This document shows, piece by piece, positions 1 through 38,292 of a stretch of 38,292 nt of DNA. The DNA lies in assembly GCA_018816555.1 (NCBI GenBank), contig JAHIVT010000163.1:1-38292 (forward strand), in the 5' to 3' direction. The notes beneath the pieces were generated by a model. It worked only from the letters and a program-made list of their open reading frames with translations, did not search any database and was not told the origin of the DNA. This stretch comes from Pseudomonadota bacterium (GTDB lineage: Bacteria; Desulfobacterota; Desulfobulbia; Desulfobulbales; SURF-16). The position numbers and the translations under genes are program-made. How positions within the stretch are numbered: the first letter of the stretch is position 1; each line of letters opens with the position of its first letter.

Positions 1-105
1 AATTGCAGAGTTGAAAGCTACTTCAGAACAATTTTGCCTGGGAAGGCGCGGCCCCGATTTCCGCTGCTATGTCAACAATTTTTTCGACTTATTTGATTTT
101 TTTTC

Positions 106-180
106 ACGCCTCCCGCGTGTTGTGAAACTCTAAACTTCAGACATTCAGTTAGTTCTGTGGCTTTATGCTCTCTATGCTTG
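106..180. repeat. Degenerate copy of dispersed CACAGAG-type repeat
   Basis: The segment around 145-178 can be aligned with the reverse complement of the repeat at 7854-7934: both have CAGTTAG, then TCTGT, a GCTTT or GGTTTT stretch, and GCTCT ending in CTATG. The left half is poorly preserved. It is therefore called a decayed copy of the repeat seen better at 2892, 6012 and 7854. No gene is visible in 1-230. Confidence 0.35.
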
Positions 181-234
181 CTGACATAATAACTTTCAGC
201 TAACCGCCATCTCCGCAAGCGGGAACAACAATGT

Positions 235-405
235 ATGAAAATTCGCGGGGAGCGGGCCTTGCCCGCGACCTTTGGCATTGCCAAAACTCCGTTATCGCGG
301 CTAGGCCCGCTCCTGCAGGATGCATTACGCTGCGGAACTGTGCATGACAATGAACGCCTCATTCATGTCATCAACGTAAAAACTCGAGGGGAGGTATACA
401 AATGA
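235..405 (+). pseudogene. RelE/HigB-type toxin, C-terminal remnant
   Basis: A 56-codon frame ends in residues NERLIHVINVKTRGEVYK, which resemble the final strand and C-terminal tail of RelE/ParE-superfamily toxins (typically hydrophobic strand, basic turn, then EVYR). The stop codon overlaps the start of the antitoxin gene (ATGA at 402-405), the usual coupling in toxin-antitoxin operons. Only about 28 residues (from base 319) look toxin-like. The codons before that fall in the REP doublet and do not resemble a RelE amino half, so the toxin is most likely truncated and inactive. Stops lie at 187-192 upstream in the same frame. The toxin assignment rests on tail similarity and gene order and is moderate. 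Confidence 0.45.
242..319. repeat. REP doublet (REPIN-like element)
   Basis: Two REP-like units face each other. The arms GGAGCGGGCC at 249-258 and GGCCCGCTCC at 304-313 are perfect inverted repeats about 45 bp apart, and the first unit contains its own small hairpin (TCGCGGG with CCCGCGA). The right end, with its CCCGCTCC then GCAGG pattern, closely resembles REP sequences known from Pseudomonas. It lies inside the open reading frame of the toxin remnant and probably interrupted it. Confidence 0.55.
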
Positions 406-773
406 ATGTGCAATTCATTGAAAAAAATGGGAAACCTGAATGGGCAGTTATCCCTTTCAGCGAATACCAGAAACTCTGTAAGGCCCTGGAAGACGCTGAG
501 GATGTAAAAGATATCGAAACAAACTTGCAGGCAATTCAGGAAGGGAAAGAAATAACGGTTCCCGGCGAAGTGACTTTTGCCATTCTTGACGGCACGAATC
601 CCATCCGTGCCTGGCGAGAACATAAGCAGATAAAAATGAATGAGTTGGCCGGCAAAGTCGGCATCAGCTCCGCTTATCTTTCTCAAATCGAGAACGGAAA
701 AAGGAATCCGACCATCGATACATTAAAATCCATTGCCAAGGAACTGGCAATCGATATTGAAATGCTCATTTAG
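402..773 (+). CDS. XRE-family antitoxin (HTH, RelE-partner type)
   Basis: A 123-residue DNA-binding protein. Residues 1-30 (VQFIEKNGKPEWAVIPFSEY) have the Phd-like amino segment often found on XRE antitoxins. Residues 68-120 form a helix-turn-helix of the Cro/C1 type, with the motif AYLSQIENGKRNPTIDTL. Such proteins bind the operon promoter and neutralise a RelE/HigB toxin. The start is set by a strong ribosome site (GGGGAGG about 8 bases upstream) and by the ATGA overlap with the toxin remnant. The antitoxin is intact although its toxin appears broken, so it may act only as a transcription regulator or in trans. The stop codon overlaps GCCTAAC at 773-779, a possible integron recombination core. 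Confidence 0.8.
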   Translation: MNVQFIEKNGKPEWAVIPFSEYQKLCKALEDAEDVKDIETNLQAIQEGKEITVPGEVTFAILDGTNPIRAWREHKQIKMNELAGKVGISSAYLSQIENGKRNPTIDTLKSIAKELAIDIEMLI

Positions 774-916
774 CCTAACATACTGAAACAACAAGATATC
801 AAACAACAAAATGAGAAGGATAAGGACAAATCTTGACTTGTGAATTCGGGGGCTCAGGGTTGATAAAACTCATATTGCAAGACCTGACCTGCCGGTCTTT
901 AAAGCGCTGGTTATGC
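773..916 (-). other. Putative degenerate attC site of cassette 2
   Basis: On the minus strand the segment begins with GCATAAC (910-916, containing the TAA stop of the cassette gene) and ends with GTTAGGC (773-779), which fits the GTTRRRC core. GCATAAC is the exact complement of the GTTATGC at the other end of this cassette (1587-1593), as expected for an R''/R' pair. However, no L' box precedes GTTAGGC, and the only clear stem is AAAGACC/GGTCTT near 870-897. The site is probably decayed or truncated. Confidence 0.35.
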
Positions 917-1570
917 GTCTTCTTTTTTGGTTTCATCCTCTGGGAGCGAAACCACCTCAACTTTCAATTTATGAAATCCAGAAGCGCAGTTCTGAATACT
1001 CTTTGCGATTTTTTCAAGCTCAGAAGCGACTTTTGCTGACGGACTTTCGTTGGCCACGGTACCGATGAATGAAGCAACCTCCAAAGGACACTGCATGGGT
1101 TGCATGTATTTTCCATTTTTTTTAAATTTGCATGTCGCGACGATAGGCTCTTTACCTATTGCCCCCATCAACCCCCCATATTGTCCCCAATCAAGTTTTC
1201 GACACTCTCCAGGACCTAGTGCAGGTATCCCATTAATTAATGGACCATCAACCATTTTTTGGACTTCCTTTGCATTTTCTATGGTTAGGCCAAATGCTCT
1301 TTTTGGAAGAGAACGAGAAAATTCGAATTTAATGTCATGCGCAACTCCCGAACCAACATTGCGGGCAACAAGCTGAAGTATTGTTGGCCTGTTTTCGTCA
1401 TGCACCACTGTAAGAATTACACAGGGGTCAGATTGGGAGGTCAAAATTTTTCCAGTTAGCCTGACATATACAAATGTTAAAATTGCAAGCACGAGGGTTG
1501 CGATTGCCGTTATACCTGCACTTAAATCAATTGGTTGAATTGCCGCAATTATTTGCTGAAACTGAATCAT
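911..1570 (-). CDS. Membrane-anchored hypothetical protein (integron cassette gene)
   Basis: A 219-residue protein of unknown function. Residues 17-38 form one hydrophobic membrane helix near the amino end. The rest is a soluble region containing a beta-rich stretch (VILTVVHDEN through LQLVARNVGSGVAHDIKFEF) like that of other small membrane-anchored hypotheticals, and the carboxyl end is charged. The start ATG is preceded by GGAAGG. The start lies 16 bases after the R' core TTATGC, and the TAA stop lies inside GCATAAC, which is the compact layout of an integron gene cassette. Base composition is lower in GC than in the metabolic genes further along, in keeping with acquisition. No function can be assigned. 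Confidence 0.6.
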   Translation of the reverse strand: MIQFQQIIAAIQPIDLSAGITAIATLVLAILTFVYVRLTGKILTSQSDPCVILTVVHDENRPTILQLVARNVGSGVAHDIKFEFSRSLPKRAFGLTIENAKEVQKMVDGPLINGIPALGPGECRKLDWGQYGGLMGAIGKEPIVATCKFKKNGKYMQPMQCPLEVASFIGTVANESPSAKVASELEKIAKSIQNCASGFHKLKVEVVSLPEDETKKEDA

Positions 1571-1586
1571 CGTTTTTCCCTTCCTA

Positions 1587-1694
1587 GCATAACGCCGAGT
1601 TCACCTGCCCCAAGGGTAACTCAAAATAGGCTGATTAAGGTAAACACCAAATTTGTAAGTGCCCTTGGGGGCAGCGTGCAATGACTTGTTGGCC
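1587..1694 (-). other. attC recombination site (integron cassette 59-be)
   Basis: Read on the minus strand, the order is R'' GGCCAAC (1688-1694), L'' TTGCAC (1676-1681), a long stem TGCCCCCAAGGG (1662-1673), a loop, CCCTTGGGGCAG (1605-1616), L' GTGAACTC (1597-1604) and R' GTTATGC (1587-1593). L'' pairs with GTGAA of L' leaving one unpaired G, and the long stem has one extra C, giving the extrahelical bases typical of attC. The 3' end closely parallels the aadA1-type attC end (AACTC, GGCGTTA). It lies between the stop of one minus-strand gene and the start of the next. Confidence 0.75.
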
Positions 1695-1698
1695 ATAC

Positions 1699-2709
1699 CT
1701 ATTTTGTTGAATTGATTAGTTTAGCCCGAATAAATCGACTAATATTTCCAGACAGCTCTTTGTTTATTTCCTCTGGAATATTATTTTTTTCTGTAAAAAT
1801 ATTCAAATTGTGAAAGTTAAATTCGAGCCATTTGGCTATTTCTGGTCCTGATGTTTCAACACACATTTGATTGCCAACTTTCTTGCATATGTCTAATGGG
1901 CAGATACAAGTAAATAGCAACCCATACCCTTGCCACCCAAAGTCAGGCTGCAACCAGTATACCCAGGGGAACCCTAATTCTAGTGTAGATTTAAAATATT
2001 CTCTTATTTCTGGAATTTGATAAAGTTCTCGACTATCTTCATCCCATCCTGGAAACCAAAAATCAACCTTAGCCCTCTTTTCTAACATCATTTGCCTAGT
2101 TTTCGTTATTTCTTCTTGCCAGAGAAAGAGTGAATTAGGGTCTTTTTGAACCACATGTATTTTTTCTATACCAACCACCAAGTTAGTGGCTATTGAAGTC
2201 AAATGATCTTTAATCCATTGATGCTGGATGGTTTCTGAAAAATCGAGTACTGGTCCAGCTATCTTTTCCCATTCATCACGAACGGCAGGGGATAAGTTGT
2301 TTGTTTCTGGGATCTCGATCCACCATTTATTTTCTGTAAGCCCTGGATTAGTTTTGGATAAACTAAATTCAACCCACCATCCATTCTCGCCACGTGAGTC
2401 GAAAATAATTAATAGCACCGGTTCTGGAATGTTCGAATAGTAATTTAAGTGTTTAATACTTCCGTCATAACGAAAACCACCTATTGTCTTTTTTGTTATA
2501 TATGATTCTCCGCATTTTATTTGAACTGCTATAGACGAACCTGTAACTTCATTGTCTTTAACGATATCAATGTAGCCGTCAACTCCAAAATCGTGCTCTT
2601 GGTGAACAGGACGAAATATCCACTGTAGGTCTCTATTGACAAAAAGCTCAAAAGAGGATGAACCAATATTCCCTCGTAATTGCTGAACATTTCGTTTTGG
2701 CTTGATCAT
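1699..2709 (-). CDS. DUF4365-domain protein, predicted PD-(D/E)xK nuclease fold (cassette gene)
   Basis: A 336-residue protein. Residues 8-140 match the DUF4365 pattern: FRPVHQEHDFGVDGYIDIV followed by IAVQIKCGESY. The D44 and Q63-x-K65 arrangement is that of PD-(D/E)xK-type nucleases. The remaining 200 residues are unassigned and contain many aromatic residues. DUF4365 domains are recurrent in phage-defence and mobile-element gene sets, so a defence role is possible but is inferred. The ATG at 2709 is chosen because the frame upstream runs through the cassette core TTGGCC (2719-2724); a TTG start at 2727 is the alternative. There is no good ribosome site. It is the first of two integron cassette genes, with its attC directly downstream. 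Confidence 0.65.
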   Translation of the reverse strand: MIKPKRNVQQLRGNIGSSSFELFVNRDLQWIFRPVHQEHDFGVDGYIDIVKDNEVTGSSIAVQIKCGESYITKKTIGGFRYDGSIKHLNYYSNIPEPVLLIIFDSRGENGWWVEFSLSKTNPGLTENKWWIEIPETNNLSPAVRDEWEKIAGPVLDFSETIQHQWIKDHLTSIATNLVVGIEKIHVVQKDPNSLFLWQEEITKTRQMMLEKRAKVDFWFPGWDEDSRELYQIPEIREYFKSTLELGFPWVYWLQPDFGWQGYGLLFTCICPLDICKKVGNQMCVETSGPEIAKWLEFNFHNLNIFTEKNNIPEEINKELSGNISRFIRAKLINSTK

Positions 2710-2718
2710 AATTTTTAT

Positions 2719-2891
2719 GGCCAACAAGTAATTCTACAGATCTGTATATCACCCCAAATTGAGGGGTGCTCCGCATATTCTCCCATGGCCGAAAATATTG
2801 ACACTTTGATAGAGCATGAATTATATTCCTGCAATACTCCAATATTTTTTTCTTGCCAAGCCAATTTTTATGGTCTCGTAACAACTAATAA
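2719..2891. other. Cassette boundary core and upstream non-coding DNA
   Basis: GGCCAAC at 2719-2725 (GTTGGCC on the minus strand) is the exact complement of the R'' core at 1688-1694 and marks the 5' edge of cassette 1. Next to it is a perfect 12-bp palindrome TACAGATCTGTA (2735-2746) and a CACCCC/GGGGTG hairpin (about 2750-2768). No L' box, integrase gene or convincing attI site is seen. No gene is recognised from here to 3190. Confidence 0.4.
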
Positions 2892-2965
2892 CCACCACAA
2901 AAAGCACAGAGCTAACTGACTGGAATGAAAAATATTTCTCTGCGATCTCAGTGTGCTCTGTGGTG
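2892..2965. repeat. Dispersed CACAGAG-type palindromic repeat, copy 1
   Basis: The segment begins CCACCACA and ends CTCTGTGGTG, so its ends are inverted repeats. The interior has AGCACAGAGCTAACTGACTG, an AT-rich centre, and TCTGCGATCTCAGTGTG. It shares this layout with 7854-7934 in the same orientation and 6012-6102 in the opposite orientation. Confidence 0.65.
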
Positions 2966-3123
2966 AAAAAATGGGAGTTTCGGGGACAGAGTTCCGAGGA
3001 CATCTTCATGGCCAGCGAATTGACCGTTGCCTCTTTCAAGTTTTTATAGTGATTTTCGGATGGCGTCAATTTGCCATGCCCCATGCGCACCATAAGGAAA
3101 TGGCGCACGTTCCCTGCCTTTGC

Positions 3124-3152
3124 TTGACATTATCACTCTTGGCACCTATGTT
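3124..3152 (+). promoter_or_regulatory. Predicted sigma-70 promoter for the FlaG-domain gene
   Basis: TTGACA at 3124-3129 is followed after 17 bases by TATGTT at 3147-3152, 39 bases before the start codon. The -35 is perfect and the -10 fair. Confidence 0.5.
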
Positions 3153-3190
3153 TTAATAATAAGCGATCAGCATTTCAATGGAGCAACGAT

Positions 3191-4351
3191 ATGGCCGTCA
3201 ATGAGATTACCGCGACCAATCCGATACCGACATCGGCGCAACAAATTGCAAGCAGCTATGCAAGGGCCACAGCCTCTGCCGGGCAAAGTAGTGCCAATCA
3301 GACCCAGCCCACGACTGCCGTACCCCGGCAAGCGGATCCCATCCTGCAGAATGCGCTGCTGATTAATCAGGCCCTGCAAAATTTGAATTTTGTGTCGACA
3401 GGTACGGCGAATAACCCCCTGATCAATATCACGCCGCCGCCTCTGGCTACCACTGATGCGACCCAGGGGAACGTCATTCTGCAGAATGAGCTGCTGATCA
3501 ACCAGGCCCTGCAGAATTTAAGTTATGTGTCCCAGCCGCAGACAAATAGCCTGCTGATCAATGAGACTCCTGCGCAGCTGGCAGCCAGTGATACACTACA
3601 AAACCTTACCACCATTCAGCAAAACGTACTGCAGACCAACCAGGCCCTGCTCAACCTGAACGCCACTGCCCGGACAACCACCCCCGCCGCAACAACGGTG
3701 GCGACTGCCGCACCGCAGCAAGCCGTTGTTGCCGCACCCCAGATGGCCGCGCAGGCGGCAACAGTTGCAGCTGCCACTGCGGCAACGGCGTCGCCGGTTG
3801 TACCCCTTGCCCCGGGGGCAGTCACCACCGTTCTCACCTCAACTCCTGTTGCAGCTACCTTTGTGACCCAGCAATCTACTTCCTTTCCGGTGCCGTTCTT
3901 TCTGCAGAACCCGGACAGAACGCCCTACGTGGTCGCTGTTTATGAGGTCGGCAACCCCAACCCGACTCCTGCGGAACCAGCGCCGATCCCCAATGAAGTC
4001 CGCCCGCCTCTGCCCGCCGACAGGGCGCGGCAAGTCGGCAGGGCAGCTCTCAGACAGGCTTGGTCAAACTACCAGGCCCGGGCATATGAGGAAAATATCC
4101 CTCCCGCCGCCCCGGTGAGGGAAAGAAACCTTCGCCATGTGCTGACCCAGGTCAATGCCGATATGGCGGCCAACGGTCTTCCCCTTCATCTGGTTTTTGC
4201 CAGGAATGAGGCGGGGTACGCCCTGAATGTCTATGACTGCTCCGATAATGAGTTGTGCCGGCTGACCCGTGATGTCCCCCTCAAGTTCGAGGACGCGACC
4301 ATCACCAACCTGCTGCACGAAACCGGCATTATGATCAATACCACCTCGTGA
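3191..4351 (+). CDS. FlaG-domain protein with N-terminal sequence repeats
   Basis: A 386-residue protein with three parts. Residues 51-69, 96-114 and 142-160 are three copies of a unit like ILQNALLINQALQNL, spaced about 46 residues apart. Residues 160-225 are a low-complexity Ala/Thr/Pro/Val linker. Residues 308-385 resemble the FlaG family: an amphipathic helix (LRHVLTQVNADMAANGLPL), two strands and a conserved closing segment. FlaG proteins influence flagellar filament length, but this one is far longer than usual FlaG (about 120) and no flagellar gene is nearby, so the role is uncertain. GGAG 8 bases upstream supports the start. No signal peptide or membrane segment is seen. Confidence 0.6.
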   Translation: MAVNEITATNPIPTSAQQIASSYARATASAGQSSANQTQPTTAVPRQADPILQNALLINQALQNLNFVSTGTANNPLINITPPPLATTDATQGNVILQNELLINQALQNLSYVSQPQTNSLLINETPAQLAASDTLQNLTTIQQNVLQTNQALLNLNATARTTTPAATTVATAAPQQAVVAAPQMAAQAATVAAATAATASPVVPLAPGAVTTVLTSTPVAATFVTQQSTSFPVPFFLQNPDRTPYVVAVYEVGNPNPTPAEPAPIPNEVRPPLPADRARQVGRAALRQAWSNYQARAYEENIPPAAPVRERNLRHVLTQVNADMAANGLPLHLVFARNEAGYALNVYDCSDNELCRLTRDVPLKFEDATITNLLHETGIMINTTS

Positions 4352-4423
4352 TGCTCAGTAAGCGGGCAGATTCCCTTTCGTGCCGCGACTCACAGCAGCA
4401 GCAACTCCCGACCGAACTCCAGC

Positions 4424-5242
4424 CTACTTGACGACATTCACCTGGGCGGGTCCGTGCTGTACCGTGCGGTGGAACACAACCGCCGGCGTGCCAAAGGCCA
4501 TGGCATAGCCCAGGGTGTGATTTGCCGGGATGCCGAGCCGCGAAACCAGGTGCGGGCAGAGGGAAATCACCATCATGAACAGCCCGTCCCACACCGTGCC
4601 CACTCCCCGGGCATGGGCCATCAGCTGGAAGGTGGTCAGGGCGATATGGGTGTCCTGCACCGGACAGGGAGCGTCCTTGGGAGCGCTGGTCACCAGCAGA
4701 TGCGGCGCTCCCCGGAAAATGATATCCTTGCCCTCCTCCTGCCAGGCCTTCACTGCCCGGCCGAGATATTGACCGATGAACCCTTCCGGCAATTGCCCCT
4801 GGTCCTTCAGTTGCGTCAGACACGCCATCACCTCCTGCTTGAGGGAATTCATCACCGCCAGATCCTTGACCACGGTGAACAGCACGCCGCGGTCGTTGAC
4901 CCCGGTGGGGGCGTGACAGGCAATGTCCAGCAGCTCGTCAATCAACTCGGAGGGCAGCTCGTCCGGCGTATACCGGCGGATGGTCCGGCGCCCTTTGATC
5001 AGGGTCACCAGCCTGGCAGGATCCGGCATATTGCCGTCAAGCGCTACACTCTCATCAGGATTCTTGCCGAGAATCGATATGGCCGCAGTGGGGCAGACGG
5101 CCAGACAGTGCTGACACCTGATGCAGCTCTCCTCATCGGTGATCTTGGGGAACCCTTCCAGGGTGATGATCCCTGCCGGACATTCAATCTCGCATTCGCC
5201 GCACTGGATGCAGCGTTCTTCATCAACACGGAACCCGATCAT
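4424..5242 (-). CDS. Ferredoxin-nitroreductase fusion protein
   Basis: A 272-residue protein. Residues 11-21 and 40-50 are two classic [4Fe-4S] motifs (C11, C14, C17, C21 and C40, C43, C46, C50), each followed by a CP pair. From residue 80 on it is a nitroreductase-family FMN domain (IKGRRTIRRYTPDELPSE, HAPTGVNDRGVLFTVV, and a carboxyl end with LGIPANHTLGYAMAFG). The family transfers electrons from the ferredoxin domain to FMN and then to an unidentified substrate; it is common in anaerobes. It is cytoplasmic, with no signal peptide. AGGAGG lies just upstream of the ATG. It stands alone, convergent with the FlaG-domain gene and divergent from the CGGC gene. Confidence 0.85.
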   Translation of the reverse strand: MIGFRVDEERCIQCGECEIECPAGIITLEGFPKITDEESCIRCQHCLAVCPTAAISILGKNPDESVALDGNMPDPARLVTLIKGRRTIRRYTPDELPSELIDELLDIACHAPTGVNDRGVLFTVVKDLAVMNSLKQEVMACLTQLKDQGQLPEGFIGQYLGRAVKAWQEEGKDIIFRGAPHLLVTSAPKDAPCPVQDTHIALTTFQLMAHARGVGTVWDGLFMMVISLCPHLVSRLGIPANHTLGYAMAFGTPAVVFHRTVQHGPAQVNVVK

Positions 5243-5522
5243 AGCATCCTCCTTTTTCTCCCCGCCGCGCCTGCCTGCAATCGATTGCCAGCCTTATCCC
5301 GCAGAAATTGGCGGCCGGCAGCAGCGGTCATGGTTATTTATGGGTGGTCTTCTGAAAATACCAGGTGTACGTCAGGAAGACAATTCTTTCTCCACCACCC
5401 ATCCGGCAGGCTTCCCCCTCTCAAAAGAAATACAACGATTCCCGGCACGCTAGCCCCACTGCAACATCGTGGTACTATATGATATTACTAAAAAAAAATG
5501 TGGTACTCCCCCTACAAAAAAA

Positions 5523-5553
5523 TTGACACTCCCCTGGTTGAGGGGTTTAAGTT
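5523..5553 (+). promoter_or_regulatory. Predicted MerR-type promoter (19-bp spacer with dyad)
   Basis: TTGACA at 5523-5528 and TAAGTT at 5548-5553 are separated by 19 bases, which is long for sigma-70 but typical of MerR-controlled promoters. The spacer holds the dyad CTCCCC-TGGTTGA-GGGG. It lies 55 bases upstream of the CGGC-protein gene. A 17-base spacing to TTTAAG is the alternative reading. The rest of the 366-bp gap 5243-5608 shows no gene. Confidence 0.4.
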
Positions 5554-5608
5554 AAGAGCAAGTGACATTTTTTTTCATTATCACCACATCATTGACAAAG
5601 GAGACGAA

Positions 5609-5953
5609 ATGAAAAAGGTAATGGTTGTAGCGTGCGGGTCCTACATGGACAGCGGATATGGCTGCCCGGGGGAATGGCGTTGTCTGAAGGCGGCGGCTTT
5701 GGGCGATGGTAAGTTTGAAGAAGAGTCCCAGGTCGTTTCCATGGTGAAATGCCAGTGCCCCGGCAGAGCCACAGTGGCCAATATCGGCATGGCGATCAAG
5801 CTTGCGGAAATCAAACCGGATACCATCTATCTGAGCAGCTGCATGGCAAACGCCAAACCGGACTGCCCCTATTCCACCGCGGAAGAAAAGGCGCAGATGA
5901 TAGAAGGCAAAACCGGCATCAAGGTTGTGCTCGGCACCCATAATTACGCATAA
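5609..5953 (+). CDS. CGGC-domain protein (Cys-rich, metal-binding candidate)
   Basis: A 114-residue protein of the CGGC family, small cytoplasmic proteins with conserved cysteines thought to bind metal. Cysteines are at about 9, 19, 25, 48, 50, 78 and 86. The family's central CGGCPGR motif appears here as KCQCPGR, followed by VANIGMAIKLAEIKPDTIYLSSC, which is typical. The start at 5609 is chosen over upstream in-frame codons because AAAGGAG lies 6-8 bases before it and the upstream codons run through the promoter. The biochemical role of the family is not established. The MerR-like promoter upstream suggests induction by a metal or other small effector. Confidence 0.75.
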   Translation: MKKVMVVACGSYMDSGYGCPGEWRCLKAAALGDGKFEEESQVVSMVKCQCPGRATVANIGMAIKLAEIKPDTIYLSSCMANAKPDCPYSTAEEKAQMIEGKTGIKVVLGTHNYA

Positions 5954-6011
5954 CATGCCGCATTTACAGGGGGATTGACCGCTCTTGACCATACAAGGGT
6001 AAAAAGTCTTC

Positions 6012-6102
6012 CCACCACAGAGAGCGCAGAGATCACGGAGATATATTTTTTATTACAGCCAGTCAGTTCTGCTGGCTCTGTGCGCTCTGTGCTCTCTGTG
6101 GT
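6012..6102. repeat. Dispersed CACAGAG-type palindromic repeat, inverted copy
   Basis: The segment runs from CCACCACAGAGAG to CTCTCTGTGGTA. Its reverse complement aligns along its length with 7854-7934, including the block containing AACTGACTGGCTGTAATA. It lies between the CGGC gene and the 3' end of the outer-membrane barrel gene and could fold into a long hairpin that also ends transcription. Confidence 0.65.
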
Positions 6103-6128
6103 AAATTTTCAGTTGTTACCAAGCTGTT

Positions 6129-7490
6129 TTAAAAAATCCCGGTGGAGAATTTGTACATCCACTCCACGAAAACCCAGTTCGCCTCTTTGATCGAGGCCAG
6201 CTTTTCGGCAAACTCATCAGGCCAGAAATGGCCGAAGCCCACCTGAATTGTGTTGCCTTTGGGCAGATCAAATTTACCCACCAGGTCAAATTCTCTACCC
6301 ACCTCATCGCCGGATATGCCCGACTTATCCCGGTATGTGGAAGCGTTGAGGTACCAGGCATCCTTTTCTTCGGCCAGACGGAATTTATGAAACTCCGCCT
6401 TCAGGTAAAACCAGTCCCGCGGCCTGATCTCCAGATTAATCTGGGCATCCTTGAGATTCATCCAGTGGAAGAGATTCATCCGGCCATACATGGTATCACG
6501 GGCACCGAATGCCCCGTCAAAGGACTCATGCCTGCCATCACCCGGGTCGGAATCCCCTGAGGCAAAGCTGTATTCGACACTCACCCTGGGCTTCATGCCA
6601 ACATGTTTCAGGTTATAAGCCAGCAGAGCGTGATAGCCGTAGGCCCGGATATCGTCGCCGGCATAATCGCCAAACTGCCGCACATAGGTGAGGGACCCGT
6701 CAAAACCCTGCAGATCATTTTTGAAAATCCTGAGACCACCATAATAGGCATCAAGATTTCCGGTCCGGCCATCCTCGCCGGTGTAGGCTTCATGGTCATC
6801 CCGTTTGCCCATGAAAAAGGGCTCAAAACCGATGGAATACAACCCGGACGCGACATACTGACCGTAAAATCCAAAGGATTCAAAATAATGGCGATGGTTG
6901 AGGCTGAACTCTATGGGCTCGTGCACCATGGTCCGGCCGTAATAGGCATCGACAAATCCCTCCTGAAAGGTATGGGAGAGCTTTGCCGCATCCCAGATCC
7001 ATCTCCCCGTATTCCCCCACTCACCAGGCCCGAAGATCCTTTTGTCTCCATAAAAGATCCTCTGTCTTCCCACTTTTACGGTCAGGGGGATATCAGCGGG
7101 CTCCCTGATCTCCAGATAGGTATCCCACAACTCCCATTGATCCTTGTTGGGATTGTTCTCCATCCCCAGTTTCCCGTCATAAAAAGCGCTGTCAGGCAGG
7201 GCCATGTCCCAGCATTCGGAATCCTGCAGCCAGAGAGCCAGATGAATCTTCTCAGAGGGTTTATAGTCAAAGCCGGCCCTGAGCCTTCCCAGCAGAAAAC
7301 CGTCGTCGGATGATCCCAGTTTGGGATATTCCCCATAGTACTTCTGGTTGAAATTATCCTGAAATTCATAGCGAAACCGCATGGACATGCCGAAAACAAG
7401 CGTGTCATCCGCCGCGGCCTGTGCGATGTTTGGAGATGAAAAGATGAGAAATCCTGCAAGAGCCGGAAAGAGTTTTTTTGTCCTTATCAT
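6129..7490 (-). CDS. Alginate-export (AlgE-type) family outer-membrane beta-barrel
   Basis: A 453-residue protein with a signal peptide (MIRTKKLFPALAGFLIFSSP, cleavage near AQA-A at about 25). The mature part is made of alternating aromatic/polar strands typical of an outer-membrane barrel, with family features such as LLGRLRAGFDYKPSEKIHLALWLQDSE, an invariant-looking VGRQRIFYGDKRI block and a carboxyl terminus ending in phenylalanine after WMYKF. It belongs to the alginate-export-like group, many of which have unknown substrates. No alginate synthesis genes are visible, so the substrate cannot be named. Transcribed alone on the minus strand, with a dyad sequence in its upstream region. Confidence 0.75.
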   Translation of the reverse strand: MIRTKKLFPALAGFLIFSSPNIAQAAADDTLVFGMSMRFRYEFQDNFNQKYYGEYPKLGSSDDGFLLGRLRAGFDYKPSEKIHLALWLQDSECWDMALPDSAFYDGKLGMENNPNKDQWELWDTYLEIREPADIPLTVKVGRQRIFYGDKRIFGPGEWGNTGRWIWDAAKLSHTFQEGFVDAYYGRTMVHEPIEFSLNHRHYFESFGFYGQYVASGLYSIGFEPFFMGKRDDHEAYTGEDGRTGNLDAYYGGLRIFKNDLQGFDGSLTYVRQFGDYAGDDIRAYGYHALLAYNLKHVGMKPRVSVEYSFASGDSDPGDGRHESFDGAFGARDTMYGRMNLFHWMNLKDAQINLEIRPRDWFYLKAEFHKFRLAEEKDAWYLNASTYRDKSGISGDEVGREFDLVGKFDLPKGNTIQVGFGHFWPDEFAEKLASIKEANWVFVEWMYKFSTGIF

Positions 7491-7605
7491 TTTCTATTGA
7501 GCCTCTGGCCGAAATAATTCTGATGTTGCCCGCAATCCGATCCTTCCCCGGCAGGGGTGACGAATTATGGCGGCATTTTCTTTTTGGGGGAGGGCACGTA
7601 TTTTT

Positions 7606-7636
7606 ACCGAGTCGGTATGTATCGCAAAATATACCG
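7606..7636. promoter_or_regulatory. Tandem dyads, possible operator upstream of the barrel gene
   Basis: ACCGAGTCGGT (7606-7616) is an 11-bp palindrome. It overlaps a second dyad formed by CGGTATGTAT (7613-7622) and ATATACCG (7629-7636). The arrangement looks like an operator for a dimeric repressor such as a TetR-family protein, about 115 bases upstream of the barrel gene on the other strand. Confidence 0.35.
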
Positions 7637-7853
7637 ATGGTCAATAAATTTTCTTGCCCACCACCGCCCAGCGCACCAAGATGCGACAATTTACGGCGAC
7701 CTGGAAAGATTATTACAACTACGGGCTGGCCTTACCAGACAGCCCGAGCGGCATCGACAGATTCTGCCAAATCCACCTGGGCTATGCAGGCGGAGCAAGA
7801 AAAGAATTTTTAATCTTTTTCAAACATGATGGCTTCGCAACTACTTAAAATTT
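7637..7853. other. Non-coding stretch with one doubtful short frame
   Basis: No convincing gene lies between 7491 and 8157. A plus-strand frame from ATG 7681 to the stop ending at 7848 encodes 55 residues (starts MRQFTATWKDYYNYGLALPD). It lacks a ribosome site and any recognised domain, so it is not called as a gene; it could be a remnant. Confidence 0.25.
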
Positions 7854-7934
7854 ACCACATAGAGCACAAAACCAACAGAGCTAGCTAACTGTAATAACAA
7901 ATATTTCTCTGTGATCTCTGTGTGCTCTGTGGTG
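7854..7934. repeat. Dispersed CACAGAG-type palindromic repeat, copy 2
   Basis: The segment runs from ACCACATAGAGCACA to CTCTGTGGTG, with the internal blocks CAACAGAGCTAGCTAACTG and TATTTCTCTGTGATCTCTG. Ends are imperfect inverted repeats. Same orientation as 2892-2965. Confidence 0.65.
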
Positions 7935-8157
7935 AAAAAAAAGACTTTTGTCGAGTTCATCGTACCTGCCCACGGTTTTATTTTGTGCAGCTTTTTTTGC
8001 AAATTGTTCGTCTATACATTGAGGGCTTATCCGTAAATAAGCTAAGCTCTATGAATTTCCTTAACCTCATTCCCTTGCATCACACCGCTATGGCCATGGA
8101 GGGGGGGAATTATTTCATTTTGCGCAAACTCGTCAACTATCAAACCCGAGGTGATCC

Positions 8158-8541
8158 ATGTATTACATCGTTGAAACCGACAAACCATTTGACCAGGCGT
8201 CCGCTGACCTTGAGGCAGCGGTTAAACGTAACGGCTTCGGCATCCTGCATATCCACGACCTGGGAAACACTTTACGCAGCAGAGGCATGGTCTTTGACGA
8301 GCAGTGCAGGGTTTTTGAGGTCTGCAATCCGGGCCAGGCGGCAAAAGTGCTGTCAACCGACATGCGGCTCAACATGGCCCTGCCCTGCCGGATCTCGGTC
8401 TTTACCGAGCAGGGCCGGACGAAGATCGGTTTTATCCGGCCAAAGCCCATGCTTGCCGCCCTGTCGCAGAATGCAGAGCTTGTAGAGGTTGCCGCCGCAG
8501 TAGAAGAAAAAATCACCAAAATGGTGGAAGAGGCGAAATAA
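8158..8541 (+). CDS. DUF302-domain protein
   Basis: A 127-residue protein matching the DUF302 family: MYYIVETDKPFDQASADLEA at the start, NGFGILHIHDLGNTL, then FEVCNPGQAAKVLSTD and the LPCRISVFTEQGRTKIGF block. The family folds as a small alpha/beta domain of unknown activity, often in bacteria with sulfur or redox metabolism, sometimes with a signal peptide; this copy has none and should be cytoplasmic. The ATG follows GAGGTGATCC. It stands alone between a repeat-containing gap and a convergent small gene. Confidence 0.8.
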   Translation: MYYIVETDKPFDQASADLEAAVKRNGFGILHIHDLGNTLRSRGMVFDEQCRVFEVCNPGQAAKVLSTDMRLNMALPCRISVFTEQGRTKIGFIRPKPMLAALSQNAELVEVAAAVEEKITKMVEEAK

Positions 8542-8643
8542 AAACGCAGATCCGGGAGAAGGGCTGGGAAGGGTAAATTTTATGGAGATTACCTGAAATC
8601 AGGCAGCATCGGGTCACCAGGGTCGCTACTACCACCTTGGCCA

Positions 8644-8817
8644 TTATTTTTTTGTGCCGGGGCGAAAGAGAGCCTTCTCCCTCTCATCAAGGAATAAAAC
8701 ATCCTTGGCGCCATCCGCGAACTTCCTGGGGAAAAGAGCGGCAAAAAGGATTCTGAACAGAACCCCCAGCAAAAATACCCCTCCCAGTATGGACAGGATG
8801 ATTTTTTCCTTACTCAC
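8644..8817 (-). CDS. Putative small single-pass membrane protein
   Basis: A 57-codon frame starting at GTG 8817. The predicted protein begins with SKEKIILSILGGVFLLGVLF, a basic residue pair followed by a membrane helix of about 20 residues, then a basic segment (FPRKFADGAKDVLFLDEREK) and ends RPGTKK. CGGGG lies about 9 bases upstream of the GTG. The hydrophobic-then-basic layout follows the positive-inside rule and looks real, but there is no homologue I recognise. It is convergent with the DUF302 gene. Confidence 0.5.
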   Translation of the reverse strand: MSKEKIILSILGGVFLLGVLFRILFAALFPRKFADGAKDVLFLDEREKALFRPGTKK

Positions 8818-8941
8818 TCGACATACCCCGTAATAATTTCAGCAGGCGCCTGGCAGCAAACCGCTCACAAGGCCTGCTTCACCTGCAAGATTTACTGAGA
8901 AAACTAACACATCCCTCTATGTAACGGCAAACAGATCCTGC

Positions 8942-9370
8942 TCAGGTCTTACCGTGAAATTGCTCGATCCACCCGGCCAGCAGCTTTTCCGCTTCAGCGC
9001 GCCCGGTGTAACTCGCCACCCGCAGGGCCGGATTGCCGGCGATCATGGCGGAGAGGCGTCTGTTTTCCCCGGGCCGGTACAGGCAGAAGATCTCCTTGCC
9101 CAAAGCCTGGGCCAGGCCGATTTCATAGCCCACCCCCAGTGAGGGGGTTGAAACCTCGGCGATAACCAGATCAGCGGCCTTGAGCCACTGCATATCCCGC
9201 TGGAAGATCTCCTCCTCGGCCAGGAATTTCTCCTCCTGCAGCAACCCGTCATCGCCCACATGCTCGGTGAGCACCGTGCCGAAGGTTTTCAGATAGGTGA
9301 TCAGTCGGGCATAAAGTTCGGCGTCATCGCGCCCTCCCCTTATGGCCCCGGCAAAATAGATGTTAAGCAT
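8942..9370 (-). CDS. DNPH1/Rcl-like 2'-deoxynucleoside 5'-phosphate N-hydrolase
   Basis: A 142-residue protein of the nucleoside 2-deoxyribosyltransferase superfamily. The start YFAGAIRGGRDDAELY is typical of the DNPH1 (Rcl) branch, which cleaves the N-glycosidic bond of deoxynucleoside monophosphates and in mammals removes hydroxymethyl-dUMP from the nucleotide pool. The catalytic region AEVSTPSLGVGYEIGLAQALG carries the expected Ser78 and Glu83. Length fits the family. GGAGG lies upstream of the ATG, and the gene starts 13 bases after the stop of the parvulin-like ORF, so the two are probably co-transcribed. Cytoplasmic. Confidence 0.8.
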   Translation of the reverse strand: MLNIYFAGAIRGGRDDAELYARLITYLKTFGTVLTEHVGDDGLLQEEKFLAEEEIFQRDMQWLKAADLVIAEVSTPSLGVGYEIGLAQALGKEIFCLYRPGENRRLSAMIAGNPALRVASYTGRAEAEKLLAGWIEQFHGKT

Positions 9371-9383
9371 CCGCGTCCTCCGC

Positions 9384-10031
9384 TCATCTGTCAGTGGAAA
9401 GTGGAGACATCATCACCAGGGGATGCCCGTCGGCATCAATCTCCATGAGCTGGCGCAGGGTCTGCCGCAGAAGGATACGCTTTGCCTCCCAGGGCATGTC
9501 GCTGAAAGTCATGGGTTTTCCGGCACTCTTTTTTTCGAGCCGGTAACACCAGAAGCCGTTGTCAACCTCGAAAACCGGACTGATCTCATGGGGCATCAGA
9601 CGGGCCAGCTGTTGATCGATTGGCTTAAGCGAGTCAAGAAAACGGGAACCAAGCCGGCCTTCCAGCTCTTTGGTTGCGTCCTGGGACTCCCGGGCGGCAA
9701 CCTTGGCAAAATCCTCCCCAGCCAGCAGTCGATTTCTGGCCTCGGCACAATGGTTTTCCTGTTCCTGCCAACGCTCCGGGCTGTCCAGCCGATGGGCAAA
9801 GCGAAAGATGCCGCGCAGCTCAACACTTTTGGGCAGCATGGCCTGTTCGTTCTGCAGCCGCGCCAGGGCCTGGGGAATGGTCTGCCTGACGGCATCGTCA
9901 AATTCCTGCCGCCGCTCCTTTAAGGCCTTATCAAGTTCAGCCGCAGGCAGGGGGGGCAGCTTGCCGCCCAAGGCCTTGGCCAGAATTACCAGCAAGGTGT
10001 TGTCATCCTTGCCGATTTCTGCCCAGGACAC
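9384..10031 (-). CDS. Parvulin-like peptidyl-prolyl isomerase ORF (possible 3' half of a split gene)
   Basis: A 215-residue frame from GTG 10031. Residues 70-185 resemble a parvulin rotamase domain: KSVELRGIFRFAHRL, then LLAGEDFAKVAARESQD, EGRLGSRF, MPHEISPVFEVDNGFWCYRL. It catalyses, if active, cis-trans isomerisation at proline. There is no signal peptide and no clear ribosome site before the GTG. The frame is the same as that of the GHL10 gene upstream, from which it is separated by only one stop codon and 18 bases. The two may therefore be one secreted protein broken by mutation or sequence error, or a separate reinitiating gene. See the finding at this position. Confidence 0.6.
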   Translation of the reverse strand: MSWAEIGKDDNTLLVILAKALGGKLPPLPAAELDKALKERRQEFDDAVRQTIPQALARLQNEQAMLPKSVELRGIFRFAHRLDSPERWQEQENHCAEARNRLLAGEDFAKVAARESQDATKELEGRLGSRFLDSLKPIDQQLARLMPHEISPVFEVDNGFWCYRLEKKSAGKPMTFSDMPWEAKRILLRQTLRQLMEIDADGHPLVMMSPLSTDR

Positions 10032-10049
10032 GCCCGGGGAGCAGTTTTT

Positions 10050-11330
10050 TCAAAGGGGGACGGACTTGTAGCTGGCGTAACGTGTAAAACTCTTTGCTGC
10101 ATCGGTGTAGGCCGATACCGGCTCAGAGCCGTGCAGAAGATGCCCGAGGCTGAACAGCGCGATGCCGTCGTAACCGTTATTTCCGGCGAGCTGCGCCTCC
10201 TCGGCAATCTGACGGGAATCCTTGATATAGGCACCGAGTCCAGCCCACATCTTTACCCGTGAACCCTTCTTGCGACCTGCGGCAACCTCCTGCAACTGGG
10301 CTCCTACCCGTTGGCTGCTGCCGAAATAGGCCATGGGATACAGGGCGTCAATCTGCTCATCAGCCGACCAGCTCAACCAATCCTGCCCGTTTTCCAGGTA
10401 GGCCTGGCCAGGGTCCGGGAAAACGGCTGTCGAGAGTGTGACAGCACCGCCGCCATATTCTTTTATGGTCCGGCGCACGTCATGGAGGAGTACCGACACC
10501 TGGGCGGCCCGCATCTCCTTCCAGTACAGCGCCCCGGTGGTGAGAACCCGATCCGCGGCTGCCTGCCGTCCATACAGCCAGTCGAAAATCATATCCCGGC
10601 TCAGATGCTCGGGCAGCAGGCGGGGGTCGATACCCATTTTTTGAGTGAACTCCCGGCCAAGGGCGCCGCTGCGGCCAAAGGATGGCCCGGGATAGCGGAT
10701 AAAGTCAAGATGAATGCCGCTGACCGGGTACCGGGTTATCAGCTCCCGCACCACCTCAACAAAAAGCTTTCTGTATTCAGGAGAAGCCGGGTCGGCAAAC
10801 ACCCCTTCCAGCCAGTTGCGTTTCAGGTCAAATTCGCTGTAGGCGGTGAGCGGCCTGCCCTCATCATCGCTTAAAATCCAGGGCTGGCCAGGAGAGCCGG
10901 GGTGGGCTGGATTTTTGGGAGGGGTTGTATCACCCCACAGGTAATAGACATTGAGCCAGGCTTGCACCGACAGGGGGGCACATTGGGCCAGGGTCCGTGC
11001 CAGGGGATCAAAATCCGGCGGGGCATCGGCCAGGCTTTCCGGCCGTGGCGCTCTATCGCTGCGATAAAAGGCATCAGCCCGGCCCCGAACCTGGACCAGC
11101 AGTTCGTCAAAACCGCCCTTCCTGGCCGCGGTGCAGATAGCGTCAATCTTCTTCTCCGAATCCACATCAAAACGGATGACCCAGGCTGCGGTTCTGGTCC
11201 CGGCAAAACTTGCGGTGCAGCAGAGCAGGGACACCAGAGCAAACAGGAGGAAACAGAGTCCTCTCTTTCCGCGCTTTCCACGGCGAAAAACGTAGTGTGC
11301 CGATTGTCTGCAATTTTTACGGGTGGGCAT
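10050..11330 (-). CDS. GHL10-family glycoside-hydrolase-like protein, secreted
   Basis: A 426-residue protein with an unusually long basic leader then a hydrophobic signal segment (GLCFLLFALVSLLCCTASFA, residues about 24-43). The rest matches the glycosyl-hydrolase-like 10 (YddW/DUF187) family: AAWVIRFDVDSEKKIDAICT, VQVRGRADAFYRSD, the strand VSGIHLDFIRYPGP expected at the active-site end of the TIM barrel, and GYDGIALFSLGHLL at the close. Some members act on peptidoglycan or other glycans; the substrate here is unknown. It is followed in the same frame by the parvulin-like ORF and then the DNPH1-like gene, forming a short minus-strand operon. Confidence 0.75.
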   Translation of the reverse strand: MPTRKNCRQSAHYVFRRGKRGKRGLCFLLFALVSLLCCTASFAGTRTAAWVIRFDVDSEKKIDAICTAARKGGFDELLVQVRGRADAFYRSDRAPRPESLADAPPDFDPLARTLAQCAPLSVQAWLNVYYLWGDTTPPKNPAHPGSPGQPWILSDDEGRPLTAYSEFDLKRNWLEGVFADPASPEYRKLFVEVVRELITRYPVSGIHLDFIRYPGPSFGRSGALGREFTQKMGIDPRLLPEHLSRDMIFDWLYGRQAAADRVLTTGALYWKEMRAAQVSVLLHDVRRTIKEYGGGAVTLSTAVFPDPGQAYLENGQDWLSWSADEQIDALYPMAYFGSSQRVGAQLQEVAAGRKKGSRVKMWAGLGAYIKDSRQIAEEAQLAGNNGYDGIALFSLGHLLHGSEPVSAYTDAAKSFTRYASYKSVPL

Positions 11331-11563
11331 GATATTAATTTTTACAATTACAACAGCATATTACGAAGAATTTTGGTAGAGGATGCCGGCCATAACCTTA
11401 CATAGCTGCCATAAAGATATGCCCGGCGATCCCCTTCCCTCCTTGAACAATATAGGCAGAACTACCGATATATTTCAAACGGGAAAATACATTTTTTTAT
11501 TTTTTTTTGAGTGCAAGGCAGAAATGGTAATCAGCAAGGGAATGTTGACAGCAAAAACAGTGC

Positions 11564-13117
11564 TCAGGCGCAGCTCTGGGCCGGGAAAGGAAGCTTCACC
11601 TGAAAGCGCGCCCCTTTGCCCGGGACTGAGGACACGGCAATTGTGCCGTGGTGATTTTCCACTACCTTCTTGACGCTGTAAAGACCGATACCCGTTCCTT
11701 TCCGGCTGCCGGGCACCTGAAAATACTGTTCAAAGATTTTATCATGATATTCCTCGGCAATACCGGGGCCATCATCAACCACGGCAAAAACGATTGCATC
11801 GTTTTCTTTCCGCAATTCCATATCAATGGCTTGCTTAGCGTATTTGCCGGCATTGCCGATCAGATTTTCCAGCAGGGTTTTCAGCTGGGAACGGTCGCCG
11901 GTGATGGTGATCTCTGCCAGTTTATCCCAGGAGCTTCTGGAATTACTGTTGATAGTCATGGCAATTTTGCGGTCTTCCAAGTCGGCAATGAAGCTGTTGG
12001 CAACGACGACAAGCAGCTCGGCCAGGTCCACCTCTTCCGGTTTGAACACGCCCAGGGATAATTTATCCCGCAGATCCTTAGAGGTCGTTTCAATGGTGTC
12101 CAGCAACTGCTGGGAAGATTTCTCAATGGTCTGCAGATACTTTTCAACATCCTCCCGGGATTTCGCCTTGCCGGCCAGCAGTCTCCGGGTGAAGCCCTGG
12201 ATGGGGGTCACCGGCCCTTTCAGGTCATGGATGAGGACCGAGATAAATTTTTCCCTCTGCCGGTTCAAGGCCTCGGTTCGTTCTTCCACAAGGTCTTCAA
12301 GATGCAGGCGATACTCTTCCAATTCCTTTTCACTCTGTTTACGCAAGGCAACCATGTGATTGATGTTCTTGCCGAGGAGTCCGATCTCATCGTTTTCGTC
12401 ATAATCCACATAGACCGCCAGATCACCGTGGGCGATCTGGTCCACCTTATCGGTGATATCGCCCAGGGGTCTGGTAATGCTTCTACTGATGGACACCGCG
12501 GTGAACAGGCCGATAATAATTGCCAATATATCGATAATAATGAAGGTATTACGCGTTGTTGTATAGGTATGCAGCGCCTTTTCATAATTGCTGGCGGCAT
12601 ATTTTTGCTGCAGGGCGACCATGTCGTTTAAGCTGTCCAGCCATCCCCACTGGCGGCTTCTCACCTCCTGCACCAGCAGCTTGATCCCTTCATCCCGCCG
12701 GTTGGCCATACCGAGCTCAATGACCTTGTCCCATAGGGGTTTGGTCTCTTCATGGCCTTTGATGATCCGGGCCAGAATTGCCCTGCCCTGCTCATCCTTG
12801 ACTATTTCGACAAGTTTGGCGTGGGCCCGGGCATAGTCGCTCTCCTCTTTTTCAATGCGGGTTAACTCATATTGTTTATCAGCCTGTTCCTGCAGAAGCA
12901 GAATATTTCTGATGATAACAGCCTTATGCCGGGCAAGAAACCGCATCTCCTGGGCCAGTTCGACTTCCACATTGGTTTCATTGATGATCTCCTCCAGCCC
13001 TTTCTTGATCTTTCCCATGCTGACAAATTCAATGATACCGAGGGCGACAATGATCAGGGAGAAGATAATTATGATGATCCCGATTCTTTCGGCAATTTTG
13101 TAATTACGGAAAAGCAT
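11564..13117 (-). CDS. Membrane sensor histidine kinase
   Basis: A 517-residue protein. Membrane helices lie at about 11-32 and 192-212, enclosing a helical periplasmic sensor of some 160 residues rich in charged heptads, like four-helix-bundle sensors. Next come a HAMP domain (about 213-265), a short coiled coil, a HisKA domain with the phospho-acceptor H297 in VLIHDLKGPVTPIQGF, and a HATPase domain with N (ENLIGNAGKYA), DDGPGIAEEYHDKIF, and GTGIGLYSVKKVV boxes. The H-box is of the HDLKGP kind. No response regulator is adjacent, so it is an orphan kinase. A start with GTGATGTAAGG upstream is acceptable. Confidence 0.85.
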   Translation of the reverse strand: MLFRNYKIAERIGIIIIIFSLIIVALGIIEFVSMGKIKKGLEEIINETNVEVELAQEMRFLARHKAVIIRNILLLQEQADKQYELTRIEKEESDYARAHAKLVEIVKDEQGRAILARIIKGHEETKPLWDKVIELGMANRRDEGIKLLVQEVRSRQWGWLDSLNDMVALQQKYAASNYEKALHTYTTTRNTFIIIDILAIIIGLFTAVSISRSITRPLGDITDKVDQIAHGDLAVYVDYDENDEIGLLGKNINHMVALRKQSEKELEEYRLHLEDLVEERTEALNRQREKFISVLIHDLKGPVTPIQGFTRRLLAGKAKSREDVEKYLQTIEKSSQQLLDTIETTSKDLRDKLSLGVFKPEEVDLAELLVVVANSFIADLEDRKIAMTINSNSRSSWDKLAEITITGDRSQLKTLLENLIGNAGKYAKQAIDMELRKENDAIVFAVVDDGPGIAEEYHDKIFEQYFQVPGSRKGTGIGLYSVKKVVENHHGTIAVSSVPGKGARFQVKLPFPAQSCA

Positions 13118-13126
13118 CCTTACATC

Positions 13127-13273
13127 ACCTTAAACGTTTGGCAGGACAGCAATGGGCACTTCTGGCCCTGTTACTATAACCCGGAGACTGGTGAGCGTCC
13201 ACATCATATTGAAAAAATTGGCATTGTGGATGGCCGACAGGATTGTGGATTTTTTGGGAGGTACTCGCTATAA
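13127..13273 (+). pseudogene. Possible coding remnant, unknown family
   Basis: In the 278-bp gap between two minus-strand genes, one plus-strand frame reads NVWQDSNGHFWPCYYNPETG and then ERPHHIEKIGIVDGRQDCGF to a stop at 13273. The composition (many aromatic residues, Cys, Gly turns) looks like real protein rather than chance. No start codon precedes it outside the neighbouring kinase gene, so if genuine it is a 3' fragment. No family recognised. Confidence 0.25.
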
Positions 13274-13309
13274 GGCGATAACAGGGTTTGCCGCGCCACG
13301 GGGAGAAAA

Positions 13310-13351
13310 GGACGCCAGCCGCATGGGGTGGCCGATGACCGCCCGGCGTCC
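13310..13351. other. Inverted repeat 3' of the GH15 gene
   Basis: GGACGCC (13310-13316) and GGCGTCC (13345-13351) are perfect inverted repeats about 28 bases apart with GC-rich sequence between them. This lies just beyond the stop of the glucoamylase-type gene and may be a structured 3' end. There is no T-tract, so a classical terminator is not claimed. Confidence 0.3.
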
Positions 13352-13395
13352 GGATGATGGAAGAAATCCCCCTGCCACCCGGACGCTGCGCAATC

Positions 13396-16149
13396 TCACT
13401 CCTTGATCACCTGGTAGCCCAAGGTCTGATCGTCAAAGGTGATGGTATAGGTCCCTGCCCCCTGGCTAATGGGAATATCAGCGCCAAAAGGGTCTGCCTG
13501 CCCGTCCCGCATGGGGTTGTCGCCATAGTTGTCCGTCCAGTCGCCCCGCACGTCAAACTTGAACCGCTCCTCCGGATCGTCGCCGAACAGCACATGGTCG
13601 CCCTGCCAGGTATAATCACCCTTCAGGGTCATGGGTGTGACCTGCCAGTTGTTAAAAGTGCCCCGCAGGAACAGGGTGGGGAAATTGTGTTTGAAACGGG
13701 GTGTATAGCGGTCACGGACCACCGGGTAGGAGTCCCAGATATTGCGATCAGCCAGGGACCGCACCAGCTTGATGTACTCGGCGTGGGACCAGGCAAGGGG
13801 GGTGGCGCTGTCCGTGCCTTCACCCACCGTATAATGGTGGGTCGAGTTGTCGCCCACCCCGTCGAATACCTGTTCCGGCAGCATCAGCCCCTCATTGGCA
13901 AAATACTCCATGGCCCGCACATAGGCCTGCTTGAGTCCCTCCAGCTGCTGCTGGCTGATCTGGCCGTTGTTTGCGGCTTTAAGCCGTTCCAGTTCAAAAT
14001 GACCGCGCTCACCGGTAAAGATCGGCCAGACCCGCCCCCGCTGCAGGGAGTTGCTGCCGCTGTAATTACCGCCATTGTCCGTTCTTTCGCCGTAGCCGTC
14101 ATTGCCGTACCGCCGCCAGCCCGGAAATCCTGCCTGCCCGTCAAAGCTGAAGTCGTATTTTACCCGGAGATTCTCTTCCAGATCCATGGCATCCAGTTCG
14201 GGCAGTGAATCGAGCATATCAGGGTCATTGGCCGGCAGCACCCCGTAACGGACCAGCTCAAGGAAACCGGCATCCAGCACCTCCTTTTCATTGATGGCGG
14301 GTCTGCCGTTGCTGCCCTCGATCTTCTCCCCGTCATTGGGGTTGTCATTTTTGGTGATGCGCAGATAATATCTGCCGTTTTTCTCTCCGCCGGTAAAGGC
14401 ACCGTTGGTGGTGAACATGGTGGCGGCCAGCCGGCCGGTAAACTCATCGGCCTTGGCCTCATACCAGGCGGCGGCGCCCGGATCATGGACCTGGCGGGCG
14501 ATGTCCGCGGCCACGATCAGGCCGGTGATGATGGCCGCCTCGGTGGAGGGCGAATAGCCGGATTGTTCCTCCCAGCGTTCCATTTTGGTCCAGGGAGGCT
14601 CTACCGTATACTCCTCGACGCCGCCGGCAGAAGTCACCTTGATATCACCGCCGTTGGCCAGAAACTCGGCCGCCGGTTTCAGCATCTGCCAGTAACGCTC
14701 CACCAGCTCATCATCGGACAGCAGCCCATTTTTCCACAGCTTCCAGCCGAGCATGATGGGCATGGCGGTCTGATCCATCTGGATCTGCAGCCACTCCAGG
14801 TGGCCGTCTACCTGGGTTTTCTGCAGGAACCAGCCCGGCCGACTGCTGTCAATGGTGATGCCGTCCCGCTCCACATGGGTGGATTGCACCTGCACCCTGG
14901 GCAGGTAGTCAAAGGCGACCCGGGGCGTCTCCCTGTCCCCCAGGGCCAGCAAGGCCATGGCGCACTGGTAGAAATCCCGCGGCCAGACGGCCCGGTAGCC
15001 GGTGGCGTAATCGTTTGCCGGGGTGGTATCACCCCAGGGGATGGAAAGCGAGGCGATCAGGGCGCCCGGGTTCTGCTTGTCCTCCAGGGCTTTCAGCACC
15101 ATGGCGCTGGCATAGAGCAGTCTGCCGTTGTCCGCGGTGGAGTTGATCATCTCCTGCAGGCGGTAGAGACCGGCCAGATAATCCTCCCAGCCCACTGCCG
15201 ACCCGGCGCCGTTATACTTGGCAAGCAATGACTCATAGCCTTCCGCAAGCGAGGCATCAGCCGCGGCCATGGCCTCCCTGTGACTGGCGCCAAAACCCAC
15301 GGCCATATCAAAGACGGCGGTCTGACCGGCATTGAGGGGTTCCAGCTTGGCCATCATGGCCACGTTGCCGCCCCCGTCGTCGGCATATTCATAATCCCAA
15401 TCCATCACATGGTTGTCATTCAGATCCTGCCAGCCGTCTGACTGGCCGACAAAGCCGGCGGACATCTTGACAAAGCTGGCCGTGCTGCGCAGGCTCAAGA
15501 AAAGTCCATGCCCCTCCCTGGCGTTCAGATAGCCTTTGCCCTGCCGGTCACGGCCCACATAGGCCACATCGTAGCGGCCGGAATTAGCCATGTGCGGATT
15601 AATAAGAATATAGGGGGTGATATTGTCTTGGCTGGCGGTGAATCGAACGCGGATAAACAGGGTCTGCCGGTCCGGGTCGGTGAAGATGCTTTTTTCGATG
15701 ACGTACCTGTTGTCCCTGTCCGTGTTGGTCACCCGGTAAGCCAGGGAGGTGGGCCGACCGGCCGCGTCGGTGGTCAGATACTCTATCTGATGATCGGTGG
15801 CTGTTTTTTCCTCTGCAAAAAAACCGGGGCCGGTCACCAGAAACTGCAGATCCTTGATCTGGGCTGCATCGATCCGGCCATAGGCGGTTTCGGTAATGAT
15901 TCCCTGAGCAATGGAAAACCATACCCTGGAGATGGGCCCGCTGGGCCCGGTGTCACTGTACTGCCGATCCACATAGCGCTCAAACGAGGTGCCGATGCCG
16001 GTTTTGCCGGCATAGGTCCAGGTGGCGTTATCCTGGGCCTGTTGCGCGCCCGGCGCACCGCCACTGGCAAAGGCCGACAATGCGGCAACCAATCCCGCAA
16101 CAACTGCCACCACAAAAGCACAGCATGTTTTTTGCCTCATCATTTGCAT
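13396..16149 (-). CDS. Secreted GH15 glucoamylase/glucodextranase-type enzyme
   Basis: A 917-residue protein. The start at 16149 is preferred because GAGGAG sits just upstream. A signal peptide covers residues 1-30. Residues 45-310 form the beta-sandwich N-domain of bacterial GH15 enzymes. Residues 330-780 are the (alpha/alpha)6 catalytic domain, with WPRDFYQCAMALLALGD, the general-acid region MERWEEQSGYSPSTEAAI and the second catalytic region PLAWSHAEYIKLVRSL. The last 110 residues (LFLRGTFNNWQVTPM onwards) look like a starch-binding-type beta-sandwich. It should release glucose from alpha-glucans outside the cytoplasm. Upstream in the same direction is the formate dehydrogenase operon, apparently unrelated. 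Confidence 0.85.
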   Translation of the reverse strand: MQMMRQKTCCAFVVAVVAGLVAALSAFASGGAPGAQQAQDNATWTYAGKTGIGTSFERYVDRQYSDTGPSGPISRVWFSIAQGIITETAYGRIDAAQIKDLQFLVTGPGFFAEEKTATDHQIEYLTTDAAGRPTSLAYRVTNTDRDNRYVIEKSIFTDPDRQTLFIRVRFTASQDNITPYILINPHMANSGRYDVAYVGRDRQGKGYLNAREGHGLFLSLRSTASFVKMSAGFVGQSDGWQDLNDNHVMDWDYEYADDGGGNVAMMAKLEPLNAGQTAVFDMAVGFGASHREAMAAADASLAEGYESLLAKYNGAGSAVGWEDYLAGLYRLQEMINSTADNGRLLYASAMVLKALEDKQNPGALIASLSIPWGDTTPANDYATGYRAVWPRDFYQCAMALLALGDRETPRVAFDYLPRVQVQSTHVERDGITIDSSRPGWFLQKTQVDGHLEWLQIQMDQTAMPIMLGWKLWKNGLLSDDELVERYWQMLKPAAEFLANGGDIKVTSAGGVEEYTVEPPWTKMERWEEQSGYSPSTEAAIITGLIVAADIARQVHDPGAAAWYEAKADEFTGRLAATMFTTNGAFTGGEKNGRYYLRITKNDNPNDGEKIEGSNGRPAINEKEVLDAGFLELVRYGVLPANDPDMLDSLPELDAMDLEENLRVKYDFSFDGQAGFPGWRRYGNDGYGERTDNGGNYSGSNSLQRGRVWPIFTGERGHFELERLKAANNGQISQQQLEGLKQAYVRAMEYFANEGLMLPEQVFDGVGDNSTHHYTVGEGTDSATPLAWSHAEYIKLVRSLADRNIWDSYPVVRDRYTPRFKHNFPTLFLRGTFNNWQVTPMTLKGDYTWQGDHVLFGDDPEERFKFDVRGDWTDNYGDNPMRDGQADPFGADIPISQGAGTYTITFDDQTLGYQVIKE

Positions 16150-16322
16150 CCGTTCTCCTCTCAGCATCTTTATCAATTCAATTCATTGGTGCAGTCCACT
16201 CGCTGGGGGCGGAAACACCGGCCCTGCTTTGTCATTACCTTGTCTTAACAGAATGGAATCGAAAATTATAGAGCATTCATACCGGCGTGCGTTTTCGCCA
16301 CGGAGTCCCCAGAGACTGTGGT

Positions 16323-16346
16323 AGGGGCGGTTCGCGAACCGCCCCT
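16323..16346. repeat. Perfect 24-bp GC-rich palindrome
   Basis: AGGGGCGGTTCG is followed immediately by its own reverse complement. Similar 'GGGGCGG-TTCGCGAA-CCGCCCC' palindromes occur as dispersed intergenic repeats in many bacteria. It lies in the 274-bp gap after the formate dehydrogenase operon and could also serve as a terminator-like hairpin with loop TCGCGA. Nothing else is recognised between 16150 and 16423. Confidence 0.6.
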
Positions 16347-16423
16347 TGTATCTACAGCATACCCTTTGCTTTCTGCGGAACATTGCAAATATTACGAATC
16401 CATCATTCTTTATTCTGTGGATT

Positions 16424-17269
16424 TCACCCCTGCAATTCCATCACATTGAGCTGTTTGAGTTCCTCCAGGGTGAATACCGGACCGTCTTTGCATACCAATT
16501 TATCATCCATGTGGCAGTGGCGGCAGATGCCAACCGCGCATTTCATATGGCGCTCCATGGTGGTGATGATGTCCTGGTCGGCAAAGCCCCGGTCCGCCAG
16601 TTGCCCCAGCACCGCCCTGATCATCATGGGCGGCCCGCAGAGCAGGGCCTTGGTCTCATGGGGGGCAAGGGTGCAGTGTCCCAGCAGAGCGGTGACCAGC
16701 CCCACCGCACCGTCCCAGCCAGGCTCTGCTCGGTCAACGGTGAGCTGGCAGCTGACATTGTCTCGCTGCCCCCAGGCCTGCAAATCCGCCTTAAAGGCGA
16801 TATCCGATGGGGTTCTGCTGCCGTAGAGGATGGTGATGCTGCGCTCATGGCCGGTGGCAAGACAGGTGTTGATCACCGACCGCAGCGGCGCAAGCCCGAT
16901 GCCGCCGGCCACAAACAGCAGATCCCTGCCAACAAGCGATGCCATGGGAAAGGGGCGTCCGTAGGGCCCGCGCAGGGCAAGCACATCCCCCTTATGCATG
17001 TCATGCATGGCCTCGGTCAGTTTGCCCGCCCGACGCACGCTCAGATGAACCGTGCCTCTATTGACCGGGGTGGAGGAAATAGAGATGGGCGCCTCACCGC
17101 AGTGGGGCACCGACACCATCAGAAACTGGCCGGGCTCATAGGAAAATCCGTCGTTATACTCAGGGTCGACAAAGGCGAGGACAAAGGTCTTGATCTGGGA
17201 ATTTTCTTCGATCACCTCTTGGATTTCCGCAGCCTTCGGCAGGTAGAGTTCTAGAAGCTGACTTGGCAT
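16424..17269 (-). CDS. FAD/NAD(P)-binding oxidoreductase subunit with [2Fe-2S] cluster (AsrB/HydG-like)
   Basis: A 281-residue flavoprotein of the ferredoxin-reductase superfamily, as in hydrogenase gamma subunits and anaerobic sulfite reductase subunit B. Residues 15-100 are the FAD-binding barrel (GFSYEPGQFLMVSVPHCGEA, ISISSTP), 110-235 the nucleotide-binding domain (LLFVAGGIGLAPLRSVI, ALLCGPPMMIRAVL), and the carboxyl end binds [2Fe-2S] through four cysteines in the CAVGICRHC...C segment. It should pass electrons between NAD(P)H and the Fe-S subunit. The ATG at 17269 is two bases after the upstream gene's stop; the longer frame is an overlap artefact. Last gene of the formate dehydrogenase operon. 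Confidence 0.85.
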   Translation of the reverse strand: MPSQLLELYLPKAAEIQEVIEENSQIKTFVLAFVDPEYNDGFSYEPGQFLMVSVPHCGEAPISISSTPVNRGTVHLSVRRAGKLTEAMHDMHKGDVLALRGPYGRPFPMASLVGRDLLFVAGGIGLAPLRSVINTCLATGHERSITILYGSRTPSDIAFKADLQAWGQRDNVSCQLTVDRAEPGWDGAVGLVTALLGHCTLAPHETKALLCGPPMMIRAVLGQLADRGFADQDIITTMERHMKCAVGICRHCHMDDKLVCKDGPVFTLEELKQLNVMELQG

Positions 17270-17271
17270 GA

Positions 17272-18318
17272 TCAGATATTCCCACAGCAGGTCATATTGA
17301 TAAAACGAACAATATCCGTGCCGCCGAAACAGATATTGACACACCGACCACAGCCCACGCAGCTGGGCCGGTTATCTTTTTTCACATCAAACTGCAGCTT
17401 GTGCCGGAACCGTTTCTCAATGCCCCGCATCTGCCGGTCCACCGGATTATGATCACCGGCCATGAGGGTAAAGCCGCTGAAGGTGCAGGCATCCCAAGCC
17501 CTGACCCGTTCCCCGTCACTGTCCGAGATCGGCTGGTCGCGGATGGTAAAGCAGGTACAGGTGGGGCAGATGTAGGCGCAGCCGCCGCAATCCTGGCAGC
17601 GCATGGACAGTTCCTCCCAGACCGACTCGGGCACCTCATCCTCGGCAAGCTTTTTAACGGCCTGGTCAAGATGAACCTGCAGTCTGAATTTACCCCGGGC
17701 CTCGAGAAAGGCCTGATACTGCGCCTTGACGTCACTCTCGGCTGCCTCGGCAAAAAACTGCCGCCAACTGCTGATGATCTCCTGCCCCCGGGACCGGTCG
17801 TACTCCACCAGAAAACGGTCGCCCAGGTCGGTGAGCTGCAGATCAAAGCCGAAATCGATAAATGGGCCGTTGCGGGTGGCATTGCAGAAACAGTTGGCAA
17901 AGGGCTCATTGCAGTTGAGCCCCACCAGGATGTTGTTCTGCCGCTTGTGCAGGTAATTCGGGTCCCTGGCATTTTTCAGGAAGACCACATCCATGTAAAG
18001 CAAGGCGGACATGTCGCAGGGCCGCACCCCGAAATAAAGAGTCGGGGCACTCTCGTCAGCCACCGTTTCAAAGTAATAGCTGTCCCTGGCCGGATTGTGA
18101 TAGGTGAAGAGCACCTCCTGCTGGGGGAAGAAAAAGCGCTTCAGAGAGTTCTGAGGTTGATTGTCAAGATCAATGTGGACCTTATCGAGGTTGTCGATCT
18201 CGGTAAAAAGCGTGTCACCGTGGCGGTTCTGCACCGGGGCGACGAGTTGGTGACTTTTCTTAAGCTTGCGAAGAAACGGCTGAAGATGATCTTTTTTGAG
18301 AATATATTTTTCCGTCAT
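17272..18318 (-). CDS. 4Fe-4S electron-transfer subunit (AsrA/HydB-like)
   Basis: A 348-residue protein of the family found as hydrogenase beta subunit and anaerobic sulfite reductase subunit A. The amino two-thirds are a domain typical of this group (TLYFGVRPCDMSALLYMDVV, NCNEPFANCFC). The carboxyl third has two [4Fe-4S] sites, CQDCGGCAYICPTCTC and CVGCGRCVNIC. Additional cysteines (GLNCNEPFANCFCNAT) may bind a further cluster. It links the catalytic subunit to the flavin subunit. The ATG lies four bases after the formate dehydrogenase stop, so the genes are co-translated. Cytoplasmic: no signal peptide or membrane helix. Confidence 0.85.
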   Translation of the reverse strand: MTEKYILKKDHLQPFLRKLKKSHQLVAPVQNRHGDTLFTEIDNLDKVHIDLDNQPQNSLKRFFFPQQEVLFTYHNPARDSYYFETVADESAPTLYFGVRPCDMSALLYMDVVFLKNARDPNYLHKRQNNILVGLNCNEPFANCFCNATRNGPFIDFGFDLQLTDLGDRFLVEYDRSRGQEIISSWRQFFAEAAESDVKAQYQAFLEARGKFRLQVHLDQAVKKLAEDEVPESVWEELSMRCQDCGGCAYICPTCTCFTIRDQPISDSDGERVRAWDACTFSGFTLMAGDHNPVDRQMRGIEKRFRHKLQFDVKKDNRPSCVGCGRCVNICFGGTDIVRFINMTCCGNI

Positions 18319-18322
18319 GGGG

Positions 18323-20353
18323 TCAGACCTTTTCTAAATGAACTGCGCAGACCTTGTATTCAGGGCATTGGGAGAAATGATCCTTGGCGCTGATGGTCAA
18401 GAGATTGATCGGCATCTCGCTGAAATGGAAGGTGGTATAGACCTCCCCAGTCTTCACCGTCTCGGTGAGCTGGGCCTTAACCTGCACCTCTCCCCGCCGG
18501 GAACGCATGCGCACCATGTCGCCGCTGCGCAGCCCGAGACGGCGGCCGTCCTCGGGATGGAGTTGCAGCAGGGCCTCGCCTGCCTCGCGGGACAGCAGCG
18601 GGCTGTGGCGACTCATGGTGCCGGTATGGTACTGATGGTAAATACGGCCGGTGATGAGCAGAAAGGGGTAATCGTCGTCCGGCAGCTCGGCGGGCGGTTC
18701 ATGGACGGCCGGGACAAAACGCCCCCTGCCCCTGGTAAAGTAATATTTGTGCAGAAAGGGAGTGCCGTCGTGTTCCCGGTCCCAGCAGGGCCACTGCAGT
18801 CCCCAGGAGTTTTCCAGCCGGTCATGATGCATGCCGCCGTAAATCGGTGCCAGCATGGCTATCTCCTCCATGATCTCCGCCGGGCTCTCATAATCCATGA
18901 CGTAACCCAGTCGCGCGGAGAGATCCATGATGATGTCGGCATCGGTGCGGCTCTGGCCCAGGGGCGGTATCACCTGACGCACCATCTGCACCCTGCGCTC
19001 CGAATTGGTGAAGGTGCCCGTTTTTTCGGCAAAGGAGGCGGCGGGCAGCACCACATGGGCGCGCCGGGCCGTCTCGGTGAGAAAAATATCGGCAACCAGG
19101 AGAAACTCCAGGTTGTCCAGGGTCTCTTCCACCTTGCTGATGACCGGGTCACTGAGCACGGGATTCTCGCCCATGATGAACATGGCCTTGAGCTGACCAT
19201 CCTTGCCGCCGTGGGTCATCTGCATGAGGGTGAGCCCGGGCTTGGGAGGCAGGGAAACATTCCAGGCCCTTTCGAATTTCTCCCGATAATCATCGTTATC
19301 AACCTGCTGGTAACTGGGAAAGACATTGGGCAGCGCCCCCATGTCGCAGGCACCCTGGACATTGTTCTGCCCCCGCAGGGGATCGACACCGGTGTCCTCC
19401 TTTTCCACATTGCCGGTCATCATGGCCAGGTTGGCTATGGACTGCACGTTGCTGGTGCCGCAGACATGCTGGGTGATGCCCAGGCAGTAGCAGATCACCG
19501 CCTTCTGGGCTCGACCATACAGCTGGGCCGCCGCACGGATCCGGGCCAGATCCACCCCGCAGATGCCGGCCGCCTCCTCCAGATCGAGCCGGAAGAGCAT
19601 ATCGCGCAGCCCGTAGAAATTCTCGGTGCGCATCTCGATGAAAAGATCATCGGCCAGGTTCTCATCAAGGATAACGCGCATCATGGCGTTTAACAGTGGG
19701 ATGTCGGTGCCCGGCCTGATAGCGAGATGGATATCCGCCCGCCGGGCCAGCAGGGTTCGACGGGGATCTATGACGATCAGCCTGGCGCCCCGGTCCATGG
19801 CCGTGAACATACGGCGGGCCACCTGGGGATGGGCCTCGCTGGTATTTGAGCCGATCACCAGAATCACCTGGGCGTTTTCGATCTCGTTGATCGAGTTGGT
19901 CATGGCGCCGCTGCCGAACGTGGTGGCAAGACCTGCCACGGTGGGTGCGTGTCAAAGCCGGGCGCAGTGGTCGATATTGTTGGTGTGCAGCGCGGCCCGG
20001 GCCAGTTTCTGCAGCAGGTAATTCTCCTCATTGGTGCACTTGGCCGAGCTGAGCAGACCCACGGCACTGCCGTTACTTTCACCGGCGACTCTTCCCAGTT
20101 CACGGGCCGCATAGGACATGGCCTCATCCCAACTGACCGGCGTGAGCCTGCCGTTTTTGCGCATGAGGGGCTCTTTGAGTCGAGACGGATGGTGGATGAA
20201 TTCATGCAGATGCCAACCCTTGACACAGAGATTGTTTCTGGAAACAGGGTGATTTCTGCTTGGCGATGAGCCCACCACACGACCGCGTTGTTCATGGAGA
20301 TAGACGCCGCAGCCGCAACCGCAGTAGACACAGGTAGTCAGAATGTCGTGCAT
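18323..20353 (-). CDS. fdhF: Selenocysteine-containing formate dehydrogenase catalytic subunit
   Basis: A 676-residue molybdopterin enzyme read through an in-frame TGA at 19952-19954 as selenocysteine 134 (context DHCARL-U-HAPTVAGLATTFG, matching the FdhF active site). Residues 8-43 hold the [4Fe-4S] motif C8, C11, C15, C43. The long central part has typical molybdopterin features (VIGSNTSEAHPQVARR, GQNNVQGACDMGALPNVFP), and the last 120 residues are the dinucleotide-binding domain. It oxidises formate to CO2 or the reverse. There is no Tat signal, so it is cytoplasmic. CGGAG sits before the ATG. With the two downstream subunits it probably forms an NAD(P)-linked formate dehydrogenase. Conventional gene callers would split it. 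Confidence 0.9.
19914..19954 (-). promoter_or_regulatory. bSECIS element and UGA (selenocysteine) codon
   Basis: The UGA is at 19952-19954. Twelve bases later on the minus strand comes the stem GTGGCA (19934-19939) with TGCCAC (19923-19928) and loop GGTCT (19929-19933). The loop has the GGUCU sequence known from the Escherichia coli fdhF SECIS bound by SelB. Confidence 0.85.
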
Positions 20354-20537
20354 GGGGTGCTCCGAAAAAAGTCGATTAAGCCTTTGTAATAAAATGATAT
20401 CATCGTCTGGTTATCAAAGACGGCATAAAGAGCCGTAACGCAATGCACAAAAGTGAAGAGGTTATTCCGTAACGACTCCTAAACAGCAAGCGGGATCTGC
20501 GTTTCAGGGTGCTGCAACTGAGTAAGGCTCCTTCCTT

Positions 20538-20568
20538 AGTGTAGGCCGGGAGGAGACCCCTTTGTCAA
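20538..20568 (-). promoter_or_regulatory. Weak candidate promoter for the formate dehydrogenase operon
   Basis: On the minus strand TTGACA (20563-20568) precedes TACACT (20538-20543) with a 19-base spacer, about 185 bases upstream of the gene. The long leader may hold regulatory structure, but no known riboswitch was recognised. The rest of the 608-bp gap 20354-20961 shows no gene; it includes a CATTATG/CATAATG dyad near 20783-20813 and a ribosome-site-like AGGAGGTGA near 20820 with no sizeable frame behind it. Confidence 0.3.
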
Positions 20569-20961
20569 GTTTTTTGACGGAGCAGGCGAAATGATCTGCC
20601 ACAAACATTGGTCATAAATATGCTTGTTTCAAAACGTTTACCGATGAGACAAATTGCCGCATTAACTTCCTAGCAACCAAGCAGTACGGAAAAATAATTC
20701 AGATGGCTTGAAATAGTCAGCAAACAGTGCTAGCGTGAAATAAGATTTTAAAACCGCACCTTAAGAGATACAAACATATTACCATTATGGGAACCCCGCT
20801 TTTCATAATGAGTGCCGAAAGGAGGTGAAGAGGACTATCAAAAAGAAATAAACTGCAAACAATCCGCTTTATAATGAGATGAAGGCGGAGGGTACCAATC
20901 ATTCTTCATTTTCAAAGATTCTAACATCCAAGAATCACGTCAACAATTAGAGGTAATAAAA

Positions 20962-21480
20962 ATGAAAAGAGTATTTTTTTGTCTTGCTTTGATGTTGTGC
21001 TTTTGCGCCATATCAACCGTTTCTTTTGCTGATACCAAAGAGGGGGAAAAGGCGTTCGTGACTGAGATGAAAACGGCCATTCCCGCTGACAGAATCATAT
21101 CGGTCGATGCACTTCATAGTAAATGGGAAAAAGCTGAAGGCAAAATAATTCTTCTTGATGTCCGCACCGAAGCGGAATTTGATTGTGGCCACATTATTAA
21201 CTCGAATAATATTGATTCCGGCCATGCCTACACCATGCCCAAAATATTCCCGGATGCAAATACCGAAATATATGTATACTGCAGGACCCAGCATCGGGCG
21301 ACCTACTTCACAGGCATGCTGTACAAATATGGCTACAAAAATGTCTACCTGGTTGAAGGCGGCATTGTCGGCTGGGCCGAGAAGGGCTATCCCCTAGTCA
21401 ACAAGTACATGGGAGAAATCAAAGTTACAAAGTATGAGAAAGAGTTGAAAGAAGAATACCAGCATAGAGACGACAAATAA
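20962..21480 (+). CDS. Periplasmic rhodanese-like sulfurtransferase
   Basis: A 172-residue protein. The signal peptide is MKRVFFCLALMLCFCAISTV with cleavage near residue 23 (SFA-D). Residues 45-150 form a single rhodanese domain: IILLDVRTEAEF, the active-site loop YCRTQHRA with nucleophile Cys107, and VYLVEGGIVGWAEKGYPL. It should carry persulfide sulfur outside the cytoplasm. The carboxyl tail is charged and probably helical. AGAGGT before the ATG gives a good ribosome site. It is followed by a gap with a mobile element and then the TauE/molybdoenzyme operon, which suggests a shared role in sulfur metabolism. Confidence 0.85.
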   Translation: MKRVFFCLALMLCFCAISTVSFADTKEGEKAFVTEMKTAIPADRIISVDALHSKWEKAEGKIILLDVRTEAEFDCGHIINSNNIDSGHAYTMPKIFPDANTEIYVYCRTQHRATYFTGMLYKYGYKNVYLVEGGIVGWAEKGYPLVNKYMGEIKVTKYEKELKEEYQHRDDK

Positions 21481-21546
21481 ATCTCTCTAACCGAAGAACT
21501 CAACTTTCTGATAGAACGATTTTCTCATGGCGGCTTACTGACCGCT

Positions 21547-21729
21547 ACAGGCTGTTGAAAAATGGGGGGATGCCCCAAAAAGGTAACCTCTGCTGAGACA
21601 AAACTCATGGCCTTCAGGGGAAACATGAGGAGACTCGGAGCAAAATACAGTTTACCTGACGTAAATGAACATTTTGCTCCTCATTTTGCCACAGTATCAG
21701 CGTAGTACGATAATCTTTCAACAGCCTGT
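21547..21729. mobile_element. MITE-like element, 183 bp, 14-bp terminal inverted repeats
   Basis: The ends are ACAGGCTGTTGAAA (21547-21560) and TTTCAACAGCCTGT (21716-21729), perfect inverted repeats. Inside, GGAGCAAAAT and ATTTTGCTCC form another inverted repeat around TTTAC-CTGAC-GTAAA, so the whole right half folds into a long hairpin. There is no coding capacity. No clear target duplication is seen. Confidence 0.6.
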
Positions 21730-22354
21730 TTCATACCGGCGCTCAACATGATGGGAACTCACCCCGATTGCTTTCCGTTTTTTCAGCCTGATACCATTAT
21801 CAAAAGAGGCTGATCCCTGAGGGATGTCCGGCGGGTTGTTTCCACCGTCAGAACGGTTGACTGGCGGACAGAATTCTCTATCGCACGTTGCAAAGTCAGA
21901 AAGTTGAGGTTAGAATATAACCCATCAATAATTATAAAGAATTATTTTGTCCTGGGATCAGGATTTTGTCGTTTTTACGAGAGGAAGATATTCCTTGACC
22001 GATAAGACTGAATCATTTGCTGCACCCTTTATCACAAAGCATTATTACAGTGATGCTTCGCCATCGAATTCTTTCCTCATTTCCTATTCAATATTTTCTT
22101 TTGATCACCTTTCTTCAGGCTTTTTTCATTTCCTGGCGATAATTGGCAACATCCTGCATCGCGTTTGTCATATACCCGCACAAACATACAGAGGAGGGAA
22201 AAGGAAGCACCGGAGACATATATTCCCAGTATAATTTTAGATGATGACAATAGCAGATGATGAAAACCGGGTCGGGCGGTTGCCTGTGGGCGGGATTTTT
22301 CCCTGCCAAAAAATAACCGTCCCGCATCTAAAAAGTAAGGTAAGGAGAGAAGCA
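21730..22354. other. Non-coding gap upstream of the TauE/molybdoenzyme operon
   Basis: This AT-richer stretch holds no gene I can support. Short frames exist on both strands but lack domains and ribosome sites. The last 40 bases carry the ribosome site GGAGAG for the next gene. Confidence 0.4.
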
Positions 22355-23653
22355 ATGAAAAAAACTGTCCGCTTGATGCCATTTTGGATGGTCTTCCTCG
22401 TATTTTTATTCCTCACTTCAGCGCGGTCAGCCAACGCGCAGACTCCTGCTGCGCCGGATGCCGCACAGGTTGAGCAAAGCGCCGCAGCAGCAGAGCCGGC
22501 AGCTCCGGAAATGGCGCAACCGGCATCAACTCCATCCAAACCCACAGTACAGATCGACAAGACCAGCCTGGAAAATGGCGGAGAGATCATCGTCACCGGT
22601 CAGGCCCCGGCCGGCAAGCCGGTCTTTCTCGAGGTATGGGCGGCGGACAAGACCGTCAGGGCCAATCGCTTCGATAACAAGAAGGATGCCAAAACCGGCA
22701 AAATCCCCTATGTTTTCTATCTTACCTACGATATGCCGGCCTATTACAAAATCTTCGTGCCCAAAACCGAGCAGCCGCAACTTGATGCCATTAAAAATGA
22801 CGGAGACGGCTGGAGCTATTCAAAGGCTCTGGAGACACTCGGCGCCGGCGCGGCCTATTCGGTGCCGGCCAAGATGTCCATTGAACGCTACAAAGCGACC
22901 ATCATGGCGAGCATCATCGGCAGCCGCGGAACCCAGATGCCCGCCATGGATGCCAAAGATAACAAAAAGAGTTCCATGCAGCTGGTCAAATCCCGCTTCA
23001 AGAGCGCTGACAAGGTTCTGGGAGCGGATATCGAGGTAAACCCGGACGGTACCTATCGGGCAGCGATTAAAATCCGCACCGGTCTTGCCCCTGGAAAATA
23101 CAAAATCATGGCCGTGGTGGATAAAGACCTGCGCAGTGACCCGGCTGAATTTGAAAATAAGATTAACTTTCCACTGGTTTATCTCAGCGTCGCCGGCACC
23201 AGCCAGAATATCTTCTGGCCATTTCTTCTCACCCTGGCCGTGGCCATTTTCGGCGTGCTCATGGGCGCGGGCGGCGGTTTTATTCTGAACCCCCTCCTGG
23301 TTTCTCTCTTCCCGCTTCCCCATACCGTGGTGGCGGGAACCGTCATGCCCACCGTGCTTTTTTCCCAGGCCAGCGGCATCTATAACTATTCAAAAATCAA
23401 ATTCATCAACTGGAAACTTGGCTGCACCATTGGCGCTTCAATGCTGCTCGGAGGATTCATCGGCCCGAAACTCACGGAACTCATTACGCTCGATCAGTTT
23501 AAGTTTGCCTTTGGCTGGATACTTCTCGTGCTGGCCGCCTTAATGTTATGGCAGACAACGCCCGGTTACCTTGCCAAAAACAAAAAAGAACAGGCCATCC
23601 TGAAAGAGTTCAAAAAAAGAGCCGAAAAAACGGCAAAAGCCAAACAGGCATAA
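22355..23653 (+). CDS. TauE/SafE-family half-transporter with N-terminal extracytoplasmic domain
   Basis: A 432-residue protein. The start at 22355 is set by GGAGAG 8 bases upstream; the longer frame is unsupported. Residues 1-28 are a signal peptide or anchor, and residues 30-65 are Ala/Pro/Gln-rich. Residues 65-275 form a soluble domain outside the cytoplasm with a beta-rich pattern (TVQIDKTSLENGGEIIVTGQ). The last 150 residues contain about four membrane helices with the TauE motif GVLMGAGGGFILNPLLVSLF and the closing helix GWILLVLAALMLWQ. This corresponds to only one of the two repeats in usual TauE/SafE sulfite or sulfoacetate exporters. The second repeat is the next gene, 15 bases on. 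Confidence 0.75.
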   Translation: MKKTVRLMPFWMVFLVFLFLTSARSANAQTPAAPDAAQVEQSAAAAEPAAPEMAQPASTPSKPTVQIDKTSLENGGEIIVTGQAPAGKPVFLEVWAADKTVRANRFDNKKDAKTGKIPYVFYLTYDMPAYYKIFVPKTEQPQLDAIKNDGDGWSYSKALETLGAGAAYSVPAKMSIERYKATIMASIIGSRGTQMPAMDAKDNKKSSMQLVKSRFKSADKVLGADIEVNPDGTYRAAIKIRTGLAPGKYKIMAVVDKDLRSDPAEFENKINFPLVYLSVAGTSQNIFWPFLLTLAVAIFGVLMGAGGGFILNPLLVSLFPLPHTVVAGTVMPTVLFSQASGIYNYSKIKFINWKLGCTIGASMLLGGFIGPKLTELITLDQFKFAFGWILLVLAALMLWQTTPGYLAKNKKEQAILKEFKKRAEKTAKAKQA

Positions 23654-23668
23654 TGGGAGGATACAGCG

Positions 23669-24058
23669 ATGAAGATTGATTTCTGGGAACAAGAATTTGA
23701 TGCAAATATGATCATAGGCTGCATCGGCGGTTTTCTCATTGCCGTCATGTCTTCCATGTTCGGATTCGGCGGCGGCCCATTCATGGTGCCGCTGATGACT
23801 GTTGGTCTCCGACTGCCCATGTACATTGTCGTGGGGAGCTCCCTGCTGGCGATTTTCTTTAATACATCCATGAGCAGCATCAGACATTATCAATTCGGCA
23901 ACTTCGATCTGATCCTGTTTCTGTGCATGTTCCCTGCCGCTCTGCTCGGCGGCTACATCGGACCGCAGATTGCCAAACGGGTAAGCCCTACTGTGGTCAA
24001 GCGGGTTGCCTGTGTTGGTCTCGTGCTGCTGGGCCTGAAACTGCTCGGACTTTACTAG
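23669..24058 (+). CDS. TauE/SafE-family half-transporter, second half
   Basis: A 129-residue membrane protein with about four helices. It carries the TauE repeat motif MSSMFGFGGGPFMVPLMTVG and the conserved LLGGYIGPQIAKRV segment, with a closing helix GLVLLGLKLLGL. Full TauE/SafE carriers have two such repeats in about 250 residues; here the first is at the end of the preceding gene and this is the second, so the two proteins probably assemble into one carrier. GGGAGG precedes the ATG. Neither protein shows a frame disruption, so the split looks natural. The likely cargo is sulfite or a related sulfur oxyanion, inferred from the family and neighbours. Confidence 0.75.
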   Translation: MKIDFWEQEFDANMIIGCIGGFLIAVMSSMFGFGGGPFMVPLMTVGLRLPMYIVVGSSLLAIFFNTSMSSIRHYQFGNFDLILFLCMFPAALLGGYIGPQIAKRVSPTVVKRVACVGLVLLGLKLLGLY

Positions 24059-24132
24059 CCGCGAGATTGGCTGCTTTCGATGCTAAAACGGCGATAAGAG
24101 TTTATGACACGACCTGAAACGGAGGAAAAGTA

Positions 24133-26250
24133 ATGGTCAAGAAGTCAGTATGGAGCATGTGCGGCATGTGCACTGTTCGCTGTCCGATCCGGGTTGAAAC
24201 CGAGGACAACAAGGTAACGTGGATCGAAGGAAACCAGCATCTGCTTAAGGGTGCCCTGTGCGCCAAGGGATCGGCGGGAATCGCGCTGTTAAATGATACG
24301 GAGCGTCCTTTGCGCCCCCTTATCCGCAAAGGCGGGCGGGGAGCTGGCCGCTGGGAAGAGGTGAGCTGGTATGCCGCGCTTGATTATGTCGCCGACAACC
24401 TGAAAACCATTATCAAGAAACATGGCCCGGAAAGCATCATGCTCAGCTGCCGGGGAGGCCCTTTCATCGATCTGCTCAATGCATTTATCCATGGCCTGGG
24501 CTCGCCTAACTTCACCAATCACGACAGCGGCTGCGGTCGCAATGTGCATCACGCCAGCCTTTCAGTCTATGGTTTAGGACGCAAGGGCTTTGTCTACGAC
24601 ATCAAAAAGAGCAAGCACCTGGTGCTCTTCGGGCGTAACATCCTTGCCTCCCTGCGTATCGCCGAAGTCAATCAGGTGCTCGACATGCTCGATGCCGGCG
24701 GCAAGATGACCTATGTTGACGTCAGGCAGTCCCTGACCGGTATCAAGGCCACCCGTTTCTTCCAGGTGCGACCCGGCACGGACTACGCCCTTGCCCTGGG
24801 TATTATCCACGAGGTGTTGAAGGAAAAGACCTATGACAAAGAGTTTATCGAAAAATATGTCAGCGATTTCGATAAACTCGAGGAATTCGTGGAATCCTAT
24901 ACCCTGGAGTGGGCCGCCAATGAGTGCGGCATCAAGGCGGGACGGATCAAGGACTTTGTCCAGGAGATTGCCGTAGACCGTCCCAAGGTTGTCTTTCACC
25001 CCGGCTGGATGATGTCGCGTTACCGGGATTCCTTTTACGCCAGCCGGGCCTTGCACATCCTCAATGTGCTGATGGGCAATGTCGAGGTCGAGGGCGGACA
25101 GATCTTTGCCAAGGGACCGGGAGATTGCGGCGTAAAGGAAATCAGAAGTCTGGACGCCCAAGTGCCGAAACCCACAGCCAAAAGGGCTGACGGCGTGGGG
25201 TGGAAATACACCCACTTTGACAAAGGTCCCGGACTTTTCCCCCTCTTCTATGAGGCGATGCAGACAGGTGAACCGTATCCGCTCAAGGCCCTTATCTGCG
25301 TACGGCATGATCCGTTTACCTGCTTCCCCGACCCCCAGGCGCAAAAGGAGGCGCTGGACAAACTCGACCTGCTGGTGTCCCTGGACACCCATTACAGTGA
25401 ATTCGGCTGGTACAGTGACGTTATCCTGCCCGAGTCCACCTATCTTGAACGCGACAGTCTCATCGCCACCCAGAAGGGACCGAAACCTCGTTTCATCATG
25501 CGGCGCAAGGCGGTGGAGCCCCAGCATGACACCAAGTCACTCAATGAGATCATCAAGCTCCTGGCCGACCGCCTGGGCATCGGCCAGTACTTTCCCTTCA
25601 CCACCACAGAGGAGCTATGGAACTGGCAGCTGGAACCCACCGGCTTTACCCTCCGTGATTTTGATGACAAGGGTTTTGTCTCGCTGGCGGACAAACCGGT
25701 TATGTTCGACCGCGCCAACCTTGACGGCAAATTCAAAACCCCGTCCGGCAAAATAGAAATCATCAGCCGGGTGCTGACCGATGCCGGCCTGCCTTCGCTG
25801 AAACCTTATGAGAGCCCGGAAAAACCTGACAAAGGCCAGTTCCGTCTTGTCTTCGGCCGCTCGCCGCTCCATGCCCACAGCCACACCATCAATAATCCGC
25901 TGCTGCATGAACTGATGCCGGACAACACTTTGTGGATCAACAAACGGCAGGCAGCAAAACTTGGCGTCACCGAAGGGGACTGGGTTGATGTCATCAGCGA
26001 TGGCGTTACCGGCACCATCAAGGCCCATGTCACCGACTTCATTCATCTGGAGGCGGTTTACATGGTACACGGCTTCGGCCGCCAGGTGCCCCTGCAGACC
26101 AGGGCCTATCACGCAGGCATTGCCGATCAGAAGCTGATGAAAGGGTTCTTGACCAAAATGGATCCCGCCGGAGGGGGATTATGCCTCTGCGAGTGTTTCG
26201 TCACCGTGCGGCGTAGTTCGAAAAACCCGAAACGAATGGTGGAATTATGA
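24133..26250 (+). CDS. Molybdopterin oxidoreductase, polysulfide/thiosulfate-reductase-like (PsrA/PhsA family), cytoplasmic
   Basis: A 705-residue catalytic subunit. Residues 10-43 hold the [4Fe-4S] motif C10, C13, C17, C43. The Mo ligand is most likely Cys134 in NHDSGCGRNVHH, consistent with PsrA/PhsA enzymes. Further family blocks are VNQVLDMLDAGGKMTYVDVR, VVFHPGWMMSRYRDS and the pterin-binding carboxyl domain LVFGRSPLHAHSHTINNPLL. Unlike typical PsrA and PhsA it lacks a Tat signal, so it acts in the cytoplasm. GGAGG before the ATG is strong. The stop overlaps the next gene's start (ATGA). Possible activities are polysulfide, thiosulfate or sulfite conversion; the sequence does not decide which. 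Confidence 0.8.
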   Translation: MVKKSVWSMCGMCTVRCPIRVETEDNKVTWIEGNQHLLKGALCAKGSAGIALLNDTERPLRPLIRKGGRGAGRWEEVSWYAALDYVADNLKTIIKKHGPESIMLSCRGGPFIDLLNAFIHGLGSPNFTNHDSGCGRNVHHASLSVYGLGRKGFVYDIKKSKHLVLFGRNILASLRIAEVNQVLDMLDAGGKMTYVDVRQSLTGIKATRFFQVRPGTDYALALGIIHEVLKEKTYDKEFIEKYVSDFDKLEEFVESYTLEWAANECGIKAGRIKDFVQEIAVDRPKVVFHPGWMMSRYRDSFYASRALHILNVLMGNVEVEGGQIFAKGPGDCGVKEIRSLDAQVPKPTAKRADGVGWKYTHFDKGPGLFPLFYEAMQTGEPYPLKALICVRHDPFTCFPDPQAQKEALDKLDLLVSLDTHYSEFGWYSDVILPESTYLERDSLIATQKGPKPRFIMRRKAVEPQHDTKSLNEIIKLLADRLGIGQYFPFTTTEELWNWQLEPTGFTLRDFDDKGFVSLADKPVMFDRANLDGKFKTPSGKIEIISRVLTDAGLPSLKPYESPEKPDKGQFRLVFGRSPLHAHSHTINNPLLHELMPDNTLWINKRQAAKLGVTEGDWVDVISDGVTGTIKAHVTDFIHLEAVYMVHGFGRQVPLQTRAYHAGIADQKLMKGFLTKMDPAGGGLCLCECFVTVRRSSKNPKRMVEL

Positions 26251-26699
26251 AAAAATACATGATCTATCTTAACTCGAAGCGGTGCATCGGCTGCCACGGC
26301 TGCGAGATCCACTGTAAGACCAATAAGGGACTGCCGGTGGGCCCCATTCTCTGCGAGATCAGCCAAGAACCCCTCAAAATGGTGGCAGGAGTACCCAAGA
26401 CCGAGTTCCGGTTCCGTTCCTGTTACCATTGCGAGGATCCAGACTGCGTGGCGGTCTGCCCCACCGGCGCCATGCAGAAACGGCATGACGGCATTGTTCT
26501 GGTTGACCAGGAGAAATGTATCGGTTGCATGGCCTGCATCGGCGCCTGCACCTGGGGCGTGCCCCAGCTCAATCCGGATACCGGCAAGGTGGTCAAGTGC
26601 GATTACTGTATGGACAGGATTGATGCCGGCCTTAAACCCGCCTGCGTCACCCGGTGCGCCACCCATGCCCTCAAATTTGTCACATTGCAGGAGATTTAG
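26247..26699 (+). CDS. Four-cluster 4Fe-4S subunit (PsrB/DmsB-like)
   Basis: A 150-residue ferredoxin-like protein with four [4Fe-4S] sites in the usual order of PsrB/DmsB/PhsB proteins: CIGCHGCEIHC near the start, CYHCEDPDCVAVCPTGAM, CIGCMACIGAC, and CDYCMDRIDAGLKPACVTRC at the end. It takes electrons to or from the molybdoenzyme, whose stop codon it overlaps. No membrane anchor subunit (PsrC, DmsC type) follows; the operon ends at a terminator about 100 bases on. The complex is thus probably soluble or docks with another partner encoded elsewhere. Confidence 0.85.
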   Translation: MKKYMIYLNSKRCIGCHGCEIHCKTNKGLPVGPILCEISQEPLKMVAGVPKTEFRFRSCYHCEDPDCVAVCPTGAMQKRHDGIVLVDQEKCIGCMACIGACTWGVPQLNPDTGKVVKCDYCMDRIDAGLKPACVTRCATHALKFVTLQEI

Positions 26700-26796
26700 A
26701 GAATTCCGTCAAAAACGGCCTGTGTTTAGCAAAAATTCATAAACCTTCAACTAACCATTTTCAGTTTTTCAGACAGATCCAGTTCGTTTTCACCAG

Positions 26797-26826
26797 AAGC
26801 TGCGGAAGAAACATCTTCCGCAGCTT
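26797..26826 (+). terminator. Hairpin terminator of the TauE/molybdoenzyme operon
   Basis: AAGCTGCGGAAG and CTTCCGCAGCTT form a perfect 12-bp stem with loop AAACAT. The following T-tract is weak (ATTCCGTTTCAATTCG). Confidence 0.65.
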
Positions 26827-26972
26827 ATTCCGTTTCAATTCGTTTCGATCAGATCAATTGCCGATCCCACCAAAACTAGAGATCAATTACCTGTCCTTTA
26901 GAACCATAAGGCACAGGAGTTAACTCGTTGTATTACGGCTATTTTCTTTTGCATATTTTCCAGGTTTATGGT

Positions 26973-27006
26973 AATGTTAATGAATGGCCGTTCATTCATT
27001 AACATT
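26973..27006. promoter_or_regulatory. Perfect dyad operator upstream of the porin gene
   Basis: AATGTTAATGAATG (26973-26986) and CATTCATTAACATT (26993-27006) are perfect 14-bp inverted repeats around GCCGTT. It ends 22 bases before the porin start and overlaps its leader, so it is probably a repressor site. The TGAATG...CATTCA core is like that of several TetR-family operators. No T-tract follows, which argues against a terminator. Confidence 0.6.
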
Positions 27007-27028
27007 AAGGAGACCAGGAGAAACTTCC

Positions 27029-28354
27029 ATGAAAAAGATTTTGTCCACCGTACTTGCCTTGAGTGTATGTGTCGTGCTACCCACCATAGCCGACGCACAG
27101 AGCACATCACAAGATGATATCAAGAAGGAACTTGAGGCCATGCGCGCCCAGCTTGCCACGCAGATGGAAAAAATCACAGCCTTGGAGAACAAACTTGAAC
27201 AGGTGGAAAAACAAAAGGTTGAGGGGGCTGTTGTTGAAGAAAAGGCTGCAGGCAAGGTTGCGCTGGCCAACAAGTTCATTGACCAACTGACCCTGAAGAG
27301 TGACCTGCGCGTCCGCTATGATCGGCGTAGCAGAGACGCCTATAGCGAGTCCTCCAGCTCTGACGAGGACCGTGATCGCTGGCGGACCCGTTTTCGTGTT
27401 GGTTTAATCTGGGACAACCAGGAGGAAAACTGGCAGGTGGGCGCAGGCCTGATAGCAAATGACCAGAATATGGCATCCAACTCCAATGGAACCTGGAGTG
27501 AGGATACAACCTTTGGCCGCCAGTATGTCAGTCTGGATTATGCCTATGCCAAGCATAAATGGGGTGATTTCACCATCACCCTTGGCCAGCAGCCAAATCC
27601 CTATGAAATGGCCTGGGTCATGTATGACGGAGACGTACGTTTTGCCGGCTTCACCGGCCAATACGGCCAGAAGACCGGACCTTTTGCCACATTGGGAGCC
27701 TATGATGCAAAACTGGTTGATGATGACAACACGGCAATGCTCTATTATGGCCAGGCCGGATACCGGGGCCAGGCAGGTGATGTAACGTACACCCTGGCCG
27801 CCGGCTACCAGACCTATGATCAATCATTTATTAACGACATGGCCGACAGCCCCTATGAATACAATGAGGATAAAGCTTATAACTACCAAATTGATCCCGA
27901 CAAATACGGCCTCGATATCGGCGATCTCTACGGAGAGGTTTCATTCCCGGCCGGCAGTGCCAAGGTCACTGCCTATGGCCAGGTCTGGAAGAATTTCGGC
28001 GCCGATGGTGATTATAGCCAGATCTATAATTTCCCAGAAGAGCCGGATGATGCCGACATGGGCTGGGCTGTCGGGGCTAGCGCCCAGATAGACAAATTCA
28101 CCCTTGGTCTCGACTATTCGGTTATCGAGGCAGACGCCCTCTTAGGCCTCCTGGCCGATGCCGATTTCGGCAGCGGAATATCCTGGACCAACAAGAAAGG
28201 CTACCGGCTGCAGGCTGGCTATGATTTTACCAAAAACTGGTCAGTCCTTATCAGCTATCTCTGGTACGAGCAGGAAGAAGATTTTTATGATTCAACCGCT
28301 GCAAAGTGGGAGGATGCGGACATAATTTTTATAGACGCCAAGTATAAGTTCTGA
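27029..28354 (+). CDS. Putative outer-membrane porin with coiled-coil N-terminus
   Basis: A 441-residue protein. The signal peptide MKKILSTVLALSVCVVLPTI is followed by cleavage at about residue 24 (ADA-Q). Residues 28-65 form a coiled coil (IKKELEAMRAQLATQMEKIT). The remainder is an outer-membrane barrel of the putative-porin type: it opens LRVRYDRRSRDAYSE and alternates aromatic/polar strands such as WRTRFRVGLIWDN, with the carboxyl end IIFIDAKYKF. The substrate is unknown. The start at 27029 is preferred over 26984 because GGAGA lies upstream and the upstream codons run through the dyad operator. It follows the sulfur operon but is separated from it by a terminator. Confidence 0.75.
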   Translation: MKKILSTVLALSVCVVLPTIADAQSTSQDDIKKELEAMRAQLATQMEKITALENKLEQVEKQKVEGAVVEEKAAGKVALANKFIDQLTLKSDLRVRYDRRSRDAYSESSSSDEDRDRWRTRFRVGLIWDNQEENWQVGAGLIANDQNMASNSNGTWSEDTTFGRQYVSLDYAYAKHKWGDFTITLGQQPNPYEMAWVMYDGDVRFAGFTGQYGQKTGPFATLGAYDAKLVDDDNTAMLYYGQAGYRGQAGDVTYTLAAGYQTYDQSFINDMADSPYEYNEDKAYNYQIDPDKYGLDIGDLYGEVSFPAGSAKVTAYGQVWKNFGADGDYSQIYNFPEEPDDADMGWAVGASAQIDKFTLGLDYSVIEADALLGLLADADFGSGISWTNKKGYRLQAGYDFTKNWSVLISYLWYEQEEDFYDSTAAKWEDADIIFIDAKYKF

Positions 28355-28432
28355 TGGGGCGGAGATCTGCTGAGGTCTACTTGCTGACTTCCACTCTCTA
28401 TGCATTGACATAACACACAGTGCCTGAAACAG

Positions 28433-28470
28433 CGGGGCGATCCGGAGCATCCGGGTCGTCCCGTTTCTTT
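28433..28470. terminator. Bidirectional terminator between porin and sensor kinase genes
   Basis: CGGGGCGATCCGGA and TCCGGGTCGTCCCG form a 14-bp stem with two G-T pairs around loop GCA, followed by TTTCTTT. The two flanking genes converge here. Confidence 0.65.
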
Positions 28471-28471
28471 A

Positions 28472-29992
28472 TTAATCGGCTGTTAGTGTTATGGTAACGG
28501 CAAAACCCGAGGGTTGCCTATTGCGGGCAGAGACTGTGCCTTTGCATGCTTCGATGCAGGTCTTGACAATGGCAAGGCCAAGGCCCACGCCGCCGGAATC
28601 CCGATCACGGGAGGGTTCGGGGCGAAAGAATGGTTCGAAGATGCGCTCCATCAACTCCTCGGCCACTCCCGGACCGGTGTCTTTTATTTCAATAGTTACC
28701 CCATCATTTTTTCTCTCGGCAGCAATGTAAATCGGACCCGCCTTGCCGGCGTATCGCACGGCATTTCTGATCAGGTTGGCAATGGCCCGGGTCAGCAGCT
28801 CGGGTGCCGCAACCACGTTAATTCCCGCATCTATCTGCACATCAATCTCTACGCCGGGTACCCCTTCCCGCTGCACCGCGCCCTGAACCAGGGGCAGCAA
28901 TTCCGTTGCCGTCAATCTGATCCTCGCCGGATTCATTTCAGCCCGTGAAAATGACAGCAGTTCGTTCACCAGGTTTGACATGTGGTCCACATCCTCCATG
29001 ACATCTCTTGTCCGATCCCGGTTATCCCCCTCAAGACGCTGCTCCAGGATGCCGAGCCCCAACTGAATCCGGGCAATGGGCGAGCCGAGTTCATGGGCCA
29101 CGTCGCCCAGGAACCTTTTCTGCCCCTTGACGTAACCGCCCAACCGGGAAGTCATATGGTTGATGGCACTGGCGAGACGGCCGATCTCGTCGGCGCGGTG
29201 TTCCTCGATTCGCACGTCAAACCTCCCCTTGGCCACCTCTTCGGCAGCCCGGGTCATGCGCGTCAACGGACCCGTAATGTTGCGTACCAGAGGGAGCCAG
29301 AGAAGGACCGAAATAAGTACCACCGCCACGGCAACGATCATCCACGGCAGGGGATCGAAAAAAAAGCCGTTGCCGGTCATGGAGTCCGAAACAGCCAGCA
29401 GCATAGCGCTCGCCTGGGGATGCCGGGAGTCCAAAGACACCGGAATGGGGATGCCGGCCCAGTAGCGGGAGGGATTTTCCGTGTGGACCATCAAGCGCTG
29501 ATAGGGCCGGTCGTCATCTCTGTCGTGATATTTATGTTGTCCCTTGCTGTCATGCAGGTCGTCAGCGTCATCATCATGGCCCTTTCCCCGCTCCTCATCC
29601 TTATCATGGGATGACTTGCCGGAAAACAAACGCCAGGGCGGCGGAGGCGGCCGGTTGTTCTCCGCGATCTTACGCATGACCACATCGGGTATGGCGAGAT
29701 TCTTGGCGGAGAACCGTGATCCGTCGTCAAGAACCAGCGCAAAATCCACCTGATTGAGCTCCCCGTGCCGAGCGAGCACATCAGGCCACTGCGGCTGGGG
29801 AGTCTGCTTGAGATCGTGGGCGATGAAACGGCCGGCAACCCGCAGACGGTCAGCGGTCTGATGGCCGAAAAATGCATGCAGATCCATGTGGGACTGAAAG
29901 GCGAAAAACACCAGCAGGACCGCGGCAATCAGGGCCATATTCATGAAGAACCAGAGCAGGATCCGGGTAAACAGCGAGGAAAAGGGCTTCAT
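28472..29992 (-). CDS. CpxA-like sensor histidine kinase with His/Asp-rich periplasmic segment
   Basis: A 506-residue kinase. Membrane helices lie at 10-32 and 215-236. The periplasmic region between them includes a strongly charged stretch at 129-161 rich in His and Asp (KSSHDKDEERGKGHDDD and SKGQHKYHDRDDD), a candidate metal-binding site not usual in CpxA. Next come HAMP (237-290), HisKA with phospho-acceptor H300 (GDVAHELGSPIARIQ), and HATPase boxes (NLIRNAVRYA, DTGPGVAEELMERIFEPFFR, GGVGLGLAIVK). It is a kinase/phosphatase for the overlapping regulator gene (4-base overlap). It probably senses envelope or metal stress. Confidence 0.85.
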   Translation of the reverse strand: MKPFSSLFTRILLWFFMNMALIAAVLLVFFAFQSHMDLHAFFGHQTADRLRVAGRFIAHDLKQTPQPQWPDVLARHGELNQVDFALVLDDGSRFSAKNLAIPDVVMRKIAENNRPPPPPWRLFSGKSSHDKDEERGKGHDDDADDLHDSKGQHKYHDRDDDRPYQRLMVHTENPSRYWAGIPIPVSLDSRHPQASAMLLAVSDSMTGNGFFFDPLPWMIVAVAVVLISVLLWLPLVRNITGPLTRMTRAAEEVAKGRFDVRIEEHRADEIGRLASAINHMTSRLGGYVKGQKRFLGDVAHELGSPIARIQLGLGILEQRLEGDNRDRTRDVMEDVDHMSNLVNELLSFSRAEMNPARIRLTATELLPLVQGAVQREGVPGVEIDVQIDAGINVVAAPELLTRAIANLIRNAVRYAGKAGPIYIAAERKNDGVTIEIKDTGPGVAEELMERIFEPFFRPEPSRDRDSGGVGLGLAIVKTCIEACKGTVSARNRQPSGFAVTITLTAD

Positions 29993-30729
29993 AATGTCTG
30001 ACCGCCCGGCGCTTGAAACATGTAGCCCGCGGAACGTACGGTTCTGATGAATCTGGGGCTTTTCGGGGTATCTCCCAATTTACGCCGCAGGGAGGAAATA
30101 TGGACATCAATGGAACGGTCAAAAATTTCGTAACTGCGGCCGGCAACGGCATCCAACAGCTGGTCCCTGGACAGAACCCGTCCCGCGGCCTTGGCCAGGC
30201 AAACCAGAAGATCGAATTCCAAGGGAGTAAGGGGTAGGGATTTCACCCCCAGGCGGGCCGTGCGGGATGTCTGGGATATCTGCAGATCACCGATGGTCAG
30301 CGTTACATCGGACTGCGGGGGCTTCTCCGGCTGCTCTGTTTTGAAATATCGCCGGGTGACCGCCCGCAGACGGGCAAGCAGCTCGCGGGTGGAAAAGGTC
30401 TTGGGCAGATAATCATCAGCGCCCATCTCAAGGCCCACCACCCGATCCGTCTCATCGCCAAGCGCGGTGAGCATCAATACCGGGATATCGGACTCCTTGC
30501 GCAGCCTCTTCAACACCTCGAAACCGTCCATGCCCGGCATCATGACGTCGAGAATCACCACATGAAAATCACCGGCCAGGATCCGTTCAAGCCCGTCCGG
30601 TCCACTGTGGGCGGCCTCCACCTCATAACCCATGGGCCCCAGATAATCACCCACCAGTCTACAGAGTTTCCTGTCATCATCGACAATCAGCACCCTGATT
30701 CGCGAAGGTGTATTCTCATTGTTCATCAT
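29989..30729 (-). CDS. CpxR-like OmpR-family response regulator
   Basis: A 246-residue protein. Residues 11-125 are a receiver domain with the acidic pocket VDDD, phospho-acceptor D61 (VVILDVMMPG), Thr in MLTALG and a switch segment GADDYLPKTFS. Residues 150-240 are an OmpR-type winged helix (LPLTPLEFDLLVCLAKAAGRVLSRDQLLDAV, RSIDVHISSLRRKLGD, IRTVRSAGYMF). Resembles CpxR. The start codon could be ATG 30729 or 30726, or TTG 30777; none has a strong ribosome site. A CpxR-type box in the divergent promoter suggests self-regulation and control of the chaperone gene opposite. Confidence 0.85.
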   Translation of the reverse strand: MMNNENTPSRIRVLIVDDDRKLCRLVGDYLGPMGYEVEAAHSGPDGLERILAGDFHVVILDVMMPGMDGFEVLKRLRKESDIPVLMLTALGDETDRVVGLEMGADDYLPKTFSTRELLARLRAVTRRYFKTEQPEKPPQSDVTLTIGDLQISQTSRTARLGVKSLPLTPLEFDLLVCLAKAAGRVLSRDQLLDAVAGRSYEIFDRSIDVHISSLRRKLGDTPKSPRFIRTVRSAGYMFQAPGGQTL

Positions 30730-30810
30730 GCCCGCCATATTTTTTGATGTCTGAACCGGACTGCTTTCCTGCTCCAATTGTCCATACTCCCTGCCGGCCC
30801 TGCAACCCTT

Positions 30811-30826
30811 TTTACATAAACTTTAC
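30811..30826 (-). promoter_or_regulatory. CpxR-box in the divergent promoter
   Basis: On the minus strand GTAAA-GTTTAT-GTAAA is a direct repeat that fits the known CpxR consensus GTAAA-N5-GTAAA (spacing 6). TTTACA at 30822-30827 with AT-rich ACATAAA 17 bases later may be the promoter of the chaperone gene. The box lies between the regulator gene and the Spy/CpxP-like gene, as expected for autoregulation. Confidence 0.65.
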
Positions 30827-30948
30827 AATTTCCCTGCCGGATCAACATAAAATCTTAACATCCCTCCTTTATGCTGGGAAGCAACAGAAGAAAAACTCCG
30901 GCAGACAAACCGGCACCTTTTCACACACAACCAACAAGGAGGTACAAC

Positions 30949-31488
30949 ATGAACACAATTCACCAACACAAACCGGGCGCACTAATAATTTTTCTGGTAC
31001 TCACTTTCTTTGCCGTCCCGGCCATGGCCGGGTCACATGCCCAGGACAACCGGCACGGCGAAGACTTCGGCAGGCACGAGGAGCACAGGGATCACCAATC
31101 ATTGTCTGGCCTGTGGCAGAATCCTGAAATTGCTGAAAAGCTGGGGTTATCGGACAAACAGATTACGGAGCTGAAAAATGCGGATTTCACCTTTCGCAAA
31201 CAACAGCTGGAATTAAAAGCCCAGCTTAACATGCTGCACCTGGAAATGGAAAAGGCATTCTCCGAGCAAAAATTAAATGAAACCGCCGTGCGTGAACTGG
31301 CCGGAAAAATGGCTGACGTGCAGGGGAAAATGTTCGTTCAGAATATTGAATCACGATTGGCGGCAACCAAGTATCTCACCGAGGAACAGCTCATAAAATT
31401 CCAGGCAGACTTCCCGCGACATCATGGGGGCAAGCCCCAGGACCAACAGCATGATATGGCACATCACGGCAACGAAAAAAGCCGATAA
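30949..31488 (+). CDS. CpxP/Spy/ZraP-like periplasmic stress protein
   Basis: A 179-residue protein. The signal peptide covers about 1-28 (LIIFLVLTFFAVPAMA-G). Residues 30-52 are His-rich (QDNRHGEDFGRHEEHRDHQS), and the tail is also His-rich (PRHHGGKPQDQQHDMAHHGN). The core is helical with two LTxxQ-type sites, LGLSDKQITEL and YLTEEQLIKF, as in the CpxP/Spy family, which are chaperones or metal-binding dampers of the CpxA or ZraS kinases. AAGGAGG 8 bases before the ATG is strong. It is divergent from the CpxR-like gene and next to a CpxR box, so it is probably under CpxR control. Confidence 0.8.
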   Translation: MNTIHQHKPGALIIFLVLTFFAVPAMAGSHAQDNRHGEDFGRHEEHRDHQSLSGLWQNPEIAEKLGLSDKQITELKNADFTFRKQQLELKAQLNMLHLEMEKAFSEQKLNETAVRELAGKMADVQGKMFVQNIESRLAATKYLTEEQLIKFQADFPRHHGGKPQDQQHDMAHHGNEKSR

Positions 31489-31514
31489 ATAAGAGAGGTT
31501 ACATCCCCTCTAAT

Positions 31515-31538
31515 CCCGGCGCATAGCCATGCGCCGGG
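31515..31538 (+). other. Intercistronic hairpin
   Basis: CCCGGCGCAT and ATGCGCCGGG form a perfect 10-bp stem with loop AGCC between the chaperone and cytochrome genes. No T-tract follows, so it more likely protects or processes the transcript than stops it. Confidence 0.5.
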
Positions 31539-31558
31539 CAACAAAAGGAGAATTTACT

Positions 31559-32113
31559 ATGAACAGGATGCAGAAGAGCGGTTTCGTATTACTCTTTTTC
31601 TCCCTCATGTCCCAATCCGGCTGGAATTCCTGCCTGGCTGATGATAATTCCCATCATGATACGCACCGCAAACACACGGAAAAGGAAAGCAAACATCATC
31701 TCCCCCCTGTTGCCAACCCCATTTATCAAGAAAGCTGCGGGGCCTGCCATTTCGCCTATCAACCGCAATTGCTGCCTGCGGCCTCCTGGCAGGCAATCCT
31801 CGACAACCAGACTGATCATTTCGGCGAGTCGCTGGAACTTAACTCAAACGCCCGCTCAGCCATTGCCGCCTATCTGCAGGCAAACAGCGCGGACAAATCC
31901 GGGGCCAAACGGGCGGTCAAGATCATGCGCAGCCTGGGAAACGGGGTGCCGCAGCGCATTACCGATATCCCATATATCAGGGAAAAACATCACGAAATCT
32001 CGGCACAGGTCTTCGCCCGCCCAGCCATCGCTTCCCCGGCAAATTGCCCGGCATGCCATACGACAGCCGAACAGGGGCTCTATGACGATGACTCGGTGAT
32101 GATCCCACAATAG
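31559..32113 (+). CDS. Diheme cytochrome c (DHC family), His-rich amino end
   Basis: A 184-residue secreted cytochrome. The signal peptide covers about 1-28. Residues 31-47 are His-rich (SHHDTHRKHTEKESKHH). Heme sites are C60-x2-C63-H64 (CGACH) and C163-x2-C166-H167 (CPACH). Between them the blocks SWQAILDNQTDHFGESLEL and ITDIPYIREKHHEI, and the ending AEQGLYDDDSVMIP, are characteristic of the DHC family of small electron carriers. The ATG has GGAG upstream. It is the second gene of the chaperone operon; the His-rich segments shared with its neighbour and with the sensor suggest a metal-linked role. Confidence 0.85.
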   Translation: MNRMQKSGFVLLFFSLMSQSGWNSCLADDNSHHDTHRKHTEKESKHHLPPVANPIYQESCGACHFAYQPQLLPAASWQAILDNQTDHFGESLELNSNARSAIAAYLQANSADKSGAKRAVKIMRSLGNGVPQRITDIPYIREKHHEISAQVFARPAIASPANCPACHTTAEQGLYDDDSVMIPQ

Positions 32114-32184
32114 CGAGGTTTGCCGCAACGGCAGGCAGTCACATTTCCGGGCAGCGGTGATATGACCGGTTGGGCCATGCACCC

Positions 32185-32970
32185 TTATGTCAATTTCTGC
32201 CAGCCGATCCTGTAAAAAATAACATAGAGCACCGGCACCATGATCAACGTCAGACCGGTGGCAAAGGTAAGCCCGCCCATGATGGTCACCGCCATTCCCT
32301 GAAAGAAGGGATCGATGACCAGGGGAATCATGCCGAGAACCGTAGTCATGGCAGCCATGCACACCGGCCGCAGACGACTGATCGCGGCGTCCATCACGGC
32401 GCGCAGCGGCTCCTTCCCTTCCCCCAGTTGAATATTGACCTCGTCGATCAGGACAATGGCATTTTTTATCAACATACCGGTCAGACTGAGCAATCCTAAA
32501 AGCGACATGAAGCCAAAGGGCGCCCCGAAGGAAAGCAGGCCCAACGTCACCCCGATGATGGCAAAGGGCACGGTGAGCAGAATGATAGTCGGCTGCCGCA
32601 GGTTATTGAACAGCATGATGATGATGAGTATCATGGCAATTGTCGGTGGCATCATGTTGTCCTTGATACCCTTCTGGGCCTTGGCGGAATTCTCTTTCTC
32701 CGCTCCCCAGTGCATTTCATAGCCAGGCGGCAGAGGGATTGCTTCGATCTCTTTTTCAACCCCCTGTTGCAGGTCGCAGGCCAGGCCGCCGAACTCGATA
32801 TTGCCCCTTACCCTGATAGTGCGTTTCCGGTTTTCCCGCATGATGAGGGAATTCTCCCACTTCGTTTCAAATCCGGAAACCACCTGGGTGATGGGTATGG
32901 TCTTGCGCAGGGCCGGGCTCCAGATTTGCACATCCTGCAGGTTCATTTTCTCAATTGATTTATTTTTCAG
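32185..32970 (-). pseudogene. RND efflux permease, 3' remnant (CusA/AcrB superfamily)
   Basis: About 260 residues match only the carboxyl quarter of an RND permease (normally about 1040). It starts in the periplasmic part (VQIWSPALRKTIPITQVVSG, MHWGAEKENSAKAQKG) and continues through the last membrane helices (LLTVPFAIIGVTLGLLSFGA, SLTGMLIKNAIVLIDEVNIQ, RLRPVCMAAMTTVLGMIPLV). The frame continues upstream of the ATG at 32946 to about 32970, then meets a stop near 32985. The proton-relay helix and drug-binding regions are missing, so the product cannot be a working pump. No membrane-fusion or outer-membrane partner gene is nearby. A translated fragment is possible but it is best seen as a decayed gene. 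Confidence 0.8.
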
Positions 32971-32996
32971 CTCACCAAATAACGTTTTTTACAAAT

Positions 32997-33476
32997 TTAT
33001 TGCCCCACAGTTTCCTCGATGACCTGTCCCTCAGTCAGAAAGGAAATTCCCTGCTGGGACTTGCTGCCGATCATGACACCCTGAATCACCGGCGGACTCA
33101 CCTTGTTGGCGGAGCGCCACTTCACCACAAAACTGGCTCCCGACCCTCCCCGCTTGTCCGACTCCTGCACCACATAACGGGTGGCGGCCATGGGAGCCAG
33201 TGACACCTCTTTGTCGATGTACTTCTGTATCAGTTTCCCTTCCGTATTGAAATAATCAGCACTCTCCACCACGATACTATTTTCCATGTCAGTATTGCGA
33301 ATGCTCAGTGTAACCGCCAGATCAAAAGTTTTTTCCCGGTCGCCGGTATAGATATGGGAATAGATTGGGACATAGACGGTCTGTCTGCTGTACTGTTCGG
33401 CCGCCTGCAGAGGAGAACAGAGGCACTCGGCAGCAAAAAGCAATCCCATCAATATGGCATTTAATGTGGTTCTCAT
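32997..33476 (-). CDS. DUF3124-family secreted protein
   Basis: A 159-residue protein with a signal peptide (RTTLNAILMGLLFAAECLCS, cleavage after about residue 25). The mature part matches DUF3124 along its length: QTVYVPIYSHIYTGDREKTF, LAVTLSIRNTDMENSIVVES, YVVQESDKRGGSGASFVVKW, VMIGSKSQQGISFLTEGQVI. The family has no known function and occurs in the envelopes of several anaerobes and cyanobacteria. AGGAGATCGC gives a ribosome site. It is upstream of the RND remnant, in the same direction, possibly a neighbour by deletion rather than by function. Confidence 0.8.
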   Translation of the reverse strand: MRTTLNAILMGLLFAAECLCSPLQAAEQYSRQTVYVPIYSHIYTGDREKTFDLAVTLSIRNTDMENSIVVESADYFNTEGKLIQKYIDKEVSLAPMAATRYVVQESDKRGGSGASFVVKWRSANKVSPPVIQGVMIGSKSQQGISFLTEGQVIEETVGQ

Positions 33477-33552
33477 TGCGATCTCCTATTGTTCAAAGCA
33501 AGTGACTTGGGCTGCTTTTGCGCAGGTACCGTTCACCGCTGGGTTAAAGTGC

Positions 33553-34023
33553 CTACACACTTATTAACTTACTCCCCATTTCCTTTGACGCGAGTGCCAA
33601 ACTAAATATCTGTCCAAGAATGGCTCTCACTCCTTCAGCCGCGGCCTTCTCTGTCCCAGTTGCGAGGACGCGTTTAATTTTCTCGATGATTGGCTCTTTC
33701 GGTTCAGTGGTCTGAAGTGAGGTCGGGACATAACCCAAGACTGTAAGACCCTTCATAGTGAGTCGTGCGTTAAAAAATTCTCTGGTTTGGTTTGGATTTT
33801 CATATCGAAGGAACCCCTCCTCGGCCAACCAAAGTACCACGTCATAGGCTACCGCACCAAAATCCCAAATTTGATCATCCCAAGATTCGTCCTTCGGAAC
33901 TGCCTCGTGCCCGACATTCATCGGTTCGATGTCGATACCGGAGGGGAATGATTCATAGAGTTTCGCGAAAAGCACTAACGCGATGAGGTTGAATCGCTGG
34001 ATATTTTGTGGAATGTCACTCAT
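33553..34023 (-). CDS. Hypothetical protein
   Basis: A 156-residue protein, family not recognised. Residues 1-105 look like a compact alpha/beta or helical domain with hydrophobic helices (FNLIALVLFAKLYESF, AVAYDVVLWLAEEGFLRYEN, ARLTMKGLTVLGYVP), resembling small winged-helix-like or effector-associated modules. The end has an amphipathic helix (EKAAAEGVRAILGQIFSLAL). GAGG lies about 10 bases before the ATG. GC content is lower than that of the flanking transporters, so it may be acquired. No function is proposed. Confidence 0.55.
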   Translation of the reverse strand: MSDIPQNIQRFNLIALVLFAKLYESFPSGIDIEPMNVGHEAVPKDESWDDQIWDFGAVAYDVVLWLAEEGFLRYENPNQTREFFNARLTMKGLTVLGYVPTSLQTTEPKEPIIEKIKRVLATGTEKAAAEGVRAILGQIFSLALASKEMGSKLISV

Positions 34024-34065
34024 AGTTCGGTCCTCTGCACGCTCTAGCTGGTTAATTACTTACGT

Positions 34066-35658
34066 TTATTTTGCACCAAGCAGCAGATTTTCATCCACAT
34101 GTTTGGCAAAACCAGTCCCGGCCTCGGCATAAAAATTAAAGGCCGCATGCACCCCGGCAGCCTTCAGTTCGTTCACCTCATCCTCGAACATGGCAACTGC
34201 CGCCACTTTTCCCTGAAATTCCCCAAGCTGCAGCTGTCTGACGGCAAAGAGATTTGCCTTATGGTTGGGCATGGCCAGGATGACAGCGGAAAATTTCTGT
34301 TTCCTTTTATGCGTCCTGATCCGCTCCCAGAAATCCGGGTCAGTGGCATCGCCTGAAATGACATTACGACCGGCCGACCGATGCCTGGCCACGTTTTTTT
34401 CATTGAAATCGAGGCCGACCACGGTATCCCCATGCCGCTCCCGCAGATAATCATAGGCGCTGGTGCCGATCTTCCCCATGCCGAACACCGCCAGGGTTAC
34501 CGGGCCAGGATCCATAAGCTGGTCGTCGGGATGCCTCTCCTCGGTCTCAAAGACCACCAGCCGATCATGCAGTTTCTGATAGATGCTGTTTGCCGCCGTA
34601 TTAAGCGGCGCCGCCAGTACAAAGCTCAAGGAAAGAGCCATGGCAACGATTATGAGCCACTCGCTGCCAATCCAGTTGTTTTCCACGCCCACCGCACAGA
34701 CAATGAGCCCGAACTCGCTGTAATTCGACAGGTTGAGCGCGGTCAGCAGCCCTGATCGGGCCCTCAGCTTAAAACGGGTGAGAAGCAGAAAAAAAAGAGC
34801 CGATTTCAAGGGGATCAAGACTGTCAGCAGGAAGGCAACCCCCATGGCCTGCCAGCTCGGCGAACCGGAGAGACCGATACTCAGAAAAAAGCAGACCAGG
34901 TATATTTCCTTGAAACCGAAAAGACTTTTGGCCACCTCTTTCGATTTCGGATGGGCGGCCATCAGCATCCCTATGACCAGGGCGCCGAGATCCGCCTTCA
35001 GAGAAACAGACTCAAAACTTGCGGCGCCGACCACCAGGGCCAGGAAAAAGCCGAACAAAATGGTGAGTTCACCATGGCCGCAACGATCCATGATTTTAAA
35101 AAGAAGCGGCCGGATGGCAAAGAGAGCGGCGAGCACCGCTATGGCCCAGGGCGAGGGAATCTTGCCGGTGGAGGCGGTGAGAAAGATAACGGCCAGCACG
35201 TCCTGCATGATGAGGATGCCGATGGCCACCCGGCCGTGCAGGGAGGACATCTCGCCCTTTGCTTCAAGGACTTTCACGGCAAAAACCGTACTGGAAAAAC
35301 TCAGGGAAAAGGCGATAAGCAGGCAGAGTTTCAGATCAAGGCCGCCAAACAAACCGAACCCCAAGGCCCCCAGCCCGTAGATAAAACCGCCGAAAACCGC
35401 AACGGTGACCAGCATATGCAGCGAGGTGCCTGCCCATATTTCCGGCTTGAGCAGGATTTTCACATCAAGCTTGAGGCCGATGGTAAAAAGCAGCAGTGTC
35501 ACACCGAGATCGGCAAGAATCTGCAGCACATCACCGCCAACGGCACCCATGCTTCTCAGGACAAAACCTGCGGCCAGAAAACCGACCAGAGGCGGCAGCC
35601 CAATCTGCCGAGCAGCGAAACCGAAGAGAAACGCTATGGTAATCCACACCGGATCCAT
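34066..35658 (-). CDS. KefB-type CPA2 cation:proton antiporter with NAD-binding (RCK) domain
   Basis: A 530-residue protein. Residues 1-365 form about 12 membrane helices of the Na+/H+ exchanger fold, with LPPLVGFLAAGFVLRSMGAV, IALGVTLLLFTIGLKLDVKI-like and LSLSFSSTVFAVKVLEAKGE segments typical of CPA2. Residues 390-505 form an RCK/TrkA-N domain with GMGKIGTSAYDYLRERHGD, the acidic nucleotide-binding residue in VVGLDFNEKN, and GDATDPDFWERI. It should exchange K+ or Na+ for protons, gated by nucleotide or ligand. AAAGGAG precedes the ATG. The gene is 18 bases downstream of the NhaA remnant. Confidence 0.85.
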   Translation of the reverse strand: MDPVWITIAFLFGFAARQIGLPPLVGFLAAGFVLRSMGAVGGDVLQILADLGVTLLLFTIGLKLDVKILLKPEIWAGTSLHMLVTVAVFGGFIYGLGALGFGLFGGLDLKLCLLIAFSLSFSSTVFAVKVLEAKGEMSSLHGRVAIGILIMQDVLAVIFLTASTGKIPSPWAIAVLAALFAIRPLLFKIMDRCGHGELTILFGFFLALVVGAASFESVSLKADLGALVIGMLMAAHPKSKEVAKSLFGFKEIYLVCFFLSIGLSGSPSWQAMGVAFLLTVLIPLKSALFFLLLTRFKLRARSGLLTALNLSNYSEFGLIVCAVGVENNWIGSEWLIIVAMALSLSFVLAAPLNTAANSIYQKLHDRLVVFETEERHPDDQLMDPGPVTLAVFGMGKIGTSAYDYLRERHGDTVVGLDFNEKNVARHRSAGRNVISGDATDPDFWERIRTHKRKQKFSAVILAMPNHKANLFAVRQLQLGEFQGKVAAVAMFEDEVNELKAAGVHAAFNFYAEAGTGFAKHVDENLLLGAK

Positions 35659-35676
35659 TTTTTCTCCTTTATTTCT

Positions 35677-36204
35677 CTATCTGCCGGCCTTGCCGGGCAG
35701 CAGCATGGAAAGCAATACCATGCCCACCACCGCGCTGAGCAGTGAGCCGCCCAACACGCCGACCTTGGCGGCATCGAGGATTTCGCCCTCCAGGGCCAGG
35801 CTGGAGATAAAAAGGGCCATGGTAAAACCGATGCCGGTGAGAAAAGAACCGCCAATGAGCACCGGCCAACTGACCCCTTCCGGCAGCCGGCCAAGCCCCA
35901 TTTTGACGGCAAGCCAGCTGAACAGAACCACGCCGAGAGGTTTGCCGAAAAAAAGCCCGCACACCACGGCAATGGCAACCGGATTGGAAAAATCGGACAT
36001 CTCAAAGGCCACCCCGGCATTGGCCAGGGCAAAGACCGGCATGATGGCAAAACCCATCCAGGGATGCAGCTCGGTTTCAAAACGCTCAAGCGGGGTGAGG
36101 CTCTTTCTGGTGGCGATCTCCATCTCGCGCAGCATGGAGTAACGCTGCTCATTGCTGGACCAGCCCCCGCTACTCAGAAAACCGATGGCATTTTCTTCTT
36201 TCAT
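35677..36204 (-). pseudogene. nhaA: NhaA Na+/H+ antiporter, 3' half only
   Basis: A 175-residue frame matches only the carboxyl half of NhaA (usual length about 390): ERFETELHPWMGFAIMPVFA, LANAGVAFEMSDFS, VVCGLFFGKPLGVVLFSWLA, GSFLTGIGFTMALFISSLAL. The amino half with the essential aspartates (D133, D163, D164 in E. coli NhaA) is missing. Only 40 bases separate its start from the EAL-protein gene, so the missing half has been deleted, not frameshifted. Its first 15 residues (KEENAIGFLSSGGWSS) do not look like NhaA and may come from the joined sequence. Probably non-functional, although the frame is open. Confidence 0.75.
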
Positions 36205-36243
36205 ATCTCTTTAAAGTATAATGAACGTCCGTCCGCAGGTACT

Positions 36244-37956
36244 TCAACCCTTATTGCCGGTCGGGATGGCAATTGTATTAAGCTTCCAGGCGCAGTTCTG
36301 CAGCCAGGCGTCAAATTCTTCTTCCGGCAACGGCCGGCTCACGTAATACCCCTGGATGAGGTCACAACCAAAGGCCCGCAGTTTATCGCTCACCTCTTTA
36401 TCCTCAACCCCTTCCGCCACCACAGTAATCCCCATACGCTTACCGATGACGATCATGCCGCGCACCATATTCTGGTTGAATTCGGAAGTCAGTAGATCAT
36501 GGAGGAAAATCTGATCAAGCTTGATGCTGCTGATCGGCAGGGTCTGCAGATAGCGGATAACGGAATAACCGGCACCCATATCATCAAGGGCTATGCTGAC
36601 TCCGCGATTTTTCAAGGAAGAGAGGACATCAACGGCAGTATCGAATTCAGTAATCAAGGTGCGCTCGGTAATTTCCACCTCAAGACTGCCGGGTAAAATG
36701 TCCGCCTCATCAATTATCCTGTTTAATTCTGCCATGAATCTGCTGCTCTGGATATTATGGGCCGTAAGATTTACCCCGAGCCGAAGTTGCAACCCTTGCC
36801 TCCGCAGCCGCTGCAGTTTGGCGACAACCGCTTTCACGGCAAAAAGCGAAAGCGGCTGCACCAGCCAGGTTTTTTCCGCTTCCGGGATAAACAGGTCCGG
36901 CCGCACCAGGCCATGTTCAGGATGATTCCAGCGCAACAGGGCTTCCGCTCCCTCGACAACCCCGGTCTGCACGTTGACCTTGGGCTGATAGTACAGGGCC
37001 AGTTCCTCATTTTTCAAGGCGTCTGACAGGGAACCAAGCAACGCCAGCGCCCGCCTGCGATCAACCTCATTGCCGCTGTTATAATGGACGCAGAGCTTGT
37101 TGAGGCTTTCCGCTTCATGGGCCGCGACACTTGCCTTCTGCAGTCCCTCATGAATCTCTGCTGCATCACTGGGCAACAAGGCAACGCCGCAGTGCATATT
37201 CACCGCCACCAGCACCCCTTCGACAACAAAAGGCTCCTGCAGCTGATAGAGAATCTGCTCGCAGTCGGTCACAAATTCTTCCAGGTCCAGGCTGCGGGCA
37301 ACAAAGGCAAAACTCGTGTTGTGTATCTTGTATACAGGCAACTGAAAACAATTCACCTGCTGAAGCCGTCCGGCAATCTGCAGACCAAGGTTGTCAGCGG
37401 CACGATAGGTGAGGGCATCCATGATTTGGGCAAAATTGGTGAAGGTGATCATGGCCAGGCAGACAGAGGCGTCGCGGTCGGCAAGCATTTCACCCACAGT
37501 CGTCTCCAGGGCCAGAAGGTTGGGAAGGCCCGTGAGACCATCGAAGTAGGCCTGTTTCTTAATCCGATCCAGGCGTCCATTCAGAATATGGGAGAGAATA
37601 CCGGTGAGAATACCGGACAACAGGAAGAAAAGGGTGCGAAAGAGCCAGTTCCCTGTTTTCTGCGCCACTTCACTGGGAACATAGAGGGGCATGAAGGGCC
37701 CCAACAGCAGACCGGCAATGAGCGCCGCCAGCAGCCCGCCGCGCACACGAAAAAAAGCCGCTGCCAGCAGGACGGGGATATACATGAGGTGCAACCAGGC
37801 AAAAGCGGTGCCGCCGGTGGCATAAACAAGCACGGTCACCAAGCCGATGAGCAGCGCAATAACGCTAACCATCAGCAGCGACTGTATGCCAACGGGCTTG
37901 CGCCACTTCTCAATAAGGTTGTCCCACTTGCTTTCAGCCGACACCAACAGCCTCAC
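36244..37956 (-). CDS. Membrane protein with degenerate GGDEF and intact EAL domains (c-di-GMP phosphodiesterase)
   Basis: A 570-residue protein. Residues 25-130 have about four membrane helices. Residues 135-300 are a GGDEF domain whose signature is replaced by HNTSF (YKIHNTSFAFVA), so it should not make c-di-GMP. Residues 315-555 are an EAL domain with EALLRWNHPEHG, LGVNLTAHNIQ, LEVEITERTLI, ALDDMGAGYS, IKLDQIFL, AEGVED and QGYYVSRPLP, which keep the metal and catalytic residues, so it should cleave c-di-GMP. The start is GTG 37956; the nearby ATG is out of frame. The ribosome site is weak. It is monocistronic on the minus strand. Confidence 0.85.
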   Translation of the reverse strand: MRLLVSAESKWDNLIEKWRKPVGIQSLLMVSVIALLIGLVTVLVYATGGTAFAWLHLMYIPVLLAAAFFRVRGGLLAALIAGLLLGPFMPLYVPSEVAQKTGNWLFRTLFFLLSGILTGILSHILNGRLDRIKKQAYFDGLTGLPNLLALETTVGEMLADRDASVCLAMITFTNFAQIMDALTYRAADNLGLQIAGRLQQVNCFQLPVYKIHNTSFAFVARSLDLEEFVTDCEQILYQLQEPFVVEGVLVAVNMHCGVALLPSDAAEIHEGLQKASVAAHEAESLNKLCVHYNSGNEVDRRRALALLGSLSDALKNEELALYYQPKVNVQTGVVEGAEALLRWNHPEHGLVRPDLFIPEAEKTWLVQPLSLFAVKAVVAKLQRLRRQGLQLRLGVNLTAHNIQSSRFMAELNRIIDEADILPGSLEVEITERTLITEFDTAVDVLSSLKNRGVSIALDDMGAGYSVIRYLQTLPISSIKLDQIFLHDLLTSEFNQNMVRGMIVIGKRMGITVVAEGVEDKEVSDKLRAFGCDLIQGYYVSRPLPEEEFDAWLQNCAWKLNTIAIPTGNKG

Positions 37957-38292
37957 ATCTCACGTTCTTCACTTATTCCAGAAGCCGGCTGGCAGTAAAC
38001 TGCCGGGAGGAATGCCGGCACGGACACAAAGTGTATCTTGATTTTAAGGAAAACTTGTTGCCTAAAAGCGAATCCCTAACCATCTATATTCCCATATCTA
38101 TTCCTACACCATATTCCCATGAAAATCTACCTTTAACCCTGAGTCAGAAAGCACTTTCCATTGATCTGCCGCCAGGCTTTTCCTTGATGGCGGGAATCAA
38201 AGTGCCCAGGATATTGAGGCCATAGTACACGACAGGCGGTAGAGCGGCAGAGGTTTGCCTCTCTTATCCTCTCTCTTCCAGATATTTGACCA
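37957..38292. other. Non-coding window end
   Basis: The last 336 bases hold no gene I can support. A short hairpin GGCAG-TAAA-CTGCC is at 37991-38004. On the minus strand a stop-bounded frame at about 38162-38270 could be the 3' end of a gene lying outside the window, but it is too short to name. Confidence 0.4.

Follow-up and report, generated by a model that had tools for sequence, protein, structure and literature searches.

A TauE/SafE-type carrier linked to a predicted cytoplasmic, PhsA-related molybdoenzyme in sulfate reducers: a tentative thiosulfate uptake and cleavage unit

Introduction

The closest described relatives of the enzyme reported here are PhsABC (Salmonella; sequences from an E. 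coli plasmid and Proteus were compared here) and PsrABC (Thermus, Wolinella), the latter from the same superfamily, with a Cys ligand, an AB core, its own Tat signal and PsrC. Within the Desulfobacterota, proteins termed 'PhsAB' or 'thiosulfate reductase-type' include Desulfolithobacter PhsA-1/2, LGS26_09210 of Dissulfurimicrobium hydrothermale and those of Ca. Desulfobulbus rimicarensis. PhsAB without PhsC has already been published (PMC9751629; PMC13047784), phsAB is listed in PMC7117923, and how PhsAB works without PhsC was left open (PMC9751629). A putative PhsAB of D. alaskensis was of slight fitness importance, most on thiosulfate (PMC4215793), and O. marinus PhsA overexpressed in E. coli yielded more H2S from thiosulfate (PMC10989961), two proteins that may or may not belong to the family described below. 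The MOLY cluster of Desulfobacterota likewise holds a molybdoenzyme AB pair, predicted to be extracellular and accompanied by a TorD chaperone, and both MOLY and YTD clusters have been proposed for sulfur disproportionation (PMC12998232).

Here, we describe a two-subunit molybdoenzyme encoded beside a carrier of the TauE/SafE (TSUP) type, in a window (the whole stretch of DNA analysed) of 38,292 nucleotides. TSUP proteins have been associated with a variety of anions and with transport in either direction. The first-pass annotation had matched the arrangement to no described system; this does not hold for an enzyme without PhsC, as cited above, but does for its link to the carrier, which was not found in print, and nor was a connection between deeper homologues and complex I operons lacking NuoEFG. 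For Desulfobacterota PhsAB specifically, the carrier link, the split of the carrier and the residues set out below were not found described in the portions of those reports at hand. The two links provide concrete genes for PhsC-less PhsAB and for the feed of a NuoEFG-less complex I in a sulfur disproportionator, and thereby make both questions testable in culturable strains.

Locus and gene unit

Profile matches confirmed the rhodanese, split TauE-type carrier and two-subunit molybdoenzyme first annotated between positions 20962 and 26699 (Table 1; TauN, TauC, MolA and MolB are labels coined in this analysis). The tauN start was placed at ATG 22355 by its Shine-Dalgarno sequence, tauC begins 15 nt past the tauN stop and the molB start codon overlaps the molA stop; tauN-tauC-molA-molB look like one operon. 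By profile search, the 5' neighbour of molA is the TSUP carrier and the 3' neighbour of molB a porin, with a 13-pair stem in the DNA that separates these two genes. Terminator-like sites exceeded those in shuffled sequences (18 vs 10.0, sd 3.2), and promoter-like sites in the same scan were about equal to them (10 vs 8.1, sd 2.8). An Rfam search returned nothing at gathering scores.

Table 1. Features of the locus, with window coordinates and supporting matches
Feature	Coordinates	Strand	Basis
Rhodanese, secreted, single-domain	20962..21480	+	PF00581, 65 bits; signal peptide and loop read from translation
Inverted repeat, MITE-like, 17 nt, 94% complementary	21547..21729	.	Encloses ~183 bp between rhodanese and tauN
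TauN: signal peptide, periplasmic beta-sandwich and first half of TauE/SafE (TSUP) membrane domain	22355..23653	+	PF01925 positions 2-114
TauC: second half of TSUP membrane domain, own Shine-Dalgarno	23669..24058	+	PF01925 positions 127-237
MolA: predicted cytoplasmic molybdenum/tungsten bis-PGD catalytic subunit, PhsA lineage, 705 aa	24133..26250	+	PF04879/PF00384/PF01568
MolB: short four-cluster [4Fe-4S] electron-transfer subunit, 150 aa	26247..26699	+	4Fe-4S profile matches

That all of these genes form one system, as first supposed, held for the carrier and enzyme but not for the rhodanese. The latter, whose translation carries a Sec-type signal peptide and a CRTQHRA loop, lies ~875 bp from tauN and was linked to molA in only three distinct loci across 137 stretches scanned (the window, L190 and L057, the last being the stretch that also bears the handle L189). 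It is probably a separate unit, for which an accessory role is possible. The porin was rejected as part of the unit, its linkage being confined to the window, L190 and L057/L189, and a Cpx-like kinase/regulator downstream was rejected too.

A split carrier linked to the enzyme

Both carrier halves passed the PF01925 cut-off of 32.6 bits (70 and 89 bits) and in this resemble TSUP carriers, from which TauNC differs in its split, located in the central loop of the TSUP domain, and in the large periplasmic domain in front. TauC lines up with the latter half of fused homologues, and a split carrier was present in 22 distinct loci, among which gap, stop codon and frame vary. Sequencing error was rejected as the origin because 21 of the 22 tauC-type genes have a GGAG-type ribosome site in front, the stop codons are of three kinds and the gaps in four loci are out of frame. 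The carrier is really split, as the first reading of the locus had it, and by a true gene fission. The N-terminal domain of TauN (~215 residues, mostly at pLDDT 80-95 in the predicted structure) is modelled with an MG2/Ig-like arrangement (top Z 8.9); a Foldseek search with this domain gave no E below 0.0085, and the likeness points to no function. A fold search with the model of a fused TSUP homologue returned no useful match.

The pairing of MolA with a carrier recurs in many sulfate reducers. Our homologue set comprised 145 members (153 stretches scanned, less two without molA and six duplicates), for which the best 80 of 316 relatives were taken and further stretches added by hand-picked, non-random choice (40 below 60% identity and 16 of 99 matches); proportions for loci with full flanks were taken from 97 of the 145. 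Among close homologues with full flanks, 34 of 43 had a TSUP gene no more than 4 kb from molA, and among all homologues with full flanks 52 of 97 did; the gene could lie 5' or 3' of molA and on either strand. The link extended to the deep branches L170-L173, L175 and L176, with L174 having its TSUP gene at 4.4 kb. As a control, paralogues with twin-arginine motifs had a TSUP gene within 4 kb in none of seven loci. The profile recovered only four of six further TSUP loci of the window's genome, so some absences, those in the control included, may be misses. From the seven TSUP genes in this 4.93 Mb genome, chance neighbourhood at one locus was estimated at roughly 2%. Carrier and MolAB belong together. 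No gene tied to arsenate or selenate, the unrelated substrates named in the first-pass annotation, was present among 20 annotated neighbour representatives.

Family and residues of MolA and MolB

The enzyme was at first described as PsrAB-like, a view that the comparison of sequences changes: MolA stands closer to PhsA (thiosulfate reductase) than it does to PsrA, and we file it there because of clade support, a Cys metal ligand and PhsA-like residues. The MolA family and enterobacterial PhsA formed a clade (UFBoot 99 / SH-aLRT 94) with the genome's own Tat-type PsrA-like paralogue outside it, in a tree with PhsA from E. coli (plasmid) and Proteus, few outgroups and neither SoeA nor bacterial SreA. 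Cys134, at the metal-ligand position, and H130 (H in PhsA, A in the paralogue) were found in all 145 homologues, R391 in 143 and H392 in 138 (R and H in PhsA; G and Q in the paralogue). R107 was also present in 145/145 (K in PhsA, H in the paralogue) and W292 in 142 (H in PhsA). By alignment, R107 and W292 hold the positions of PsrA His145 and Arg332, which, in role and number, we take to be the residues near the metal, and the PsrA-type His and Arg are thus absent from MolA. The best NCBIfam match of MolA, PhsA PRK15488, fell below its cut-off (511 vs 694 bits), identity to PhsA being ~31%; the best PDB match was Thermus PsrA (350 bits), which is also the best PDB match of the PsrA-like paralogue, at 489 bits.

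PhsABC is therefore the nearest sampled kin, sharing the Cys ligand, H130 and R391-H392, but the MolAB unit differs in having no Tat signal, no PhsC, a B subunit of only 150 aa and a TSUP carrier; the Tat signal and C subunit of PsrABC are missing likewise. In MolA, the Fe-S cysteines begin at residue 10, and its open frame extends only five codons upstream of the ATG, leaving no room for a Tat signal, and molA open frames span just 702-711 codons in G087, G122, G176, G329 and G365. An NrfD/PhsC/PsrC-like membrane anchor was sought next to molAB and not found, the neighbours being the carrier and porin, which bears out the original description of an enzyme with neither signal nor anchor. MolB scored 136 bits against TIGR02951, below the cut-off of 214, and 16 of its 17 Cys fit, as we read the sequence, four ferredoxin-type sets.

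MolAB is probably of the same family as the Desulfobacterota 'PhsAB', those of Desulfolithobacter and Ca. D. rimicarensis being likened by description; LGS26_09210 fits the molA of G122, a gene at 1.94 Mb, as the tag number predicts. The lack of a Tat signal sets MolAB apart from MolyAB, and among the 29 window proteins scanned there was no TorD (MOLY), YedE, TusA or DsrE (YTD).

Proposed function and alternatives

We tentatively favour thiosulfate uptake and cytoplasmic cleavage by TauNC-MolAB, a reading that may well prove wrong. The four-gene unit would use an external sulfur oxyanion, most likely thiosulfate: TauN and TauC would pair into a single carrier that has a beta-sandwich domain in the periplasm and imports the anion. 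Cytoplasmic MolAB, at a molybdenum or tungsten bis-PGD centre ligated by Cys, would then split the anion reductively into sulfite and sulfide, the sulfite going on to Dsr or Apr/Sat routes. Because there is no PhsC, the electrons of MolB would come from a soluble low-potential donor and not from menaquinol. We infer the substrate, inward direction, electron donor and pairing of the carrier halves; AprA, encoded in the window's genome, was counted for the cleavage of thiosulfate, as were the PhsA clade and residues, the carrier link with its control, and the published D. alaskensis and O. marinus results. Against it count the varied anions and both directions known for TSUP proteins, the score of MolA below the PhsA cut-off, its identity to PhsA of just ~31%, the differences from PhsA at R107 and W292, and Dissulfurimicrobium hydrothermale (L177), a thiosulfate disproportionator that is among the nine of 43 close loci with full flanks without a TSUP gene within 4 kb. 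The scarcity of Desulfolithobacter PhsAB, which is without C, during thiosulfate disproportionation (0.12 and 0.06%) also counts against it; one of these proteins reached higher abundance during sulfate reduction, and its authors are doubtful that they play a major part (PMC9751629). If this reading fails, the locus remains a widespread molybdoenzyme-carrier pair of the sulfur cycle.

No sequence feature fixes the direction of TauNC, and it is conceivable, if somewhat unlikely, that MolAB cleaves thiosulfate entering otherwise and TauNC expels surplus sulfite. The linkage of carrier and enzyme genes would fit, as would TauE of Cupriavidus, a reported sulfite exporter (cited in PMC3949148, PMC5840216), but a cell with AprA can put sulfite to use as an intermediate, and the A. 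fulgidus tauE homologue was read by its authors as a possible importer. Sulfite export, as first proposed, is thus one option for the carrier.

MolAB might also run in reverse, forming thiosulfate and low-potential electrons from sulfite and sulfide, with the carrier exporting thiosulfate or importing sulfite and deeper homologues feeding complex I without NuoEFG. This is suggested by the homologues of less than 63% identity: of the 54 with full flanks, 22 (14/30 and 8/24) have nuoD at most 4 kb away. Suggestive too is the row TSUP, membrane protein, molA, molB, molB, nuoABCDHIJKL, which occurs in L145 and L148 and contains no nuoE, nuoF or nuoG. The authors of the D. dismutans study leave open the donor of its NuoEFG-less complex (PMC12142623), and the tags of PhsA-1/PhsB-1 (GF1_30490/30500) directly precede those of Nuo proteins GF1_30510/30520, detected only during thiosulfate disproportionation (PMC9751629). 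We nevertheless consider reversal quite unlikely: nuo genes lay within 4 kb in none of the 43 close homologues, so coupling to a NuoEFG-less complex I is not the window's own case. For the family as a whole, we regard as doubtful, though less so, a cytoplasmic sulfur module that forms or cleaves thiosulfate with a dedicated carrier, in which deeper homologues stand in for NuoEFG where electrons enter (or leave) an 11-subunit complex I. If true, this module would tie proton pumping directly to thiosulfate chemistry, substituting for PhsC.

SoeA and bacterial SreA are known as cytoplasmic enzymes with a Cys ligand (PMC10100899). MolAB could accordingly reduce polysulfide or sulfur in the cytoplasm, or act as a sulfite dehydrogenase of the Soe type, with TauNC as an importer of sulfite. 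The PhsA residues of MolA and its place in the PhsA clade, in a tree without SoeA and SreA, and the absence of an anchor subunit beside molAB make this improbable.

The role in sulfur disproportionation or sulfide oxidation proposed in the first-pass annotation is weakened as a general one. Desulfurivibrio alkaliphilus AHT2 (genome in PMC5016858) disproportionates S0 and the species oxidises sulfide (PMC5516251), yet its best MolA matches are 30-31% identical and both carry twin-arginine motifs; MolAB is therefore not needed for S0 disproportionation.

The inverted repeat between the rhodanese and tauN has one partial further match in the genome. A set of TSUP gene, EMC3-like protein, kinase and sigma-54 regulator may resemble the D. 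vulgaris operon DVU2957-2964, the operon itself being that of PMC4641369.

Locus organisation

Contig C44, which makes up the window, belongs to a 4.93 Mb genome in 183 contigs; AprA, an enzyme central to dissimilatory sulfate metabolism, was present in this genome above the curated cut-off. Among the best 80 of 316 relatives, the nearest named one at the locus was the MAG Desulfurivibrio sp. SURF_16, with a MolA 93% identical. The genes of both halves of the TauE/SafE (TSUP) carrier and both molybdoenzyme subunits are separated by 15, 74 and −4 bases, which suggests that tauN-tauC-molA-molB form a single operon. The rhodanese, which the first-pass annotation had counted as a neighbour in the same sulfur system, lies ~875 bases from tauN and was linked in just three distinct loci among 137 stretches (the window, L190 and L057, of which L189 is a duplicate), and is probably a separate unit, possibly accessory. 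The rhodanese-tauN interval holds a MITE-like element that recurs once more in the genome as a partial match. The formate dehydrogenase-like frame crosses one in-frame TGA (ARL-TGA-H) and probably encodes a selenoprotein. The AcrB-type match is confined to the C-terminal part (positions 785-1020 of 1021), so that gene is probably truncated.

Features of the window
Feature	Position	Strand	Remark
Glucodextranase-like GH15 protein	13396-16176	−	
FAD/NAD-binding subunit	16424-17344		follows formate dehydrogenase-like alpha subunit
Iron-sulfur subunit	17272-18318		follows formate dehydrogenase-like alpha subunit
Formate dehydrogenase-like alpha subunit	18323-20353	−	
Rhodanese, secreted	20962-21480	+	
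MITE-like element	21547-21729		17-nt inverted repeat enclosing 149-base core
TauN, carrier half 1	22355-23653	+	PF01925 positions 2-114
TauC, carrier half 2	23669-24058	+	PF01925 positions 127-237
MolA, molybdoenzyme subunit	24133-26250	+	705 residues
MolB, iron-sulfur subunit	26247-26699	+	150 residues
CpxP-like protein, dihaem cytochrome c, AcrB-type pump ORF	30871-32946		cytochrome PF09626

Identity of the molybdoenzyme

MolA has FS0 cysteines at positions 10, 13, 17 and 43, and Cys134 filled the metal-ligand position in 145/145 aligned rows. Its open frame starts five codons upstream of the ATG and those of several homologues span just 702-711 codons, limits that exclude a Tat signal. A maximum-likelihood tree of 31 MolA family members and nine outgroups placed the family in one clade with enterobacterial PhsA (support 99/94), outside which fell the window genome's own Tat-type paralogue; this paralogue matched Thermus PsrA at 489 bits. 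At five positions that presumably face the substrate, the family was PhsA-like rather than paralogue-like at four: 107 (Arg in MolA against Lys in PhsA and His in the paralogue), 130 (His in both, Ala), 391 (Arg in both, Gly) and 392 (His in both, Gln); at 292 its Trp was unlike both PhsA (His) and the paralogue (Arg). Clade, residues and the missing Tat signal together indicate that MolAB would be better named PhsAB-like and cytoplasmic; the earlier label of a cytoplasmic PsrAB-like enzyme thus keeps its compartment and loses its kinship.

Carrier linkage and fission

Of 145 distinct Desulfobacterota homologues, 97 had at least 4 kb on either side of molA, and a TSUP gene lay within 4 kb in 52 of these: 34/43 at ≥64% MolA identity (close homologues), 8/30 at 50-63% and 10/24 below 50%, counts that are not independent because the homologues are related. 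The nine close loci missing the carrier within that distance included Dissulfurimicrobium hydrothermale. With short flanks included (n = 60), the close group had the TSUP gene on the same strand upstream in 42 loci and downstream in 12, and on the opposite strand in five and one, respectively; such variety of side and strand argues that the linkage has outlasted rearrangement. In a 154-row tree the linked state also occurred in deep branches, and the 123 rows that could be scored required a minimum of 11 changes of state. Given seven TSUP genes in the window's genome, we estimate a chance neighbour at ~2% for one locus. Two of its further TSUP loci (L227 and L232, on C81 and C108) lie near genes for PPDK-like proteins, an arrangement shared with the kinase/TSUP cluster that relatives carry. 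Seven paralogue loci (genomes G000, the window's own; G215, Desulfurivibrio alkaliphilus AHT2; G122, D. hydrothermale; and G521), all encoding a twin-arginine motif ahead of the iron-sulfur cysteines, had no TSUP in the stretches examined, a small control with one flank short and a profile that overlooks some TSUPs.

The split of the carrier, proposed from the window alone, was borne out: its halves were separate genes in 22 distinct loci, two of which (L188, L192) had no molA in their stretches, and a GGAG-type ribosome site preceded 21 of the 22 second halves. Stop codons (TAA, TGA, TAG) and gap sizes vary, and the halves are out of frame with each other in L100, L173, L178 and L184. Other loci encode a fused homologue, ~565 residues long, that also has a periplasmic domain at its N-terminus; its second half opens, as in the split form, with an FWG motif. 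The deep-branching L172 and L173 are also split. The two-gene carrier is therefore the product of an ancient fission within the central loop. The N-terminal domain of TauN, a beta-sandwich, is arranged like macroglobulin MG2 or Ig-like domains (best Z 8.9, across 92 residues), a fold that gives no clue to function.

Proposed function

We tentatively favour thiosulfate uptake and reductive cleavage in the cytoplasm, where the carrier would bring thiosulfate inward to MolAB, which would cleave it with electrons from soluble low-potential donors. Thiosulfate is suggested by kinship and residues, and by two papers (PMC4215793, PMC10989961) whose PhsA proteins may or may not belong to the MolA family. 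Against it, PhsAB proteins were scarce in Desulfolithobacter during thiosulfate disproportionation, according to PMC9751629, which also states that PhsAB had until then received no functional analysis. Inward transport is favoured because a cytoplasmic enzyme needs its substrate delivered and because the cell uses sulfite; sulfite export by the carrier, as first put forward, is the less probable alternative. The suggested fit to sulfur disproportionation or sulfide oxidation is weakened: in D. alkaliphilus AHT2, which disproportionates S0 and whose species is reported to oxidise sulfide, the best MolA matches are paralogues of at most 30-31% identity, so MolAB is dispensable for S0 disproportionation and sulfide oxidation. 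MolAB is present in D. hydrothermale, a disproportionator of S0, sulfite and thiosulfate. The gene of the divergent formate dehydrogenase starts ~600 bases away from that of the rhodanese, at most a hint of an electron source for MolAB.

Wider neighbourhood and complex I

Below 63% identity, nuoD lay within 4 kb of molA in 22/54 loci with full flanks (nuo genes in L138-L141, L144, L145, L147, L148, L154, L156, L159, L160, L165-L167, L169, L172, L195, L196, L207, L208, L210), and a large flavoprotein containing domains of GltD-like and ferredoxin type, which might let in electrons from NAD(P)H, in 12/54 (L142, L143, L146, L149-L151, L155, L170, L171, L174-L176); each was found in 0/43 close loci, and no nuo gene adjoins the window's own molAB. 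L145 and L148 carry kinase, regulator, TSUP, EMC3-like protein, molA, two molB and nuoABCDHIJKL in a single row, and in L145, L148 and L154, with all genes labelled, no NuoE, F or G lies between molA and nuoL. This order agrees with the PhsA-1, PhsB-1, Nuo tag order of Desulfolithobacter, whose NuoB was detected solely during thiosulfate disproportionation (PMC9751629). The complex I of D. dismutans, which is without NuoEFG, may have an unknown donor (PMC12142623), a question to which nuo-linked molAB would supply an answer.

The first-pass annotation could match the arrangement to no described system. That these bacteria have PhsAB but lack PhsC has already been published (PMC9751629; also PMC13047784), whereas for the carrier link, its fission and the nuo link no description appeared among the open-licence matches listed, as far as their available text extends.

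A PAS histidine kinase lay near molA in 18/43 close loci with full flanks, and many loci add a sigma-54 response regulator, a receiver protein, a 165-residue membrane protein or EMC3-like membrane proteins. Membrane proteins of ~210 residues adjoin TSUP and molA at L121:9341-9973, L102:2828-3538 and L148:10117-10752, one with a weak EMC3/TMCO1 match.
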